Source: Nocardia ninae NBRC 108245
GTDB lineage: Bacteria > Actinomycetota > Actinomycetes > Mycobacteriales > Mycobacteriaceae
Reading direction: 5' to 3'
Length of the DNA stretch: 64,000 nucleotides
Assembly: GCF_007990755.1 (NCBI RefSeq)
Contig: NZ_BJXA01000046.1
Span: 1-64,000, forward strand
In this document: positions 1 to 64,000 of the stretch, piece by piece
Layout of the letters: the number at the start of each line of letters is the position of its first letter
Position numbering within the stretch: position 1 is the stretch's first letter
Position numbers and translations under genes: made by a program
Notes under the pieces: model-generated
What the model was told of the DNA's origin: nothing
Seen by the model: the letters and a program-made list of their open reading frames with translations, nothing else
Database searches by the model: none

Positions 1-60
1 CACGCCGGGCGTCGCCGGGTAGCGCACGCGCCGCCGATCGCGGCCGTACTCGGTGCTCAT
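1..60 (-). CDS. Start of a further gene of the carotenoid operon (partial)
   Basis: Twenty codons run from an ATG at 60 off the left edge. The ATG overlaps the stop of the upstream cyclase gene (ATGA), so the gene is translationally coupled to the crt operon. The visible residues are polar and basic and do not identify a family. In other actinobacterial crt operons this place is often taken by a UbiA-type prenyltransferase (lycopene elongase), but nothing in these 20 residues proves it. Confidence 0.5.
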   Translation of the reverse strand, partial: MSTEYGRDRRRVRYPATPGV

Positions 61-389
61 TGCCGCACCTTCGCCTGGCGCTGCAGCGTGCGCTCCCAGC
101 CCAGCAGGACGGCGGTCACCAGCGCGAATCCGAACAGGAAGTCCTCCACCGGGATGTCCCATGGAAAGCGCAGTCCGAGAATGTGTTCCGGGTTGTACAG
201 CACGATCGGTGCGTCGAGTTTGGTGAGAAATCCATCGACCAGGATCTGGAAAACCAGCACGATCAGCATCGTCAGCCAGTAGGCCGGGCGCCGGAACAAG
301 CCGGTGCGCAACACCATTCGCTCGACCAGGCACACGATGACCACCGCCGCGACGGCGGGCAGCGTGTATCCCACTCCGGTGAGGTTCAT
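57..389 (-). CDS. crtYd: Lycopene cyclase domain protein (CrtYd/CrtYf type)
   Basis: This 110-residue membrane protein belongs to the heterodimeric lycopene cyclase family, whose two small subunits together close the ionone ring at the ends of a linear carotene. Three hydrophobic segments are visible, and the family motif P-x-E-D/E-x-x-F appears as PVEDFLF near residue 80. The ATG at 389 is chosen because it overlaps the stop of the preceding cyclase gene; the longer reading frame upstream is only an extension into that gene. Whether the product makes beta-, epsilon- or C50 rings cannot be read from the sequence. Confidence 0.88.
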   Translation of the reverse strand: MNLTGVGYTLPAVAAVVIVCLVERMVLRTGLFRRPAYWLTMLIVLVFQILVDGFLTKLDAPIVLYNPEHILGLRFPWDIPVEDFLFGFALVTAVLLGWERTLQRQAKVRQ

Positions 390-757
390 CGTCCCGCTGC
401 CTTTCTCGCGTCGCCGACCGATTTTTCGGCATTGCCGAACCACCGCCGGCCCATACCGAGCAGCGTGCCGACCGCGACGTAGGTGAGCAGGCCGCACAGC
501 GGCACGACGGCAAAGAACAGCAGCTCCTCGAGCGGCATCTCACCGGGCAGCCGAAACCCGAGCACGTAGCGGTCGTTGTAACCCCACACGTCCGCGGCGA
601 TCGCCACGAGATCCCAGACCACGAACAGCGCGGCGGCCGGCCACAGCGCACCGAGCAGTACCCTGGGCCGCCGGTATACCCCCGGGCCGAGGAACTCCAG
701 CGGCGCCGTCACAGCGAGGCAGCCGAGCAGAACGAGCAGGTAGTGCCAGTGATCCAT
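386..757 (-). CDS. crtYc: Lycopene cyclase domain protein (CrtYc/CrtYe type)
   Basis: This 123-residue integral membrane protein is the partner subunit of the heterodimeric lycopene cyclase. It has three predicted membrane helices and the motif PLEELLF around residues 75-81, matching P-x-E-E-x-x-F of the family. It starts 9 bases after the phytoene synthase stop and overlaps the next cyclase gene by four bases, so both subunits are made from one message. The last 20 residues are basic and probably cytosolic. Confidence 0.88.
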   Translation of the reverse strand: MDHWHYLLVLLGCLAVTAPLEFLGPGVYRRPRVLLGALWPAAALFVVWDLVAIAADVWGYNDRYVLGFRLPGEMPLEELLFFAVVPLCGLLTYVAVGTLLGMGRRWFGNAEKSVGDARKAAGR

Positions 758-766
758 CAGGCCTCC

Positions 767-1756
767 TCAGCCGTGCTCACGATGATCGACGGCATCGAGC
801 GAGTGCGGAGCGTCCGAACCGGACCGGCTGGGAACCGTCGTCCGGCGCGCCTGCCACGCGCGCAGCAGACCTGTCGCGCCGACCCTGATGCGGCGCGCGG
901 TGCCGACCCTGGCGCGACGACCGAACACCTCGAAATCATCGGCTTCGATGCGGTCGAGGATCTCCCCGTACAGCACCAATGCTGTGGCCACGCAGGGACG
1001 CGAGCGCGGCGCGAGCAAGTCGATCCCGTGGCGCGCGAAAGCATAGATATCCCTGGTGATTTCATGCTGTTCGGCCAGCGCGCGACGCACCTTCGGGTCG
1101 ACGCGTTGCTGCGTACGGCACCACAGCAGCAGCTCGCGGTCCACGCCGTGCGCCGCCAGTTCATCGGCGGGCAAGTAGACGCGGTTGCGTGCCAGGTCCT
1201 CATCGACGTCGCGCAGAAAGTTGGTCAGCTGGAACGCTTTTCCGAGCGCGGCGGCATAAGGTGCGGCGGCCTCCACCGATTCGGTGGTGCCGAGCACCGG
1301 CAGCAGTTGCAGTCCGATCACCTCCGCCGACCCGTAGACATACCGGTCCAGTGCCGCACGATTCGGATAGTCGGTGACCGACAAGTCCATCCGCATGGAC
1401 TCCAGGAAGGCGTCGAACAAGCGGCGAGGTATCCGATAGGCGTCCGCGGTATGCAGCACCGCGGCCAGCACCGGATCACCGGCCGCATCGGCGTCGCTGA
1501 ATTGTCCAGCGAGAGCCTGCAATCGGGCCGCCCGCTCAGCAGAGGTCAACTCCGGCTGGAACTCATCCAGGATGTCGTCGGCGCGCCGGGCGAAGCCGTA
1601 GAGCGCGTGCACGGCCGGGCGCTGATCGGGCGCGAGCAGCCTGGTCGCGAGGAAGAAGGTCTTGCCGTGAGCGGCGTTGAGCTCGCGGCAAAGGTGGTAG
1701 GACCGTCGTAGGTCGGGGTCGGTGATACCGGCCGCGTCCAGCTCGGTGCGCGTCAT
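767..1756 (-). CDS. crtB: Phytoene synthase
   Basis: Phytoene synthase condenses two geranylgeranyl diphosphates to phytoene, the first committed carotenoid step. The 329-residue protein has both metal-binding aspartate motifs of the squalene/phytoene synthase family: RRADDILDE near residue 65 and FLRDVDEDLARNRVYLP near residue 160. The ATG at 1756 is chosen because it overlaps the crtI stop (ATGA) and begins where family members begin; a longer in-frame extension lies inside crtI and is rejected. It is the fourth gene of the operon. Confidence 0.95.
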   Translation of the reverse strand: MTRTELDAAGITDPDLRRSYHLCRELNAAHGKTFFLATRLLAPDQRPAVHALYGFARRADDILDEFQPELTSAERAARLQALAGQFSDADAAGDPVLAAVLHTADAYRIPRRLFDAFLESMRMDLSVTDYPNRAALDRYVYGSAEVIGLQLLPVLGTTESVEAAAPYAAALGKAFQLTNFLRDVDEDLARNRVYLPADELAAHGVDRELLLWCRTQQRVDPKVRRALAEQHEITRDIYAFARHGIDLLAPRSRPCVATALVLYGEILDRIEADDFEVFGRRARVGTARRIRVGATGLLRAWQARRTTVPSRSGSDAPHSLDAVDHREHG

Positions 1757-3276
1757 TTCGCTGTCCGATCCATCGCCGCACCAGCGGGGCGGACAGATCG
1801 TTGCCCGGCCCCGGTGATGCGGTCGGCGGCAAGCCGTCCGGAGATCAACACCGGTGGGATGCCGACGCCCGGCACCGTGGATCCACCCGCGAGCACCGCG
1901 TTGTCGATACCGCGAATCATGTTGGTCGGCCGGAACGGGCCGGTCTGGGCGAAGGTGTGCGCCAGCGCGAACGGGCTGCCCGCCAGCATGTCCTGGCTCG
2001 CCCAGTCGTCCGGGGTGACCACCCGCAGCAGCTCGGCGTCGCGCAGGAGCGTGCCGCCGAGCCTGCGCCGCGCGAGCTCGAGAATTTCGGTCGCGTACTC
2101 GGGTCCGGTCTGCGCCCAATCGATCTCGCTCTGCGCGAGGTTGGGCACCGGCGCCAGGATGTAGAGCAGATCACGCCCCTCCGGAGCCAAGGACGGGTCG
2201 CCTGCTGTCGGCCGCGTCACCAGCAGCGATGGGTCCGCCATAACGCGGCCTTCCTTGATGATGTCGCGGAAAGCCTCGTGCCATGCCGCGCCGAACAGCA
2301 AGCAGTGGTGCGGAATTCGCGGTTCCCGCGCGCAGCCCACGTGGAGCACGACTGCGGACGGCGCGGGCCGGACGGCGATCGGACGCCGCGAGCGATGCCC
2401 GAGCAGTTCGTAGGAACGATGCCGTTCGGTCGTCAATACCACTGCGTCACAGTCGATCCGCTCGCCTCGGGCGGTTTGTACCGCGACTACTCGACCGCCT
2501 TCGCGTGCCAACTCCGTCACCGTTGTGTCGTAGCGGAAGCGCACACCCGCCGCCTCGGCCGCCGCCGCGAGCGCGTCGGGCACCGCCCGTATGCCGCCGC
2601 GTGGGAAAAACACTCCGGCCATGGTGTCCATGTGGGCGATCACCGCGTAGGCAGCCAACGCCCGGTCCGGCGCGACTCCGGCGTACAGCGACTGAAAGGT
2701 GAACACCCGCCGCAACTCCGGGTCGGTGATGAACTCGGCGACCTTGCCGTCCCAGTGCCGGAATCCGCCCAGCGCGGCCAGCCTGGCCAGCGCGGGGGTC
2801 AGCATCGACAGGGGTGATTCGAAGTTCGAGGCGATGAAGCCGTCGAACTCCACCGCGTACAGCCGGCTCAGCCACGCACGTAGCTTGCGGTAGCCCGCGG
2901 CCTGTCCGGCGCCCGCGAATGCGGTGATGGCGCGCACCATTCGCTCTTCGTCGCTGTGCACGTCGAGAGTGCGCCCGTCGGCGTAGATCGCATGATAGGC
3001 CGGATCGACCGGCACCAGATCCAGCCGATCCGCGGTCCGCTCGCCGACCGCGGCGAAGACCTCGTCGATCAGCTCGGGCATCGTCAATACCGTTGGGCCG
3101 GTGTCGATGTGGTAGCCACGCAGATCGAGCCGCCCCATCCGGCCGCCGGGCACCGATTCGCGTTCGAGCACCGTGACGGTCCGCCCGCGTCCGGCCAGGT
3201 GCATCGCGGTCGACAGGCCGGCCAGCCCGGCGCCCACCACCACGACGTGGTCGGCACGTCCCTTGACTGTGCGCAT
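1753..3276 (-). CDS. crtI: Phytoene desaturase
   Basis: CrtI is the FAD-dependent desaturase that converts phytoene to lycopene. The 507-residue protein begins with a dinucleotide-binding motif (VVVVGAGLAGLSTAMHLA) followed by ERESVPGGRMGRL. It ends with the conserved block around DNAVLAGGSTVPGVGIPPVLISG, which is diagnostic for CrtI-type desaturases. The ATG at 3276 lies 13 bases after the crtE stop with the purine-rich site GAGGAAG in front. Its stop overlaps the crtB start. Confidence 0.95.
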   Translation of the reverse strand: MRTVKGRADHVVVVGAGLAGLSTAMHLAGRGRTVTVLERESVPGGRMGRLDLRGYHIDTGPTVLTMPELIDEVFAAVGERTADRLDLVPVDPAYHAIYADGRTLDVHSDEERMVRAITAFAGAGQAAGYRKLRAWLSRLYAVEFDGFIASNFESPLSMLTPALARLAALGGFRHWDGKVAEFITDPELRRVFTFQSLYAGVAPDRALAAYAVIAHMDTMAGVFFPRGGIRAVPDALAAAAEAAGVRFRYDTTVTELAREGGRVVAVQTARGERIDCDAVVLTTERHRSYELLGHRSRRPIAVRPAPSAVVLHVGCAREPRIPHHCLLFGAAWHEAFRDIIKEGRVMADPSLLVTRPTAGDPSLAPEGRDLLYILAPVPNLAQSEIDWAQTGPEYATEILELARRRLGGTLLRDAELLRVVTPDDWASQDMLAGSPFALAHTFAQTGPFRPTNMIRGIDNAVLAGGSTVPGVGIPPVLISGRLAADRITGAGQRSVRPAGAAMDRTAK

Positions 3277-3289
3277 CAGCTTCCTCTCG

Positions 3290-4387
3290 TCACAGCTGCC
3301 GTGCGGTACAGAGCAGCGCCATCTGTTCCAGTGCGTGCCGCGGCTCGCGGCCGAGCGCGCCGGTCCGCAGCGCAAGCAGCGCATCGGTGACCCGGTCGGC
3401 GATCATGGCTTCGATGCGTTCGGCGGCGCCCGAGGCCGCGATCAATATCCGGCAGCGCTCGATCGCCGCGGCGTCGAGTTCGGGCCGGTCGAGCAGTTCG
3501 GACAGTTCCCGTCGCGCGTGCGCCTCGGCCATGTCCAACGCCGCGACGACCACGCTGGTGGCTTTGTGCTGGCCGAGATCGCTGTCCTGCGGCTTGCCGG
3601 TGATCGAAGCTGCCCCGAAGATCCCGAGCAGATCGTCGCGCAGCTGGAAGGCCTCGCCGATCCGAGTTCCGTAGTGGCCGAGGGCTTTCAGCGTCGTCCC
3701 GGTGGCGCCCGCCAGCGCCGCGCCCAATTCGAGCGGGCGCCGGACGGTGTAGTTGCCCGATTTCGCGCGGGCGATGTCGAGCACCGTGTCCAGGGTCGGC
3801 CGTTCCCGCGTGTCGTTGGCCAGATCCGCGAGCTGACCCATCGCCAGCTCCACCCGCATCGCGTCGTAGCGCGGCCATAACCGGGCCAGTTCGTCGGCGC
3901 CCACACCACTGTCGCGCAGCATCTGCTCGGCCCACACCAGGCACATGTCACCGAGCAGGATCGCGGCCGACTCACCGAACCGTGGCGGTGTCGCGGGCCC
4001 GCCGCGGTGCGGTGCGGCCAAGCGCAGGTGTGCTGCCGCGGATCCGCGCCGCAGGACGGCGGCGTCCATGACGTCGTCCTGCAGTAATGCGAAGGCGTGC
4101 AACAGTTCCAAGCTGGCCGACGCGCGCAACGCGGCGGGGTCGGGTTCGGCGGCACACAGCCAGCCGAGGTACATGAAGGTGGAGCGCAGACACTTACCGC
4201 CGAGGGCGTATTGGGCCAGCACGTCGTGGACGCCGGTGGCGCGGAGTTCGGCCACCCGCACCCGTCGCAAGAATTCGGTGAGTTCGTCGAGGACCAGCGC
4301 GCGGGTATCGGCCCGCCAGCGCTCGAACCCCATGGCGAGCCCCGGCGCCGACGATGTCCGGGCGGGGTCGAAAGACAGTGTGCTCAC
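3290..4387 (-). CDS. crtE: Geranylgeranyl diphosphate synthase
   Basis: This polyprenyl synthase supplies C20 geranylgeranyl diphosphate for the carotenoid pathway. It has the first aspartate-rich motif (LLQDDVMD, followed by RRGS) and the second in the actinobacterial form RDDLLGIFG. The start is set at GTG 4387: the purine run GGAGA lies six bases upstream of it and the GTGA overlaps the stop of the glycosyltransferase gene. An ATG six bases further upstream directly abuts the GGAGA and is less likely. The product is about 365 residues, normal for the family. Confidence 0.93.
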   Translation of the reverse strand: MSTLSFDPARTSSAPGLAMGFERWRADTRALVLDELTEFLRRVRVAELRATGVHDVLAQYALGGKCLRSTFMYLGWLCAAEPDPAALRASASLELLHAFALLQDDVMDAAVLRRGSAAAHLRLAAPHRGGPATPPRFGESAAILLGDMCLVWAEQMLRDSGVGADELARLWPRYDAMRVELAMGQLADLANDTRERPTLDTVLDIARAKSGNYTVRRPLELGAALAGATGTTLKALGHYGTRIGEAFQLRDDLLGIFGAASITGKPQDSDLGQHKATSVVVAALDMAEAHARRELSELLDRPELDAAAIERCRILIAASGAAERIEAMIADRVTDALLALRTGALGREPRHALEQMALLCTARQL

Positions 4388-5691
4388 CGGCATTCTCCGT
4401 TTCGCGAGGCCGACATCCGGGTCAACGACCGATCCGCGCCGACTTCGGCGAGGACATCCGAGATCACATCGAAGGGCGAAGCTTTGGCCATGTCCTGACC
4501 CAACCTGGTTGCGGCGGCGCGGAATTCGCCGTTGCTCAGCACCCGGTCCATTGCTGCAGCCAGCCTGGCGGGGCCCGGCCGCGCGGTGCCCAGATCGATG
4601 CCCGCACCCGTGTACGCCACCCGCGCCGCGACTTCCGGTTTGTCGGCGGTGTCGCCCGCGACGATCAGGGGCACGCCATGGCGCAGCGCTTGCTGCACAC
4701 CGCCATAGCCACCGTTGGTGATCATCACGTCCACGCGCGGCAGCAGGTGGGTGTACGGAACGTACTCGGCGGTATACGCATTCGCCGGCAGCGGACCGAG
4801 CACGTCGCGGGAACCACCGGTGCACACCACCACCCGAACGTCCGTGCGCCGGCTCAACGCCGTGAGAGTGGGCCGGACCAGCCGGCCGAGATCCGCGTTG
4901 TCCCAGGTCCCCTGGGTCACATGGACGACGGTCCGCGCGCCAGACAGCTCGCTCCACCAGCTCGGCAGCGCGGCATCCTTGGGACTGTCGATCGGTATCG
5001 GGCCGGTGAACACCACCGAGGGCGGTAGATCGCGCCGCGGATATTCGAAGCCGGGCACCGTGAACTGGAGCAGCCGGTCCGCGAGCACCGGCCAATCGAA
5101 CAGATGAACCGGCGCGGGCCCGAGACCGAGCCCGCGCAGGATCGCAGTCAACCGACGTTGGCCGTCGCGGAACAACACCTGACGCACGAATCGATGCATC
5201 GCCGTGTAGTCGCGGTCCGGTTGCGGTTGCCAGCCCATGCCGAACGGTGGTGTGTCCGCGCTCGACAGCATCAGCGGCACCACACCGCAGGCCAGCACCG
5301 GCGGCCGCGGGCGAGGTCCCAGCAGCAGCGGAACGGCACCGGTGAACATCCCGTCCACGAGCACCGCGTCGTAATCCGTCCGGCTCAACTCGGCTGTCAA
5401 CGCGCGGAACTGCGCGACGATCGGGTCGAGGAAACCCGAGCGCAGCTCCGAGCGCCCGGTTCGCCATCGACGGATCAGGTTCGGCGTACCGCCGGGTGCG
5501 GCAGACCGCAGCACTGCCGCGTCGGCCGCGAGCACCGAGCAAGGCAGACCCTGCGCCGCGATGGTGTCGCGGAAGGCCGCGCCGGTGAGCATCCGCACCT
5601 CATGGCCGCGTCGGCGCAGATTCGCCGCGACGGCGAGCATGGGCGCCACATGACCGGGTATGGGACTCACCGCCACGAGATATCGAGCCAT
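4384..5691 (-). CDS. MGT-type glycosyltransferase, first gene of the carotenoid operon
   Basis: This 435-residue GT1/GT-B glycosyltransferase has the N-terminal fold start (ARYLVAVSPIPGHVAPMLAVAANL). Its C-terminal sugar-nucleotide site around residues 320-365 includes ITNGGYGGVQQALRHGVPL, the PSPG-like signature of macrolide/CrtX-type enzymes. As first gene of the crt operon, coupled to crtE, it probably glycosylates a hydroxylated end product; that substrate is inferred from position only. No carotenoid hydroxylase is visible in the window. A good ribosome site (AAGGAAG) precedes ATG 5691. The leader back to the putative promoter is about 170 bases. Confidence 0.85.
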   Translation of the reverse strand: MARYLVAVSPIPGHVAPMLAVAANLRRRGHEVRMLTGAAFRDTIAAQGLPCSVLAADAAVLRSAAPGGTPNLIRRWRTGRSELRSGFLDPIVAQFRALTAELSRTDYDAVLVDGMFTGAVPLLLGPRPRPPVLACGVVPLMLSSADTPPFGMGWQPQPDRDYTAMHRFVRQVLFRDGQRRLTAILRGLGLGPAPVHLFDWPVLADRLLQFTVPGFEYPRRDLPPSVVFTGPIPIDSPKDAALPSWWSELSGARTVVHVTQGTWDNADLGRLVRPTLTALSRRTDVRVVVCTGGSRDVLGPLPANAYTAEYVPYTHLLPRVDVMITNGGYGGVQQALRHGVPLIVAGDTADKPEVAARVAYTGAGIDLGTARPGPARLAAAMDRVLSNGEFRAAATRLGQDMAKASPFDVISDVLAEVGADRSLTRMSASRNGECR

Positions 5692-5885
5692 GCCGAGCTT
5701 CCTTCGCTGTCATCACCGCACATCCGGACCGTTTGTCCGCACCTCGCGCGGGCACCCCGGCACCGAGGCGACCGCATTGGATCTCGTGCACCGCCGCGAC
5801 GGTCGCCGTGCGCCGGGACTCACGTCCGATCGCAGACCCTTCGACGCCATCGTCAGTCCGGTCACCCACGATGCTACCCGCAAAT

Positions 5886-5902
5886 GATTCAAAAACGATG
5901 CA
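5886..5902 (-). promoter_or_regulatory. Direct-repeat operator in front of the crt operon
   Basis: On the plus strand the sequence reads GATTCA-AAAAC-GATGCA: two hexamers with starts 11 bp apart. The same arrangement with both hexamers intact occurs at 6910 and 7419. Read in the direction of the crt operon, a possible -10 element (TAGCAT, 5871-5876) follows nine bases after the repeat. The region 5692-5942 holds no gene and appears to be promoter plus a long untranslated leader. Confidence 0.6.
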
Positions 5903-5942
5903 CATATTCGGCGTGCTGCGCGCGACCCGCCGGAAGCACAGG

Positions 5943-6803
5943 TCAGCGGACTTCCAACACCGCCGCACGCTGCACTTCGTCCACGGCCGACTCGAGGGTG
6001 TTGACCCGAACCGCAGCTTTGGATGGCCCTCGCTCCAGCCACCCAGGTCCGGCCAAGACCCAGTCCGCCCGCGACCGGTCCGCCGGAACCGGATGCGCGG
6101 TGTCGCGCGATTGCGACCACAGCACCACCACCGGCCTGCGCTCATGCTTGGCCAGCGCCGCGGCCAACGCGTCTGCGGGCACGGACGCGCCGAGCAGCAG
6201 CGCGGGCAGCCCGACCTCGGCCAGCGCGGCACGCAGCACTTCCAACGGGAGCACATGGCTTTCCCCGCCGGTGCAAGCGAGCACGATCGGCGCCCGATCG
6301 GCAGAGTTACGCAACAACGGCACCGCCCGGTGCAGGCTGGTGGTCACCGCCCAGGACAGCAGATGCTCCACATCGACCAATCCGGCGCCGCCGAGCTGCC
6401 TGCGGACTATCTCCGCGAAAGCGGGGCGGCACAACTGGTTCCATGTCACGACGACGCCGTAGTGGATGACGTGCGCGGTGATCGCGGCGAGCAGTTCGGC
6501 ATGGTCGAGCCGCTCAGCCGCCGACAGTACCGGCACGATGTCACCGCGCACCGGCACCGGACCCGCCACCGCGCGGGCGGCCACGGCAGCGCTCGCCGGG
6601 CTCGCGCCCGCACGCACCAGGTCGACCATCCGAGCCGTCACCGCCAGATCGGTCTGCGTGTAGTGCCGGTGCCGACCCGGCAGATGCTGCGGCGGGCCCA
6701 GGCCGTATCGCCGGTTCCAGCTGCGCAAAGTCGCGACCGGAACACCCAGCGTGCGGGCCACCATCCCGACGGTGTACTCGACCAGCGGCTCATCGTTGCT
6801 CAC
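5943..6803 (-). CDS. MerR-family regulator with a cobalamin-binding-like domain (CarH/LitR type)
   Basis: This 286-residue regulator has a MerR winged helix at residues 9-75 (YTVGMVARTLGVPVATLRSWNRRYG). A helical segment and a B12-binding-like Rossmann domain follow. CarH/LitR proteins repress carotenoid genes in the dark through adenosylcobalamin. Here the EH pair of the helical bundle (E146-H147) and the presumed lower ligand (E181-S-H183) are kept. Gln replaces the usual Trp ten residues before EH, and Pro186 replaces the Gly of H-x-x-G. Light or B12 sensing is therefore possible but unproven. It lies directly upstream of the crt operon on the same strand with its own promoter region. Confidence 0.85.
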   Translation of the reverse strand: MSNDEPLVEYTVGMVARTLGVPVATLRSWNRRYGLGPPQHLPGRHRHYTQTDLAVTARMVDLVRAGASPASAAVAARAVAGPVPVRGDIVPVLSAAERLDHAELLAAITAHVIHYGVVVTWNQLCRPAFAEIVRRQLGGAGLVDVEHLLSWAVTTSLHRAVPLLRNSADRAPIVLACTGGESHVLPLEVLRAALAEVGLPALLLGASVPADALAAALAKHERRPVVVLWSQSRDTAHPVPADRSRADWVLAGPGWLERGPSKAAVRVNTLESAVDEVQRAAVLEVR

Positions 6804-6909
6804 CGACTCACCGCGCTCACGTCACCGCCGCTCCCCTCGGTGGCCTGCCCGAAGCTACTCATCACCGAGCCTCCTACCGTCGGATGCTCGCAAATCGTAG
6901 CGCAGTAAT

Positions 6910-6926
6910 GATGCAAACTCGATGCA
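6910..6926 (-). promoter_or_regulatory. Direct-repeat operator in front of the MerR gene
   Basis: The plus strand reads GATGCA-AACTC-GATGCA, two perfect hexamers with an 11 bp period. In the direction of the regulator gene a possible -10 (TACGAT, 6894-6899) follows ten bases later. This spacing closely matches the crt operon site and suggests autoregulation. Confidence 0.65.
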
Positions 6927-6936
6927 ACACGACCGG

Positions 6937-7389
6937 TTACTCGGCGCGTTCCGCCGGAGTGGCCTCGTGGGCTCGCCGTCCGTCGGTGCGGCGCTGTCTT
7001 TTGAGTTCGGCCTCGTGCAGGTGCCGGTGGCCGCCGGTGAGCTGCCGCGCCCGCTCTTCCCAGTCCCGGACACAGCGGTAGTAGGTCTCGTCGTAGTCCT
7101 CGACGACCTGGAAGGTCCAGCGACCCGGTAGCACGTTGCGCCCGACCAGGTCTCGCGCGAGTTGATCAGCCAATTCGTCGTGCCCGGCGTCGCGGAGCAG
7201 CTCAGTGGCTTCCTCGATGGCGAAGTCCGCGGTTCCGGTCTGACGGTGGAAGTTGTACAGATGACCGCGCGCCACTTCGACGATTTCCAGCGCTTCGGTG
7301 AGCTTTCCGACGGCCGCGACGGTGCGCGCGTCGTAGGCGTCCGCAGTCGGGTTACCGTCGTCCAGTCTTGGATCCGATATCGACGTCAT
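6937..7389 (-). CDS. Conserved actinobacterial hypothetical protein
   Basis: This soluble 150-residue protein, rich in acidic and basic residues, has the recognisable stretches ARGHLYNFHRQTG, ELLRDAGH and GRNVLPGRWTFQVVEDYD. I recall similar proteins of unknown function in mycobacteria and relatives; no catalytic motif is evident. The ATG at 7389 is preferred over the upstream in-frame one because the latter would lie inside the putative promoter. The gene carries the same GATGCA repeat 30 bases upstream as the crt operon, which suggests co-regulation with carotenoid synthesis. Confidence 0.8.
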   Translation of the reverse strand: MTSISDPRLDDGNPTADAYDARTVAAVGKLTEALEIVEVARGHLYNFHRQTGTADFAIEEATELLRDAGHDELADQLARDLVGRNVLPGRWTFQVVEDYDETYYRCVRDWEERARQLTGGHRHLHEAELKRQRRTDGRRAHEATPAERAE

Positions 7390-7418
7390 GCTTGCCAGAT
7401 ACCCGACCACGCCCAAAA

Positions 7419-7435
7419 GATGCATTATTGATGCA
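7419..7435 (-). promoter_or_regulatory. Direct-repeat operator in front of the 150-residue protein gene
   Basis: GATGCA-TTATT-GATGCA, with the same hexamer, spacing and orientation as the sites at 5886 and 6910, lies 30 bases upstream of the start codon. It would overlap the core promoter. Confidence 0.62.
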
Positions 7436-7517
7436 TGCTTGGCCTGTGCAAGTCACGGCCGCTCCGGAATCAGTCCTGGCCACGATTGCGCCGCACCGAC
7501 ATCGAGCAGGGAGCTGG

Positions 7518-9224
7518 TCAGCTCGCGACAGTTTGGCCCCGGCGCAGCGTCGGTCCACAGCCCGATTGCTGGGACTTCGCCAACAGGGTCGGCAGGACCC
7601 TGCCCGCGTACTCGCGTAGCTCTTGCAGCTTGGCCTCGTCGCGGACCGCGTCTTTGCGGATCCAGTCCTCATCCGGCACGTTGGGGTCGAGAGAGCGATG
7701 AATCTGGTAGTAGTCGCGGTTGATTCGCGCGTCGAAGGTGATCTCGTTGGGTAGCCAGATCCCGTGCGAATGGATGAAGGTGGGTTTGCGGTCCTCGAAG
7801 ATGTAGTCGCTGAGGTCGGTGGAGTCGTTGCCCGCGTAGATGTCCGCGATCCGCGCTTCGACGAGCCCGGCCATGTCGATCAGTTCCAGGCGTGAGGTCA
7901 GCGACGTGCCACCCATATCGGGCGCGAACAAGCTGCCCTGCTGGACGCCTGCGATGTCCGCGTAGCCGTTGAAGAGGCGTCCGAAGCGCATGGCGATCCA
8001 GCACAGCGGCACATCCGCGTCGGCGCGGTACGACTCGCCGGCATCGGCGAACGCGACGCCGGACGGGATCATGGCACCGATCAGCGTCAGCACGACCAGG
8101 ACCCGGCCACGTGTGCGCAACCGTTCCAGCAGCTCCCCCGCCGAGAGGACGACAACGAACGCACCCAGCGCCCACACCGGGGTGGCGAACCGGAATTGCG
8201 CCATCCAGTCCGGTTGCAGCACGCAATAGGCGATTACTGCCAACGCCAGCGGTGCCAGCAATGCGACCGCGCCGTCGCGCCATTTACTCGACGGCGCGAG
8301 GGTCAGACCGACCACGCCGATGGCCACGATCACTGCGGGTGCGCCCGCGTATTGCACCAGGTCGCCTGCCCTGGTCAGGTCGTGCACAGTCGGCGTCGCC
8401 TGATGTTTCGCCACCGCAGTGTTCGGCACCAGCCTGCCGAATTCGGCAATCCGCCACAGCAAGTAGGCCCCGAAGGGGACCGCGAATGCGAGTGCCGAAT
8501 ACAACCCACATCGGAGGGCGGCGGGCAATGTCGCGCGGCGCACCAGGATCAGCGAGACCGCCGGGTACGCGGCTAGGTAGATGAGGCCGTCGGGTCTGGT
8601 CAACGCGGCGAACGCGGCCAGCCCACCGGCTATCACCGCCACCGAGGGCGTCCACAATCGATCGTCGAGCACCGCCAGGAACAGGTGCACCGCCAACACG
8701 CATACCGCCAGCGCGAACAGCGAGTTCTCCAGGCCGGAGAAGCACCAGATGACGAAGGACGGGATCGCGGCGAGCACAGCCGCGGTCAAAAAGGTGATCA
8801 CCGCAGGCCACCGCGAGACCCGGCGGGCGGCGACATAGCAGGCGGCGAGGATCCCCACGCAGCAGAGCAGGGCGAACGCCTTGGGAAAGAGGACGTAGTC
8901 GGGGACGCCGAAGAGAGAGCCCCGGTCGAACAAGCCGAGCCATTTGCCCACCACCAGCACGAGCAGCCAGGTGGGATTGGAGAACCCTTCCACCGACGGT
9001 GCGCCGGGCTGCAGCACCGGGCCGAGACCCTCGGCGCCGCTGCGCGCATAGGCGAAGGTGATGCCTGCGTCATCGACTATCCAGTTGCCGTAGGCGCTGG
9101 CCCGCCAGCCGAGCAGTACCGCACCGCCCAGTAACGCTGCCGACAGCGCCAACCACGACCGGCGGTCTCGCTGACGCGCCCCCTCCGACAGCTCGGCCGG
9201 AGCACGTAGCCGCGCGGTCAACAC
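7518..9224 (-). CDS. GT-C membrane glycosyltransferase (arabinofuranosyltransferase-like)
   Basis: The 568-residue polytopic protein has about ten hydrophobic segments and a C-terminal soluble domain of about 170 residues. The first extracytoplasmic loop carries DDAGITFAYARS and, later, VEGFSNPTWLL. This Asp-Asp plus VEGxxNP pattern is seen in GT-C enzymes such as the mycobacterial arabinofuranosyltransferases that use decaprenyl-phosphate sugars. A role in cell-wall arabinan or a similar glycan is plausible, but the acceptor cannot be named. It lies 128 bases beyond the 7389 gene and is a separate unit on the same strand. Confidence 0.75.
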   Translation of the reverse strand: MLTARLRAPAELSEGARQRDRRSWLALSAALLGGAVLLGWRASAYGNWIVDDAGITFAYARSGAEGLGPVLQPGAPSVEGFSNPTWLLVLVVGKWLGLFDRGSLFGVPDYVLFPKAFALLCCVGILAACYVAARRVSRWPAVITFLTAAVLAAIPSFVIWCFSGLENSLFALAVCVLAVHLFLAVLDDRLWTPSVAVIAGGLAAFAALTRPDGLIYLAAYPAVSLILVRRATLPAALRCGLYSALAFAVPFGAYLLWRIAEFGRLVPNTAVAKHQATPTVHDLTRAGDLVQYAGAPAVIVAIGVVGLTLAPSSKWRDGAVALLAPLALAVIAYCVLQPDWMAQFRFATPVWALGAFVVVLSAGELLERLRTRGRVLVVLTLIGAMIPSGVAFADAGESYRADADVPLCWIAMRFGRLFNGYADIAGVQQGSLFAPDMGGTSLTSRLELIDMAGLVEARIADIYAGNDSTDLSDYIFEDRKPTFIHSHGIWLPNEITFDARINRDYYQIHRSLDPNVPDEDWIRKDAVRDEAKLQELREYAGRVLPTLLAKSQQSGCGPTLRRGQTVAS

Positions 9225-9692
9225 CTCAACACCTCAACGCCCTCCACCAGTTTCTGTCGTGCGGGGCATCGGTCGGCATGAGCACCGACCCGACCCGCTA
9301 CCGCCGTCTCGCTGCTACGTCGGCATCCTCATCTTTACAGCACTGTTCGATCGCACGGTGCGCACCTCCGGCTCGGCGCGTCCATCCTCGCCGTCCGAGT
9401 CCGAGACACCGCGTGGTCGGCCGGTTTTCGGCCTGTCAGCTCTGGCAATAGTAAGCACCAGCCAGGACTTATAGCGAATTCCTTTGCGTGCAGCAGTTTT
9501 ACCACCGGATCGGCTGTTGCGCCGGTCGAGTGTGCCTGGCGGCGCGGCGATCTGCGCCACTGCGGGATCCCGCAGTGCCATCGGCTACTACTGGCGGGCC
9601 AGCAGTTATCGCCTTCCGGGACAAACGGTTTCACACATCCGCAATGCCGCTGCGGGAGTGTGAGGTGTGTCATGTTCCTTCGGGTTGATTCG
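9225..9692. other. Intergenic region without a supported gene
   Basis: About 470 bases lie between the divergent GT-C gene and the copper unit. Short open frames exist on both strands but lack ribosome sites and recognisable content. AT-richer patches near 9440-9500 could hold promoters; nothing else is seen. Confidence 0.5.
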
Positions 9693-9709
9693 ATACCCCC
9701 CAGGGGTAT
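9693..9709 (+). promoter_or_regulatory. CsoR-like copper operator
   Basis: ATACCCC-CCA-GGGGTAT is a perfect palindrome with 7 bp arms and a G/C tract. This is the hallmark of CsoR/RicR copper-repressor operators (TACCC...GGGTA). It ends 42 bases before the start of the His-rich protein gene. No csoR gene is in the window, so the repressor would act in trans. Confidence 0.75.
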
Positions 9710-9751
9710 ATGTTTCTCGGTAGCAAGAACAAGATCCGAGAGGACGAGACG

Positions 9752-10627
9752 ATGACCACACCGACCCACACCGATCACCACGGCGCACACACCGGACACG
9801 GGGAGCACGGAACTCCGGCTGCCCACGCCGGGCATGGTGAGCACACCGCACATGCGGCTCCGCTCGACCACGCCGGACACGGGACTCCGGCCGCCCACGC
9901 CGCACACGGCGGTGGACTGCCCGGCGGACTGCTCATCACCCAGGACGGCTACACCCTGCAACTCCTCGAGCCGATCGCCACACCCGGCGCTATCGACTTC
10001 CGGTTCCGCATCCTCGGCCCGGACGGCGAGCCGGTCACCGAGTACACCGCCATCCACGATCGCGAACTGCACCTGATCGTGGTGCAGCGCGAACTGACCG
10101 GCTTCTGGCACGTGCATCCCGAACTCGCCGCCGACGGGACGTGGGCCGTGCGCCTGAACCTCCCCGCCGCTGGCATGTATCGCGTCTTCACCGATATCGC
10201 ACCGCGAGCGCTCGGTAAGACCATCACCCTCGGCGCGGATCTCGCTGTCGCGGGCGCATACGAGCCGCGCCCGACCCCGGCGCCCGTGCGCACCGCGCTG
10301 GGGGACGGGTACGAAGTGACCCTCGACGGCGAACTGGTCCCGGACGAGGGACGACTGCTCACCCTCACCGTGCGCAGAGACGGCGAACCGGTCACAGACT
10401 TGCAGCCCTACTTGGCCGCCTACGGTCACCTGGTCGTCATCCGCGCCGGCGATCTGGCCTACGTGCACGTGCACCCGAACGGTGCACCCGGCGACGGGGT
10501 TACCGCGCCTGGCCCGGACGTCGCGTTCCACACCGTCGTCCCCGGGCCCGGAACCTACCGGCTGTTCTTGGATTTCAAGCACGGTGATGTCGTGCGCACC
10601 GCCGCGTTCACCGCGACCGCCGTCTGA
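9752..10627 (+). CDS. His-rich protein, probably copper-binding
   Basis: The 291-residue protein has 14 histidines in its first 55 residues, in a duplicated GHGTPAAHA unit, and no signal peptide or membrane segment. The rest is a beta-rich two-lobed region; its first lobe has a DRELHLIVVQRELTGFWHVHP segment and the second AYVHVHPNG, both typical of copper-associated actinobacterial proteins. The ATG at 9752 is chosen because GAGAGG precedes it and the upstream ATG overlaps the CsoR-like site. It is the first gene of an apparent copper-responsive unit and probably buffers copper in the cytosol. Confidence 0.8.
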   Translation: MTTPTHTDHHGAHTGHGEHGTPAAHAGHGEHTAHAAPLDHAGHGTPAAHAAHGGGLPGGLLITQDGYTLQLLEPIATPGAIDFRFRILGPDGEPVTEYTAIHDRELHLIVVQRELTGFWHVHPELAADGTWAVRLNLPAAGMYRVFTDIAPRALGKTITLGADLAVAGAYEPRPTPAPVRTALGDGYEVTLDGELVPDEGRLLTLTVRRDGEPVTDLQPYLAAYGHLVVIRAGDLAYVHVHPNGAPGDGVTAPGPDVAFHTVVPGPGTYRLFLDFKHGDVVRTAAFTATAV

Positions 10628-10694
10628 CCCCTGAAATCGTTTCGCGTGGGCGGGTATTCGACCCGCCCATCCCTTGCTCAGAAAGGACTTCGTC

Positions 10695-10802
10695 ATGTGC
10701 GAGTGCTGCTGTCCCGGCCGCCGTGACCCACCCCACCTGATTCGAGGAAGTGTTTACCATGCGTTCCACGTCCATGAACTCCACCCTGTTCGCGCACCGT
10801 GA
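10695..10802 (+). CDS. Possible Cys/His-rich micro-protein
   Basis: A 35-codon frame begins MCECCC and contains four cysteines and five histidines. It is preceded by a good ribosome site (AAAGGA, about eight bases from ATG 10695). Its stop lies 44 bases inside the following MFS gene, in another frame. It could be a metallothionein-like copper peptide or a Cys-rich leader whose translation controls the transporter. The downstream half partly reflects the overlapping gene, so only the first half is good evidence. Confidence 0.4.
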   Translation: MCECCCPGRRDPPHLIRGSVYHAFHVHELHPVRAP

Positions 10803-12153
10803 CTATCTGAAACTGTTCACCGCTCAGCTGTCCGCGCTCTTCGGTACCGGATTGACCACCGTCGCATTGGGTTTGCTCGCTTACGAGCTCGCCGGCGGTA
10901 ACGCGGCGGCCGTGCTCGGCACCGCCCTGACCATCAAGATGCTGGTCTACGTCACCGTCGCACCGGTGGTGGCCGCTTACGCCGACCGCTTCCCCCGTCG
11001 GCTATTTCTAGTGTCGCTCAACGGGATTCGAGCCGTGGTGGTGCTGGCATTGCCGTTCATCGACCAGGTGTGGCAGATCTATCTGCTGATCGCCCTGCTG
11101 CAAACCGCCTCTGCCGCTTTCACTTCCACCTATCAGGCGATCATCCCCGATATCCTGCCCGACGAGCGCGAATACACCCGCGCGCTCTCTGCGGCCCAAA
11201 CGGCCGCGACCATGGAAACACTCCTGAGCCCCATGCTCGCCGCGGCCGCATTGGCGGTGATCAGCTTCCACTGGCTGTTCGTCGGCACGGCAATCGGATT
11301 CGTCGTCTCGGCCGCGCTGGTGCTCGCCACCCGCATCCCGAACGCGACCGCAGGCACACCGGGCTCCTTCCGAGAACGCAGCACGGTGGGCATGCGGATC
11401 TTCGCCGCGACGCCCCGGCTGCGCGGTCTGCTCGGCCTCAACCTCGTGGTCGCGGCCGCCGGATCGGTGATCACGGTCAACACCGTGAACTACGTCCGCG
11501 ACACCCTCGGCGGGACGCAATCCGGCGTGGCGATGCTATTGGCCGCCAACGGGTTCGGGACCATGGTGATCGCATTGGCCTTGCCCGGCGTCCTGGATCG
11601 GATCGGCGCACGGCCGGTGATGCTCGCGGGTGCGGCAACGCTGCTCCTCGGTCTCGGGTCGGGCACCGCGCTGTCGACCGCGGGCAGCGGCGACTGGCGC
11701 TGGACCGCCGCGATCGCGGTATGGGCAGTGATCGGTGCGGGTACCGCCGCAATCCTCACGCCGATCGGCCAGGTCCTGCGGCGCTCGTCGCAACCCGCCG
11801 ACCGGCCCGCGCTCTTCGCGGCACAGTTCTCGCTGTCGCATCTGGCCTGGCTGATCACCTACCCGATCGCCGGATGGCTCACCACCGCCGCCGGTTTCAC
11901 CGCCACGTGGGTAACCCTCACGGCCCTTGCGGGTGTGGGAATCACTGTGGCACTGCGGATGTGGCCGCGCCACGACCCCGAGGTGGTGACCCACCTGCAC
12001 GAAATCGGCACCATCGACCCGGCCCGCCTCGCCGACGCCGTCCGCGTGGACGACCGCTTCTACCGGCACACCCACACCTACGTCATCGACGCCGACCACC
12101 GCCGCTGGCCCACCCCGGCGATCCGGCAGCGCGAAACCGCCGCAGCGGCGTAA
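10759..12153 (+). CDS. MFS transporter, probably copper-linked exporter
   Basis: The 464-residue transporter has twelve hydrophobic segments and a typical MFS loop (AYADRFPRR) between helices 2 and 3. Its cytosolic tail contains several histidines (HLHEIGT, YRHTHTYVIDADHRRW), a tail I associate with copper-regulated actinobacterial MFS proteins. The start is ATG 10759 with GAGGAAG eight bases upstream; a GTG at 10750 lies within that ribosome site. It lies 131 bases behind the His-rich gene in the same direction, with no promoter obvious between. Export of copper or of a copper chelate is inferred. Confidence 0.75.
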   Translation: MRSTSMNSTLFAHRDYLKLFTAQLSALFGTGLTTVALGLLAYELAGGNAAAVLGTALTIKMLVYVTVAPVVAAYADRFPRRLFLVSLNGIRAVVVLALPFIDQVWQIYLLIALLQTASAAFTSTYQAIIPDILPDEREYTRALSAAQTAATMETLLSPMLAAAALAVISFHWLFVGTAIGFVVSAALVLATRIPNATAGTPGSFRERSTVGMRIFAATPRLRGLLGLNLVVAAAGSVITVNTVNYVRDTLGGTQSGVAMLLAANGFGTMVIALALPGVLDRIGARPVMLAGAATLLLGLGSGTALSTAGSGDWRWTAAIAVWAVIGAGTAAILTPIGQVLRRSSQPADRPALFAAQFSLSHLAWLITYPIAGWLTTAAGFTATWVTLTALAGVGITVALRMWPRHDPEVVTHLHEIGTIDPARLADAVRVDDRFYRHTHTYVIDADHRRWPTPAIRQRETAAAA

Positions 12154-12184
12154 AGAAACCGACGAGTTGGTGCAATAGTTCCAG

Positions 12185-13105
12185 ATGGCAGGTAGGTTGG
12201 CGATCGTGCGTACCGAGGGAGATACCTGGGACATCAACACCAGCGTCGGGTCCACGGCACTGTTCGTCGCCGCAGCTCGCGCCCTGGCCGCGCGCGGCCC
12301 CGATCCGCTGGCCGTCGATCCGCTCGCCGAGGTCTTCGTGCGCGCCGCGGGACCGGAGTGGGCCGATCTGCTCGACGGCAAGACGGCCGAGCATTCGCTC
12401 CTCGACCCCGACTTCGGCGTGCCCTTCCAAACCTTCCAGGCCGCACGCACCAAATACTTCGACGACTATTTCGCGGCCGCCGTCGCCGCGGGCGTGCGCC
12501 AGATCGTCATCCTGGCCGCAGGCCTCGACGCCCGCGCCTACCGCCTACCCTGGCCCGACGGCACGGTCGTCTACGAACTCGACCGCCCGCAGGTGCTGGA
12601 GTTCAAGCGGCAGACACTGGCCGCCCACGGCGACAAGCCACGCGCCGACCGCCGCGAGGTGCCGGTGGATCTGCGCGAGAACTGGCCGAAAGCATTGGAC
12701 GAGAAGGGCTTCGATTCAGCCGCCCCGACCGCCTGGCTCGCCGAAGGGCTACTCCCCTACCTCCCCGCCGCCGCCGTCGATCAACTGTTCGCCGCTGTCG
12801 ACCGAACCAGCGCCCCCGGCAGCCGCATCGCCATCGAAGAACTGGACCCCCTCCCCGACCAGGCCCACACCGCGCTGCTCGAGGATCCCGACTCCGCCCC
12901 GCACAGCTGGATCGACTGGGCACAGTTGATCTACAACGAGCAGCGCAGCGACGCCGTGGAATGGTTCGCCGCGCACGACTGGTACGCCACCGGGATCACC
13001 CTGTCCGACTACCTCGACTCGGTGGGCCACAAGACCGAACCGACCTCCGACACCCCTCTCTCGTTACCTACGCTGGCCCGCCTGACCACCGCCGTCCGCC
13101 CCTGA
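12185..13105 (+). CDS. SAM-dependent methyltransferase, TIGR00027 family
   Basis: The 306-residue class I methyltransferase belongs to the family greatly expanded in mycobacteria and nocardiae. The SAM-binding core reads IVILAAGLDARAYRLPWP with the following acidic YELDRP around residues 107-140; the family-specific WLAEGLLPYLP follows near residue 183. The substrate is unknown; such enzymes methylate lipids or secondary metabolites. The ATG at 12185 opens the conserved N terminus. It follows the MFS gene by 31 bases but has no obvious functional link to it. Confidence 0.88.
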   Translation: MAGRLAIVRTEGDTWDINTSVGSTALFVAAARALAARGPDPLAVDPLAEVFVRAAGPEWADLLDGKTAEHSLLDPDFGVPFQTFQAARTKYFDDYFAAAVAAGVRQIVILAAGLDARAYRLPWPDGTVVYELDRPQVLEFKRQTLAAHGDKPRADRREVPVDLRENWPKALDEKGFDSAAPTAWLAEGLLPYLPAAAVDQLFAAVDRTSAPGSRIAIEELDPLPDQAHTALLEDPDSAPHSWIDWAQLIYNEQRSDAVEWFAAHDWYATGITLSDYLDSVGHKTEPTSDTPLSLPTLARLTTAVRP

Positions 13106-13132
13106 GCTGGACCACCTGCGCGATCATCCCGG

Positions 13133-14095
13133 TCAGCTGACCGGTCCGGACCTCGGCTCCGACTGGATCGCGTGGTGGATATCGAGGGTGAGCGCGAGGG
13201 CGTCGAGCACGCTCGACAGCGCGATGCGATTGTCGGCCTCACCACGCAAGCACGCCAGGACGTGCTCGATCATCGCGGTGTAGCTGCCGGAGCCCTGAGC
13301 GGTCAATACGCGTCGCCCCGCGGCGGTGTACTCGACGACCGTGGCGTCCTCGCCATCCTCGCCGACCTCGCCGAAGTAATGTTCCAGGACGCCGTCGGTG
13401 AAGGTCGCGCGGCAGCCGCCACGCGAGCCGTACGCGTCCGGCATCAACGCTGACGCGCTCACTCGAGCTGTCGCGGCCGGATAGGTGAGAACCGCGTGTG
13501 CGGCCGAACCTCGTTGCCCGCCGGAGACTCCCGCCGTAGATACCGATTCCGGGACGCCGAGCAGCTGGGTGACGATGTCGAGGTCACCGTGCATGACATC
13601 CAGGGCGATGGAGTCGAGGCGGAGGTCGTAACCGGGCCACCGCAATGCGGTGTGCATGTCGAGTTCCAGCGCTACCAGCCTGCCGTAGGTGCCCGCGTGT
13701 ACGGCATCGAACAGAAGTCTGTTGGCGGGGCCGAATCGGTCGAACATGTCCACGAACACTTGGCGATCGCCGGCCTCGGCCGCTGCGGCCACCTGCTCGG
13801 CATCGGACATGGTCAAGGCCAGTGGGAGCTCGCAGAGCACGTGTTTGCCCGCTGCCAGCGCACGCAATGCGTGCTCAGCGTGCAGCGCGGTCGGCAGGCA
13901 GATGTCGATGAGGTCGACAGTGGGGTCGTCGTAGAGACCGTCCAGATCGGTAGTGGTGGAAAAGCCGTGACTGTCGTGGATGCGGTCCAGCGCCGCCGGG
14001 GTGCGGCCGAACACGACGACCTCGACGTCGTCCCGGGCGGCGTATACCGCGGCGTGGGCTTGCCCGAATCCGGTGCCCAACAAGGCGATCTTCAT
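13133..14095 (-). CDS. Gfo/Idh/MocA-family NAD(P)-dependent oxidoreductase
   Basis: The 320-residue enzyme has an N-terminal dinucleotide-binding fold (KIALLGTGFGQAHAAVYA). It also has the family motif KHVLCELPLALT (the E-K-P loop here appears as CELP), so the usual Lys of EKP is replaced. Family members oxidise sugars or cyclitols. ATG 14095 is chosen over a longer frame because AAGGAG lies eight bases upstream. It sits 16 bases behind the VOC gene and is probably co-transcribed with it under the WYL regulator. Confidence 0.85.
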   Translation of the reverse strand: MKIALLGTGFGQAHAAVYAARDDVEVVVFGRTPAALDRIHDSHGFSTTTDLDGLYDDPTVDLIDICLPTALHAEHALRALAAGKHVLCELPLALTMSDAEQVAAAAEAGDRQVFVDMFDRFGPANRLLFDAVHAGTYGRLVALELDMHTALRWPGYDLRLDSIALDVMHGDLDIVTQLLGVPESVSTAGVSGGQRGSAAHAVLTYPAATARVSASALMPDAYGSRGGCRATFTDGVLEHYFGEVGEDGEDATVVEYTAAGRRVLTAQGSGSYTAMIEHVLACLRGEADNRIALSSVLDALALTLDIHHAIQSEPRSGPVS

Positions 14096-14111
14096 TGAAT
14101 GGCTCCTTGAC

Positions 14112-14924
14112 TCAGGCTTGGGTGGATGTGGAGAAGAGACCGAAACGGTTGCCGGCGGGATCGGCGATGCGCGCGTGCACGGGACCATCCGGATTCGAAG
14201 CAGGCCCGTATTCGACTGTCGCGCCGAGTTTTTCGGCGAAGCGGGTCTGCGCCTGCACATCATCGGCGAGGAAGCAGGGCATCAGGTAGTCCGGGCCGTC
14301 TGCACCATGGTCGTAGAGCCCACCCGCCGGATAATCCGTGCCGGTGAAGACGTTGTAATACGGCTTCCCGCTGGCGGATTCGTCGAACTCGAAGCGCCAG
14401 CCGAACGCCCGCGCGTAGAAGTCGCAGGTGGTTTCGGCATCGGTGGTGCCGACCTCGAACCAGGCCATCGAGCCCGGCGGCGGAGCGTCCGACGACTCGG
14501 TCATATATTGCTCGGCGGCCTCGGCCCGGTCTTTCAAGTTCGCGCTTTCGGTGCGAGAGAACAGTGAGAACGGGTTGCCCAGTGGGTCGGCCAGTACCGC
14601 GAACCAGGTCACCTCCGCGACCCGCGTCGGTGGCACGAGCACCTCGGCGCCGAGCCCGCTGAGTCGTTCGGTGTCGGCAGCGACATCGGCGGACAGCAGG
14701 GAAAGATTGAGTTGTTCACCACCGGAAGGGTTTTCGTGGATAGCGCCCATCGGCCACGGCGCGGACGGTGCGAGGATACGAATGTAGCGGCGACCATCGA
14801 TCGACGAGTCCGGATCGAGTTCGAAACTCCAGCCGAAGAGTTCGGCGTAGAACTTTTCGGCGGCGGTGGCGTCGCGAGTGCCGATTTCGAACCAGACGAC
14901 CTGGCCCGGGGACAAGAACCCCAT
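14112..14924 (-). CDS. VOC-family protein with two glyoxalase-like domains
   Basis: The 270-residue protein consists of two tandem vicinal-oxygen-chelate modules (about residues 7-125 and 150-268). Each begins with VWFEIGT or AWFEVGT and contains a FYAELFGW or FYARAFGW segment. Family members include glyoxalases, dioxygenases and antibiotic-binding proteins; the substrate is not evident. A 22 bp palindrome shared with the WYL regulator lies 52 bases upstream, so this is a likely target of that regulator. Confidence 0.85.
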   Translation of the reverse strand: MGFLSPGQVVWFEIGTRDATAAEKFYAELFGWSFELDPDSSIDGRRYIRILAPSAPWPMGAIHENPSGGEQLNLSLLSADVAADTERLSGLGAEVLVPPTRVAEVTWFAVLADPLGNPFSLFSRTESANLKDRAEAAEQYMTESSDAPPPGSMAWFEVGTTDAETTCDFYARAFGWRFEFDESASGKPYYNVFTGTDYPAGGLYDHGADGPDYLMPCFLADDVQAQTRFAEKLGATVEYGPASNPDGPVHARIADPAGNRFGLFSTSTQA

Positions 14925-14976
14925 TATTCCTCCTGGTTACTCCGTTGTTTGCCTTACTCGGCCACGGTAGGAAACC

Positions 14977-14998
14977 AATAGGTCATCGAAGGACCTAT
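14977..14998 (-). promoter_or_regulatory. Putative WYL-regulator operator at the VOC promoter
   Basis: The sequence reads AATAGGTCA, seven bases, A, CCTAT, and forms a palindrome (ATAGGTC-N7-GACCTAT). A 22 bp match with identical spacing lies at 16013, upstream of the WYL regulator gene. Confidence 0.65.
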
Positions 14999-15033
14999 AA
15001 AACTGGGGTGAGGTTCAGATCACGACATCGGTT

Positions 15034-15993
15034 TCACGCGAGCGCGCTGGTAGCGCGTTCGGCGAGCGCCCGCAATTCCGCTATTACCGCAGGCGGGTCG
15101 AGCACAACGTAGTCGACGGGCAGCAAAACGATTGCGCGAGCGAGGTATTCGGGCGCGTCGGGGTACGTGGTGAGCAGGCAGGTGTGGTCGTCGATGGGTT
15201 CGAGCAAGCCGTTGCGCGCCGGTATCCGGGCCGCTGCCTGCTCGATCGGCATCGGCAACCGGACCCGGGCTCGAGTGGAACCGGCTGCGGCACTCAGCGA
15301 GCGCGTGAGCCAGTCGGCCGCGTCGACGCCACCGGGCAGTTCCCGCTGCGGAACTCGCACGCCGGTCCGATGGATGTCGGCCAAGCGGTCGACGCGGAAG
15401 GTGCGCCAGTCGGCACGATCGTTGTCGAAGGCGATCAGGTACCAGCGGCGACCGGCCGCGACGACCTGATGTGGTTCGACCAGACGTTTACTGGTCGCGC
15501 CCTCGGCTCGGCGATACGCGAATCGGATCTTCTCCTGTGCGGCACAGCAACTCGCGAGCACCGCGAGAATCTCCGGGTCCGCCCACGGACCGTCCGCCGT
15601 CGACGCCACCACCGCGGTCTGCGACAGTGCGGTCAACCGCGCCCGCAACCGGGACGGCAGCACCTGTTCGAGTTTGGCGATGGCCCGCAGCGAGGCATCC
15701 TCGATACCGACGATCCCCGCCGTGGCGGCGGTGCGCAGTCCGATCGCGATGGCCAGGGCTTCCTCGTCGTCGAGGACCAACGGCGGCATCGCCGCCCCCG
15801 CCGCGAGCCGGTAACCACCGACATTCCCCTGCGTAGCGTCCACCGGATAGCCCAGCTCACGCAGCCGCTCGATATCACGACGAATCGTGCGCGGACTCAC
15901 CCCGAGGCGCTCTCCCAGCTCGACACCGGTCCAGTCGCGCGGCGACTGGAGCAACGACAGCAGTCGCAACAACCGGCCAGAGGGATCGCGCAT
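15034..15993 (-). CDS. WYL-domain HTH transcriptional regulator (YafY type)
   Basis: The 319-residue regulator has an N-terminal DeoR-like winged helix (LLRLLSLLQSPRDWTGVELGERLGVSPRTIRRDIERLRELGYPV). A WYL domain follows, with the ligand-binding stretch RRWYLIAFDNDRADWRTFRVDRL around residues 195-220. The ATG at 15993 follows the strong ribosome site GAGGAGG; a much longer open frame upstream has no supporting content. The palindrome 20 bases upstream matches one before the VOC gene, so it probably represses itself and that operon, with release by an unknown ligand. Confidence 0.9.
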   Translation of the reverse strand: MRDPSGRLLRLLSLLQSPRDWTGVELGERLGVSPRTIRRDIERLRELGYPVDATQGNVGGYRLAAGAAMPPLVLDDEEALAIAIGLRTAATAGIVGIEDASLRAIAKLEQVLPSRLRARLTALSQTAVVASTADGPWADPEILAVLASCCAAQEKIRFAYRRAEGATSKRLVEPHQVVAAGRRWYLIAFDNDRADWRTFRVDRLADIHRTGVRVPQRELPGGVDAADWLTRSLSAAAGSTRARVRLPMPIEQAAARIPARNGLLEPIDDHTCLLTTYPDAPEYLARAIVLLPVDYVVLDPPAVIAELRALAERATSALA

Positions 15994-16012
15994 GAGCCCA
16001 TCCTCCTCGATC

Positions 16013-16034
16013 AATAGGTCACAGGCTGTCCTAT
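16013..16034 (-). promoter_or_regulatory. Putative WYL-regulator operator at its own promoter
   Basis: The sequence reads AATAGGTCA, seven bases, T, CCTAT. Arms and spacing equal those of the site at 14977; the centre differs. It lies between the regulator's start and the divergent oxidoreductase operon. Confidence 0.65.
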
Positions 16035-16209
16035 TACGGTACGGCGTTCCCCTCCGCCGTTGATCAAGGCAGATCAGCGGGTCGCCGGGCCGACGGAGGA
16101 TAGCGACGCACGACCGGCGTGACCCGATGCAGGTCGGGTTCGAGGTAGGCAACCGAGTCCGACGCCCACCGAACTGATTAAGCGGTGCCCGCGGGGATAT
16201 CCCGCGATC

Positions 16210-16731
16210 ATGGAACCTGCCAGGAGCCATTCGGAGATCCACCTCGAGGTCGACGGTGTGCGGCACGCAGTGCGAGTCGACAACCGCACCACCCTGCTGG
16301 ACGCGTTGCGCGAAAATCTCGGCGTGACCGCACCGAAGAAGGGGTGCGATCACGGTCAGTGCGGGTCGTGCACGGTGCTGCTGGACGGGCGCCGCGCCAC
16401 CACCTGCTTGACCTTCGCGGTCGCCCAGAACGGCGCTACCGTCGTCACCGCGGCGGGACTCGCGGCCGGTGACGATCTGCACCCCGTCCAGCAGGCCTTC
16501 ATCGAGCAGGACGGCTTCCAGTGCGGGTATTGCACGCCCGGCCAAGTGTGTTCGGCGGTCGGCATGCTCGATGAGGTGGCGGCCGGGCAACCCAGTTTCG
16601 TCACCGAGGACCTCGACGCGGAGCCGGAACTGACCGACACCGAGATCCGGGAACGGATGAGCGGGAATCTGTGCCGGTGCGCCGCATATCCCAATATTCT
16701 CGCGGCGATCCGGCAGGCGGCGTCGGCATGA
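16210..16731 (+). CDS. Aldehyde/xanthine dehydrogenase-type 2Fe-2S subunit
   Basis: This small subunit of a molybdenum hydroxylase carries two [2Fe-2S] clusters. Ligands are visible as C46, C51, C54 and C66 (plant-ferredoxin type), then C105, C108, C155 and C157 (QCGYC and CRC). It has 173 residues, normal for a cytosolic subunit; unlike E. coli PaoA it lacks a Tat signal. It is the first gene of a three-gene operon and overlaps the FAD subunit (ATGA). Confidence 0.93.
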   Translation: MEPARSHSEIHLEVDGVRHAVRVDNRTTLLDALRENLGVTAPKKGCDHGQCGSCTVLLDGRRATTCLTFAVAQNGATVVTAAGLAAGDDLHPVQQAFIEQDGFQCGYCTPGQVCSAVGMLDEVAAGQPSFVTEDLDAEPELTDTEIRERMSGNLCRCAAYPNILAAIRQAASA

Positions 16732-17738
16732 TCCCCTTCGAATATCGGCGGGCCGGCACCGTCGAGGACGCGGTCGCGGCGGTCGCGGACCGGCCCGAGG
16801 CGGTGTTTCTCGCGGGTGGCACGAACCTGGTCGACCATATGAAGCTCGGCGTGGCCGCGCCGTCACTGCTCGTCGACATCGGGCACCTGCCGCTGAACGA
16901 GATCACCGAACTGCCGGACGGCGGCCTGCGGATCGGAGCGGGTGTACGCAACACCGACCTGGCAGTGCACCCACTGGTTCGCTCTCGGTTCCCCGCCCTA
17001 TCGCGCGCCCTACTGTCGGGTGCGTCGGGGCAGCTGCGGAACCTGGCGACCACCGGCGGAAATCTGTTGCAGCGGACCAGATGTGTGTATTTCCAAGACG
17101 TCACAACGCCCTGCAACAAACGCGAGCCGGGTTCCGGTTGCGCCGCGATCGGCGGCTACGTCCGCTACCACGCGGTCCTGGGTGCGTCGGAACACTGTGT
17201 GGCCGTACATCCTTCGGACATGGCGGTGGCGATGTCCGCACTGGACGCGAAGGTCGTGGTGACGGGCGGCAACGGCGAATCACGGATACCGCTCACCGAG
17301 TTCCATCGACTGCCCGGTGACCGCCCCGAACTCGACACAGTCCTCACTCACGGCCAGCTGATCACCGCGGTGGAGTTGCCCGCCCCACCCACCGGGGCAC
17401 GGTCGACCTATCGAAAGGTGCGCGATCGGGCCTCGTACGCCTTCGCCCTCGTCTCCGTCGCCGCCGAACTGACCCGCACCGAGAACGGGAAAATCGCCTC
17501 TGCGCGTGTCGCATTCGGCGGTGTCGCGCACAAGCCGTGGCGAGCCCGCGAAGCCGAGGCGGTTCTCCAGGGCTCCCCCGTGACCGAGGAAACCTTCGAG
17601 GCAGCAGCGGAATCCGAACTAGCTCAGGCAAAACCGTTGGAGGGCAACGAATTCAAGGTCGAGCTGGCCCGCCGCACACTGGTCGCGACGCTGCGGTCGC
17701 TCACCGAGCCCACCACCGGAGAGCAGGTACACTCATGA
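16728..17738 (+). CDS. Molybdenum hydroxylase FAD subunit with extra 4Fe-4S motif (PaoB/YagS type)
   Basis: The 336-residue FAD subunit relays electrons from the Fe-S clusters. The FAD site appears as LAGGTNLVDHMK and ATTGGNLLQRT. An inserted Cys set, C119, C129, C138 and C157 (RCVYFQDVTTPC, GSGC, EHC), matches the additional [4Fe-4S] site of PaoB-type enzymes. That points to an aldehyde oxidoreductase rather than a xanthine dehydrogenase. Start and stop overlap the neighbours by four bases. Confidence 0.92.
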   Translation: MIPFEYRRAGTVEDAVAAVADRPEAVFLAGGTNLVDHMKLGVAAPSLLVDIGHLPLNEITELPDGGLRIGAGVRNTDLAVHPLVRSRFPALSRALLSGASGQLRNLATTGGNLLQRTRCVYFQDVTTPCNKREPGSGCAAIGGYVRYHAVLGASEHCVAVHPSDMAVAMSALDAKVVVTGGNGESRIPLTEFHRLPGDRPELDTVLTHGQLITAVELPAPPTGARSTYRKVRDRASYAFALVSVAAELTRTENGKIASARVAFGGVAHKPWRAREAEAVLQGSPVTEETFEAAAESELAQAKPLEGNEFKVELARRTLVATLRSLTEPTTGEQVHS

Positions 17739-19828
17739 CTCTCATCGAAGCGACGGCGATGGGCACCTCGCCCACTCGTCTCGACGGCCCCGCGAAAGTC
17801 ACCGGCACCGCACCGTATGCGTTCGAACATCAGGTGGACCACCCGACGTATCTCCATCCGGTGCAGGCAACCATCGCGCGCGGCCGAGTGAGCGCCATGG
17901 ATATCACCGCGGCCACCCGGCTCGACGGAGTCGTCGCCGTGCTCACCGTCTTCGACGCGCCGAAACTGGCGGATACCTCCGACGGAGAACTGACCATCCT
18001 GCAGGACAGCGACGTTCACTTCCGCGGCCAATTGATCGGTGCGGTGATCGCCGAGACGCCCGAAATCGCCAGGCACGCCGCGTCTTTGGTCGAGGTGACT
18101 TATCAGCGACGGCAGGCCGAGGTCGAGTTCCGCGGCGACCGCACTGATCTGTACGCACCGGAGGAAGTCAGCTCGTCATTTCCGACGGACACCGAAGTCG
18201 GCGACGTCGATGCCGCACTGGCCGCCGCCGAGGTGACCATCGACCAGACCTACACCACGCCGATCGAACACAACAACCCGCTGGAACCGCACGCGTGCAT
18301 CGCCATCTGGCATCCGGAGGGCGACGATGGACCGCGGGTCACCCTCTACGACTCGACCCAGGGCGTGCATACCGTCCGCACCACCCTCGCACCGCTGTTC
18401 GGACTGGAGCCTCACCAACTGCGGGTGATCGCGCCACACGTCGGCGGCGGCTTCGGGTCCAAAGGCGCCCCGCATGCCCACAACGTTCTCGCACTGCTCG
18501 CCGCGCAACGCAGCGGCGGCCGACCGGTCAAGCTGGCGCTCACCCGCCAGCAGATGTTCGCGCTGGTCGGCTACCGAACCCCGACCATCCAGCGCATCCG
18601 GCTGGGCGCGGACAAGAACGGAAAACTGACCGCGCTCGCCCACGACGTCATCGAACAGACCTCGCGCATCAAGGAATTCGCCGAGCAAACCGCGGTCTCG
18701 TCGCGGATGATGTACCGGGTCTCGAACCGTCGGACGTCCCACCGCCTCGCCGCCCTCGATGTGCCCGTGCCCTTTTGGATGCGCGCGCCCGGCGAGGCGC
18801 CCGGCATGTTCGCCGCCGAGGTCGCGCTGGACGAACTCGCCGTCGCCTGCGCCCTCGACCCGATCGAACTGCGCATCCGCAACGAGCCCGATGCCGATCC
18901 GGAGTCGGGCAAACCATGGTCCGGCCGCCATCTGATCGAATGCCTGCGTCGCGGTGCCGCCGAGTTCGATTGGGCCGCACGCGATCCCGCGCCGGGCGTG
19001 CGGCGCAGCGGCGAGTGGCTCATCGGCACCGGCGTCGCCGCGTCCACCTATCCCGCGACCGCATCCCCGGGAAACGCGGCCCGCATCGAGTTCACCGCCG
19101 ACGACAGCTACCTCGTCCAGATCGGCGCCGCCGACATCGGCACCGGCACCTGGACCTCGCTCACCCAGATCGCCGCCGACGCCCTCGGCTGTGCCACCGA
19201 TTCGATCCGGCTACAGATAGGCGACACCGACCTGCCCGCCGCGTCGGTCGCTGGCGGCTCCTCCGGCATCACCTCGTGGGGCACCGCGATCGTCACGGCC
19301 GCACGAGCTTTCCGCGACAAACACGGCACCGCCCCGGCCCCGGGCGCGGACGTCACCGTCGAGGCCGACGAGAACCCCGACACCGACAACTTCGCCATGC
19401 ACTCCTTCGGCGCCCAATTCGCCGAAACGTGGGTGAACCGGGACACCGGCGAGATCCGCGTGCCCAGAATGCTCGGCGTCTTCTCGATCGGCCGCGCCAT
19501 CAACCCCCGCATGCTGCGCTCCCAACTCATCGGCGGCATGACCTGGGGCCTCTCCATGGCCCTGCACGAGGACAGCGTCCGCGACCCCCGCTACGGCCAC
19601 GTCGTCACCCAAGATCTGGCCACCTACCACGTCAGCTCCCACGCCGACATAGGCAACATCGAAGCCCGCTGGCTGGACGACCCCGACCCCCACACCAACC
19701 CCATGGGTTCCCGCGGCGCAGGCGAAATCGGCATAGTAGGCGCCGCCGCCGCAATAGCCAACGCCATCCACCACGCCACCGGAACCCGCCCCCGCACCCT
19801 CCCCATCACCCCCGACCACCTGCTGTAG
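17735..19828 (+). CDS. Molybdopterin-binding catalytic subunit (PaoC/YagR type)
   Basis: This is the large catalytic subunit of the molybdenum hydroxylase, binding molybdopterin cytosine dinucleotide and oxidising probably aromatic or aliphatic aldehydes to acids. Cofactor-binding segments include HVGGGFGSKG near residue 245. The catalytic Glu lies in GSRGAGEIGIVGAAAA near the C terminus. At 697 residues it is somewhat shorter than E. coli PaoC, with a compressed segment around residue 525. No XdhC-type chaperone gene is adjacent. Confidence 0.92.
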   Translation: MTLIEATAMGTSPTRLDGPAKVTGTAPYAFEHQVDHPTYLHPVQATIARGRVSAMDITAATRLDGVVAVLTVFDAPKLADTSDGELTILQDSDVHFRGQLIGAVIAETPEIARHAASLVEVTYQRRQAEVEFRGDRTDLYAPEEVSSSFPTDTEVGDVDAALAAAEVTIDQTYTTPIEHNNPLEPHACIAIWHPEGDDGPRVTLYDSTQGVHTVRTTLAPLFGLEPHQLRVIAPHVGGGFGSKGAPHAHNVLALLAAQRSGGRPVKLALTRQQMFALVGYRTPTIQRIRLGADKNGKLTALAHDVIEQTSRIKEFAEQTAVSSRMMYRVSNRRTSHRLAALDVPVPFWMRAPGEAPGMFAAEVALDELAVACALDPIELRIRNEPDADPESGKPWSGRHLIECLRRGAAEFDWAARDPAPGVRRSGEWLIGTGVAASTYPATASPGNAARIEFTADDSYLVQIGAADIGTGTWTSLTQIAADALGCATDSIRLQIGDTDLPAASVAGGSSGITSWGTAIVTAARAFRDKHGTAPAPGADVTVEADENPDTDNFAMHSFGAQFAETWVNRDTGEIRVPRMLGVFSIGRAINPRMLRSQLIGGMTWGLSMALHEDSVRDPRYGHVVTQDLATYHVSSHADIGNIEARWLDDPDPHTNPMGSRGAGEIGIVGAAAAIANAIHHATGTRPRTLPITPDHLL

Positions 19829-19889
19829 GAGCTCTGGTAGCAGCCCAAACGAACCGGCACCACCCGACGGCGTCGCGGAAAACGCTGCG

Positions 19890-20036
19890 CTAGCGGTCTT
19901 TCTTGCTGGTCTTCGGCTGGCTGGGAGTGACCTTGGGGCGGGCCGGCATCTGCTTGGTCTGCCCACCCGACTGAAAGACCGACTGCCGTCCCTCATTGGC
20001 GGCGGTATGGTCCTCGCCTCGCTTCAGACGGATCAT
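19890..20036 (-). CDS. Small basic protein downstream of the proteasome-like gene
   Basis: A 48-residue frame starts at ATG 20036 and overlaps the stop of the upstream gene (ATGA), which supports it as a real coupled gene. The product is hydrophilic, basic and Gln/Lys/Pro-rich (ending PSQPKTSKKDR), probably unstructured. No family is recognised. Confidence 0.6.
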   Translation of the reverse strand: MIRLKRGEDHTAANEGRQSVFQSGGQTKQMPARPKVTPSQPKTSKKDR

Positions 20037-20861
20037 GACGGCTCTCCTTGGTTGAGCTCAGCGGTGAAGTAGTGCTTGCGAGCGATCCACCGAAAACCTT
20101 CGTGCAGGTTGATGGAGGCTACCTCGACCGGTCCTCCCACTGTATCGGGCCCAAGCTTGAAACGACTGAAGCCTGCCGTGATTTGCACCATGAAACGCGC
20201 CAACGCGATCGCGTCCGGCAACGGCATCCCCGCCGGCACCGGATCCATGGCCTGAGCGGACAGAATCTTGGCGATCTCGGGGTGCGAGGCCACGTCGATC
20301 TTGCCCTTCAGAGCAGCTTCGAGACGAGCGTCGTAGCCGTTGAACAGCCGCTCGACTGCGGCTGGTTTGGCATAGGCGCGGAACCCGGTCTCGTTCGTAT
20401 CCAATTCGAGTACCGGTACCGGATGCATCGTCGTGTCGTGGAATTTCAGCAGCCATGCTTCGGCCTGATCCGAACCCGCAGAGTACCCGGCGATCAGGTA
20501 TCCCATCTCTCCCGGTATCCGCGACAACGCAGCCTCACGAGCCGCAGTGGCGAACATTTCCGCTGCCTGCAGCGCGATCTGTTCGACCGTGTAACTGTCG
20601 ACGTCGACCTGCCAGCTGAGATAGCCAGGGTCTCGACCCATCAGGCGCAGCCGAAGCGTCTTTGGACAACGTCGAGATACTCGCTGGGCCGATATGACCC
20701 AGACCCCACGTCATCGCTGCGACAGGTAGCGCCCGATGCAGATTGAAGATCTTGTCGGCGTTGTTGTAGACCTGCTCACCGAGGGGGTGCGCCAAAGTGG
20801 TCGCCGAGTCTGTGGAGAGGACGATGCCATCGAAGACTTTGACCCACACTGCCACTGTCAC
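20033..20861 (-). pseudogene. Proteasome-like Ntn-hydrolase family gene with a frameshift
   Basis: Two frames together encode about 270 residues. The first (from GTG 20861) carries VKVFDGIVLSTDSATTL, like the start of proteasome beta-type Ntn hydrolases (internal Asp-Ser, no N-terminal Thr visible). It continues to ...STLSKD. The second continues LRLRLMGRDPGYLSWQ... to the stop at 20033. Removing one G at about 20657 joins them into a sequence that reads naturally across the joint. This may be a real mutation, a sequencing error, or two polypeptides; translation could restart at ATG 20641. The function is unknown. Confidence 0.65.
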
Positions 20862-20926
20862 CGCAACAGTCTAGGAGCTGCGGAGGCGTTATAAGTCGTT
20901 GCCATGCAGGGAGTTTCGACCGCTGG

Positions 20927-21541
20927 CTAGATCCAGCCTTTCTCACGGGCTTTGAGCGCCGCCTCGTATCGGTTCGCGACACCCAGCTTCGCCATTGCCG
21001 AGGACAGGTAGTTGCGGGTGGTGCCGGGTGAGAGGTGGGCGCGTCTGGCGATGTCGTCGACGGAGGCGCCGTCGATCGCGTATTCGAGGACGTCGGCCTC
21101 GCGGGCGGTGAGGACGGTGTCGCCTGCGCTGATGGCTTCGGCGGCCAGTTCGGGGTCGACGTAGCGGCCGCCGTTGTGGACGGTGCGGATCACTTCGGCC
21201 AGGGTGGCGGCCGAGGCGGTCTTGGGTAGGAAGCCGCGCACGCCCGCGGCGAGGGCTCGTTTGAGATAGCCGGGCCGGCCGTGGCTGGTGACGATCAACG
21301 TGCCTGCGCCGGGGGTGAGTTGCTGAAGTGCCACGGCGGTCTCGATACCGTCCATGCCGGGCATCTGCAGGTCGATGACGGCCACCGCGAGCGGCTCGTC
21401 GACCCGGCGCCGCCACGCGGCGACGAGCTCCTCGCCGGAGCCGACGTGGTCGACCACCTCGATGTCGGCCTCGAGGTCGAGCATGGTCGCCATGGCGGCT
21501 CGGATGAGCGTTTCGTCATCGGCCAGGAACACCGGAATCAT
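20927..21541 (-). CDS. NarL/DesR-type response regulator
   Basis: The 204-residue response regulator has a receiver domain (phospho-acceptor D57 in AVIDLQMPGMDG, Lys in LPKTAS) and a C-terminal LuxR-type HTH (LTAREADVLEYAIDGASVDDIARRAHLSPGTTRNYL). It overlaps the kinase gene by four bases and lies at the end of a four-gene unit with an ABC exporter. That is the usual set-up in which the regulator activates its own transporter genes. Confidence 0.93.
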   Translation of the reverse strand: MIPVFLADDETLIRAAMATMLDLEADIEVVDHVGSGEELVAAWRRRVDEPLAVAVIDLQMPGMDGIETAVALQQLTPGAGTLIVTSHGRPGYLKRALAAGVRGFLPKTASAATLAEVIRTVHNGGRYVDPELAAEAISAGDTVLTAREADVLEYAIDGASVDDIARRAHLSPGTTRNYLSSAMAKLGVANRYEAALKAREKGWI

Positions 21542-22683
21542 TTGTTCTCCCAATGAATTTCGAGGATGAACTGGTCGGATGACGCACGGACATCGAGGGA
21601 CGCACCGAGGGGAGCGAGCCGCTCGGCGAGACCACGCAGCCCGGACCGCTCGCCTGCTGGACCGTGCGGGCAGTCGTTGCGCAACGACATCCCCGCGTCG
21701 CCGAGCGTGAGCACCGCCGAGGTCGCCGCCGAATGCTCGACGATATTCGTGGTGCCCTCCCGCACCACCCACGCGGCGACCTCATGGAACCGCGCAGGCA
21801 CCTTGGCCGGATCGCCCTCGACAACGAGCCGGCACCCCACCGCCGACAGCAGCGACCGCGCCCCCGCGACCTCGGTCATCAGGTCGATCCCTCGGTAACC
21901 GCGAACCAGTTCGCGCATCTGCCCCATCGATTCGACGGCGAGCGTCTTGACCTCGTCCATCTCGGCGGCCGCGCGCTCGGCGTGCCCGGACCGCGACAAC
22001 ACCGCTGCCAGTTCACTTTTCACCGCGATCGCCGAGAAACCGCGACCGACGATGTCGTGCAGGTCCCGCGCGAAACGCAGCCGCTCCTCGGCCACCTGCA
22101 ATTCGGTTTCGACCCCCTTCGCGCGGTCCAGCTCTTCGACGATCCGCAGACCCCACACCGTGAGCAGCGTCGTGCCGAGGACGAAGCCGCCGAAAAGGCA
22201 GGTCCCCGCCGCCGTGCCCAGCGCCGTCACCGGCGACGTACCGAAGGCGAGTCCGGTGGCGACGCTGAGTCCGAGCACGATCCAAACTTTGTGCCGGAAG
22301 AACGGCACGACGGCGAACATGGCGAGTACCACGGCATAAACGCCGGTCAGCCGCGCTTGCTCGACGGTCGACGCACCGGTGGCCAGCCTGGCGACCACGA
22401 CACCGGCGAGCCACACCGCCGCCAGTGTCACGGCGGCGGCGGGCAGCGCCCATCGACGCAACACCACTCCGGACGACGACCTGGCGAACTCGGGTTGCAC
22501 CTCGACCGCGACGATGGCGGCGATACCGCCGACCACGATCCCGACCGTCGACCACGACAAGCCCGCGGTGATCGCCATGACGACGATCACCGTGGCGAGT
22601 CCCAGTTGCAGCGCGACCCGGCTGTAGACCCGGAACTTCGCCGGGCCCGACAGCCGGTGCCACCAGGCGGTCAAGTTGCTCAA
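21538..22683 (-). CDS. DesK-type sensor histidine kinase
   Basis: The kinase has about five to six N-terminal membrane helices, a HisKA_3 dimerisation segment with the phospho-His in RFARDLHDIVGRGFSAIA, and a C-terminal HATPase ending in SGLRGLAERLAPLGASL. It probably senses membrane or cell-wall stress. The start is uncertain. TTG 22683 overlaps the permease stop (TTGA) and fits the coupling seen elsewhere. An ATG at 22740 would overlap the permease gene by 58 bases. Confidence 0.9.
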   Translation of the reverse strand: MSNLTAWWHRLSGPAKFRVYSRVALQLGLATVIVVMAITAGLSWSTVGIVVGGIAAIVAVEVQPEFARSSSGVVLRRWALPAAAVTLAAVWLAGVVVARLATGASTVEQARLTGVYAVVLAMFAVVPFFRHKVWIVLGLSVATGLAFGTSPVTALGTAAGTCLFGGFVLGTTLLTVWGLRIVEELDRAKGVETELQVAEERLRFARDLHDIVGRGFSAIAVKSELAAVLSRSGHAERAAAEMDEVKTLAVESMGQMRELVRGYRGIDLMTEVAGARSLLSAVGCRLVVEGDPAKVPARFHEVAAWVVREGTTNIVEHSAATSAVLTLGDAGMSLRNDCPHGPAGERSGLRGLAERLAPLGASLDVRASSDQFILEIHWENK

Positions 22684-23489
22684 CCGCGGTCGTCCCAGCG
22701 GAAGCTCTTGCGGGTCAGCGCGAACGCCAGGACGGTCCATAGCGCCAGTGTGGCAAACGGGCGGCCGAGTTCGGTGAAGGTGCCCGCGAAGTCGAGCGCC
22801 ACGTCGGTGGTGGCGGCGGTGGCGTGCCTACCGGACGCGCCGAGGGAGACGAGGTCGGAGATGGCCGCGAAGGGCGTCCAGTCGGCCAGGTCGCCCAAGC
22901 GGTCGGGTAGCACCTTCCGGATGGACGCGAGGCCGAGCATCGCGACCGTCATCACGGGTAGTGAGGTGATCTGGGCGGCCTCAGCGTTTTTGGTCACCGC
23001 GCTGGTCGCGAGTGCGAGCAGGGAGAACAGGACGATTCCGCCGACCAGGGCAACCACTATCGCCACCGGGTTGACGGGAGCGGGCGCACCCGTGCCGTAA
23101 ACCACCGCCGCGACCACGAGCACGGAGGCCACTGTCACCAGCGCACCGGGCACGGCAGGCGCGGTCTGGATCTGCCAGTCGGCGGCCTCGCCGGTGCGCA
23201 ACCGTTTCAACACACCCTCGCTGCGACGCGTGGTGACCATGGACAGCACCGAGTAGTACTGCACGAACAGCAGCGCGACCAACGCGATCAGCTCGAACGT
23301 CATCGCCGCGGTCGCGCTCGTGGGTGCGGTGTCCTTGGTGGCGATGAAGTACATGGCCAGCGAGATGCCGATCGGAAAGAACAGCGCCATGTAGACCAGC
23401 GTCTTGTTCCGCCGGAACTGCAAGTACTCGGCCTTGGCGAGCGCGGCGAGCGGGCGGCGGCGAAAGGGGGTGGCAGCGATGGTGGTCAT
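22680..23489 (-). CDS. ABC-2 type transporter permease
   Basis: This 269-residue permease with six hydrophobic segments belongs to the ABC-2 exporter class. A segment typical of the family, RRSEGVLKRLRTGEAADW, follows the second membrane helix. Its start overlaps the ATPase stop and its stop overlaps the kinase start region. It probably exports a peptide, lipid or drug together with the ATPase. Confidence 0.9.
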   Translation of the reverse strand: MTTIAATPFRRRPLAALAKAEYLQFRRNKTLVYMALFFPIGISLAMYFIATKDTAPTSATAAMTFELIALVALLFVQYYSVLSMVTTRRSEGVLKRLRTGEAADWQIQTAPAVPGALVTVASVLVVAAVVYGTGAPAPVNPVAIVVALVGGIVLFSLLALATSAVTKNAEAAQITSLPVMTVAMLGLASIRKVLPDRLGDLADWTPFAAISDLVSLGASGRHATAATTDVALDFAGTFTELGRPFATLALWTVLAFALTRKSFRWDDRG

Positions 23490-24472
23490 CGAGTTGCTCC
23501 GATCAATTCAGGGGTGGTCGTCGGCGCGGCGACCGGCTCGTTGGCGACGTCCAGGAAGACCGATTCCAGGGAGGCGGCGCGGGCTTCGAGCCCGCCCAGT
23601 TGCAGGCCGTGCTCACGCGCCCAGCCGAGCAGCTCGAACAAATGCCCTTGCAGGTCATAGGTGTCGACGGTGACGCGGGCCTGCGCGTCGACCCGCGCGT
23701 CCCGCAGCTGCGGCAACGGCAGGCCGGGATGGTCGAACACGATCCGCGCCGGGTGACCGTCGACGATCTCGCGCAGTGTGCCGGTGCGCGCGACTTCGCC
23801 CTTGTGCATGATGCTGATCCGGTCGGCCAGTGCTTCCGCCTCATCCAGGTAGTGCGTCGTGAGCACCATGGTCACGCCCGAGGCCTTGAGGTCGGCGAGC
23901 AATCGCCAAGTGCCACGGCGACTTTCCGGGTCGAGGCCGGTGGTCGGCTCGTCGAGGAAAAGCAGCCGAGGCTGACCGAGCAGGGCACACGCCATATCGA
24001 CTCGGCGCTGCTCACCACCCGACAGCGAACCGACCCGAACGTCGGACCGATCGGCCAGATCCACCTGTGCGAGAACGATATCGGCGGTCGTCGGGTCGGT
24101 ACACGTCCCGCGCCACATCTCCAGTGTTTCGCGCACGGTCAGCTCGGCGGGCAGCCCACCGGACTGCAACATGATGCCGACCTGCGCGCGGACCTGTGCG
24201 CGGTCCCGGCGCGGGTCGAGGCCGAAAACCTCTACGACACCGGCCGATGGCGCGGCAAGCCCCTCCAGCATGTCGAGCGTCGACGTCTTACCGGCACCGT
24301 TCGTGCCGAGCAACGCGAACACCTCCCCCTCGGCGACCCGCAGGTCTACCCCTTTGACCGCCTCGAAGGTGTCCTTGCCGTGCCCATAGGTCCGGCGTAG
24401 GCCCTGTGCGGTGATGACATCGTGAATCGGTTGACCGCCGCGGTTCAGCGGGTTGCGATGCGCACTGTTCAT
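23486..24472 (-). CDS. ABC-2 exporter ATP-binding protein
   Basis: The 328-residue ATPase has Walker A (LLGTNGAGKTSTL), the signature LSGGEQRRVDMA, Walker B LLFLDEPTTGLD and the switch H in TTHYLDEAEALADRI. The C-terminal 100 residues match the DrrA-like accessory region. It is the first gene of the exporter/two-component operon. A 14 bp palindrome lies 82 bases upstream. Confidence 0.93.
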   Translation of the reverse strand: MNSAHRNPLNRGGQPIHDVITAQGLRRTYGHGKDTFEAVKGVDLRVAEGEVFALLGTNGAGKTSTLDMLEGLAAPSAGVVEVFGLDPRRDRAQVRAQVGIMLQSGGLPAELTVRETLEMWRGTCTDPTTADIVLAQVDLADRSDVRVGSLSGGEQRRVDMACALLGQPRLLFLDEPTTGLDPESRRGTWRLLADLKASGVTMVLTTHYLDEAEALADRISIMHKGEVARTGTLREIVDGHPARIVFDHPGLPLPQLRDARVDAQARVTVDTYDLQGHLFELLGWAREHGLQLGGLEARAASLESVFLDVANEPVAAPTTTPELIGATR

Positions 24473-24553
24473 GCTTCTACGATCACGGACTCCGGTCCCG
24501 GTCAGTAGTAAGCGCAGTCATCGAATCCCGATGAGGTACCGCATGGATCGGCC

Positions 24554-24567
24554 ATGACAAAAGTCAT
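24554..24567 (-). promoter_or_regulatory. Palindrome upstream of the ABC/two-component operon
   Basis: ATGAC-AAAA-GTCAT is a perfect 5+4+5 palindrome between the divergent genes starting at 24472 and 24739. It is a candidate binding site for the NarL-type response regulator of the operon. The sequence is short and could occur by chance. Confidence 0.4.
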
Positions 24568-24738
24568 CCCGGCGAACCGGCGACGTGTCCGTGTCCGTAG
24601 TCGATATGCTGGATCCGGCCAATTCGATGTGCTTGATATGCTCGAAATATATTGCCTCAGAACACTATTCGTAACGGTCTACGATGGATAAGGGCGGCCT
24701 CGCCGACCTGCCCCACGACCCGAACGGAGACCGGTCTC

Positions 24739-24987
24739 ATGTCGGACATGAACAAGCGCAACCTCGTCTACTTCGAGAATCCGTCCATGCGTGGACTGTA
24801 CGACGCCATGGAACAGTGGCAGGCGGCCACCGACCGCCGCCTGTTGTCCATCAGCGTCCAGCAAGATCGCGACAACTACTGCGCCATCGCCCTGACCAAC
24901 CCCACCGAGGTCGTGATCACCAGCGCCGACGGACACAACCATGCGAACGTCAGCCGGTTCGGGACGCTAGCCGTGGACGGGGTCTGA
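24739..24987 (+). CDS. Small hypothetical protein
   Basis: This 82-residue soluble acidic/neutral protein (MSDMNKRNLVYFENPSMRG...) has no membrane segment. ATG 24739 is preceded by CGGAGA at nine bases; the longer open frame upstream reads as non-coding. I do not recognise a family. It stands alone between two divergent units. Confidence 0.6.
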   Translation: MSDMNKRNLVYFENPSMRGLYDAMEQWQAATDRRLLSISVQQDRDNYCAIALTNPTEVVITSADGHNHANVSRFGTLAVDGV

Positions 24988-25143
24988 CCGGCGATCCGGA
25001 GACACCCGAGCAACTACTGCGCCGCTGGTACCGCCCCCACCGGGGTGGTGCCAGCACTACCAGGAAGACGGGGGGCTGCCAGCTGACGATGACCTGCCTA
25101 TCTCTCATAGCGTGACTGGAGTCCGCAGCAGAGAGGAAGCACC

Positions 25144-26328
25144 TTGCGCACCAAGGTAAGTCATCGTTCGTTCGGCACCGTGGCGGTAGTCGGGGCACTG
25201 GTCGCCCTCATGGCGACGTCATGCGATTCCACGGAGACCGTTCGAGCCGAGCCCGCCGCCGAGGCCGGGCAGCGGGCACAGGTCACCGAGGCCTTGAACC
25301 AATTGATCACCGGAGACCGCCTGCCCGGGGCGCAGATCGTGGTCACCGATCGGAGCGGGGTCTGGACGGGGACGGCCGGAGCCGGCGACCTCGCACACGG
25401 CACCCCGTTCCAGGACGACGCCCGAGTGCGGATCGGCAGCAATACCAAAACCTATGTGGCGACGGTCGTGCTGCAGTTGGCGGCCGATGGCAAGGTCGAG
25501 TTGGACGCACCGGTGGAACGGTATCTCCCGGGCGTCGTGCAGGGTCCGGGCATCGACGGGAATCGGATCACGGTCCGAAATCTGTTGCAGCACACCAGCG
25601 GCCTGCCGGAATACGCGGCCGAGTTCGGGGCGCCGCCGAAGCCAGGGCAGATCGCCTCGCCCTCCGAGGATGTGCGTTGGGGGACAAAGGATATCGCCGA
25701 GATCGTACGCAACGTGATGACCGCGCCCGCCGATTTCGAACCCGGCGCCCAGTGGGCGTACTCCAACACCAACTACGCACTGGCGGGAATGATCATCGAG
25801 AAGATCACCGGAGAGTCGGTCGGCGCGGCGATCACCCACCGGATCATCGAACCACTCGGTCTGCGCGACACCTACTTTCCGGAACCCGACGAAACCGAGA
25901 TCCGCGGCCCCCATCCCGTCGGCTACCTCCAGTCGGGCGGCGAGCTGGTCGATTACACCCGCCAGAACGTGTCGTACGCCGGTGCGGCGGGCGCGATGGT
26001 CGCGACCGGCGCGGACCTCAACCGGTTCTTCGTCGCGCTGCTCGACGGCGAACTGCTGCCGTCCGCTCAGCTAGCCGAAATGAAGAAGACTGTCCCCCTG
26101 CCCATTTCGGGAAACCAGGGCTATGGACTCGGCCTCATGTATCGCCAGTTGCCCTGCGGCGCGGACAGTTGGGGCCACGGCGGCGACATCGACGGCTTCG
26201 AGACCCGCGGCGGTGTCACCAGCGACGGGCGTGCGGTCACGGTGACCGTCAATCAGGTGCCCGAGGCAGCGGAATCCACTCGCAACGTCAATCGGGTTGT
26301 CGACACCGCGCTCTGCGCGACGCCGTGA
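25144..26328 (+). CDS. Lipoprotein serine hydrolase (class C beta-lactamase / DD-peptidase fold)
   Basis: This 394-residue exported lipoprotein has a signal peptide ending in the lipobox ALMATSC27. The penicillin-binding fold shows all three active-site motifs: S99-N-T-K102, YSN in WAYSNTNYAL near residue 206, and HGG in WGHGGDIDGF near residue 340. Members are DD-carboxypeptidases, esterases or beta-lactamases. A paralogue with the same layout lies at 51606-52736. The start codon is TTG at 25144 with GAGAGGAAG about eight bases upstream. Confidence 0.9.
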   Translation: MRTKVSHRSFGTVAVVGALVALMATSCDSTETVRAEPAAEAGQRAQVTEALNQLITGDRLPGAQIVVTDRSGVWTGTAGAGDLAHGTPFQDDARVRIGSNTKTYVATVVLQLAADGKVELDAPVERYLPGVVQGPGIDGNRITVRNLLQHTSGLPEYAAEFGAPPKPGQIASPSEDVRWGTKDIAEIVRNVMTAPADFEPGAQWAYSNTNYALAGMIIEKITGESVGAAITHRIIEPLGLRDTYFPEPDETEIRGPHPVGYLQSGGELVDYTRQNVSYAGAAGAMVATGADLNRFFVALLDGELLPSAQLAEMKKTVPLPISGNQGYGLGLMYRQLPCGADSWGHGGDIDGFETRGGVTSDGRAVTVTVNQVPEAAESTRNVNRVVDTALCATP

Positions 26329-26428
26329 GATCCGGGCTGGGCGTGATCACTTCCGCGCGGCGGTGACGAGCGGTTGTGATCGCGCCTCAGCAGGGCGGAT
26401 CACAACCGCGCTGCAGTGGCGGACATCA

Positions 26429-27355
26429 TCATGCCAACCGCGCGGCCTCGGCGCTCATCAGCTCCCGCGAGTCTTCCGGCGTCTCCGCCTGCACGGCCAA
26501 CCGGTCCATCACTTCGCGGTAGAAGTGGAGGTCCTCCCGGCGATCCAGGTAGAGCGCCGTCGTCAGTTGCTCCAGGTAGACGATGTCGGGCAGTTCGCGC
26601 TCGGCGAAGCGCAGCATCGTGAACGAGCTGCCCGCCGCCGCGTGCGCACCGGACCGATAGGACAGCACCTGAATTGTCACACTGGGCCTGGTCGACATCT
26701 CCACGAGATGTTCGATCTGCTCGCGCTGCACCCTCATCCCGCCGACCGGTCGGTGCAGCACGGCCTCGTCCAGCACCGCCCACAGCATCGGCCCGTTCCC
26801 CGAATCCAGGATTCGCTGGCGCTTGGTACGCAGTTCCACCCGTCGGGCGGAGTTGACGTCGATGTTCCCGCGCTTACCGCCCTGGGCGGCCTCGGTGTTC
26901 TCGTGACCCACCGCGACCAGGGCGGTGGCGTAGTCCTCGGTCTGCAGCAACCCTGGAACGAGTTGGCCCTCAAATGTTCTGATCGTGCGCGCGGCGCCCT
27001 CCAGACCGATGTAGGTCTCGAACCATTGTGGCAGCAGATCGTTGTATCGGTGCCACCAGCCCGGCTCGTTGGCCTTGCGGGCCAGATCCACGAAGGTCGC
27101 CCGCTTCTCGGGATCGGTGACCCCGTACAGGGTCAGCAGGTCGACGATGTCGCGTTCCTTGAAGCCGGTCCGCCCGAGTTCGAGCCGGCTGATCTTGGCG
27201 TACGAGCCGCGGATGTGCTCGCCCGCGACTTGCGGCGTGATGCCACTGGCCTCACGTAACTTGCGCAGCTGGCCGCCGACCGCGATCCGAAGTGCGGTCG
27301 GACCGCGGTCGGCGACACTCGGCTCGACGCCGACCCAGCCGGGCTGTCCGACCAT
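26429..27355 (-). CDS. XRE-family regulator with DUF5753 domain (Scr1 type)
   Basis: The 308-residue protein has an N-terminal helix-turn-helix at about residues 27-80 (LRKLREASGITPQVAGEHIRGSYAKISRLELGR). A DUF5753 domain follows, with the usual GWWHRYNDLLPQWFETYIGLE and VPGLLQTEDYA stretches. Such proteins are abundant in actinomycetes and usually control a small adjacent DUF397 gene; none is seen here. The single gene has a 400-base upstream region. Confidence 0.9.
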   Translation of the reverse strand: MVGQPGWVGVEPSVADRGPTALRIAVGGQLRKLREASGITPQVAGEHIRGSYAKISRLELGRTGFKERDIVDLLTLYGVTDPEKRATFVDLARKANEPGWWHRYNDLLPQWFETYIGLEGAARTIRTFEGQLVPGLLQTEDYATALVAVGHENTEAAQGGKRGNIDVNSARRVELRTKRQRILDSGNGPMLWAVLDEAVLHRPVGGMRVQREQIEHLVEMSTRPSVTIQVLSYRSGAHAAAGSSFTMLRFAERELPDIVYLEQLTTALYLDRREDLHFYREVMDRLAVQAETPEDSRELMSAEAARLA

Positions 27356-27756
27356 AAGCTTCTACTCCGATACTGGGAGATCTTCGACGGGAACCACGCA
27401 ATTTCACATCGTGTACTTCACCGCGTCTGCTTTTGATGGTAACGCGCTGATACGACAGATTAATCTAACTTCTGCCGGACCCGCCGAACATCGGGGTCGG
27501 CAACCGGGCCCAGATCGGCGTTTTGCGGCGTCGAGACGCCCAGCCATGGCTTAGCGCTCTTGTTCAGGCGCAGACAACCAGATCCGGCAGCGATGCCGGC
27601 TGGACCGAACGCCAGAGCAGTCGCCGACCTGGTTGGACGAGTGGCATGTACCGCACTGCATCCATCGAAACCCCTTGGGGCGTGACCGTGTTCGGCGCAA
27701 CAAGCCTCGGACCGAGGCCCGTTCGGTATCGGCGCAATGACCGCGTAAGCCGCGCG
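27356..27756. other. Intergenic region without a supported gene
   Basis: The region holds the promoter side of the XRE gene, with AT-rich patches at 27405-27470. Beyond that, a GC-rich stretch has short frames without ribosome sites. No repeat or RNA gene was recognised. Confidence 0.5.
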
Positions 27757-28260
27757 CTAGGTGAATTGCGAGGTCGTGATCACGCCTTCGACACCCGCGG
27801 GCTGCGTCACCCTGGTCGGCAGCGAGGGCACCGCATTGTTGCTGTAGCGATGTTTCACGATCGCCGCCGCGGAGTCCTCGCCCGGCTCGGGGTGCCACGG
27901 CCGGGCGGACAGCTTTTCCAGCACACAGATCAACAGCATCTGCCGGGTGCGGGTGACCGGATGGCAGTTCGTGGCCGGCTGGCCGTATCCCTCACCGCCG
28001 CGATCTTCCGGCGAAACGGTCTCGGTGAGTACCCAGTACAGCTCCGGCCCGAGCAGGACCGATTCGCCCCTGCTGTCGTTGAACCAGCGGACCGAGTACT
28101 CGATCAGCAGGTCCGCGATCGGCCCGCTCTGCTGCAACGCGTCGACGAAGCGAGGCAATCCCCCACTACCCTCGGCGTTGCGCTGGATGAGCGTCGCGAT
28201 CTTGTCGGCGACCTCGCGTAGCTGGGTGATGTCATGGTCCGGCCACTGCGGCAGGGTCAT
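27757..28260 (-). CDS. Hypothetical protein
   Basis: The 167-residue soluble protein starts at ATG 28260 (AGGAGAATT just upstream). It begins MTLPQWPDHDITQLREVADKIATLIQRN. I recognise no domain; the codon use is normal for the window. It is a single gene on the minus strand. Confidence 0.6.
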   Translation of the reverse strand: MTLPQWPDHDITQLREVADKIATLIQRNAEGSGGLPRFVDALQQSGPIADLLIEYSVRWFNDSRGESVLLGPELYWVLTETVSPEDRGGEGYGQPATNCHPVTRTRQMLLICVLEKLSARPWHPEPGEDSAAAIVKHRYSNNAVPSLPTRVTQPAGVEGVITTSQFT

Positions 28261-28455
28261 AATTCTCCTAAGACGTACGGCGGCGGTGTTTCGAGTCCCG
28301 GTTCGACCCATGCCCCGTCAGGCGCCAAGAATTCAGCATTCATGCGCCGGTTGTCAATGGCGCATCAATAGCTGACGGATATCACAAATACGCACACCGT
28401 CGTCCGTGCCGAATTACAACGAAATACCATGTAAAGCAAGTTGTTTGTCGGCAAC

Positions 28456-28836
28456 CTAGAGCTGTTCGCCCTGCTCACGACGCCGATCCTCGTCGCTCTG
28501 CCGAGCGGCTTCCTGGCGACGGGCTTCCGCCCGCTGCTGTTCGGCCCGCTCCCGCAGTTTCTGCAGAAACGCCTCGTCAGCCGCCGGATCCTGCGCGACA
28601 TAGCGGCCGGGGCGGTCGTACTCGGTATAGCCGGTGGTCGAGCGCGGACGGGACTCGTGCAGCGGGCGCCCCACGAACAACCAGAGCAGCGCGCCGACGG
28701 TGGGCAGCAGGATGACGACGATCAGCCAGCCCAACTTGGGCAGGTGCCGAATGCCCGCGTCGGGGCAGGTGATGATGTCGATCAGACAGTAGATCCACAG
28801 CGCGAGCGTCAGCAGACCCAGAATCGCGTAAGGCAT
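28456..28836 (-). CDS. PLD nuclease N-terminal-domain membrane protein (PLDc_N)
   Basis: The 126-residue protein has two membrane helices (residues 2-18 and 34-52). The PLDc_N pattern YCLIDIITCPDAGIRHLPKLGWLIVVILLPTVGALLWLFVGRP is split by the conserved P-K-x-x-W turn. The C-terminal 60 residues form a highly charged coiled coil rich in Arg, Glu and Gln. ATG 28836 follows GAGGAGG five bases upstream. There is no catalytic domain; the family is common and of unknown function in actinobacteria. Confidence 0.85.
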   Translation of the reverse strand: MPYAILGLLTLALWIYCLIDIITCPDAGIRHLPKLGWLIVVILLPTVGALLWLFVGRPLHESRPRSTTGYTEYDRPGRYVAQDPAADEAFLQKLRERAEQQRAEARRQEAARQSDEDRRREQGEQL

Positions 28837-29048
28837 CGGTACCTCCTCGTACGCCAGCCGACGACCTGTCCGTGCGGTGATTCGCGGCGAATCTCCCCCA
28901 ACCGGCCCGGGCACGCGCTACCCGAAACTGGCAAATCTCAATAGAAATCGACGGCACGATCGACCCCCGTGGCCGCGATATCGCACCCTATCGGACAACC
29001 GGACCGTTCTCCACCCGAGTTTCCAGCACACCGGCGGGCACCCGTTGG

Positions 29049-29957
29049 TCAGGCTCCTTTGCGGAGATGCGCGGTGATCAACTGGCCGGTTTCCGGCTGA
29101 ATGGCTCCCTCCCCGGCCGGGAGGCCGAGGGCGGCCGAGAGGTCTCGGCCGTAAAGGTCCACGGTGGACTCGGCCAGTGCGCAGAATCTATCGATGGCAG
29201 CGCGGCCGCGGCGGCCGCCCACCAGTGCGATGATCATCGCGAGCACGGCCGACGGCCACCACCACACGGCGAGCAGCAGGTACGGAATCGACCATGCCGC
29301 AAGGCGAGTGGCGGCGTCGTAGCGCGCCCGCGCGGACCGGAGCTCGCTTCGTGTCTCGCTGGGGACGATGAGCCAGAGCCGCGGCCAGGCAGAGTCGAGG
29401 TCCAGGCCGTAGTGGTGCAGCACGCGGTTGTCGGTGGAGCGGATGCGGTCGCCGATCCAGGTGGGGTGGCGCGGTTCGGTCAGCGAGATCCGGTTCCGTA
29501 AGGCGTTGAGCCGCGCGGTGTCCTCGGTGCCGAGGAAACCCGGCGGGCGTTGGCCTGCCTGACCGCGGGCGGTGTTGCGCCAGGCCAGGTCGAGGGCGCG
29601 GCCCGCGGCGATCCAGCGCCGCGCCCGCCAGCGGGTGAGCAATCTGCCGAAGCCACGCAGCGGCGCGGGCCACAGCTGCGACCACAGCTGGTGGGTCACT
29701 CCGGCGAGCATCTGCACCACCAGACCGCATCCCATAGCGGCCACCAGCACGGCGATAGCGGTCAACAGCACGATCCCGAGTGTCTGCGCGCCGGGATGCC
29801 GGGCGAGCGAGTCCAGTTCGCGAACGAGTACCGGCAGTTCGTACCAGTGGCGGTGGCCGAGCGCGGTGCCCGCTACGGCCAGGGTCACGAAGAGCAGTCC
29901 GGTGGGCACCGTGGTGAGCAAAGCCTGAGGTTCCGGTCCGTCGCCGGTGCTCGACAT
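29049..29957 (-). CDS. Membrane protein divergent to the TPR/CHAT gene
   Basis: The 302-residue protein has three clear membrane segments (about residues 13-33, 57-85 and a C-terminal pair near 225-255) and a soluble Arg-rich middle. No family is recognised. ATG 29957 is preceded by TTGGAGG at about five bases; the longer frame upstream would run into the divergent promoter. It is transcribed away from the TPR/CHAT gene, so the two may share regulation. Confidence 0.65.
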   Translation of the reverse strand: MSSTGDGPEPQALLTTVPTGLLFVTLAVAGTALGHRHWYELPVLVRELDSLARHPGAQTLGIVLLTAIAVLVAAMGCGLVVQMLAGVTHQLWSQLWPAPLRGFGRLLTRWRARRWIAAGRALDLAWRNTARGQAGQRPPGFLGTEDTARLNALRNRISLTEPRHPTWIGDRIRSTDNRVLHHYGLDLDSAWPRLWLIVPSETRSELRSARARYDAATRLAAWSIPYLLLAVWWWPSAVLAMIIALVGGRRGRAAIDRFCALAESTVDLYGRDLSAALGLPAGEGAIQPETGQLITAHLRKGA

Positions 29958-30103
29958 GGCGCCTCCAAGAATCGCGTGTAGCCAATCGGCCTCGGCTACC
30001 TGCTGTCGCCAATTAGCCTCAACGACATCACGTTTGAAGGTACAGCCGAACGCGGGCCGCCGTCGCGGTTCGAACAGCACCTCTAGACAGTGGGTGAAAG
30101 ACC

Positions 30104-32494
30104 TTGCGCGACAACGCGAACAGACCGGACATGGACAACTTACGCACCGCCATGGAACTTGCGCCCGGTGAGCTCGGTGACGAACTGCGCACGATCGCGA
30201 ACGGACCGCCCGGTCCCGACCTCGATGCGCTGCTGGCCATCTGGGATGGGCAGCCGCTGAATATCACCGGCACCGAGCACGGTCGGGCGCTGAGCGAGTT
30301 CAACGCGCTCATCTGCGGCGACCCACAGGTCCACCTGCATATCTGCGCGCCCATGCGCGATACGAGCGGGCATTCGGCGATCACCGAAGCGGAAAAGCTG
30401 TTCGCGCAATACGAACAGACCGGTCGGCTGAAGCTGCTCGAACGTGCCGCGGATGTGTTCGCCACTCCCCTGTGTGCGACGGCGCAGCCCGAACTCCGTA
30501 GCGCGGCGGAGAACGGTTTAGGGCTCACCGAGTGGGCGCGATTCGAACGGTTCGGCGCCCGCGACGATATCGATCACGCGATCGAATTGTTCCGTCAGGC
30601 CTTGGATCACGCGCCGGCGGGCCATTCGATGCTGCCCGCGCTCTCGGCGAATCTGGCGGGCGCACTATTGTCCCGGTGGCGCTGCGTCGGCGAACCGGTC
30701 GACCTCGACGACGGCATCCACGCCGGCCGGGCCGCGCTGCGAGGCACGCCCGCCGACCATGAGCTCCGCGGACCTCGGCTCAACTCGCTGGCCGGTGCGT
30801 TGCTGGGTAAAGCCGTCGCGACCGGTGACGCTTCGATACTCCGGGAATCGGTCGAGTTGCTTCGAGAAGCCCTCGCGCACGGCGAACGTCGCGGAGCGCC
30901 GGTTCCGGGAGCCGCCTCCGCGCTCGCCGATGCGCTACGGCTACAGCATATTTGGGGAGACGCCGACGCCGATGTATTGGACGAGGCGACCCTGTTGGCG
31001 AAGCAGGCGGTGGCGGAGCTGCCGCACGGTGTCCGAGCCAGGTCTCATCCGCTGTGGGCGCGATACCACATCAACCTGGCGTTACTACTCCTGCAACGGT
31101 TTCGGGAGTGCTCTGATCCGACCGATCTCGCGGAGGCTGCCACCGCGATGCGGCGGGCGCGCATCGCTTCGCGGGCGAATGCCCATCCGGCGGAGCGCCG
31201 CCTCGTTCATGCCGAGGTCGAGCGCGCCCGCTTCCTGCACCGCTGGGGTATTCCGGACGATCATCTGGAGCTACACCGCCGGGCCGATGATCTGCCCCGG
31301 CGCGGACACCGGGAGTTGCAGCGGCTCGAGCGAATAGCCGAACGAGCCTGCGCCGCAGCACCGGCCGGTCACGTGTTGCATTCGCGCGCTCGGGCGTCGG
31401 CCGCGACGGCGTATTCGCTGCGGGCTGGGCTCACCGGTTCCGTCGCAGACGATGCCACGCGCCGATGGCAGCAGATCGCGGGCGACTCGACCGTCTCGGT
31501 ACCCGAACGAGTCGCTGCCGCACGGCGATTGACCGTTCCCGGCGCTACCGTGTCGGCTGCCACCAGCAGGCTCGTGCACCAAACATTCGACATGGCGGTG
31601 GACCTGTTACCCCAGTTCGCCGCGCGCACGCTCCCGATGACCGACCGTGCGCGATTACTCGCCGACTTCACCGGACTGACCCGTGACGCGGCCGCGTGCG
31701 CGCTCCGCATCGGTCCACCCGCTCCGGAGCACGCGCTGCGAATACTGGAGCACGGCCACGGAATACTGCACCGCCACAGCATCGAACTCGCGAAACGTGA
31801 ACCTCGGCTGGCCCAACGCTTCGACGAACTCAGCCACGTGCTGAATCAACCTGAAACAGCGGGCTTTTCCGCGCCACAGCTCTTCATCAGGGCTTCACCA
31901 GGAGCTCCCACCGGCGAACAGCGGCGCCACGCCGCACAGGAGTGGCATCGGTTGATCGCCGAAATCCGCCAGGTACCCGGACTGCACGGTTTCCTGAAAC
32001 CCCCTGATGTCGCTGAATTACTCGCCGCAGCACCACAAACGGGCCCCATCATCGTCGTGAACGTCAGCGGACTCGGCTCGGACGCGTTGATCATCGAGCA
32101 CGCCGCCTTACGCACGATCGCACTCCCCGACCTTTCGGAGACAGAACTGACCGCCCGCACCGGCCAATTCCGCACCGCCGTAACCAATTCCACCGACCCC
32201 CGCCTGTCATCCGCCGAACAATCAGCAGCGCAGCAATCGATCACCGAGACCCTCAGCTGGTTATGGACCGTGCTGTCCGAGCCCATCCTGCATGAGCTAG
32301 GCCTACTCGCCGCTCCCCCGCCCGACCCCCAACACCTCCCCCACCTGTGGTGGATCCCCACCGGCCCGCTTACCCATCTCCCCCTCGATGCCGCAGGCCA
32401 CCCTGGCGCCAACGTCCGCAGCCGAGCCGCCTGCTCCTACGCCACAACCGTCAGCGAGCTGATCCACCCCACGGGTGAAACCCGGACTGTCTGA
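30104..32494 (+). CDS. TPR-repeat protein with a truncated CHAT domain
   Basis: The 796-residue protein is built of TPR-like helical pairs (about residues 130-500), such as LERAADVFATPL and ALSANLAGALLSRW. The start of a CHAT (caspase-like peptidase) domain follows: GPIIVVNVSG...ALII and HLWWIPTGPLTHLPLDAAGH. Complete CHAT domains continue another 130-150 residues with the catalytic His-Cys pair. Here the frame stops soon after CSYATTVSEL, so no catalytic dyad is present. The start may be TTG 30104 (GTGAAAG upstream) or ATG 30131. The product may be a dead scaffold or a decayed gene. Confidence 0.75.
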   Translation: MRDNANRPDMDNLRTAMELAPGELGDELRTIANGPPGPDLDALLAIWDGQPLNITGTEHGRALSEFNALICGDPQVHLHICAPMRDTSGHSAITEAEKLFAQYEQTGRLKLLERAADVFATPLCATAQPELRSAAENGLGLTEWARFERFGARDDIDHAIELFRQALDHAPAGHSMLPALSANLAGALLSRWRCVGEPVDLDDGIHAGRAALRGTPADHELRGPRLNSLAGALLGKAVATGDASILRESVELLREALAHGERRGAPVPGAASALADALRLQHIWGDADADVLDEATLLAKQAVAELPHGVRARSHPLWARYHINLALLLLQRFRECSDPTDLAEAATAMRRARIASRANAHPAERRLVHAEVERARFLHRWGIPDDHLELHRRADDLPRRGHRELQRLERIAERACAAAPAGHVLHSRARASAATAYSLRAGLTGSVADDATRRWQQIAGDSTVSVPERVAAARRLTVPGATVSAATSRLVHQTFDMAVDLLPQFAARTLPMTDRARLLADFTGLTRDAAACALRIGPPAPEHALRILEHGHGILHRHSIELAKREPRLAQRFDELSHVLNQPETAGFSAPQLFIRASPGAPTGEQRRHAAQEWHRLIAEIRQVPGLHGFLKPPDVAELLAAAPQTGPIIVVNVSGLGSDALIIEHAALRTIALPDLSETELTARTGQFRTAVTNSTDPRLSSAEQSAAQQSITETLSWLWTVLSEPILHELGLLAAPPPDPQHLPHLWWIPTGPLTHLPLDAAGHPGANVRSRAACSYATTVSELIHPTGETRTV

Positions 32495-32547
32495 ACACCG
32501 GTCATGATCAGTCCGCCTCCCGCGCAGGTGCGGCGTCGCGGGATCGG

Positions 32548-33309
32548 CTACCACGGAACCGGGCCCTCTTCGCTGAAGAATCCACCGGTTGTTCCGTCCG
32601 CGCCGAGTGTGGCCATGCGTACCAGAATCGCGGCACCTTGCTCCACCGTGAGAAAGCCCGTGTGGTTGTTGCTGTCGGTGTCCACGTAACCGGGGGCCAC
32701 AGCATTGACCAGGATGCCGTCCTTGCGCAGTTCGTTGGCGTAGTTGACGGTAAGCGAGAGCAGAGCGGACTTGGACGGCGAGTACGCAGCCGAGGGCAAC
32801 AGCGCTGCGAATGGACCGTCCGGGTCGCTGAACAAGGTGAGCGACGCGGCGTGGCTCGCGACATTGACTATGCGCGGTGCCGACGACCGGCGCAGCAGCG
32901 GCAGCATGGCATTGGTCACCGCGATTACGCCGAAGACATTGGTTTCGAAGACGTTTCGCACCATACCCAGATCGACGGTGCTGGGAATCTGGTCGACGGC
33001 ATCGGCAGGATCGACCTGGCCCGAACCACTGATACCGGCGTTGTTGATCAGTACGTCGAGGTGCCCGAACCGCTCCGCTATTTCCTGCGCCGCCGCGTGA
33101 ACCGTCGCCGCATCGGTGACGTCCACGGTGAGCGCATGCGCTGTGCCGCCGGCTGCGCGGATCGCCGCCGCGGCCTCCGCACCGCGCTGCGGATCCCTGG
33201 CACCGACCAGCACTGTCATTCCCAGCGTGGCGAGTTGCTGGGCCGCCGCTCGGCCGATCCCCTTGTTCGCCCCGGTAACCAATGCGATCGCGTGCTCTCG
33301 AGTATTCAT
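32548..33309 (-). CDS. Short-chain dehydrogenase/reductase
   Basis: The 253-residue classical SDR has the cofactor motif TGANKGIG (residues 12-19), NNAG near residue 90, catalytic Ser in the VNVASHAAS segment, and YSPSK (Y-x-x-x-K). Members oxidise or reduce alcohols and ketones. It follows a truncated monooxygenase gene on the same strand; the ATG at 33309 lies in the leftover region of that gene. The substrate is unknown. Confidence 0.92.
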   Translation of the reverse strand: MNTREHAIALVTGANKGIGRAAAQQLATLGMTVLVGARDPQRGAEAAAAIRAAGGTAHALTVDVTDAATVHAAAQEIAERFGHLDVLINNAGISGSGQVDPADAVDQIPSTVDLGMVRNVFETNVFGVIAVTNAMLPLLRRSSAPRIVNVASHAASLTLFSDPDGPFAALLPSAAYSPSKSALLSLTVNYANELRKDGILVNAVAPGYVDTDSNNHTGFLTVEQGAAILVRMATLGADGTTGGFFSEEGPVPW

Positions 33310-33868
33310 GGTCTCGTCCTGACTTGTGTGGTGTGCTGAACAAACACAAGATGCCGACCGGCTCGGGTCTGTGACAGCACAGCGGCGTGGCGCGGCTCAC
33401 ACTGGAATCACGGTCCGTGCCGTCCGACATCCGCACCTCGACCAGGTCGGCCGCCTGCTCCACCACCGTCACGGTCATACCGTGCTGTATCACCGCCCCA
33501 CACCGTTCGGCCTCCGCATACAGAATGCGGTGCAGTGCAGCACGGGCGATGCCGACCATCGCCGGTCGCTGCCCGCCGATCAGCCGCGGCAGCCCCACCC
33601 GGTCGGCAGGCATGCCCTCGACGTCGACATGGGTAATCGCGCTCATCCCATAGCCTTCGGCCAGACACGCGTCGACCACGCCCAGTTCCTCGAACGCGCG
33701 CAGCGACGGACCGGTCAGACACAAGCCCCATCCCGCGGTCGACCGGTCCGGATCGGCCTCGACCACCTCCACCCGCCAACCCGTGCGGGCCAACGCGGCG
33801 GCCGCCGTCAGACCGGCAACGCCCGCCCCCACGATCACCACTGACCGCGACCCGTCATGACTGTCCAT
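33310..33868 (-). pseudogene. FAD-dependent monooxygenase, N-terminal fragment
   Basis: From ATG 33868 (GGAGG upstream) the first ~147 residues are a good group-A flavin monooxygenase: VVIVGAGVAGLTAAAALARTGWRVEVVE, GLCLTGPSLRAFEELG, and VEVRMSDGT. After MSDGT the family continues toward the GADG site; here the sequence diverges abruptly. The frame then runs without homology through the SDR gene. About 250 C-terminal residues are therefore missing, including the second FAD motif, which indicates a deletion. The SDR probably took over the junction. Confidence 0.75.
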
Positions 33869-34376
33869 ATTCGCCTCCTGCACAACCGATTTCGCAGGAA
33901 CAGTAGGAGGCTTCACGCACTCGCTTTATCCGGATCGAGCAGCAATCATCCGCTCCCGGCAACGGTTTCGGACGAACATCGTCGTTGAAACACCTGAAAT
34001 CCGACCGGGTGCCGGGTCGAGGTGAGTCGGTCAGGGCCTGACGGGAAGCCGTGAGAGCGCGACGCGAAGCGCTCAACGAAGTGTTGCGATGACCGCCTGA
34101 ACCCGCAGGCATTACGGGACGTTTGCCGACGGACACCCGCCGCCGATTCGAGCCGAGCGGCGAGCGGCGGGACGGGTCGACTGGGTCTTCGGACCAGGAC
34201 GCTCGTCGCACCGGACTTCGATCTGGTGGCACGACAGCGTCGGTAAGGCTCAACCTCGAAACGGCCGTCCGCCGATGCCTGCACGGTGCGGGCCGGACTC
34301 TTTCCCCCCGCGTCGCACACCAGTTCGCTGTGCTGAGAAGATGTTCGGTGCCGGGGATCGCCTCAGGAGAAGGGAT
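33869..34376. other. Intergenic region without a supported gene
   Basis: About 500 bases lie between divergent genes. Long open frames on the minus strand have no recognisable content or ribosome sites. An AGGAGAAGGG ribosome site at the right end belongs to the secreted protein gene. Confidence 0.45.
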
Positions 34377-34769
34377 ATGCCCATGCGACGAACAGCTCTT
34401 ATCGTGTCGGCTCTGATGGTCGTCACTTGCGGACTCATGGCGGTTGCCGGTACCGCGGGAGCGGTCGACGACAAGGCGACATGCGCTGCCTTCAACGAGG
34501 CCTGGACCGGTTTGAACAACCGGCTCGGAGCACTCGGCGGCGCGGGCTCGTTCTCCGAACTGCGGGGGATCTACCTCGACACCGCGGGGGAACTCCGCGT
34601 CGTGGCGGACGCCGCAGACCCGGGCGCGCTGAAAGACGCGCTGAATACTGCTGCGGCACACCTGAGTCGGCTCGAGACCGCGACGAACCTCGACGACTTC
34701 GACAGGGTGATGGGGGATCCCGCTCTCACCGCGGCCTTGGACGTGGCCGGCACGCCCTGCGGTCTCTGA
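34377..34769 (+). CDS. Small secreted protein
   Basis: The 130-residue exported protein has a signal peptide (RRTALIVSALMVVTCGLMAVAGTAGA) cleaved near residue 31. The mature part is helical, about 100 residues, with one Cys near each end (TCAAFNEAW and GTPCGL) that may form a disulfide. The family is not recognised; it resembles small mycobacterial secreted helical proteins. AGGAG lies seven bases before ATG 34377. Confidence 0.75.
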   Translation: MPMRRTALIVSALMVVTCGLMAVAGTAGAVDDKATCAAFNEAWTGLNNRLGALGGAGSFSELRGIYLDTAGELRVVADAADPGALKDALNTAAAHLSRLETATNLDDFDRVMGDPALTAALDVAGTPCGL

Positions 34770-34883
34770 TCTCGCTCCGCCGTCGCCTCCCGGTCTCGTG
34801 AGGGCACGCTGCGTAGCGAGGTTCATCGCCGATCGAGTCAGCTCGGAGTCGACCGTCGAACAATCCCGAGTCGGCCGGCTCGG

Positions 34884-35093
34884 TCAGCGCGCCATGCGGC
34901 AGGAGTGTGTTCGGCAGGCGACCTCGTCGAGGGCCTCCGAAACCTCTTCTGCAGCGGCAGAGCTGACGGAAATCCGCAGTGGTCGCCCGGACTGGGTCCA
35001 ATACGCATCGACTGTCGCGTCGGTGTGTACCCGGAGATCGAAGGGACCGAATCCGCCGCACCCACGACTCTCGCCCGGGCCACACGTCGTCAT
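34884..35093 (-). CDS. Possible small hypothetical protein
   Basis: A 69-residue frame from ATG 35093 has fairly natural composition (TDATVDAYWTQSGRPLRISVSSAAAEEVSEALDEVAC) and could extend upstream in frame as far as 35432. No ribosome site is visible. The region 34770-35313 contains no other candidate. This could be a decayed secreted-protein gene. Confidence 0.3.
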   Translation of the reverse strand: MTTCGPGESRGCGGFGPFDLRVHTDATVDAYWTQSGRPLRISVSSAAAEEVSEALDEVACRTHSCRMAR

Positions 35094-35313
35094 AGTTGAC
35101 CGCGTCCGTCGCTGCGTGAGGCGATAGCCGCCGACGAGGGCGCTCCCGCAGCCAAGGGCGACTAGATCGGTTTCGACAGATCCATCACTAACACCGCAGT
35201 TCGTGATGGCCTTTGCCGTGCCCCCAAGACTTGGGGCGATCTCGAGTCCATGCGCTGCGGTATCTTCCATGCGATCGCCGCACCCTGGTCGGCGCGCAGA
35301 GGAAGCACGCCAC

Positions 35314-35721
35314 ATGTTCAAGAAATCCTTTGCGGCCGCCGCGCTCTCGGTGAGCGCCGCTGCCGTTCTTGCGGCACCGGCCGCCGCCGACCCGGTCAAC
35401 TGGGGCGCCGCTTCGCTCAGTGTGTGGGGCAACGTCTACGCGTTTTCGGTCAACCACCCGACAGAAGCCGACGCCATTCGAGCCGCCGACCGAGCGTGCA
35501 AGGGTCAGGGCATCATCGACTGCCGGATGGTGGTGACGTTCGCGAACGGCTGCGGTGCAGTCGTGACGAGTCCGCTCGCGATCGTCGCAGGGTTCCCGAT
35601 CGTGGGCTTCGGTAAGGGGGCGACCCCGGGGGAGGCATACGCAGACGCCACCCGCAACCTCCCCACCGGCACCGGAAGCGTCGGCTCGTTCAATCGCGAC
35701 CATGCCTGCACCCAACCTTGA
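35314..35721 (+). CDS. Secreted DUF4189-like protein
   Basis: The 135-residue protein has a signal peptide (MFKKSFAAAALSVSAAAVLAA, cleaved after AAA near residue 26). A DUF4189-type domain follows: WGAASLSVWGNVYAFSVNHPTEADAIRAADRACKG..CRMVVTFANGCGAV. Paired cysteines are typical of this family, which is common in nocardiae and has no known function. ATG 35314 is preceded by AGAGGAAG at about ten bases. Confidence 0.82.
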   Translation: MFKKSFAAAALSVSAAAVLAAPAAADPVNWGAASLSVWGNVYAFSVNHPTEADAIRAADRACKGQGIIDCRMVVTFANGCGAVVTSPLAIVAGFPIVGFGKGATPGEAYADATRNLPTGTGSVGSFNRDHACTQP

Positions 35722-35857
35722 TCTCGTTCCAGCACGGTCCTCGGCAAGAGCGGATACTCGTGCGCTGAGGTGCTGTCGCGGTGTGATCCGGCCTGGGCGT
35801 GCACTATTGGCTCTAACGAGGAGGAAATCCCTAAGCACTCGCACAGCTCGGCGGTAC

Positions 35858-36164
35858 GTGTCCCGGCCCGGGAAACATCCTCGCCGACGGCTCAGGCAGA
35901 CTCCCGCTGATCGACCCCGCGGTGTCCTATTGCTGGCCTGAGATCGACCTGGCCGCGCTGTGGTGCCAGCCCCGATCGCCGGCTTCGGACCGGTTCTTCG
36001 CTGTGTACGAGGACCTCACTCATCCGTGTGCGGGGTGGCGCGACCACGCGCAGCTGTTGCGTATCTCGGATCTGTTCAGCGTGATCGCCCACGGCCTCGA
36101 CACGTGGGGCGCCGCACGAATCATCCACGAACTAACAACACCCTATCGCTACAAACGGTCCTGA
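35858..36164 (+). pseudogene. C-terminal remnant of a fructosamine-kinase-like phosphotransferase
   Basis: The frame reads PGNILADGSGRLPLIDPAVSYCWPEIDLAALWCQP...FFAVYEDLTH..GWRDHAQLLRISDLFSVIAHG. These are the Asn and Asp of the kinase active site and the C-terminal helices of fructosamine kinase/APH-like enzymes. The preceding His-Gly-Asp loop and whole N-terminal lobe are missing, so only about 90 of about 250 residues remain. It lies next to a dispersed repeat. Confidence 0.65.
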
Positions 36165-36189
36165 CGACGCAGTGCAGACTTGCGTGCGC

Positions 36190-36263
36190 ATCGGCCTTTG
36201 CGCGCGTTGGGAAGCGCTGTCAGCCAACCGATCTGGACGGCCGCCCAACGCGCGCCATGCGGC
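36190..36263. repeat. Dispersed palindromic repeat, copy A
   Basis: This 74 bp element has inverted arms (GCGCGTTGGG ... CCCAACGCGC). By-eye alignment without gaps gives about 57 of 74 identities to copy B (51095) and about 58 of 74 to copy C (53240). A fourth copy, with small indels, is at 39002. It lies between a kinase remnant and a GNAT gene. Confidence 0.7.
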
Positions 36264-36318
36264 AATATCGGATGCTTCGCTCACAGAAGGCAAGGATGGC
36301 TCCGCCGCCGGCCCGGAT

Positions 36319-37065
36319 TCACCTGACCTGATCTTCTCCGAGTAAGGGATTCAGCCGAAAGCTCAGCTGCGCCCCGAGTTCGCGGAACCCGAGGGCAGCG
36401 GCAACCCGCCGGGATTCCGCCGAGCGGGCACGCCACTGCGGGACCAAACCCTGCCCCAGGGCGTGCTCTACCGCTGCCGAGGCAGCCACCCGAGCGAAGC
36501 CGTGACCACGCCGATCAGGCGCGGTCAGCACCGAGACATGCGCTGTGCGGTTCGGCCAAACTCGATACCCTGCGGCCGAGGCGATCACACCCGCCGAACG
36601 CACGACGAACGCCGACGAGGTGATCTCGTCCAACCCACTTTCGTCCCGGTCGACTTCCCCCGATGACGCCAAGAACTCACCCAGTGCCCCATCTTGGAGC
36701 GCCACCCGTTCGAATCTCTCCACCCCCACAGTGACCGGCCGAAACAATTCCACGCTGCAGTAGGCCAGCGCCGCAGGACCACGCACCTCGGCAACAGACA
36801 GCACCATGCGCAACCGCTCCACATCGACGACCTCGGCAACCGGGATCTGACATCCAGCGGCTCGAACCTTTTCTGCCACAACGGTATCGGGTGCAGTCGC
36901 AATCGCCGAACCCTGCAACACCACCGCACCGACCCATCCCGCCGGACACATCAGCGACCTCGGCGATACCACCACGTGCAGACGGCTGGGCGTAAAGGAA
37001 ACCGGAACTACCGCCAGTTCCGCCCACAACGCCTGAGCATGAGCCACTACAGCCGCAACCGACAT
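36319..37065 (-). CDS. GNAT-family acetyltransferase
   Basis: The 248-residue protein has a GNAT acetyl-CoA fold in the C-terminal half (AHVSVLTAPDRRGHGFARVAASAAVEHALGQGLVPQWRA..ESRRVAAALGFRELG). The N-terminal half holds a second, degenerate domain. ATG 37065 is chosen because GGAGGGG stands directly upstream. The substrate is unknown. Confidence 0.82.
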   Translation of the reverse strand: MSVAAVVAHAQALWAELAVVPVSFTPSRLHVVVSPRSLMCPAGWVGAVVLQGSAIATAPDTVVAEKVRAAGCQIPVAEVVDVERLRMVLSVAEVRGPAALAYCSVELFRPVTVGVERFERVALQDGALGEFLASSGEVDRDESGLDEITSSAFVVRSAGVIASAAGYRVWPNRTAHVSVLTAPDRRGHGFARVAASAAVEHALGQGLVPQWRARSAESRRVAAALGFRELGAQLSFRLNPLLGEDQVR

Positions 37066-37239
37066 CAAATCCCCTCCCCGCGTCCAGCATCGAGAACAAG
37101 CTTGCACCACCAACTGAGCCCACGCATCGGCAGATCAGTGTGCCTACTGCTCCTGCACGTAAGACGACGAAGCGCGCGCGTCGGGCCGTGATATGACGGG
37201 TGATCTTGTCGACACTGCCTGTCGCGGCCCTTGTTCGCT

Positions 37240-37259
37240 ATTTAGCTAGAGTGCTAAAT
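37240..37259 (+). promoter_or_regulatory. ArsR-type operator
   Basis: ATTTAGC-TAGAGT-GCTAAAT is a perfect 7+6+7 palindrome ending nine bases before the ATG of the ArsR gene. It is very AT-rich for this genome and so probably covers the promoter, giving autorepression. Confidence 0.65.
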
Positions 37260-37267
37260 TGCAACGC

Positions 37268-37606
37268 ATGACCGAGATCGATCCTGCCGACGAAGCGGGA
37301 GTATTCCGCGCGCTGGCCGATTCGACGCGCCGCCAGATCTTGGAAGACCTCCGCTCCGGCGAGTTGACCGCGGGTGACATCGCCGCGAGATTCCCGATCA
37401 GTGGCCCCTCGATCTCCCGGCATTTGAGCGTGCTCAAGGCAGCCGGGCTGGTCCGGGAACGCCGAGACGCCAATCGAATCTTCTACTCGCTGGTCGAGGA
37501 GCGACTGGCGTTGTGCGTCGGCAGATTTCTGAGCACGATCTGCCCTGAGCAGGTCATCGTCAGGCAGCGCAGAGCCCGCAACACCGAGAACGGGGAAACC
37601 GGATGA
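37268..37606 (+). CDS. ArsR-family regulator (SdpR type)
   Basis: The 112-residue winged-helix repressor reads FRALADSTRRQILEDLRSGELTAGDIAARFPISGPSISRHLSVLKAAGLVRERRDANRIFYSL. There are no metal-binding Cys in helix 3, so it is of the SdpR/non-metal kind. It is coupled to a DUF2071 gene by an ATGA overlap. ATG 37268 is preferred to TTG 37259, which lies in the operator. Confidence 0.92.
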   Translation: MTEIDPADEAGVFRALADSTRRQILEDLRSGELTAGDIAARFPISGPSISRHLSVLKAAGLVRERRDANRIFYSLVEERLALCVGRFLSTICPEQVIVRQRRARNTENGETG

Positions 37607-38361
37607 GACCACCGCGAATGTCGAGCGTCATAGAACGCCGCCTGCTTGTGAACTACCGAGTCGACCCCGCGATCGCCGCAGCCCTGATGCCGCCGACAAT
37701 GCGACCGCAGTTGGTCAACGGCTGGGTAGTCGCCGGCATCTGCCTGATCCGCCTCGGGCAGTTCCGGCCCAGTGCACTCCCCGGCTGGGCCGGACTGCGT
37801 ACCGAGAACGCCGCACATCGCATCGCTGTCGAATGGGATGGCCCGCAGGGACATTCGACCGGTGTGTATATCGCGCGCCGCGACAGCGGCTCGCTGATCA
37901 ACGTCTTGGCCGGTGGGCGACTCTTTCCCGGCGAGCACCACGCCGCGCGGTTCGACGTCCGCGAAACAGCGCGGGACCTGCACGTCGCCTACCGCACCCG
38001 CGACGAAACCATCTCCGTCAGTGTCGACGTCCGAACCGCCGTGCGATTCCAGGGCAGCGAATTGTTCGCCGATCTCGCGCAGGCATCGGAGTTCTTCAGG
38101 CAGGGCTCGGCCGGATTCTCGGCCACCCGAGGCGGCCAACGCCTGGACGGGCTCGAGCTCCGAACAGACGCATGGCAGGTCGAGCCCGTCGACATCCAAT
38201 CGGTTCGGTCCACGATCTTCGACGACCCGGACCGGTTCCCGCCGGGCAGCGCGAAACTCGACTGTGCGCTACTGATGCGCCAGGTACCGGTGACCTGGCA
38301 GCCCTTGCCAGCCCAGCACATCGTTGCCGACAACGCCGCAGACGGGCGCAGCGCCCGCTGA
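37603..38361 (+). CDS. DUF2071-family protein
   Basis: The 252-residue soluble protein has an acetoacetate-decarboxylase-like fold. Recognisable are ERRLLVNYRVDPAIAAALMPPTMRPQ, GICLIRLGQFRP and the THRIAVEW-like ENAAHRIAVEWDG. Its function is unknown. It overlaps the ArsR gene by four bases, so it is the direct target of that repressor. Confidence 0.85.
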   Translation: MRPPRMSSVIERRLLVNYRVDPAIAAALMPPTMRPQLVNGWVVAGICLIRLGQFRPSALPGWAGLRTENAAHRIAVEWDGPQGHSTGVYIARRDSGSLINVLAGGRLFPGEHHAARFDVRETARDLHVAYRTRDETISVSVDVRTAVRFQGSELFADLAQASEFFRQGSAGFSATRGGQRLDGLELRTDAWQVEPVDIQSVRSTIFDDPDRFPPGSAKLDCALLMRQVPVTWQPLPAQHIVADNAADGRSAR

Positions 38362-38477
38362 GAAGCACTGTCCGCCATTCGGTTTGGGCATTCGACCAGC
38401 GCCCCCGCAACGCGGCAGTACAGGACGTCTTCCGTAGCGTTACTGAAGCCCGATCCAACGAGAAGTTTCGGCTTGCT

Positions 38478-38494
38478 CCTGACGTAACGTCAGG
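38478..38494 (+). promoter_or_regulatory. MerR-type operator/promoter
   Basis: CCTGACGT-A-ACGTCAGG is a perfect 8+1+8 palindrome lying between TTGCTC (38473) and TTAGCG (38497), hexamers 18 bp apart. Long spacers bridged by a palindrome are typical of MerR-activated promoters. It stands 36 bases before a broken MerR gene. Confidence 0.6.
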
Positions 38495-38529
38495 CCTTAG
38501 CGTCGGCGGTACCCGCGCGAGGTGCGTCG

Positions 38530-38912
38530 GTGGAAGTGAGACGGAAGCGGATGGACGAGACGGGTATCGAGCAGGTGTGGAAGGTCGGCGAACTCGCGAC
38601 TAAGTCCGGGCTGACAGTGCGGACGTTGCATCACTACGACCCATCGGGTTGGTATGCCCGGCTGGGCGCACCCACTTCGGTCATCGGCTCTACTCCGAAG
38701 CCGGTCTCCTCCGCCTGCCACCAGCCGGGTACAACGTCAACGCGATCGATGTTCAGGCGGACACCGACGTCTCTGCGCTTCTCCGGGTAACTGGGAATCT
38801 CATGCGGGACGGAGTTCTCGATGCTCGCCCGTTCGAGACGTCGTTCACGCTGAACAGATCCTCGGCAGACGACGCATACATGATCGCCAACCAGATCTTC
38901 CAGGTCGTCTAG
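38530..38912 (+). pseudogene. MerR-family regulator, frameshifted and truncated
   Basis: The first frame gives VWKVGELATKSGLTVRTLHHYD, the MerR helix-turn-helix. A frame change near 38640 then continues GRTHFGHRLYSEAGLLRL, which is the normal next block. After that about 60 residues of unrelated sequence follow to a stop (ending DDAYMIANQIFQVV). The effector domain is missing. The intact operator upstream suggests recent decay. Confidence 0.65.
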
Positions 38913-38944
38913 ACAGCGATCGGACGATCCCGCGAGGCTTCGCA

Positions 38945-40360
38945 TCACGTGATACCACGAGTTGGCTCGAGCTGAAGCGCGCGTTCTCGGGTCGCGCGCT
39001 TCTCGGCATTTCCGCGTTTTGAAAGCCCTGCCAGGCAAGCATTCTGGAGGCCGACCGACGCGCCGCTCGCGGCATTTGAGTGCGTTCGGAAAGCCGATGT
39101 GGATAAGCGTCGGCCGAAGGTGAGTGCGACGTTGTGGCCGCCGAAGCCGAAGGAGTTGTTGATTGCGTAGTCGATTCGTAGCTGCCTCGGGTCACAGGAG
39201 GTGATGTCGAGCTCGACGGCTGGGTCTTGGTTTTCGAGGTTCAGTGTCGGTGGGATGGTCTGATCGCGCAGGGCCAGGACTGTGAGGACTGACTCGAGCG
39301 CGCCAGCTGCGCCGATGGAGTGCCCGAGCGCGGACTTGGGCGCGTAAACGACAGGGTGGTTGCCGATGGCGGTGCTGATCGCTCGGGCCTCGGCTTCATC
39401 GCCTATAGGTGTTGCGGTGGCATGGGCGTTGACATGGGTGATGTCGCTGGGCGTGAGGCCTGCGGTCTGTATCGCTCGGGTGATGGCGCGAGCAGCACCC
39501 GCACCCTCCGGATCCGGTGCCACGAGATGGAATCCGTCCGAGGTGACGCCGGCGCCGAGTAGACGCGCCAAGACTGTCGCGCCTCGGGCGGTGGCATGTT
39601 CTTCGGTTTCGATCACCATGAGCGCGCCTGCTTCACCGAACACGAATCCGTCGCGAGCCGAATCGAATGGCCGCGACGCGCCTTTCGGGTCGTCGTTGCG
39701 AGTGCTCATCGCGCGCATCATCGAGAAGGCAGCCATCGGCACCGGATCGATATAGCCCTCGACACCGCCGGTGACCACAATGTCGGCATCGCCCATCGCG
39801 ATCATCCGCCAAGCGTTCGCGATCGCCTCCGAACCCGACGCGCAAGCTGATACCGCGGTGACGACGCCCGCTCGCGCGCCCAGCTCGAGGCCGACGACGG
39901 CCGAAGGTCCGTTGGGCATCATCATCTGCACCGCCAGAGGGGAGACGCGTCGGTAGCCCGCCGAAATGAGGTTCTCCCGAGCTTGGATGACCGCGTCGCC
40001 ACCGCCCTGGCCGGTGCCGATCGACACGCCCAGGCGATCTCGATCGACGTCCGGGCTTTCGGCGTTGGCCCACACCTGCCGCCCGAGTACGGTCGCGAGC
40101 TGCTCGACATAGGCCAGACGACGCAATTCCACACGGGTCAAAAGACTTTCGGGCCTCACCTTCAGCGGTCCACCGATCCGTACCGGCAGGTCATGCTCGG
40201 TGACCCAGGGCTCGTCGAGCCGCTCGATACCCGACTGTCCAGCGAGCAGGCCAGTCCACGTGCCCTCGGCATCACCAGCGATCGAGGTCGAGGCCGCCAC
40301 GGCGGTGACCACCACGCTCGGGAACTGCCCATCAACGGAGAACGGATTGCGCACCTTCAC
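38945..40360 (-). CDS. Beta-ketoacyl-ACP synthase (KAS II / KasA-like)
   Basis: The 471-residue condensing enzyme has the complete catalytic triad: Cys in [12 protein letters not shown], His in [11 protein letters not shown] and His in [16 protein letters not shown]. It ends its normal domain with [20 protein letters not shown]. About 50 extra residues follow that are partly encoded by dispersed repeat copy D. The start is probably GTG near 40360 (AAGGG upstream). It is divergent from a TetR gene with tandem palindromes between. A standalone role in fatty-acid or mycolate-type elongation is inferred. Confidence 0.9.
39002..39073. repeat. Dispersed palindromic repeat, copy D
   Basis: The 72 bp element aligns to copy A with one or two small indels (shared CTCGGCATTT, GCCAGGCAAGC, TTCTGGA and CGCGGCATTT). 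It falls inside the 3' end of the KAS gene and supplies part of its extra C-terminal residues. Confidence 0.6.
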
Positions 40361-40383
40361 CACACCCTTCGACTCAGACTTAG

Positions 40384-40406
40384 ACCATACGGTTTGACCA
40401 TATGGT
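40384..40406. promoter_or_regulatory. Tandem TetR-type operator
   Basis: ACCATACGGT and ACCATATGGT occur 13 bp apart (40384 and 40397); the second is a perfect palindrome. They lie between the divergent KAS and TetR genes and overlap TTGACC, a likely -35 of the TetR gene. Confidence 0.65.
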
Positions 40407-40444
40407 TCAACCAAGTGGATGACAAGGACTGTACGCTGCACTAC

Positions 40445-41053
40445 GTGGGCAATCGAGAAGATTTACTACGGGGCGCGCGACGCTGCCTAGAGGAACGCGG
40501 CTGGGCCAACACCACCGCCCGCGACATCGCTACGGCCGCAGGCGGAGTCAGCCACGCCGCCATCTTCTACCACTTCGGCTCCCGCGAAGCTCTGCTCACC
40601 GCGGCGCTGATCGAAGCCGTCGAAGAACGACTCACCACCTTCCGCACCGCGATCGCCCAGTCGCCGTCTGCCGACACCGCCACCCAGTTTCGGAGCATGT
40701 GGAAACAGTTCGATGAAACCTTCGAATCCCAACGCGGGATGTGGCTTTCACACTTCGAAGCTGTCCTGCACGCCCAGCAGTCCGAGGACCTTCGGACCGT
40801 GCTGGCGGAGAACCAAATCGCTGGACGAATCGGTGGTGTCTCCTGGCTGACCGGTAAGGATGCGACCGCTACCGAAGTCGATGAGCACGCCGTTCGCTCA
40901 CTCGGCTCGGTCTACCTGGCCCTTATCGCCGGTGTCGCATGGCAGCGGCTGGTTGACCCATCCACCGCACCACGCTCGGGCGACATAGTTGACGGCATCG
41001 GCATGCTGGCGTCGCTGCTGTCTGCCCAGTCGACGCCGGACAGGGCCACCTGA
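40445..41053 (+). CDS. TetR-family regulator
   Basis: The 202-residue regulator has the N-terminal helix-turn-helix [52 protein letters not shown] and a helical ligand domain. GTG 40445 is selected because GTG 40415 would lie at the predicted -10 region. It is divergent from the KAS gene and presumably controls it through the tandem palindromes in the 84-base gap. Confidence 0.88.
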
Positions 41054-41332
41054 ACCGAGCGTCGGCGCGATGCCACGCTCCCCTAGTGCACGGTATTCGG
41101 CTATTTCAGTGCGCCGTGACGCCGAGATCGCCTGAGCCGTTTGATCTTCGGGCGTGCCGGTCAGCTGGTTCGAGACGCGCGGTTGCGGCATGTCCGTGCG
41201 TTCGTAAACCGAGGACCCTCGCAACGAACTGTTATGCCTGGCGGGGCCGGGGCTCGGTCCTGCTCTTACCTAGGGACCGCGACGATACGAACTGAACAGT
41301 CGACTTGCTCGGATGTCGGGCATGATCGGCTG

Positions 41333-41692
41333 ATGGAGTTCCGATTGGCTGTGACAGCCCAACCCGACAGCCATCAGTTCTCGATCATCGTCGAGCCCGA
41401 AGCAATGACGTATGAATTCCCGGCGGCGGGCAAGATCGTCCTGACGTTCCGCGGGCCGGATTCCATGCTGGCCGAACTGACTCACTATCCCGACACGGTG
41501 GCCGTTTGGCGTCCCGCCGACACCGAGGTCTGGGCCACGACAGCGGACGGCCAGAGCGAGCAGATCGGAGGCTTTTCCGACAATCCGGCGCCAGGATTCG
41601 ACACCGGCGGGAAGCCGTTGGATCGACCGCTCCGAGAGACCCTCGAGCGGATCTTCTACGACCAGCCACCGACCGACAATTCCTCCACATGA
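41333..41692 (+). CDS. Hypothetical protein
   Basis: This 119-residue soluble beta-rich protein starts MEFRLAVTAQPDSHQFSIIVEPEAMTYEFPAAGKIVLTFRG; no family is recognised. ATG 41333 is likely, though the ribosome site is weak. The preceding 280 bases (41054-41332) hold no other gene. Confidence 0.6.
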   Translation: MEFRLAVTAQPDSHQFSIIVEPEAMTYEFPAAGKIVLTFRGPDSMLAELTHYPDTVAVWRPADTEVWATTADGQSEQIGGFSDNPAPGFDTGGKPLDRPLRETLERIFYDQPPTDNSST

Positions 41693-41737
41693 GCCGGGCG
41701 ACCAGCCAGCGGTCTCGCAATCGCACGCACATCGGCA

Positions 41738-41767
41738 GAAGCGCGCGTCCACGTGGATGCGCGCTTC
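41738..41767. terminator. Hairpin between convergent genes
   Basis: A 30 bp near-perfect inverted repeat (arms GAAGCGCGC.. and ..GCGCGCTTC) lies in the 150-base gap between a plus-strand and a minus-strand gene. There is no T tract, as is common in actinomycetes. It probably serves both genes. Confidence 0.55.
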
Positions 41768-41842
41768 TCGGCAATAGCGGGCGTTCGGTCGGCGCCAGAA
41801 GCCCTCAGGCTGTTGGTATTCCACGCGCCTCAGACCGTCAGG

Positions 41843-42667
41843 CTAGTGGACCTTGCGGAACCGGGCGTCGAGAAAGGTAAAGATCGCGAACGCGGCCAGG
41901 CCGACCGCAACGATGAGCAGCAGCACGGTGCCGTACGGCTCGGCCGCCAGGGTCTTGAGCGCCACGTCCAGCCCGGTCGCCTTCTGCGGCTGGCTCTGCA
42001 CGGCGGCCACGATGACGAGCACTCCGGCGCCGGCGTACACCCCACCGAGCGCCGCGTACCCGACCCGCCCGAGCCGGATCACGACCCGTTCCGTAGACCG
42101 GCTCGCGTTGCTGAAGTCCTGCTCTTCGTGGAACCGCTTCGACCAGCCGTGGCGGGCGACGAACAGGCCCGCGACTACGATCGCGAGCCCGATGACGATC
42201 ACCACCGGCTTGCCCCACTCCTTGCTGAGCAGGCTGCCGATGAGACCGAGCTGCGCTTGGTCGGTCGACGAGGCCGGAGACCCGTTCGCGAGCTTGGCCG
42301 CGCTGTAGGCCAGGGAGCCGAACAGAACCGCCTCACCGAAGTTCATCGCGCGCAGCAGCTTCTGCTTCCGGCTGTTCCGCGCGCCGGTGAAGGTCTCGAG
42401 CAACTGCCACAGCACGGCGACTCCGAGCCCGACGGCGATGAGCCACAGCACGAATTCGCCGCCGGAGTTCTCCGCGAGGTTCTGCAGCGCGCCGGTCTTG
42501 TCCGCTTTCCCGACCCCGTCGCCGTCGAGGTCGCCGAGCGCGACCTGAACGCAGACCCACGCCACGAGGAGGTGAACTACGCCGTACGCCACCAGGCCCA
42601 CCCGCACCGCTAACTGGAACGGCGCGCTGCCGGCCACCTCGTGATGGACTTGATTCGACTTCCTCAT
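41843..42667 (-). CDS. DUF1206 membrane protein
   Basis: The 274-residue integral membrane protein has three tandem two-helix units, each starting with a similar segment (RVGLVAYGVVHLLVAWV, NFGEAVLFGSLAYSA, RLGRVGYAALGGVYAGAGVLVI). That is the DUF1206 triplication. The family is widespread in actinobacteria with unknown function. ATG 42667 is used; a GTG two codons upstream is possible. Confidence 0.88.
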   Translation of the reverse strand: MRKSNQVHHEVAGSAPFQLAVRVGLVAYGVVHLLVAWVCVQVALGDLDGDGVGKADKTGALQNLAENSGGEFVLWLIAVGLGVAVLWQLLETFTGARNSRKQKLLRAMNFGEAVLFGSLAYSAAKLANGSPASSTDQAQLGLIGSLLSKEWGKPVVIVIGLAIVVAGLFVARHGWSKRFHEEQDFSNASRSTERVVIRLGRVGYAALGGVYAGAGVLVIVAAVQSQPQKATGLDVALKTLAAEPYGTVLLLIVAVGLAAFAIFTFLDARFRKVH

Positions 42668-42689
42668 AACCACACCACGAGAAGACCGT

Positions 42690-42960
42690 AACCGCGCGAG
42701 GCCTCGCTGGCGCCCGTAATACTCACACACCTCGGCACGTGCGCCGGCAGTCGAAATGCGCGCGTCGAGGCACAGCCGCCCGGAAAGTTCCGAGGCTCGT
42801 CCGTTTCGCCAGATCCATGAACTGGTCGCCGAGCCCACATCCCCGCCAGGACGGTTCCAGATACAGCTGCTCCAGGTCGTCGTCGCTGAGCACCAACAGC
42901 CCAGCACCTGTTCGTCACCTGCTGCCACCCATGTCTCGCGCTGCGGGACAACAACGTTCG
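42690..42960 (-). pseudogene. GNAT acetyltransferase remnant
   Basis: On the minus strand, frames joined by a shift near 42900 give WVAAGDEQVLG then LLVLSDDDLEQLYLEPSWRGCGLGDQFMDLAKRTS. This is the acetyl-CoA-binding strand and loop (R-G-x-G-L-G) of a GNAT enzyme. The N-terminal and C-terminal parts are missing or scrambled. Confidence 0.55.
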
Positions 42961-42962
42961 GG

Positions 42963-43112
42963 TTGACCGCGCTGCGGCGGGCCAACGGCGTGCCGCTGGA
43001 CGAGGCGTTCGAGGAAGCCGAATCGGCTTGGCGCGCGCTGGTTTCGAAGAACGGGTCCACGTCGATGGGGCGCGGTGAGCTGCTGGCGTTCGTACGCGAG
43101 TTCGACAAATAG
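42963..43112 (+). pseudogene. Possible C-terminal gene fragment
   Basis: A plus-strand frame ends with a natural-looking sequence (TALRRANGVPLDEAFEEAESAWRALVSKNGS..LLAFVREFDK) before a stop. No start or ribosome site is visible. I recognise no family; it may be the tail of a gene whose front was lost together with the neighbouring GNAT gene. Confidence 0.3.
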
Positions 43113-43134
43113 CTGACCCACCCGCCGGTCTGCA

Positions 43135-43851
43135 CTACAGGACTTCCTGTCCCCCAGCATCGGGCAGCGGCCGTTCGTTGCAGGGAGGGGAGATCGGCTC
43201 CGAGCGATCTCCGAACAAGTAATCGCGGAAGGCCCGCAGATACTCGTCCAGTTCCTGCTGCTCGAGGAACCAGGCACCGGTCGGGTCGTACCACTCGCTC
43301 GGAGTCGGGCGCCGCGCGATCACGTAGTCGAGGGCTTCGCGCACCATGGCCGCATGGGTCGGATCCGCGGCCGACCTGGCGCGCTCCATCCAGGTAAGGC
43401 TTTCCCACTTCTGATCATCGAACTTGGGTTGATGCATGTATACCAGCGGCAGCAATAGGCTTTTGATATGCGGGATTTCGTCCCACCAAGTGGGAGAGGT
43501 ACCTGTGACAGGCGTTGGAATACCGGGGCGTTCGGCCGTCCGGTCCACACCCCGAGAGCGCCAGATCGGTCCGATCGAAAGGTTCCAGGGTGGGTACCAC
43601 ACGCCTCGCCACACCGGGACCCCGAGATTGGGCGGGTTCACCGGAAGTGGCTGGGCCAGTGAGATGTCGACCGTGATGCGGCGCACCGGGGGCAATTCCT
43701 TATCGGCGGGAAGGAGATCCGCCACCATCGACAAGCAGTCCTTCTCATCGAAGCCGGTTACCCCAACGCCCTGGACGAGCGCAATCCAGTAATCCGAATC
43801 GCGCTCCACGTCGAATTCGATCCAAAACCGCCGCACCGTGGACATACTCAA
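43135..43851 (-). CDS. Conserved hypothetical protein
   Basis: The 238-residue soluble protein has N-terminal RRFWIEFDVERDSDYWIALVQGVGVTGFDEKDCLSMVADLL and the segment NPPNLGVPVWRGVWYPPWNL. I remember such blocks from actinobacterial hypothetical proteins of about 120 residues. The C-terminal half looks like an added, helical and acidic domain. No active site is apparent. Confidence 0.7.
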   Translation of the reverse strand: MSMSTVRRFWIEFDVERDSDYWIALVQGVGVTGFDEKDCLSMVADLLPADKELPPVRRITVDISLAQPLPVNPPNLGVPVWRGVWYPPWNLSIGPIWRSRGVDRTAERPGIPTPVTGTSPTWWDEIPHIKSLLLPLVYMHQPKFDDQKWESLTWMERARSAADPTHAAMVREALDYVIARRPTPSEWYDPTGAWFLEQQELDEYLRAFRDYLFGDRSEPISPPCNERPLPDAGGQEVL

Positions 43852-44020
43852 TCCCCTCCCCCATGAACACCTACCACCAACAGTTGCTCAATAATGCCAA
43901 CGCCGATCAGTTCCTACCACTGGATAATCGGCGGTAGCGGATGTTCCGCGCCCGGCGGTCTCATCCTGGTGGACGACCCGTAAGCGCCATTCGATGTCGC
44001 TGGCTGCGAAGTGGTCCCTA

Positions 44021-44419
44021 TCACCGGGCGCTACCCAGCCCCCGATCCTCGGCTCCGCCCGACAGCATGGTGGTGGTCTCGATGATCTGCCGGAAGCGGC
44101 CGTCGGCGGCGAGTTCGGCGAATACCAGCACCTCGAAGACGACTTCGCTGCCATCGGTCTTACAAATGTGGACCGTATGCCGGTCGGCGTAGCGGTCGCC
44201 GCAGATCAGTTCGTCATGCACCTCGACGCGTCCCTCGGTGATCACACCGCGCAAATGGGTGATGTGTTCGACGAATTCGGCGTGGTCGCTCCAGACGCCG
44301 TCGGTGCGCTGGCGGTAGTCGCCGGTGAAGTGCCGCGCGAAAGCGGTGTCGACATCGATCTGCCGATCGAACAGCAGGTCGGTGAGCGCGGTCGCGATGT
44401 CGGTGCTGGGGGCGGTCAT
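44021..44419 (-). CDS. SnoaL/NTF2-like protein
   Basis: The 132-residue protein has the NTF2/SnoaL fold pattern: DRQIDVDTAFARHFTGDYRQRTDGVW..HAEFVEHITHLR..GRVEVHDELICGDRYADRHTVHICKTDGSEVVFEVLVFAELA..RFRQIIETT. Such proteins are isomerases, hydratases or ligand binders. ATG 44419 follows GAAGGAG nine bases upstream. It is divergent to a MarR gene with two identical operators between. Confidence 0.85.
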   Translation of the reverse strand: MTAPSTDIATALTDLLFDRQIDVDTAFARHFTGDYRQRTDGVWSDHAEFVEHITHLRGVITEGRVEVHDELICGDRYADRHTVHICKTDGSEVVFEVLVFAELAADGRFRQIIETTTMLSGGAEDRGLGSAR

Positions 44420-44443
44420 GGTCACTGTCTCCTTCAACTATTT

Positions 44444-44460
44444 GCGTGCAGTATGCACGC
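44444..44460. promoter_or_regulatory. MarR operator 1
   Basis: GCGTGCA-GTA-TGCACGC is a perfect palindrome in the 90-base divergent promoter region. It is 36 bp from a second site with the same arms. Confidence 0.7.
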
Positions 44461-44479
44461 ATCTGACCATACCCGAGAT

Positions 44480-44496
44480 GCGTGCTCGATGCACGC
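44480..44496. promoter_or_regulatory. MarR operator 2
   Basis: GCGTGC-TCGAT-GCACGC has the same 17 bp length and outer arms as operator 1 and lies close to the MarR start. Confidence 0.7.
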
Positions 44497-44509
44497 TATT
44501 GTTGGTGAC

Positions 44510-44956
44510 ATGGCGGAACAGGGAACCGGCGCCCAGGTCGCTGCGGCGATCGCGGAATTGCTGCGCAGGCGAACCCGGGAAGGTATCTACGCCGAACTCA
44601 CCGAGGGCTTGGATCCGGCGGTGGACACCACGACCTATCCGGTGCTCAGCGCACTGGCCCGCTGGGGACCGCGCAGCGCGGCCGCGCTCGCCACCGAAAT
44701 CGGACTGGATCGCTCGGTGACCAGTCGCCATGCGACACGCTTGGAACAGGCTGAATTAGTCTGGCGCGCACCGGATCCCGGCGATGCCCGCGCGACCCTG
44801 CTCGGACTGACCGATCGCGGTGAGCGGGCGGTCGAGGTAATGCGCGAGCGCCTTGCCGACCGTCTCGACCGACACCTGGCCGCCTGGCCCGAGGACCAGG
44901 CACGCGCCTTCGCGGCCGCGCTGACCCGATTCGTCGGCGAGAAACCCTTCGGCTGA
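44510..44956 (+). CDS. MarR-family regulator
   Basis: The 148-residue regulator has a winged helix (VLSALARWGPRSAAALATEIGLDRSVTSRHATRLEQAELVWRAPDPGDARATLLGLTDRG) and a C-terminal dimerisation helix. ATG 44510 lies 14 bases after the second operator. It probably represses itself and the divergent NTF2-like gene until an unknown phenolic or lipophilic ligand binds. Confidence 0.92.
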   Translation: MAEQGTGAQVAAAIAELLRRRTREGIYAELTEGLDPAVDTTTYPVLSALARWGPRSAAALATEIGLDRSVTSRHATRLEQAELVWRAPDPGDARATLLGLTDRGERAVEVMRERLADRLDRHLAAWPEDQARAFAAALTRFVGEKPFG

Positions 44957-44991
44957 ATGCGAGTTCGTCGCAGTCCCGCTATGTTCACCGC

Positions 44992-46029
44992 ATGTTCAAC
45001 CTGAAGCTCAACTGCGCGACGCGACGCTACCGTGCGGGAGGTCGGCGTCGATTGCGGTTCAGGTGGGCCGTGATTGCGCTGGTCGGGATAGTCGTCTGCT
45101 CCTGCAGCAGGGGGACCGAGGAGTCGAGAGGCATCGAGGCTGCACTCGACCGGATGCCAGGGGTACACCAGGTTTCGACCGATTTCGACACAAACTTCTC
45201 GACGGTGGTCGTGCTGGCCGGGGATGCGTCGGCCGAGCAGACCAAGGCGGTGATCGAGGTTTTCCGCGACCGGATAGCGGCTGCATCCGGTTTGCAGCGG
45301 CGGCGGATTGATATCGAAATCCGTTGGGGCGAGCAGCCGAGCTCGTTCAAGGCAGGGAGAGACGGGTTGGCTGCGGCGCCGGACCGCGCTGTCCAATGGC
45401 ACACGCTGAGCCATGCTTTTCCCGAGGACGAGGTGGCATGGACCTACAAGTGGGACTCGTACTGTTGCGATGACTTCGGGCCGGGTGACCTTATCGCAAA
45501 GGGCCACAACGGAATCGGCCATATTTCTTTGAAGCCGTTGGACGCGAACGACTTCCGCGCGGTGAGCGAAACGTACCGGCGCTTGATACGGGAGTTCCCT
45601 GAACTGGCGGGGGCTGAATGGGAGGTCGGCGCCTGGGGTCGCAAGAGCGGGTTTCTGCGCATGGACAACCGGTACCCCAGCGAGCTCGAATTCTCGGTCT
45701 GGCAACGACTCAACGAGGACCAAACCCTGCCCCACAGTGTGCATATGGTGACACGATCCGAGCCACGTTCATACCCAACGCGCCCTCACGTCAGCGAGCA
45801 ACTCCAGTCATCGAACTTCGATGACGCGAAACTCCTGGCCGAGAAGCATCTGCCTATCGTCGCAGAACTGGGCCCGGCCGCCGTCGATTACCTGGCTACC
45901 AGCCGCGACAGCCTGGCAAGCAGCGACCCGGACCGCAGCCTGCGAATCACGATCGGCGACTGCCAATATCGTGACCGCCCACCCAGCCCGGCTGAGCAGC
46001 CGTTGGTCGAGCGATACGGGAAGTGCTGA
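44992..46029 (+). CDS. Putative lipoprotein of unknown function
   Basis: The 345-residue protein has a long basic n-region, a hydrophobic segment (WAVIALVGIVVC) and a lipobox-like VVCSC around residue 38. The mature part has no recognised domain. It contains a paired-Cys motif (YCCDDF) and a C-terminal GDCQYRD. ATG 44992 is the first in frame; the family is unknown to me. Confidence 0.65.
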   Translation: MFNLKLNCATRRYRAGGRRRLRFRWAVIALVGIVVCSCSRGTEESRGIEAALDRMPGVHQVSTDFDTNFSTVVVLAGDASAEQTKAVIEVFRDRIAAASGLQRRRIDIEIRWGEQPSSFKAGRDGLAAAPDRAVQWHTLSHAFPEDEVAWTYKWDSYCCDDFGPGDLIAKGHNGIGHISLKPLDANDFRAVSETYRRLIREFPELAGAEWEVGAWGRKSGFLRMDNRYPSELEFSVWQRLNEDQTLPHSVHMVTRSEPRSYPTRPHVSEQLQSSNFDDAKLLAEKHLPIVAELGPAAVDYLATSRDSLASSDPDRSLRITIGDCQYRDRPPSPAEQPLVERYGKC

Positions 46030-46075
46030 CCCGCTGATCGAGTTGCCCTGTCGGGCAAGCGATCAGCCGCCGCAG

Positions 46076-46903
46076 TCAGCGCCAGTGTTCGACGAAATAG
46101 TCGTCGTAGGGCCAGCAATCGGTGCCGAGGTCGCGCAGCACGCCATGGCGAAAACGCAGGAGGTCCAGTCGTTCTTGCGGGGTGAGGTCCTCGTCGTGCG
46201 GTATGGGGTCGTCGTCCCATTGGGCATCGCTGTTGTAGTGCAGTTCGCCGCCGACGTAGTAGTCACGGCGAAAGCTCGTGCGCCACTGGGAATTCGAACC
46301 CCAGTTGTGTGACAAGTCCTGCACGTCCCGGTAGCAGCGCCAGAAGGTGAAGTACATACAGGAGCGGGCGGCGGCTTGCTGGTCCAGAACTGCCGAGCCG
46401 GCGCGCACGGTGACGCCGGAACGGACCAGCAGCAGGTTTCCGACGAATGCGCCGGGCCAGTGTTGGTCGATGATCGTGGGTGGTTCGCGCGGGTCGTCGG
46501 ACTCGACGACGTCGACGATTTCGTGGAAGAACGGGTGAAACTTCCCCTCGGTGATCGAGGTTGCTCCGGCCAATTCGGTGAACTCGGTCCAGGCGGACGG
46601 CGACGCTCCCGAGTACGCGGCCTCCAGATAGTGCGGCTGAAGTGGCACAAGAAGCATGTCCACCAACCGGTTCACCGCGTACAGGCCCCAACGCTGTTCC
46701 GCGGGCAACTCCAGGCGATGCCCTTCTCGCACACCGTATTCATGGAGTTCGGCGATCAGCTGCGGACGCTCGGCGAACCACGGTCCGAACTGCGCGGCAC
46801 CCCAGCCCGCAGGCTCGTCCAGCAATGACTCGAACAGCGTTCTGACTTCCCACAATCCGCTGTCGGACACCAGCCGAGCGTACAAGATCGGACTAGGCAT
46901 CAT
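46076..46903 (-). CDS. Hypothetical protein of the XRE-linked operon
   Basis: The 275-residue soluble protein is rich in Trp and Tyr (LTPQERLDLLRFRHGVLRDLGTDCWPYDDYFVEHWR at the C terminus). It has no recognised domain. ATG 46903 overlaps the stop of a 66-residue membrane protein gene. It is the third gene of a coupled set whose first gene is an XRE regulator. Confidence 0.65.
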   Translation of the reverse strand: MMPSPILYARLVSDSGLWEVRTLFESLLDEPAGWGAAQFGPWFAERPQLIAELHEYGVREGHRLELPAEQRWGLYAVNRLVDMLLVPLQPHYLEAAYSGASPSAWTEFTELAGATSITEGKFHPFFHEIVDVVESDDPREPPTIIDQHWPGAFVGNLLLVRSGVTVRAGSAVLDQQAAARSCMYFTFWRCYRDVQDLSHNWGSNSQWRTSFRRDYYVGGELHYNSDAQWDDDPIPHDEDLTPQERLDLLRFRHGVLRDLGTDCWPYDDYFVEHWR

Positions 46904-47100
46904 TCGCGGTCCGCGCTCCGGCGTGCGCCGGTCAGCCCCGCGAAAACGGTGAGCAAGACCTGCACCGCGGTCGGCCAGTCGACCAGAAAGCCGACCGGCG
47001 CGGCGGTGGCCACGGCGGCGACGAGTTCCGGCCACGGCGGCGCGGCCGGTGGTGGGCTCGGCTGTGGGTTGCGCTCTTCCTGCGGCGGGTGGGTGCTCAC
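46900..47100 (-). CDS. Small Pro-rich membrane protein
   Basis: The 66-residue protein has a Pro-rich cytosolic start (HPPQEERNPQPSPPPAAPPWPE) and one or two hydrophobic segments (LVAAVATAAPVGFLVDW and TAVQVLLTVFAGLTG). It overlaps both neighbours by four bases. In most DUF5753 loci this place is taken by a DUF397 protein; this is not one. Confidence 0.65.
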   Translation of the reverse strand: MSTHPPQEERNPQPSPPPAAPPWPELVAAVATAAPVGFLVDWPTAVQVLLTVFAGLTGARRSADRE

Positions 47101-48005
47101 GCGGTCTCCAGCAGCGCCTGAAGGAGTCGAGGGGTCTCGCTCTGTCGTGCGGAGTGCCGGGCGAGAGTTTCAGCGATATCGAGATAGCGGACGATGTTGT
47201 CCTGACCCTCCATGTACAGCGTGCTGGTCGGTTGCGAGATACACACGACATCCGGCAGCAGGGTCTCGGCGAAGCGCAGGTAGACGAATGCGCTGTCCAT
47301 GATCGCGGGCCCGAAGGCGGTCTGGTCCACGATCTGGATCACGATGTTCTCCTTCTGGATGCACCGCGCCAGGTACTCCAGTTGGGCCCGCCAGACCGCG
47401 ATACCACCGATCTGCCTACGTAATGCGCTCTCTTCGACCAGGATCCACAGGTAGGGCGGATTGTCGCGGTGCAGGATCTGCTGCCGCTGCAGGCGCACCT
47501 CCAACTGCTTGTCGATCTCGTGGACGGGGCGGGCCGGATTCCGCAAACACAGTGCCGCTCTTGCGTATTCGGGTGTTTGTAGTAGGTCGGGAACGACCGC
47601 GGGTTCGTAGCAGCGGATCGTGCGCGCGGCCGCTTCGAGGCTGAGCAGTTCGAATCCTTTAGGGAGCGAGTCGCTGTCGCTGTGCCACCAGCCGGGGCGG
47701 TTGCCCAGTTGCACGAGCGACAGATACCGGTCGTGCTCCTCCGGGTCGGTGACGCCGTAGCAGTTCAACAACTCGACCACGTCGAGCCGATTGAGGCCGA
47801 CCATGCCGGATTCGATCCGACTGACCTTGGAGCCGGTCCGGTACAGCTGCCTGCCGACCTCGTGCTGAGTGAGCCCCAGTTCCTTCCGCAACTGCTGGAG
47901 GCGCAACCCCAACATCCGACGGAGCACCGTCGGCACATCGCCGATGTTGGTGCTCTCGCGGGTACTGATCGGCTCGATGTGTTCGAGGCGCTGCTCTGCA
48001 TTCAC
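47097..48005 (-). CDS. XRE-family regulator with DUF5753 domain
   Basis: The ~302-residue regulator has an HTH (LGLRLQQLRKELGLTQHEVGRQLYRTGSKVSRIESG) and a DUF5753 part (GNRPGWWHSDSDSLPKGFELLSLEAAARTIRCYEPAVVPDLLQTPEYA). The frame opens at TTG 48059, but that lies in a tandem repeat that looks like a promoter. GTG 48005 is therefore preferred, though it lacks a clear ribosome site. The gene heads a three-gene overlapping operon. Confidence 0.88.
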   Translation of the reverse strand: MNAEQRLEHIEPISTRESTNIGDVPTVLRRMLGLRLQQLRKELGLTQHEVGRQLYRTGSKVSRIESGMVGLNRLDVVELLNCYGVTDPEEHDRYLSLVQLGNRPGWWHSDSDSLPKGFELLSLEAAARTIRCYEPAVVPDLLQTPEYARAALCLRNPARPVHEIDKQLEVRLQRQQILHRDNPPYLWILVEESALRRQIGGIAVWRAQLEYLARCIQKENIVIQIVDQTAFGPAIMDSAFVYLRFAETLLPDVVCISQPTSTLYMEGQDNIVRYLDIAETLARHSARQSETPRLLQALLETA

Positions 48006-48035
48006 GACATCGAGTCTGACACCAGAGGTATCAAA

Positions 48036-48059
48036 ATGTGCTTGCAAATGTGCGTGCAA
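48036..48059 (-). promoter_or_regulatory. Tandem 12 bp repeat in front of the XRE gene
   Basis: Two adjacent copies of ATGTGCKTGCAA (plus strand) occur. On the minus strand they give TTGCAC and, 18 bases later, TTTGAT, a possible promoter. The repeats may be the operator of the regulator. Confidence 0.45.
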
Positions 48060-48170
48060 ATCGTGGCGCGGGTGCGGACTGCGGACCCGACCGGCGACGC
48101 GGACAGCTCCGTTCGATGGGTGGCTCAGCGGTTTTCGGTGCGGCGACGCTCGGACGTAGGGTGAGAGCTC

Positions 48171-48395
48171 GTGGAGTCAGACAGCAAACTGGAGGACTTA
48201 CGGTCAGTGCTCTCGTGTGTTTTCGAGAAGCTCGGCGCCGAAAGCCTCACCGAACCCGACCGGGTCGAGTTGGTGGCGCGCGCCGAGGTGGTTCAGGACC
48301 AGATCGATGAGATCCAGGACGTCGTCCGCGACGAGGAGCACGTCGACATGCGGACTACGCATGCGCCGGAGCCGTCAGGTGATCGGTTGTTCTGA
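48171..48395 (+). CDS. Small acidic hypothetical protein
   Basis: The 74-residue helical, strongly acidic protein (DRVELVARAEVVQDQIDEIQDVVRDEEHVD) has GTG 48171 as start with GGTGAGAG upstream. No family is recognised; it probably forms a coiled coil. Confidence 0.5.
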   Translation: MESDSKLEDLRSVLSCVFEKLGAESLTEPDRVELVARAEVVQDQIDEIQDVVRDEEHVDMRTTHAPEPSGDRLF

Positions 48396-48577
48396 AGCGG
48401 CGCCGAGCCGCAGGGGCCGCGGCATTGCCGGGCGTTCGGTTACACCTCCGACGGTAAATTGTCACCGCAGGCCAGGCATTCGCCTTGGGTCTGCGGAAGC
48501 GCTGCGATGCTTCGGTTTCGGAACCGGCAACTCGCCGGGCGCGACTGATCCTGCTGTCCCCTGACCCAGGAGCCCGC

Positions 48578-48916
48578 GTGTGCGCGATGTTGCCCCGACG
48601 TACCCTCCGCACGATGTTCGCGGTCGCCTGCACTACCGCCGCAGCCTGCGCGTCCACCGGTCAGGCCCACGCTGAAGCGGTCGCCTACCGCAGCTGCGGG
48701 GAGGTCGACACCGTCACCGGCCTGGAAATCTCCGACAACCGCGGAAACACGATCACTTTCCACCAGAACACCACCTACGATCTCGCCTTCTCGTTCACCC
48801 CGGAGATCTCCATCCCCGCGGAAGAGGGCACGTTCTTCCTCTACGCCGTGCACGATGCGACGGGCCTTTATCAACGAGCTGACCTTCGCGGACGTCATTG
48901 TCGCCATGCTCCATGA
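48578..48916 (+). pseudogene. Secreted protein gene with altered C terminus
   Basis: GTG 48578 has AGGAG about seven bases upstream. A signal peptide (RTMFAVACTTAAACASTGQAHA) precedes a beta-rich part (YRSCGEVDTVTGLEISDNRGNTITFHQNTTYDLAFSFTPEISIPAEEGTFFLYAVHDATG). After DATG the frame loses natural composition and stops, while other frames also look scrambled. The gene may be truncated by decay; a shortened functional protein is not excluded. Confidence 0.45.
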
Positions 48917-49054
48917 GTTGTCTCCACAGGTCGTCGCGTACCCAGAACGCCCGGCCCCGCAGGACCGGGGGTTCAGCTCAATGTCGGCCAGGCGACCAGC
49001 GACACGGTTCACGGCTTCGCCAAGTCGAGCACCGCCAGGGCGGTCGCGCCACTG

Positions 49055-50281
49055 TCACAGGGGGCGAACCGAATTCGGCCCGATGGTGCCGCGCAGGCGT
49101 GCGATCGGCCAGAGCATCAGCAGGCCGAGGCCGCCCAGCACTCCGAAGCCGACGGTGAAGTCGCCCGTGGCATCTCGCAGCGCACCCACCAGGAGCGGGG
49201 CCAGCGCCGCGCAGGCGTAGCCGACGAAGAATGCCATCGCACTGATCCGCCCGGCTTCTCCCGGATCCCGACCGGCCAGGACAGGAAGGGTCAGCACCAG
49301 CGTGAAAAGTCCGCCGTGCCCAATCCCCAGCACTGCGATCCAGACCCACGTCCCGACGCCCGGCGCATATGCCAACCCCAGGAAACCGGTGGCGGTCAGC
49401 GTCATCATCAGCGCCAGTCCCGCCCAGGGTGCCCGGCCTTCTCCCAGCAGCGCCGGTACGGCCAGCATCGCGACCACCTGGATCGAGATCATCACCGTCA
49501 GCATGACACCGGCGGTGGCTGCGTCGAGACCGGCATCATCGTGCAGCAGGGGCGCCACCCAGGCCAGCTCGCAGTAGTAGAGCGCGGAGTTGACAGCCGA
49601 GAGGATGGTGAGACTCCAGGCCACACCGCTGCGCCAGGGCATTCCTTTGGTCGCGGGCCCGGCGGGGGCCGCGACATTGTCCAGGTGCAGAGCCTTCCCA
49701 GCGGCGGACCACAGTGCGATCCCTCCCAGCGCGAGCACCGCCCAGGACGCCAACGCGCCAGGCCAGGAGTGCAGAGCCTCGGCCAACGGCGCGGTCGCCC
49801 CGGCCGCCACCGCGCCTCCCAAGCCGAGTCCGGCGGTGTAGATGCCGGTGACCAACCCGGCTCGGGCGGCGAAGCGTGACTTGACCACGGCGGGCAGCAG
49901 CGTCTGTGCGATGGCAATTCCCGCGCCTACGATCGCCGCGCTGCTCAACTGCAGCCAGGCGGAAGCGCCGAACACTCGCGCACCAGTGGCCACAGCGATG
50001 ATCACGAGTCCGGCGAGCACGCCAGCCTGCAGCCCGTAGCGCCGGCCCACGTAAGCGCCGAGCGGGGCACATACTCCCATTGCCAGCGTTGGAATGGTGG
50101 TCAGCAACGACACCCCGGTCGCCGACAGATCAAGGTCGGCGCGGATCTGGCCGACCAACGGCGACACCGCCGCGATCGCAGGCCGCAGGTTCGCGGCCGC
50201 GACGAAGAGGGCCAGGGCCGCCACGCCCAGGGACGTACGGCCGGAGGGCGCCGGGCTGGATGGCATTTCTTTGAGCGTCAT
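49055..50281 (-). CDS. MFS transporter, CynX/NimT family
   Basis: The 408-residue protein has twelve membrane helices and the N-terminal signature LFVAAANLRPAIAAVSPLVGQIRADLDLSATGVSLLTTIP of the cyanate/nitroimidazole transporter branch. The substrate is unknown. ATG 50281 is chosen as the start. It is divergent from an Rrf2 regulator, with two palindromes between that likely control both. Confidence 0.9.
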   Translation of the reverse strand: MTLKEMPSSPAPSGRTSLGVAALALFVAAANLRPAIAAVSPLVGQIRADLDLSATGVSLLTTIPTLAMGVCAPLGAYVGRRYGLQAGVLAGLVIIAVATGARVFGASAWLQLSSAAIVGAGIAIAQTLLPAVVKSRFAARAGLVTGIYTAGLGLGGAVAAGATAPLAEALHSWPGALASWAVLALGGIALWSAAGKALHLDNVAAPAGPATKGMPWRSGVAWSLTILSAVNSALYYCELAWVAPLLHDDAGLDAATAGVMLTVMISIQVVAMLAVPALLGEGRAPWAGLALMMTLTATGFLGLAYAPGVGTWVWIAVLGIGHGGLFTLVLTLPVLAGRDPGEAGRISAMAFFVGYACAALAPLLVGALRDATGDFTVGFGVLGGLGLLMLWPIARLRGTIGPNSVRPL

Positions 50282-50298
50282 CGCACTCCACAATCTAT

Positions 50299-50319
50299 CT
50301 CGGACAATAAGTGTCCGAG
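50299..50319. promoter_or_regulatory. Rrf2-type operator 1
   Basis: CTCGGACA-ATAAG-TGTCCGAG has perfect 8 bp arms and lies 18 bases upstream of the MFS start. Confidence 0.75.
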
Positions 50320-50330
50320 TTATATCACAT

Positions 50331-50351
50331 CTCGGATAGTTGGTGTCCGAG
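50331..50351. promoter_or_regulatory. Rrf2-type operator 2
   Basis: CTCGGATA-GTTGG-TGTCCGAG has the same length and arms as operator 1 (one mismatch), 32 bp apart, 18 bases before the Rrf2 start. Confidence 0.75.
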
Positions 50352-50369
50352 ATGGGTTAGGGTGGGGGC

Positions 50370-50849
50370 ATGAGGATGTCGAGCGGCGTGGAATGGGCCC
50401 TGCACAGTTGTGTCACGCTCGGTCAGAGCCATGATCCGGTGCCGGTGGCGCGGCTGGCGGAACTGCACGGCACCCCGCCGGCGTATACGGCCAAGCACCT
50501 CCAGGCTTTGTCGCGGGCCGGCATCGTGCGCTCCGCCATGGGCCAAGCCGGTGGCTACACCCTCACCAAACCCGCCTCGGAGATCAGCGCCTTACAGGTG
50601 GTGCGGGCTATCGATGGCGACGAACCCGCCTACCGATGTGCCGAGATCAGGCAGCGCGGACCGTTGGGTATCCCCGCCGGGCAATGTGCACGACCGTGCG
50701 CGATCGCCCGTGCGATGGCTGCCGCTGAAGCCGCATGGGCACACGCGCTCGCCCACGTCTCCATCGCCGACCTCGCCGCTGATATCGATGCCGACAGCGG
50801 TGGCACAGCCATAGCCGATGTCCGCGAATGGCTGACCATCAAGCGCTGA
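50370..50849 (+). CDS. Rrf2-family regulator
   Basis: The 159-residue regulator has a winged helix (SSGVEWALHSCVTL..PVPVARLAELHGTPPAYTAKHLQALSRAGIVRSAMGQAGGYTLTKP). Three cysteines, C90, C106 and C110, lie in the place of Fe-S or redox-sensing ligands. It probably represses the divergent MFS gene and itself, and may respond to oxidative, nitrosative or electrophile stress. Confidence 0.9.
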   Translation: MRMSSGVEWALHSCVTLGQSHDPVPVARLAELHGTPPAYTAKHLQALSRAGIVRSAMGQAGGYTLTKPASEISALQVVRAIDGDEPAYRCAEIRQRGPLGIPAGQCARPCAIARAMAAAEAAWAHALAHVSIADLAADIDADSGGTAIADVREWLTIKR

Positions 50850-51605
50850 ATCCGCCGGCCCGGCGGCACAACTCATTCTTTGCCCGGTGGCACCAGCAAG
50901 GAGGTGCCTAGGTGGTCGTTGTTGATCACGGCCGGAGCGCTGGCGACGGTCGCAGTCAGTGGCGAACTCGGTGAGAACCGACAGTCGCCCCTGGCACTAC
51001 CTCACGCGAGCAGAGCTCGATGAAGATGATGACGACGATGAGTAAGCCCTGCGACCCGATGCCCCGCCATCGACAACCGACGTGCCGCGCTGCAATCGGC
51101 AGCAGCGCGCATTCAGAAGTGCTGCCAGCCAACCAATTCGGACGAAGGGCCAACACGCGCCATGCGGCCTCTGCGGACGTTCATAGCGGGGTTCTGACAG
51201 GCCCGGCATGGAAGTGTCGAGCAGCTCGCACAGGACATGGACGTGACGTTCGTGCTCTGATGCAAGGGCAGTCCACAACCGCTCGACCGTCACCATCACC
51301 GGAAAACCTCTGGCCCCGAGCGAACCGGTCCGTCTAGCCTCGCACCGGTGCAGCTCCAGATCAGCGTCCACCACGCACGACTGGGACGGGACTGAGGTAG
51401 ATGGGTCGCGGCCGCACAGGGCGGACCCCGCGCAGCCGAGCCGTACGGGCAGTTTCCGGTTCTGGTTGCTGTTCGAGCGCATCGCCGCGCGACGAGCCCA
51501 AGCCGGCCCGCGCGCCATCTTCGCCAAGCCCGACCTGACCGGCGAGGATCGCGGGCACCGCCGGGTGCAGACGGTCCCGGCCTACTCGGACGCCTGACGT
51601 CGCGG
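50850..51605. other. Region without a supported gene, containing repeat copy B
   Basis: About 750 bases hold dispersed repeat copy B and short frames only. A plus-strand stretch at 51460-51600 (reading FERIAARRAQAGPRAIFAKPDLTGEDRG to a stop) has natural composition and may be a gene tail, but it has no start or family. Confidence 0.45.
51095..51168. repeat. Dispersed palindromic repeat, copy B
   Basis: The 74 bp element aligns without gaps to copy A; shared blocks include CAGCCAACC and ACGCGCCATGCGGC. The arms are less complementary than in A. Confidence 0.7.
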
Positions 51606-52736
51606 CTACCTCCCGCAGAGCGCGGTGTCGCGGGCGGCGCTGATGGCTGTCATCGCCTGCTCCGAGGACGGCATGAAGTTCACGGTAAGGGTCACCGCGC
51701 GGCCGTCCGGTGTGACGCCACCCAGTGTCCCGAAACCAGGTGCGCCGCCGCCATGTCCCCAGAACTCCGTTCCGCACGAGGATTCGTAGCGGAACAGCCC
51801 GAGGCCCACGCCCCGCAGGCCGGGCAGGGGCAGATCGGCCGGGACAGTGCTTTTCATTTCCGCGAGAAGCTGCGGTGCGAGCAACCGTCCGCCCAGCAGT
51901 GCGATGAAGAATCGATTGAGATCCGCTCCGGTGGAGACCAGTGCGCTGTCGGCGCCGCCGATGCCGTAGTCATCCAGTTCCGTTACGTCCGTGAGCTTTC
52001 CGTCGATCATGTCGTAGCCGTGGATGTGCGGTGCCCGAAGCGTCGACTCACCGGGCTCTGGGTAATAGGTCGAGGACAGGCCCAAAGGTTCGATGATCCG
52101 CTTGCTGATCTCGGTCCCGATCGAGCGGCCGGTGACCCGCTCGACGACCAGTCCCGCCAGCAGATAGCCCGTGTTCGAGTACACCGGCTGCGCGCCGGGC
52201 AGGGGAGCTTTTTCCCGCAGCGTCTCCCGGACGACCTGTTCGGTGTCGAACGGCTGGCGATGACGGTTGCCGATACTGTTCGCCATCTTATCCGGGTCTA
52301 GATAGTTCGGCAGTCCACCGGTGTGCTGCAACAGGTTTCGTACGGTGATCCGATTGCCGTCGTACCCGTTACCCGCAACCACTCCTGGCAGATATCGCTC
52401 GACTGGAACGTCGAGCCCGACTCTGCCCTCCGCGACGAGTTGCAGCACCACCGTGGCGACAAAGCTCTTGGTATTGCTCGCGATACGGATGCGCGCGTCA
52501 TCGGGGATCGGTGTGCCGGTCGCGACGTTCCCGGCCCCAACGGAGTGGAATGCGTCCTTGCCGTCCGCAGTAACGACCACCTGAACGCCTGGAATATGTT
52601 GCTGCAGAAGGCGATCCACTGCCTGCGTGAACTCGACCGACAGGACAGGCGCGGGCTCGTCGGAACGACCGCACGCCACTGTGGTCGTGAGCAGAGCTGC
52701 GGCCATGGCGAGTCCGAACAACAATCGAGGGTTCAC
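51606..52736 (-). CDS. Lipoprotein serine hydrolase (class C beta-lactamase / DD-peptidase fold)
   Basis: This 376-residue lipoprotein has lipobox TTTVAC22. Its active-site motifs are SNTK (in RIASNTKSFVATVV), YSN (in PVYSNTGYLLAG) and HGG (in WGHGGGAPGFG). It shares layout and many blocks with the enzyme at 25144 (for example VERYLPGVV and ITVRNLLQHT). GTG 52736 is chosen because it puts a proper signal peptide at the N terminus; the longer GTG start at 52802 would spoil it. Confidence 0.9.
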   Translation of the reverse strand: MNPRLLFGLAMAAALLTTTVACGRSDEPAPVLSVEFTQAVDRLLQQHIPGVQVVVTADGKDAFHSVGAGNVATGTPIPDDARIRIASNTKSFVATVVLQLVAEGRVGLDVPVERYLPGVVAGNGYDGNRITVRNLLQHTGGLPNYLDPDKMANSIGNRHRQPFDTEQVVRETLREKAPLPGAQPVYSNTGYLLAGLVVERVTGRSIGTEISKRIIEPLGLSSTYYPEPGESTLRAPHIHGYDMIDGKLTDVTELDDYGIGGADSALVSTGADLNRFFIALLGGRLLAPQLLAEMKSTVPADLPLPGLRGVGLGLFRYESSCGTEFWGHGGGAPGFGTLGGVTPDGRAVTLTVNFMPSSEQAMTAISAARDTALCGR

Positions 52737-53671
52737 GCCGGAAACGCTATTGCCGGCGAGCGGGGCGATCGATGCCGCCAGCACCCGAATATCGGGTAGC
52801 ACAGACGCTACCGCCGGTCCTCGCCGTCGTTCCGGTACAGCGCGATTCAGCTACTCGATGCGATCGTTGCGCGACTGCGTCGAAGCGGCTGAGCGCTCGC
52901 TATCCAGCGACCTCGCAGAACAATCCGACGGCTCCACGCCCAGCTTGCGACGACACAGTCCACCACCGGTACCCGCCCGCCTCCCAGCTACATCGCGGTC
53001 GAATCCTGCCGTCCCTGTTCCCACCACCGACGGGAAAGCCTGGTTGTGAGTCTCGACCGCTGCAGGTCCTACGTGCGGTTATGCCTCCGCCGATGACGAG
53101 CGCTGGAGGGAGCCGGGCCCGGTGGCTTCGGCGTGCTTCACCGCGCGATGGACCCGCGAGCGGCGATGTCGGTGCCCGCTGGCGAGCCCGACAGAAGATG
53201 CTGGCGGCGCGGATCATGGACACCCCGGGTTGCACTGAAATCGGCATGTACGTGCGTCGGGAAGTACTGTCGACCAAGCGATCTGGACGAACGCCCAACG
53301 CGCGCACCGTGGCATTTGAGGGTGGTCCCTGCGGGGTGCACGTCTACGGCAGCGAGATCAGGAGCCCTGCCGAGGCCCGGCCACTACCCGGAGTGCATCG
53401 CTCGAGCTCGCTCCGACTCCATCTGCTCAAGCAGAACATCTGCTACATCAGCCATCAGGCCCCTTTCTGAAAGTCATCCAGGCCCATCAAGCGCCCGAGC
53501 GGCCGATCCTGTCCAGCCCCGACGTGTGTAGTGCCCTTGCGTCCCTGGCCCGCGGTACATGCGCCCGCCGTCCGAGCAAACTTCCATTCCTCGAGGCCGT
53601 CTGGATCTAGCGCTCATCGGCATTTGTGGACGTGCTCGTTGGGCGGGGTGGCGTGGTGGTTGAATCGCTCG
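52737..53671. other. Region without a supported gene, containing repeat copy C
   Basis: About 930 bases hold repeat copy C (53240) and no convincing gene. A minus-strand peptide of 23 codons near 53460 (MADVADVLLEQMESERARAM) with AAAGGGG upstream is the only stretch with a good ribosome site. It is too short to call. Confidence 0.45.
53240..53313. repeat. Dispersed palindromic repeat, copy C
   Basis: The 74 bp element aligns without gaps to copy A, with the central ten bases (GATCTGGACG) identical. The inverted arms GTGCGTCGGG and CCCAACGCGC pair at eight of ten positions. Confidence 0.7.
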
Positions 53672-54082
53672 ATGCGTGGTGACGAGATCATCGGTCAGTG
53701 GAGTGTGGAGGCCGGGTATCACAGCTCGATGGAGGATGAGCAGTTCGTCTTCTGGGGTGATGGTGTGGGGTTGGTGGAGTACGCGCGGCCGGGGGCGAGT
53801 GAGTGCGTGCTGTTTCGATGGGCGCGTACGGCGATTCGGACGGTGCGGCTCGAACCGCATCGGTGCGTCCGGCGCGAGGGCGGTGCGGTTGTGGATGATG
53901 ATGTGCCCGAGGTGGTCGAGATCGGTTATCGGATCGCGCGGGAGCAGCGGCCGTTGATCGGTGAGGTGCTGCCGGTGCTGTATTTGCCCGCTCCGTTCGC
54001 GGCGACTCCGGACGGCGGGTACGGGCTGATCACGCGGGAACCGGCGGTGTATTTCACGAATATGCGGCGCGCGAGTTCATGA
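53672..54082 (+). CDS. Hypothetical protein
   Basis: The 136-residue soluble protein (IIGQWSVEAGYHSSMEDEQFVFWGDGVGLVEYARPG) has a lipocalin-like pattern of a G-x-W start and beta strands. No function is recognised. ATG 53672 fits the start of the coding-like sequence. Confidence 0.65.
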   Translation: MRGDEIIGQWSVEAGYHSSMEDEQFVFWGDGVGLVEYARPGASECVLFRWARTAIRTVRLEPHRCVRREGGAVVDDDVPEVVEIGYRIAREQRPLIGEVLPVLYLPAPFAATPDGGYGLITREPAVYFTNMRRASS

Positions 54083-54288
54083 ATCGAGGCATCGTCAAAA
54101 GTCTGTGCGTACCATCCGCCGGATGTCGGTGGCCCGCTCGAACCTCGGCGCCGACGGCCACTTTCCTCGAACGCTGGCCGTGAATCGCCCTGTCCTGTAC
54201 CTACGGTGTTCATCTCCGGTGGCGGAGTGAACGTCTATAAGCGGAGCCGAATCGTCCAGCGCTGAAACCGTGCTCGGCCCAAACGGTC

Positions 54289-54531
54289 GTGCTCGAACTG
54301 CACGACCGCGACAAGCTCGACGACCACCTCCTCGGCGCGAACCCGACGGTCCGCGACTGCGACGGCCAGTGGGCGTTCGTCGCCTGGGACTCCCCCGGCG
54401 ACAACGCCCGCCTCATCCGCCGCGCCGCCAACGGCTGGACCACCTACGCCCGATTCCCGCACGACGTGTGCTGGGCCAAGGCCGCAGGCGATGGCGTCCC
54501 CGCCCGCATGAAAGATCACTTTCCCTGCTGA
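54289..54531 (+). CDS. Small hypothetical protein, possibly frameshifted at its N terminus
   Basis: The 80-residue protein starts at GTG 54289 (LELHDRDKLDDHLLGANPTVRDCDGQWAFVAWDSPGDNARLIRRAANGWTTYARFPHD). A short upstream frame from GTG 54227 (VNVYKRSRIVQR) reads like its natural beginning but is out of frame. One indel near 54265 may have split the gene. Confidence 0.5.
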   Translation: MLELHDRDKLDDHLLGANPTVRDCDGQWAFVAWDSPGDNARLIRRAANGWTTYARFPHDVCWAKAAGDGVPARMKDHFPC

Positions 54532-54644
54532 GCCCGCCCCGCAAGGCAACCAGGGCGTGCGGTTTGCTTGGTGGGGTCGGGTTCGGAATGATCTGGTCGA
54601 CGGATGTCGCGATGTTCGTGGCGTAGCGGGGAATTGGGGGAATA

Positions 54645-55520
54645 GTGACGGATATCGAGCAGCACACTCAGGGAACGCCGGAGTGGGTCGAGACGCGGGA
54701 TGGGCGGCGGCTGTACGCGATGGTGTTGGCCGAGAAGGCCGACATCGGCACGGCGACTGTCGTATTCGAGGCCGGGTCGGGCACAGCGCGGTTCTCCTGG
54801 GCGAAAGTGCAGCCGGGGGTCGCGCGGTTTGCGCGTGCGATCGTTTATGACCGATCAGGGCTCGGGCGTAGCGCTTTCGATCCGGCGGGACGGACCCTGG
54901 AGCGCATGGCCGATGATTTGAACGAGGTGCTCGATCATTTCGAGGCGGGCCCGTTCATTCTGGTCGGGCACAGTGCCGGTGCTCCGATCGTGCGGCTCGC
55001 CGCCGCTCGGCGACCGGATCGGGTGGCGGGTCTGGTGCTTGTCGATCCCACCGATGAGGCCGCCGAAGTGCTGTTCAGCCGTAAGTTTCGCTGGTTCGAG
55101 CGGACCGCGCTCGCCGTCGGCACGGTGCTTGCCCGGCTTCGGTTGCTGGAGAAGGTGTATGCCTGGCAATTGCGCGTCGTTCCGGACGATGTTCGACGCG
55201 ATATAGAGCGCGAGGCGTTCACGACCGGCGTGCTGCGTACTCAGCGGCAACAGGCCGCCACCTATCTCGACGAGCTCGCTACTTGGCGAGGCAATCCGCC
55301 GGAGCTCGGGTCGATTCCGGTGACCGCCATCTCCGGCGGACGCGCCGGTGACGGGATGAGCGCCGCGATGCGCGCCGAAGCCAATGCCTCGCATGCCTTT
55401 CGGGCCGCGCAATCCCCGCACGGCCGCCATGTCATCGCCGAGCAATCCAGTCATTACGTGGTGGCCACCGAACCGGAGCTGATCGTCGCCGAAATCGAGC
55501 GGATGATGCCGAGGGCGTAG
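54645..55520 (+). CDS. Alpha/beta hydrolase
   Basis: The 291-residue hydrolase has the nucleophile elbow GHSAG (S110), an acidic residue in LVLVDPTDEAAE and a terminal His in EQSSHYVVATEP. The oxyanion region is VFEAGSGT. It is probably an esterase or haloalkane-dehalogenase-like enzyme. The start is GTG 54645 with GGGGGA upstream. Confidence 0.9.
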   Translation: MTDIEQHTQGTPEWVETRDGRRLYAMVLAEKADIGTATVVFEAGSGTARFSWAKVQPGVARFARAIVYDRSGLGRSAFDPAGRTLERMADDLNEVLDHFEAGPFILVGHSAGAPIVRLAAARRPDRVAGLVLVDPTDEAAEVLFSRKFRWFERTALAVGTVLARLRLLEKVYAWQLRVVPDDVRRDIEREAFTTGVLRTQRQQAATYLDELATWRGNPPELGSIPVTAISGGRAGDGMSAAMRAEANASHAFRAAQSPHGRHVIAEQSSHYVVATEPELIVAEIERMMPRA

Positions 55521-55643
55521 GACCGTGCCTTGCCGAAACACCATGCGGCAGCTTTCGAATCGGCGTGACCGTAATGCTTGTCGCACCAACCGCGGAATGG
55601 TTTCGTCTGAACCAGCCGTCAGGTTGGAGCGAAAGGTCCCGGT

Positions 55644-56573
55644 ATGTCTGTCGATTACCCCGCGAGCGAAACCTCCGTGGTCAAGCTCGGTGCCCACATC
55701 GGCGCACAGATCACCGGGATCAGGCTGGGCGGTGACCTGGACGCGGCGACCATATCCACCATTCGCGCCGCACTGCACGAACACAAGGTGATCTTCTTCC
55801 GCGACCAGCAGCACCTGACGGAGGACGGACAGTACGAATTCGCGGAACTGCTCGGTAAACCCACCACCCCGCACCCGACGGTCACCTCGGCAGGCGTGAA
55901 GAGCCTGGCCATCGATTCCCGCCACGGCCGCTCCAACACCTGGCACACCGATGTCACCTTCGTCGACCGCGTCCCGAAGGCGTCGATCCTGCGCGCGGTC
56001 GCGCTACCGAGCTACGGCGGCTCGACCACCTGGGCCTCCACCGTCGCCGCGTACAACTCGCTGCCGGAACCGCTCAAGCGGCTGGCCGAGGGCCTGCGCG
56101 CCCGGCACACCAACCAGTACGACTACGCCGCCGACATCGAGGACCGCCTGGACGAGGGCGCGAAGGCCTATCGGCGCGAGTTCGAATCCACTTACTTCGA
56201 GACCGAGCACCCGGTGGTCCACGTGCACCCGGAGACCGGCGAACGTGCGCTGCTGCTCGGCTGCTTCGTGAAACAGCTCGTCGGCCTGCCGAGCAGCGAA
56301 TCGCAGGCCTTGTTCCGGCTGTTCCAGGACCGGGTGACCCGTTTGGAGCACACCACCCGCTGGGACTGGTCGCTGGGCGACGTCGCCATCTGGGACAACC
56401 ACGCCACCCAGCACTACGCCATCGACGATTACGACGGCAGTGAGCATCGCAGGCTGACCCGAATCACCTTGGCAGGCACCATTCCGGTCGGCGTCGACGG
56501 CACGCCGAGCACCGTGATCGCGGGCAACGCCGAGTACTACTCCACCGCGGATTCCCACACTCGGGCGGCCTGA
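55644..56573 (+). CDS. TauD/TfdA-family 2-oxoglutarate-dependent dioxygenase
   Basis: The 309-residue Fe(II)/2-oxoglutarate dioxygenase has iron ligands H101 and D103 (TWHTDVTF) and the distal His in [14 protein letters not shown]. The 2-oxoglutarate Arg lies in [10 protein letters not shown]. Relatives act on taurine, alkyl sulfates or other small anions. It lies 193 bases upstream of a betaine-type ABC importer, on the same strand, so both may serve one substrate. AGCGAAAGG precedes ATG 55644. Confidence 0.92.
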
Positions 56574-56766
56574 CTTACGCCTGATCAGTACCGAACACAG
56601 CGCGGGCCGAACGCCGAATTGTCATCCTGGCGGGAATAGCCGGATCGACAATCCGCCGCGCGCCATCCGAAGCCGAACGCACGGCATCGATTAACCTTTG
56701 ACGGCCCGCGCCGGTGACTACACGCCTACAGGTACCGATTGATCTACGCCTGACGATGGGAATCGC

Positions 56767-57411
56767 GTGAATTTGTGGAACTACCTCCGAGGACGCGGAG
56801 ATTTCCTGGCGTTCCTCACCTATCAGCATGCCTCCCTGGCGTTTCAGACGGTCCTGGTCGGCACGGTCGTCGCCGTTCTCATCGCCGTCGCGGTATATAG
56901 GCTGCCGCTGTTGTCGGCGCTCTCTCTCACATCGAGCCGGGTCGCGCTGACAATTCCCTCGCTGGCGCTGCTCGCGCTGCTGCTGGTCCCGTTCGGTCTC
57001 GGCGTCGTCCCCTCGTTCATCATGCTGGCGTTCTTCGCGGCCTTGCCGGTGATCGGCAACGCGATCGTCGGCTTGCGCGCGGTGCCCGCCTCGGTAATCG
57101 AATCCGCACGCGGCATCGGCTTTTCGCGCCGGCGCATTCTGCTGACGGTCGAATTGCCGATGGCCTGGCCGGTGATCCTGACCGGCATCAGGGTGTCCAC
57201 CCAGATGATCGTCGGTGTCGCAGCCATCGTCGCCTACGTCCTCGGACCCGGCCTGGGCTCGCTGATCTTCAACGGCCTCTCCCGGCTCGGCGGCGCGAAC
57301 GCCCTCGAAATGGCGCTGACCGGCACCATTCTCATCGTCCTCATCGCGTTGGTGTTCGACGCGCTCCTCGTCCTGCTCGGACGCCTCACGATCGCAAAGG
57401 GACTCTCATGA
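56767..57411 (+). CDS. Osmoprotectant ABC importer permease (ProW/ProZ type)
   Basis: The 214-residue permease has five to six helices and the EAA-like loop VIESARGIGFSRRRILLTVELPMAWPVILTGIRV. It is the first gene of a four-gene operon for uptake of glycine betaine, choline, carnitine or a similar compound. The start is GTG 56767. It overlaps the ATPase gene by four bases. Confidence 0.9.
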   Translation: MNLWNYLRGRGDFLAFLTYQHASLAFQTVLVGTVVAVLIAVAVYRLPLLSALSLTSSRVALTIPSLALLALLLVPFGLGVVPSFIMLAFFAALPVIGNAIVGLRAVPASVIESARGIGFSRRRILLTVELPMAWPVILTGIRVSTQMIVGVAAIVAYVLGPGLGSLIFNGLSRLGGANALEMALTGTILIVLIALVFDALLVLLGRLTIAKGLS

Positions 57412-58673
57412 CGGATGCGGTGACCAGTCAGGCTCCGGAGCGCAAGGTGACCGGCGCGTCCATCCACTTGGAGTCGGTCGTCAAACGCTATCGCGGCCAG
57501 GACAAACCGGCGGTCGAGCGGCTCGACCTGGAGATCGACGCGGGCGACATCGTCGCCTTCGTCGGCCCGTCCGGCTGCGGCAAGACGACCACGCTGAAGA
57601 TGATCAACCGGCTGATCGAGCCGACCGAGGGCCGGATCTTCATCGGCGACCGCGATGTCACCAAGGAGGATCCGGACAAGCTCCGGCAGTCGATCGGGTA
57701 TGTGATCCAGTCCGGCGGCTTGTTCCCGCACTGGACGGTCGCCAAGAACGTCGGGGCCATCCCGCGGGTGCTCGGATGGGACAAGAAGCGGATCGCCGAA
57801 CGCACCGAATACCTGCTCGATCTGGTCGGTCTGGACCCCGCGACCTTCGCCGACCGGCTGCCCAAGGATATGTCCGGTGGCCAGCAGCAGCGGGTCGGTG
57901 TCGCCCGCGCGCTGGCGGCGGACCCACCGGTGCTGCTGATGGACGAGCCGTTCGGCGCGGTCGACCCGATCACCCGGGTTCGCTTGCAGGACAGTCTGAT
58001 CGCGATCCAGCACGAGCTCGGCAAGACCATCGTGATCGTCACGCACGACTTCGAGGAAGCCACCAAACTCGGCGACAAGGTGCTCATCCTGTCCGAAGGC
58101 GGGCACGTCGAGCAGTACGCGCGCCCGGAGGAGATCCTCACCGACCCGGCCACCCCGTTCGTGGAGGAGTTCGTCGGATCCGGCGCGAAGCTGGCTTATC
58201 TGACGGTGTCACGGGTGCGCGACGTCGCCTACGACGAGGTGATGACCGCCCGGGTCGGCGAGCCGGCACAGAGCGTGATCAAACGCGCGAAGGCCGCGGG
58301 ACACACCTGGGTCGTCGTGGTCGACGAGGCCGGACGGCCGCGGTCGTGGCCGTCGCTCACCGAGGTGGCCACCAAACCGGAGGTCTCCGACTTCCTCGAC
58401 CGGCGGCTGCCCGTCGTGGCCCGCTCCTCCACGCTCAACGACGCGCTCGACGCCATGCTCGCGGCCAGTCAGGGCGCCGCGCTGGTCACCGACGGCCGGG
58501 GCGCGGTCGTCGGCTCGCTCAGCATCAGCTCGGTGACGGAAACGATCCAGGCCAAGCTCGCCGACGTGCGCTCCGAGGAAGAGGACTACGAGACCTACGT
58601 CGACGGCACCGATCCGGCACCGACCCCGGTGGTCGCCGCCGACGACGAGCCCGGATCGGCCGAGCAGTCATGA
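57408..58673 (+). CDS. proV: Osmoprotectant ABC importer ATPase with CBS domains
   Basis: The 421-residue ATPase has Walker A (FVGPSGCGKTTTLKM), signature MSGGQQQRVGVARAL and Walker B VLLMDEPFGAVD. Two CBS domains (about residues 265-395) follow, then an acidic tail (EEEDYETYVDGTD). CBS domains in this family sense ionic strength or c-di-AMP. The gene overlaps both permease genes by four bases. Confidence 0.93.
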   Translation: MTDAVTSQAPERKVTGASIHLESVVKRYRGQDKPAVERLDLEIDAGDIVAFVGPSGCGKTTTLKMINRLIEPTEGRIFIGDRDVTKEDPDKLRQSIGYVIQSGGLFPHWTVAKNVGAIPRVLGWDKKRIAERTEYLLDLVGLDPATFADRLPKDMSGGQQQRVGVARALAADPPVLLMDEPFGAVDPITRVRLQDSLIAIQHELGKTIVIVTHDFEEATKLGDKVLILSEGGHVEQYARPEEILTDPATPFVEEFVGSGAKLAYLTVSRVRDVAYDEVMTARVGEPAQSVIKRAKAAGHTWVVVVDEAGRPRSWPSLTEVATKPEVSDFLDRRLPVVARSSTLNDALDAMLAASQGAALVTDGRGAVVGSLSISSVTETIQAKLADVRSEEEDYETYVDGTDPAPTPVVAADDEPGSAEQS

Positions 58674-59407
58674 ATCGGCTGCGCCGCCTACCGATCGACG
58701 TGTGGTTCGAGCCGCTCATCATCCTGGTCATCGGGGTCGGGTACGTGCTCTGGTATCGATCGACGACGTTCACCCCGACCGAGCAGGCGTCGCTGGCGTG
58801 GGCCAACCTGCAAACCACGATCCTCGAGCACGTCAAGCTGACGGTGGTGGCCACGTTGATCGTGGTGGTCGTCGCGATTCCGTTGGGTATCGCGCTCACC
58901 CGGCCCGCGTTGCGCCGGCTCGAGCCGATCGCCGTCAATGTCGCCAATATCGGTCAGGCGGCGCCCGCGGTCGGGCTGCTCGTCTTGTTCACCTTCTGGC
59001 TGGGCACCGGATTCCGGACGGCGATAGTCGGTCTCGTGGTGTACGCGATTCTGCCGATTCTGCAGAACACCATCGTCGGGCTGCGGCAGGTGGATCACCG
59101 CACGATCGAGGCGTCGCGCGGCATCGGTTATTCGGGAGCCCGGACGCTGTTCCAGGTCGAGCTGCCGCTCGCGGTGCCGGTGATCCTCAACGGTGTTCGT
59201 ACCGCGCTGGTCATTCTGGTGGGTACCGCGACGCTGAGCACGTTCATCGGCGCGACCAGTCTGGGCACGCTGATCACAACCGGTGTCACGCTTTTCCTGC
59301 CCAAGCTGCTCATCTCCGGCGCGATCCTCGTGGGCCTGCTGGCATTAGTCATCGACTGGCTGGGCAGACTCGTCGAACTCGCCGCGACCCCGCGGGGTAT
59401 CTCATGA
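58670..59407 (+). CDS. Osmoprotectant ABC importer permease, second subunit
   Basis: The 245-residue permease has six helices and the loop TIEASRGIGYSGARTLFQVELPLAVPVILNGVRTA. With the first permease it forms the heterodimeric channel. Start and stop overlap the neighbours (ATGA). Confidence 0.92.
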   Translation: MNRLRRLPIDVWFEPLIILVIGVGYVLWYRSTTFTPTEQASLAWANLQTTILEHVKLTVVATLIVVVVAIPLGIALTRPALRRLEPIAVNVANIGQAAPAVGLLVLFTFWLGTGFRTAIVGLVVYAILPILQNTIVGLRQVDHRTIEASRGIGYSGARTLFQVELPLAVPVILNGVRTALVILVGTATLSTFIGATSLGTLITTGVTLFLPKLLISGAILVGLLALVIDWLGRLVELAATPRGIS

Positions 59408-60390
59408 AATCACCACGCACGCAGCTGGTTACGATCCTCTCCGCGCTCGTCCTCGCGATGCCGGTACTGACCGGCTGCGGGCTGGTGAGCTCGTCCGGCA
59501 CGTTTCATGACGCCGAATTGCCGGACGGCGCAAAGCCACTGGACGGCGCGGAGCTCGTGGTCACCTCGAAGAGCTTCACCGAGGGGGTCCTGCTCGGCAA
59601 GATCACCGCGACCTACCTGGCCGCGGCGGGCGCCGAAGTCAAAGACCTCACCGGCGCACCGGGTTCGGCTTCGTCTCGGCAAGCGCAGCTGAACGGCGAC
59701 GCCGACGTGCTGTGGGAGTACACCGGGACCGGCTGGGTCAACTACCACAACCAGACCGAGACGATCGCGGACCCGCAGCAACTCTGGCAGCGAGTCCACG
59801 AGCTGGAGAAGCGCGACTACAACCTGGAGTGGTTGCCACCGGCCAACTTCAACGACACCTACGCCTTCGGCGCATCCACGCCGACCGCCGAGCGCCTGCA
59901 GGTGAAGACGCTGTCCGATGTCGCCGCACTCCCGATCCCCGATCGCACGTTCTGCGTCGACGACGAATTCTTCAGCCGCTCCGATGGTTTCATCCCGATG
60001 CTGGCCAAATACGGTATCCCGTACAACGATCCGAACGGCGTACCCTCCGGCAACGTCACCCGGATGGACTCGGGCATCGTCTACACGGCAACCTCCAAAA
60101 GCGCCCCCTGCAATTTCGGCATGATCTACACCACCGACGGCCGGGTCAAGAACCTGAATCTCGTTGTCCTGGAAGACGACAAGAAATTCTTCCTGCCCTA
60201 CAGCGGAACAGCCGTCGTCCGCAGCGCCGTCATCGACCGCTATCCCCCACTGCGGACCTTGATCGGAACCATCTCCGAACACCTCACCGACGAACTCATG
60301 CAGGACCTCAACGGTCGCGTCGACATCGATGGCGAGGACCCCGCCGACGTCGCCTACGACTGGTTGAAGAGCGAGAAGCTGGTCGAGTAG
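59404..60390 (+). CDS. proX: Osmoprotectant-binding lipoprotein
   Basis: The 328-residue solute-binding lipoprotein has lipobox VLTGC (Cys25). The N-terminal block VVTSKSFTEGVLLGKI is typical of the OpuCC/ProX family, and NFNDTYAFGAS is part of the ligand pocket. Two Cys (FCVDDEF and SAPCNFG) could form a disulfide, as I recall for mycobacterial ProX. The ligand is probably a quaternary ammonium compound. Confidence 0.92.
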   Translation: MKSPRTQLVTILSALVLAMPVLTGCGLVSSSGTFHDAELPDGAKPLDGAELVVTSKSFTEGVLLGKITATYLAAAGAEVKDLTGAPGSASSRQAQLNGDADVLWEYTGTGWVNYHNQTETIADPQQLWQRVHELEKRDYNLEWLPPANFNDTYAFGASTPTAERLQVKTLSDVAALPIPDRTFCVDDEFFSRSDGFIPMLAKYGIPYNDPNGVPSGNVTRMDSGIVYTATSKSAPCNFGMIYTTDGRVKNLNLVVLEDDKKFFLPYSGTAVVRSAVIDRYPPLRTLIGTISEHLTDELMQDLNGRVDIDGEDPADVAYDWLKSEKLVE

Positions 60391-60652
60391 GTCAGACCGC
60401 GGCTCGACCCGATTGAGATAAAAGCGGCGCCGCAACTCTCGATCACAAAAACTAATCGCACACGGCTCCATTTCCGGTGTCGACATTCCGTTCAAGCACC
60501 GCTCGCACGTTGTTGGCACGTCGATTTTTCAGATTGTCTCGCGACTCGCGTGCAAGGTGTTTGCGCAGGTACAACCGGTGCGCAACTATGTGCTCGGTAG
60601 TTATCCCGCTTCCGCAAGAACAGTGATCTGTCGACTGACGGAAGGTTCATTT

Positions 60653-62052
60653 GTGAACTCGTTGGATACCACTGTGCGTATCGTCGCTCTCACCGTATTC
60701 GTGATCACGATGGCCTATAACGGCCCGCTCATCGTCATGGGAGTCCTGTTCGCGCGTCGCGCCGATGGATCGCTGCGTCGACAGCTCGCGTTGGAAAACG
60801 GTCCACCCGTCGCAGTGCCCGCGGGATGGATCGTATTCGTGTTGATTCCGTGTTTGAACGAAGCGAAAGTCATCGCGAACACCGTGCATTGTCTGCTCGA
60901 CGCACAGCCCGGAGTCCGGCTGGTCGTTGTCGATGACGGCAGCGATGACGACACCGCCGCCCTCGCCGAAGCAGCGGGCAAGGGCGTCACCGTCGTGCAG
61001 CGGGTGCTGCCTGCGGCTCGACTCGGGAAGGGCGCCGCTCTCAACGCGGGCCTGCGCCACATCCGCCGTTGCGTCGAGAACGAGGGCCTGGCACCTGAGC
61101 GGGTGCTGGTGTGCGTGCTCGACGCCGACGGCCGGATGACGCCGGGCTCGGTCGCCTGCGTCACCGAGCTCTTCGAAGAGCCGGAAGTCGGTGGCGTTCA
61201 GCTGGCGGTACGCATTCGGGGCCGCGACTCCGTGGCCCTGCGGTTCCAGGACATCGAATTCTGGGCACTCAGTGCGCTCAGTCAGTTCGGACGGGTCGCC
61301 ATGAGGGCTGTGAGCATGGGCGGCAACGGGCAGTTCACCCGCCTGTCCGCCTTGGACGATGTCGGGGAGGAGCCGTGGTCGGACTCGCTGACCGAGGATC
61401 TGGATCTGGGTATCAGCCTGGCGGTCGCGGGCTGGACGGTCACTTCCACCATGGGCGCCTTCGTATCTCAGCAGGGCCTGCGTGACGCTCGCCGACTGCT
61501 ACGGCAGCGCACCCGCTGGTTCCAGGGCCACATGAGCGCCATGGCGCGGCTGCCCGAACTGTGGTCCACCCCCGGGATCCGGCGCACGGTCCGGGTCGAG
61601 CTCACCGGATACCTGTTCATGCCGTACCTGATTACGTTGCCCTGGTCGGTCATTCAGCAGTATCTGCTCTTTCGTCTGGCGTTCGGGGACAACCCGGGAC
61701 TCTTCGACCTCGCGACCGGGCCGCTATGGATGCAGGTGCTGAGCGGGATCGGTTTGTACGCAATCACTTTCGGGCCCTTCCTGATCTGGGCTGTGCTGTA
61801 CTGGCAGCGCACCGGCGATCAGCCGCTGTGGAAGTCCATCGCCTATCTGCACGCCCAACCGGTGTGGATGTACGTCGCCTTCATCGCGGTGTGGCGGGCG
61901 AGCTGGCGCATCCTCCGCCGACGCACCGGCTGGGTCAAGACCGAACGCGTCGCGGAGACCCCCGTCACCACGACCGGCAGTGCGGCCACATCGTTGCTGA
62001 ATTCACCTGTCGGGCATTCGCGTTCGGCCGGCGCCGCAAGTGTGGCCGACGC

Positions 62053-62056
<4 letters not shown>
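60653..62056 (+). CDS. Processive GT2 membrane glycosyltransferase
   Basis: The 467-residue protein has an N-terminal helix and at least three C-terminal helices around a GT-A domain. Catalytic residues are VDDGSDDD (93-100), DAD (157-159), TEDLDLG (247-253) and QRTRW (285-289), the set of cellulose/hyaluronan/poly-N-acetylglucosamine synthases. GTG 60653 is chosen because GGAAGG lies seven bases upstream. It overlaps a UDP-GlcNAc 2-epimerase gene, suggesting a polymer containing N-acetylmannosamine. The region 60391-60652 upstream holds no gene. Confidence 0.9.

Positions 62057-64000
<1,944 letters not shown>

Follow-up and report, generated by a model that had tools for sequence, protein, structure and literature searches.

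The closest described relatives of the system reported here are CarH of Thermus thermophilus and Bacillus megaterium (class I LitR), CarA of Myxococcus xanthus, class II LitR of Pseudomonas and the LitR/LitS pair of Streptomyces; sources are cited by PMC number, and in each case for the part of the text that was available. In CarH, a B12-type region comes after a DNA-binding domain of the MerR type. Its operators are tandem 11-bp direct repeats, whereas other MerR proteins use (pseudo)palindromic sites (PMC9304148, PMC8156234). CarA represents the pattern of a B12-independent paralogue (PMC9304148). Class II LitR (PplR/PmlR) is likewise B12-independent, and controls a photolyase, a cryptochrome-like protein and a fatty-acid-modifying enzyme (PMC9758184).

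The carotenoid locus of Nocardia ninae NBRC 108245 resembles CarH systems in the domain order of its regulator, in the presence of tandem 11-bp repeats overlapping promoter elements (as described for CarH in PMC9304148) and in having carotenoid genes as putative targets. Unlike the CarH operator, which has three or four units, the Nocardia operator has two, and its unit is nAAnYGATGCA as against the nAnnTnnACAn of CarH, the TnnACA part being unmatched. As with LitR/LitS of Streptomyces, an actinobacterial LitR-type regulator stands with carotenoid genes, but Streptomyces acts via the sigma factor LitS (PMC12705666), whereas in Nocardia the crt promoter itself carries the site. Neither this operator nor any CarH-like regulation in Nocardia was found described in the literature searched, outside which most subscription papers lie; within it, only PMC6739363 brings Nocardia and CarH together, in its available part, on a branch of the MarR-type CrtR that includes Nocardia. 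We report here that the repeats of this locus are very probably operators of a CarH/LitR-like family of MerR regulators, a link made apt by the tandem 11-bp direct repeats of the published CarH operators.

Three repeat sites in the carotenoid locus

The window, that is, the whole stretch of 64,000 nucleotides analysed, begins with a carotenoid gene cluster on the minus strand. The crt operon is headed by a glycosyltransferase gene (EryCIII-like/UDPGT by Pfam; 4384..5691), followed by crtE for a polyprenyl (GGPP) synthase (3290..4384; Pfam; putative start codon) and crtI of the phytoene desaturase family (1753..3276; NCBIfam TIGR02734). The ORF at 770..1756, homologues of which adjoin crtI in relatives, we take from sequence and gene order to be a crtB-like phytoene synthase; two small membrane proteins (59..757), with homologues in loci L096 and L113, are presumably, on the same grounds, lycopene cyclase subunits. 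Also on the minus strand are the genes for a MerR/CarH-LitR-like regulator (P0001; 5943..6803) and for a 150-aa protein, hereafter U150 (P0002; 6937..7389), with an apparently leaderless start.

An earlier note on this DNA had described pairs of GATGCA-type hexamers with an 11-bp period, standing in the same orientation before three minus-strand units, and we confirmed all three sites and their coordinates (letters are those of the plus strand). The candidate operator of the crt operon at 5886–5902 (GATTCAAAAACGATGCA; TGCATC-N5-TGAATC in gene sense) lies 195 bp upstream of the start codon of the glycosyltransferase gene (5691). That of the regulator's own promoter at 6910–6926 (GATGCAAACTCGATGCA; TGCATC-N5-TGCATC in gene sense), which has similar sites in relatives, lies 107 bp upstream of the GTG start at 6803. 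The third, at 7419–7435 (GATGCATTATTGATGCA), lies 30 bp upstream of the U150 start (ATG 7389), with its proximal repeat at the −35 position. All three are two-unit direct repeats serving minus-strand genes, the distances being coordinate differences.

When up to two mismatches were allowed, the window held eight matches against 6.0 expected, which is not unusual, and the case therefore rests on the near-exact matches. Two more one-mismatch matches, absent from the earlier note, lie in the window at 44477 and 45282.

Genome-wide and genus-wide search for the repeat

A search of the 9.7-Mb genome with GATKCA-N5-GATGCA, a check proposed in the earlier note, gave four exact matches, as against one for the reversed control. 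Three are the window sites and the fourth is at position 2526 of contig C61. In N. suismassiliense (G079), the positions matching the starts of contigs C46 and C61 are separated by about 30 bp, which places the fourth site just past the left end of the window, at the opposite end of this carotenoid cluster. The site starts 66 bp ahead of an SRPBCC gene. Its function is less certain, since neither its flank nor its spacer fits the extended motif and it runs in the reverse orientation to this gene. Contig C11 holds a fifth and somewhat weaker site (GATGCACAAGTGATTCA), located between a second MerR gene and a lipocalin gene, next to which a photolyase gene follows on the same strand.

The search was then extended to 148 genomes of Nocardia, including N. 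suismassiliense, N. tenerifensis (G093) and Nocardia sp. CDC159 (G012). A looser form, GATKCA-N5-GATKCA, matched in 144 of them and was diluted by the recurrent sequence GATGCAACGCRGATGCA, present also in regulator-less genomes; the extended pattern WWYGATKCANHANYGATKCA was therefore adopted instead. This strict pattern was found in 101 of the 148 genomes and its reversed control in none, so that the motif is rare at random positions. Among the three window sites only that at 5886 satisfies it, the site at 6910 departing by a C in mid-spacer and that at 7419 by an A in front where a pyrimidine is wanted. In the promoters of orthologues, where the earlier note had also proposed to look, the motif recurred: in other genomes of the genus the repeat was held by 12 of 29 MerR loci and four of 29 U150 loci. 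A counterpart of the 5886 site is present in N. suismassiliense, and repeat sites occur at other glycosyltransferase promoters across the genus.

Outside Nocardia, six MerR genes were inspected in a second genus of the same family, and five had a two-mismatch copy at −78 to −94. An order-wide scan of 249 genomes detected the strict motif in nine, six of them outside the genus, with one match for the control. These six carry seven strict sites: one adjoins a crtE-like gene (G311), two adjoin MerR genes (G159 and G235), and one, in a genome of another family (G314), has a U150 relative (62% identity) on one side and a relative of the SRPBCC gene (85%) on the other. In G275, one site lies inside a run of four TGCATC/CGCATC copies and another has no obvious neighbour, as is also the case in G298. 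That the repeats are a product of chance, picked out by eye, would agree with the ordinary two-mismatch count in the window, but the exact and extended forms lie far above their controls and are tied to related promoters, and we regard a chance origin as hardly credible.

Promoter architecture

For the site statistics, sites were deduplicated by sequence, and 80 named U150 loci (L145–L224) were left out, giving 114 distinct sites; 107 of these, having the strict form and enough flank, were used for the analysis of a third repeat and of the −10 box. In gene sense, the operator reads TGCATCRnTTn followed by TGCATCRnTT, 11 bp apart. No enrichment of a third repeat was detected in the 107 sites at offsets −33, −22, −11, +22 or +33. 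The hexamer TAnnnT gave 75 matches starting 14–16 bp from the first base of the proximal repeat, as against a background of about 0.4 matches per position beyond +24 and two matches at positions 14–16 on the opposite side. At most sites, the proximal repeat thus precedes a TAnnnT −10 box by 9–10 bp. Hexamers 16–18 bp upstream of TAnnnT shared at most three of the six letters of TTGACA in 241 of 243 comparisons. The one-sided enrichment of TAnnnT suggests that the repeats replace the −35 box and that the promoter points one way. Comparison of the half-site AAnYGATGCAn with the nAnnTnnACAn of CarH gave agreement at three of five fixed positions in one polarity and two of five in the other; as this register is not decisive, we claim no polarity.

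The promoters of the window follow this plan in two cases, with the −10-like hexamers TAGCAT (5871..5876, minus strand) 9 bp downstream of the proximal repeat at the crt promoter and TACGAT (6894..6899, minus strand) 10 bp downstream at the regulator promoter. At the U150 promoter, the hexamer TATCTG (7396..7401, minus strand) is 17 bp from the proximal repeat and 6 nt before the ATG, giving the layout TGCATC-N17-TATCTG-N6-ATG. Eight Nocardia U150 genes have a perfect repeat, and a scripted search located TGCATC-N17-TA followed by ATG at every one of them, as well as in the G314 relative; it was absent at two U150 genes with imperfect repeats. In three U150 genes of Amycolatopsis inspected by eye there was no repeat, and a GGGTA-type −10 box before the ATG was kept.

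As the repeats occupy the place of the −35 box, they might be promoter elements of an alternative, LitS-like sigma factor. The spacing from unit to −10 box is mostly 9–10 bp but 17 bp at U150, however, and one sigma factor is unlikely to tolerate both; two identical units are unexpected for a −35 element, and a −10 box of the TAnnnT kind is of the housekeeping type. Taken together, these features leave a sigma-factor element very improbable.

The missing TTGACA-like −35 box also bears on a second reading, which overlaps our core claim, namely that the same proteins bind the repeats as activators serving −35-less promoters. Many actinobacterial promoters are without a −35 box anyway, which counts against activation, and the U150 and main promoter geometries, about 7 bp apart, are hard to fit to one activator contact. 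Published systems, as far as the available parts of the sources go, fall on both sides. Light-activated LitR of Streptomyces promotes transcription from the litS promoter (PMC12705666), whereas LitR/CarH is described as a negative regulator (PMC6739363), derepression from CarA needs CarS (PMC9304148), and class II LitR is released by a LOV protein, allowing transcription (PMC9758184). We consider activation rather unlikely, and repression by a CarH/LitR-like regulator is retained below as the preferred reading.

Genes flanking the repeat sites

Genes starting within 450 bp of the 114 distinct sites were clustered; representatives of the lipocalin, fasciclin, amine oxidase, dehydrogenase, photolyase, DUF6764, cyclopropane synthase and photolyase-related clusters were named by Pfam, and the MerR, crtE, crtI, glycosyltransferase and U150 clusters by their likeness to window genes. 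The clusters flanking the sites were MerR (37), lipocalin (24), crtE (11), FAD amine oxidase (11), fasciclin (9), short-chain dehydrogenase (7), glycosyltransferase, photolyase and DUF6764 (5 each), U150 (4), crtI-like (3), cyclopropane synthase (CMAS; 2) and a photolyase-related protein (1), the MerR and U150 counts being inflated because many loci were chosen for holding one of these genes. A neighbour in a named cluster was present at 96 of the 114 sites, and ten sites had no gene start within 450 bp; a crt, glycosyltransferase, lipocalin, photolyase, FAD amine oxidase, CMAS or photolyase-related gene adjoined 62 sites.

Control by a site need not follow for its divergent neighbour, and the genes on the promoter side were counted separately: lipocalin 23, MerR 9, crtE 9, glycosyltransferase 5, photolyase 5 and U150 4. 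MerR genes stood opposite the −10 box at 28 sites and on its side at only nine, and autoregulation of class B regulators (see below) through that −10 box is therefore not to be claimed. Of the small regulon envisaged in the earlier note, the 150-aa protein is a computed member only in some lineages; as a whole the computed regulon reaches beyond the window, taking in the lipocalin, the photolyase and a second regulator paralogue.

Co-occurrence of the repeat with the regulator

Relatives of P0001 were detected in at least 126 of the 148 Nocardia genomes, from the best 16 candidates scored per genome (the best nine in another search), a scope within which some may be missed; G137 and G140 were placed among the 22 regulator-less genomes by elimination. 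Among the candidates scored, the strict motif was present in 100 of the 126 regulator-bearing genomes and in one of the 22 without regulator (Fisher p = 1.3e-11, a value that ignores the kinship of the genomes); 26 regulator-bearing genomes were without it. As a control, we scanned upstream of lipocalin genes, allowing up to two mismatches, over 350 bp before the aligned part, which mostly begins at about residue 53, and so about 190 bp before the start codon. None of six lipocalin matches in five regulator-less genomes had an upstream repeat, and all 11 in ten regulator-bearing genomes did; because these ten were hand-picked from the motif-positive ones, the informative half of the control is the former.

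A perfect repeat within 700 bp upstream was found for 30 of 64 MerR genes (11 of 29 in class A and 19 of 35 in class B, as defined below), 34 having none within that distance. In G047, U150 and the class A MerR gene are 0.36 Mb apart, with a site at each. The sole motif-positive genome of the genus without regulator is G054, an assembly of 1,340 contigs, in which the site precedes a crtI-like start. No relative of P0001 was detected at E ≤ 0.001 in G054 or in G314 despite their strict sites, and either another factor reads these sites or the regulator has been lost or missed.

The sites in these two genomes favour the wider proposal that another factor, an OmpR/PhoB-type response regulator or a MarR-type CrtR, reads all the sites and that the MerR genes are mere targets. 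Two direct repeats with an 11-bp period are a hallmark of OmpR/PhoB proteins, and a MarR-like gene, named by eye, flanks two of the 114 sites; a CrtR (MarR) branch including Nocardia has been reported (PMC6739363, available part). Against this proposal, the presence of the MerR gene predicts that of the motif, no OmpR-type gene recurs among the neighbour clusters, and the neighbour genes resemble the light-induced genes of class II LitR in Pseudomonas (PMC9758184, in the part available). We therefore hold it to be improbable. The suggestion of the earlier note that the repeats are probably the operator of the MerR regulator is supported by the rarity of the motif, its recurrence in orthologue promoters and its co-occurrence with the regulator.

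Distribution and predicted fold of U150

U150 is encoded in 51 of the 148 Nocardia genomes and also in many other Actinobacteria. Outside Nocardia, no conserved neighbourhood emerged, since no neighbour family was present in more than 18 of the 80 named loci, so that U150 and the carotenoid genes are no constant partners. In 52 loci, which stand for 53 U150 matches, the repeat upstream of U150 was perfect in seven, had one mismatch in one and two mismatches in three, and was absent from 41; G034, which was read separately, also has a perfect repeat, and in Nocardia sp. CDC159 the repeat is in the opposite orientation. The presence of the repeat at few U150 loci suggests that U150 joined the regulon in a few lineages. 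U150 had no Pfam match above the cut-off and no NCBIfam match; its predicted model is confident and all-helical (pLDDT 87.5), and Foldseek retrieved no solved structure at E ≤ 0.001.

Classes and sensor motifs of the regulator

A midpoint-rooted tree of 64 Nocardia regulators consisted of two clades, of 29 (class A) and 35 (class B) members with support of 0.98 and 0.95, respectively; the tree and the upstream counts used loci of at least 9 kb and left out the named U150 set. The window regulator belongs to class A and that of contig C11 to class B. Of the 29 in class A, 16 have a crt gene no more than 8 kb away, eight have only a lipocalin or photolyase gene nearby and five have neither; in class B, 30 of the 35 lie near a lipocalin or photolyase gene. 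By eye, a NarL-type regulator was also seen some 6 kb away in several class B loci.

Residues 10–230 of P0001 align with both domains of Thermus CarH. Its MerR_1 match is above the Pfam cut-off, while the Pfam B12-binding match (18.3 bits) is below the cut-off of 32.1 and the match to the CarH equivalog NF052513 of NCBIfam (59.3 bits, E 3.4e-16) below that of 400 bits. A structure model of P0001 made from two input sequences (pLDDT 46) was used for no claim. In the DNA-recognition helix RxWERRY (RSWNRRY in P0001), the R, the W, the second R and the Y are kept in all 64 regulators; unlike in CarH, the E is replaced by N, T, S or I (N in 56), and the first R of RR is Q in 28. The Wx9EH motif, the Trp of which caps AdoCbl in CarH, reads Q136-x9-E146-H147 in P0001; it has Gln in place of Trp and keeps EH in 64 of 64, and the Ser of SxV is Trp in 64 of 64 (Trp229 in P0001), both differences from CarH. 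In the B12 motif D/ExHx2G/P, E and the cobalt-ligand His (His183 in P0001) are kept in all 64 and P in 62; in the GG part, the first G is A in 31 and the second G is kept.

With the Trp and the SxV Ser lost throughout, the Nocardia regulators are not classical CarH proteins, and the absence of the Wx9EH Trp means that B12-based light sensing is not to be assumed. As in CarA, the EH and the cobalamin-ligand His motif (ExHx2G/P) are kept, the Trp is absent, and the regulator coexists with a paralogue, that of CarA using the same operator (PMC9304148, PMC8156234, available parts); the definition of a CarA-like protein in the former source thus describes the Nocardia proteins. Unlike CarA, both Nocardia paralogue classes are without the Trp and the SxV Ser, and they lie mostly in different loci. 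The neighbour genes provide a close parallel to class II LitR of Pseudomonas, but that class keeps only the four-helix half (available part of PMC9758184), whereas in the Nocardia regulators the ligand His motif, which belongs to the second half, is preserved, and this places them outside that class. As judged from sequence, the Nocardia regulator is CarH-like in build without the defining sensor motif of CarH, and its reading of DNA is probably CarH-like. The fit to a CarH/LitR-like protein proposed in the earlier note therefore stands for the tandem 11-bp repeats, and gives way in the number of units, the consensus and the missing Wx9EH Trp. We file the system as a variant of the CarH/LitR kind.

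Model of regulation and its meaning

The motif, its conservation, its geometry, its neighbours and its dependence on the presence of the regulator were established by computation; from these we infer that the regulator binds the repeats, that it represses and does not activate, and that the signal is light. In the most likely arrangement, the class A regulator (5943–6803) would occupy both units of each site with a pair of DNA-binding domains placed head to tail, and the class B paralogue, encoded elsewhere in the genome, would most likely bind such units likewise. It is quite likely that the bound regulator would block RNA polymerase over the −35 region, and reasonably likely that light or photo-oxidative stress would lift this block. 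Carotenoid synthesis, the regulator, U150 and the lipocalin–photolyase operon would then be turned on together.

More tentatively, the Nocardia regulators could form a further class of LitR/CarH, with the paralogues A and B and an altered pocket, that uses a minimal two-unit operator and relies on a different ligand (some other corrinoid or a tetrapyrrole, or a partner protein) to sense light or singlet oxygen. Such a class might govern a genus-wide photoprotection regulon, including the recruited U150 with its differently spaced promoter.

This study provides, for a group of CarH-like regulators across an entire genus, an operator consensus that can be tested and a regulon derived by computation. 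A single hypothesis would join the targets of the regulator, the build of its promoters and the presence of a protein of unknown function at the locus. All 64 regulators have lost the light-sensing Trp and kept the ligand His, which raises the question of what these proteins sense. The two-unit site may also serve, on a small scale, as a natural experiment on the reading of direct repeats by CarH-type domains arranged head to tail.

Distribution of the operator sequence

Based on comparison with N. suismassiliense, contig C61 of the same genome was identified as the extension of the window's carotenoid cluster past base 1. Positions 5-3053 of this contig (locus L313) carry genes for an FAD amine-oxidase-family protein and a Rieske-type protein, a fourth exact copy of the repeat and an SRPBCC gene; the designations CrtU-like (for the FAD amine-oxidase-family protein), Rieske-type and SRPBCC were assigned by eye.

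Sites were also detected beyond the genus. In a genome of another family (G314, locus L329), one strict site, that is, a match to the extended GATKCA-N5-GATGCA motif, lies between divergent relatives of the SRPBCC gene and of U150, the 150-residue protein of the window, with the 17 bp between proximal repeat and ‒10 element that characterizes the U150 promoter. The G314 genome has no relative of the window's MerR regulator P0001 at E<=0.001. In another genus of the same family as Nocardia (G275, locus L336), TGCATC/CGCATC occurs four times in tandem at about position 1501, a lengthened operator nearer to the three or four units of CarH operators than the two-unit operator of the window.

Within the window, two more matches to GATGCA-N5-GATGCA, each with one mismatch, were found outside the carotenoid locus, at 44477-44493 and 45282-45298. 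In the genus scan, GATGCAACGCRGATGCA was present in many genomes among the matches listed, including some regulator-less genomes (G027, G044, G046 and G114). It may belong to a conserved coding region and resemble the operator only by coincidence.

Organization of the regulator genes

The P0001 gene is preceded on the minus strand by a 20-codon leader ORF (6800-6862, start at 6862) with an AGGAGG-type ribosome site, the stop of which overlaps the MerR start codon (GTGA). The N. suismassiliense leader ORF has 18 codons, with the C-terminus and the overlap as in the window version.

In several Nocardia, genes for class A regulators, to which P0001 belongs, and for the paralogous class B lie near each other (L105, L297, L320, L324, L326 and L104). 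Most of these six pairs are arranged tail to tail; the L104 pair is head to head, with approximately 2 kb between the genes.

Finally, in genomes G076 and G121 (loci L064 and L144), the start of a MarR-like gene, as judged by eye, lies approximately 110 bp away from a strict site. The MarR-type CrtR regulators reported for Nocardia (PMC6739363) may thus act in the same circuit as the strict sites.
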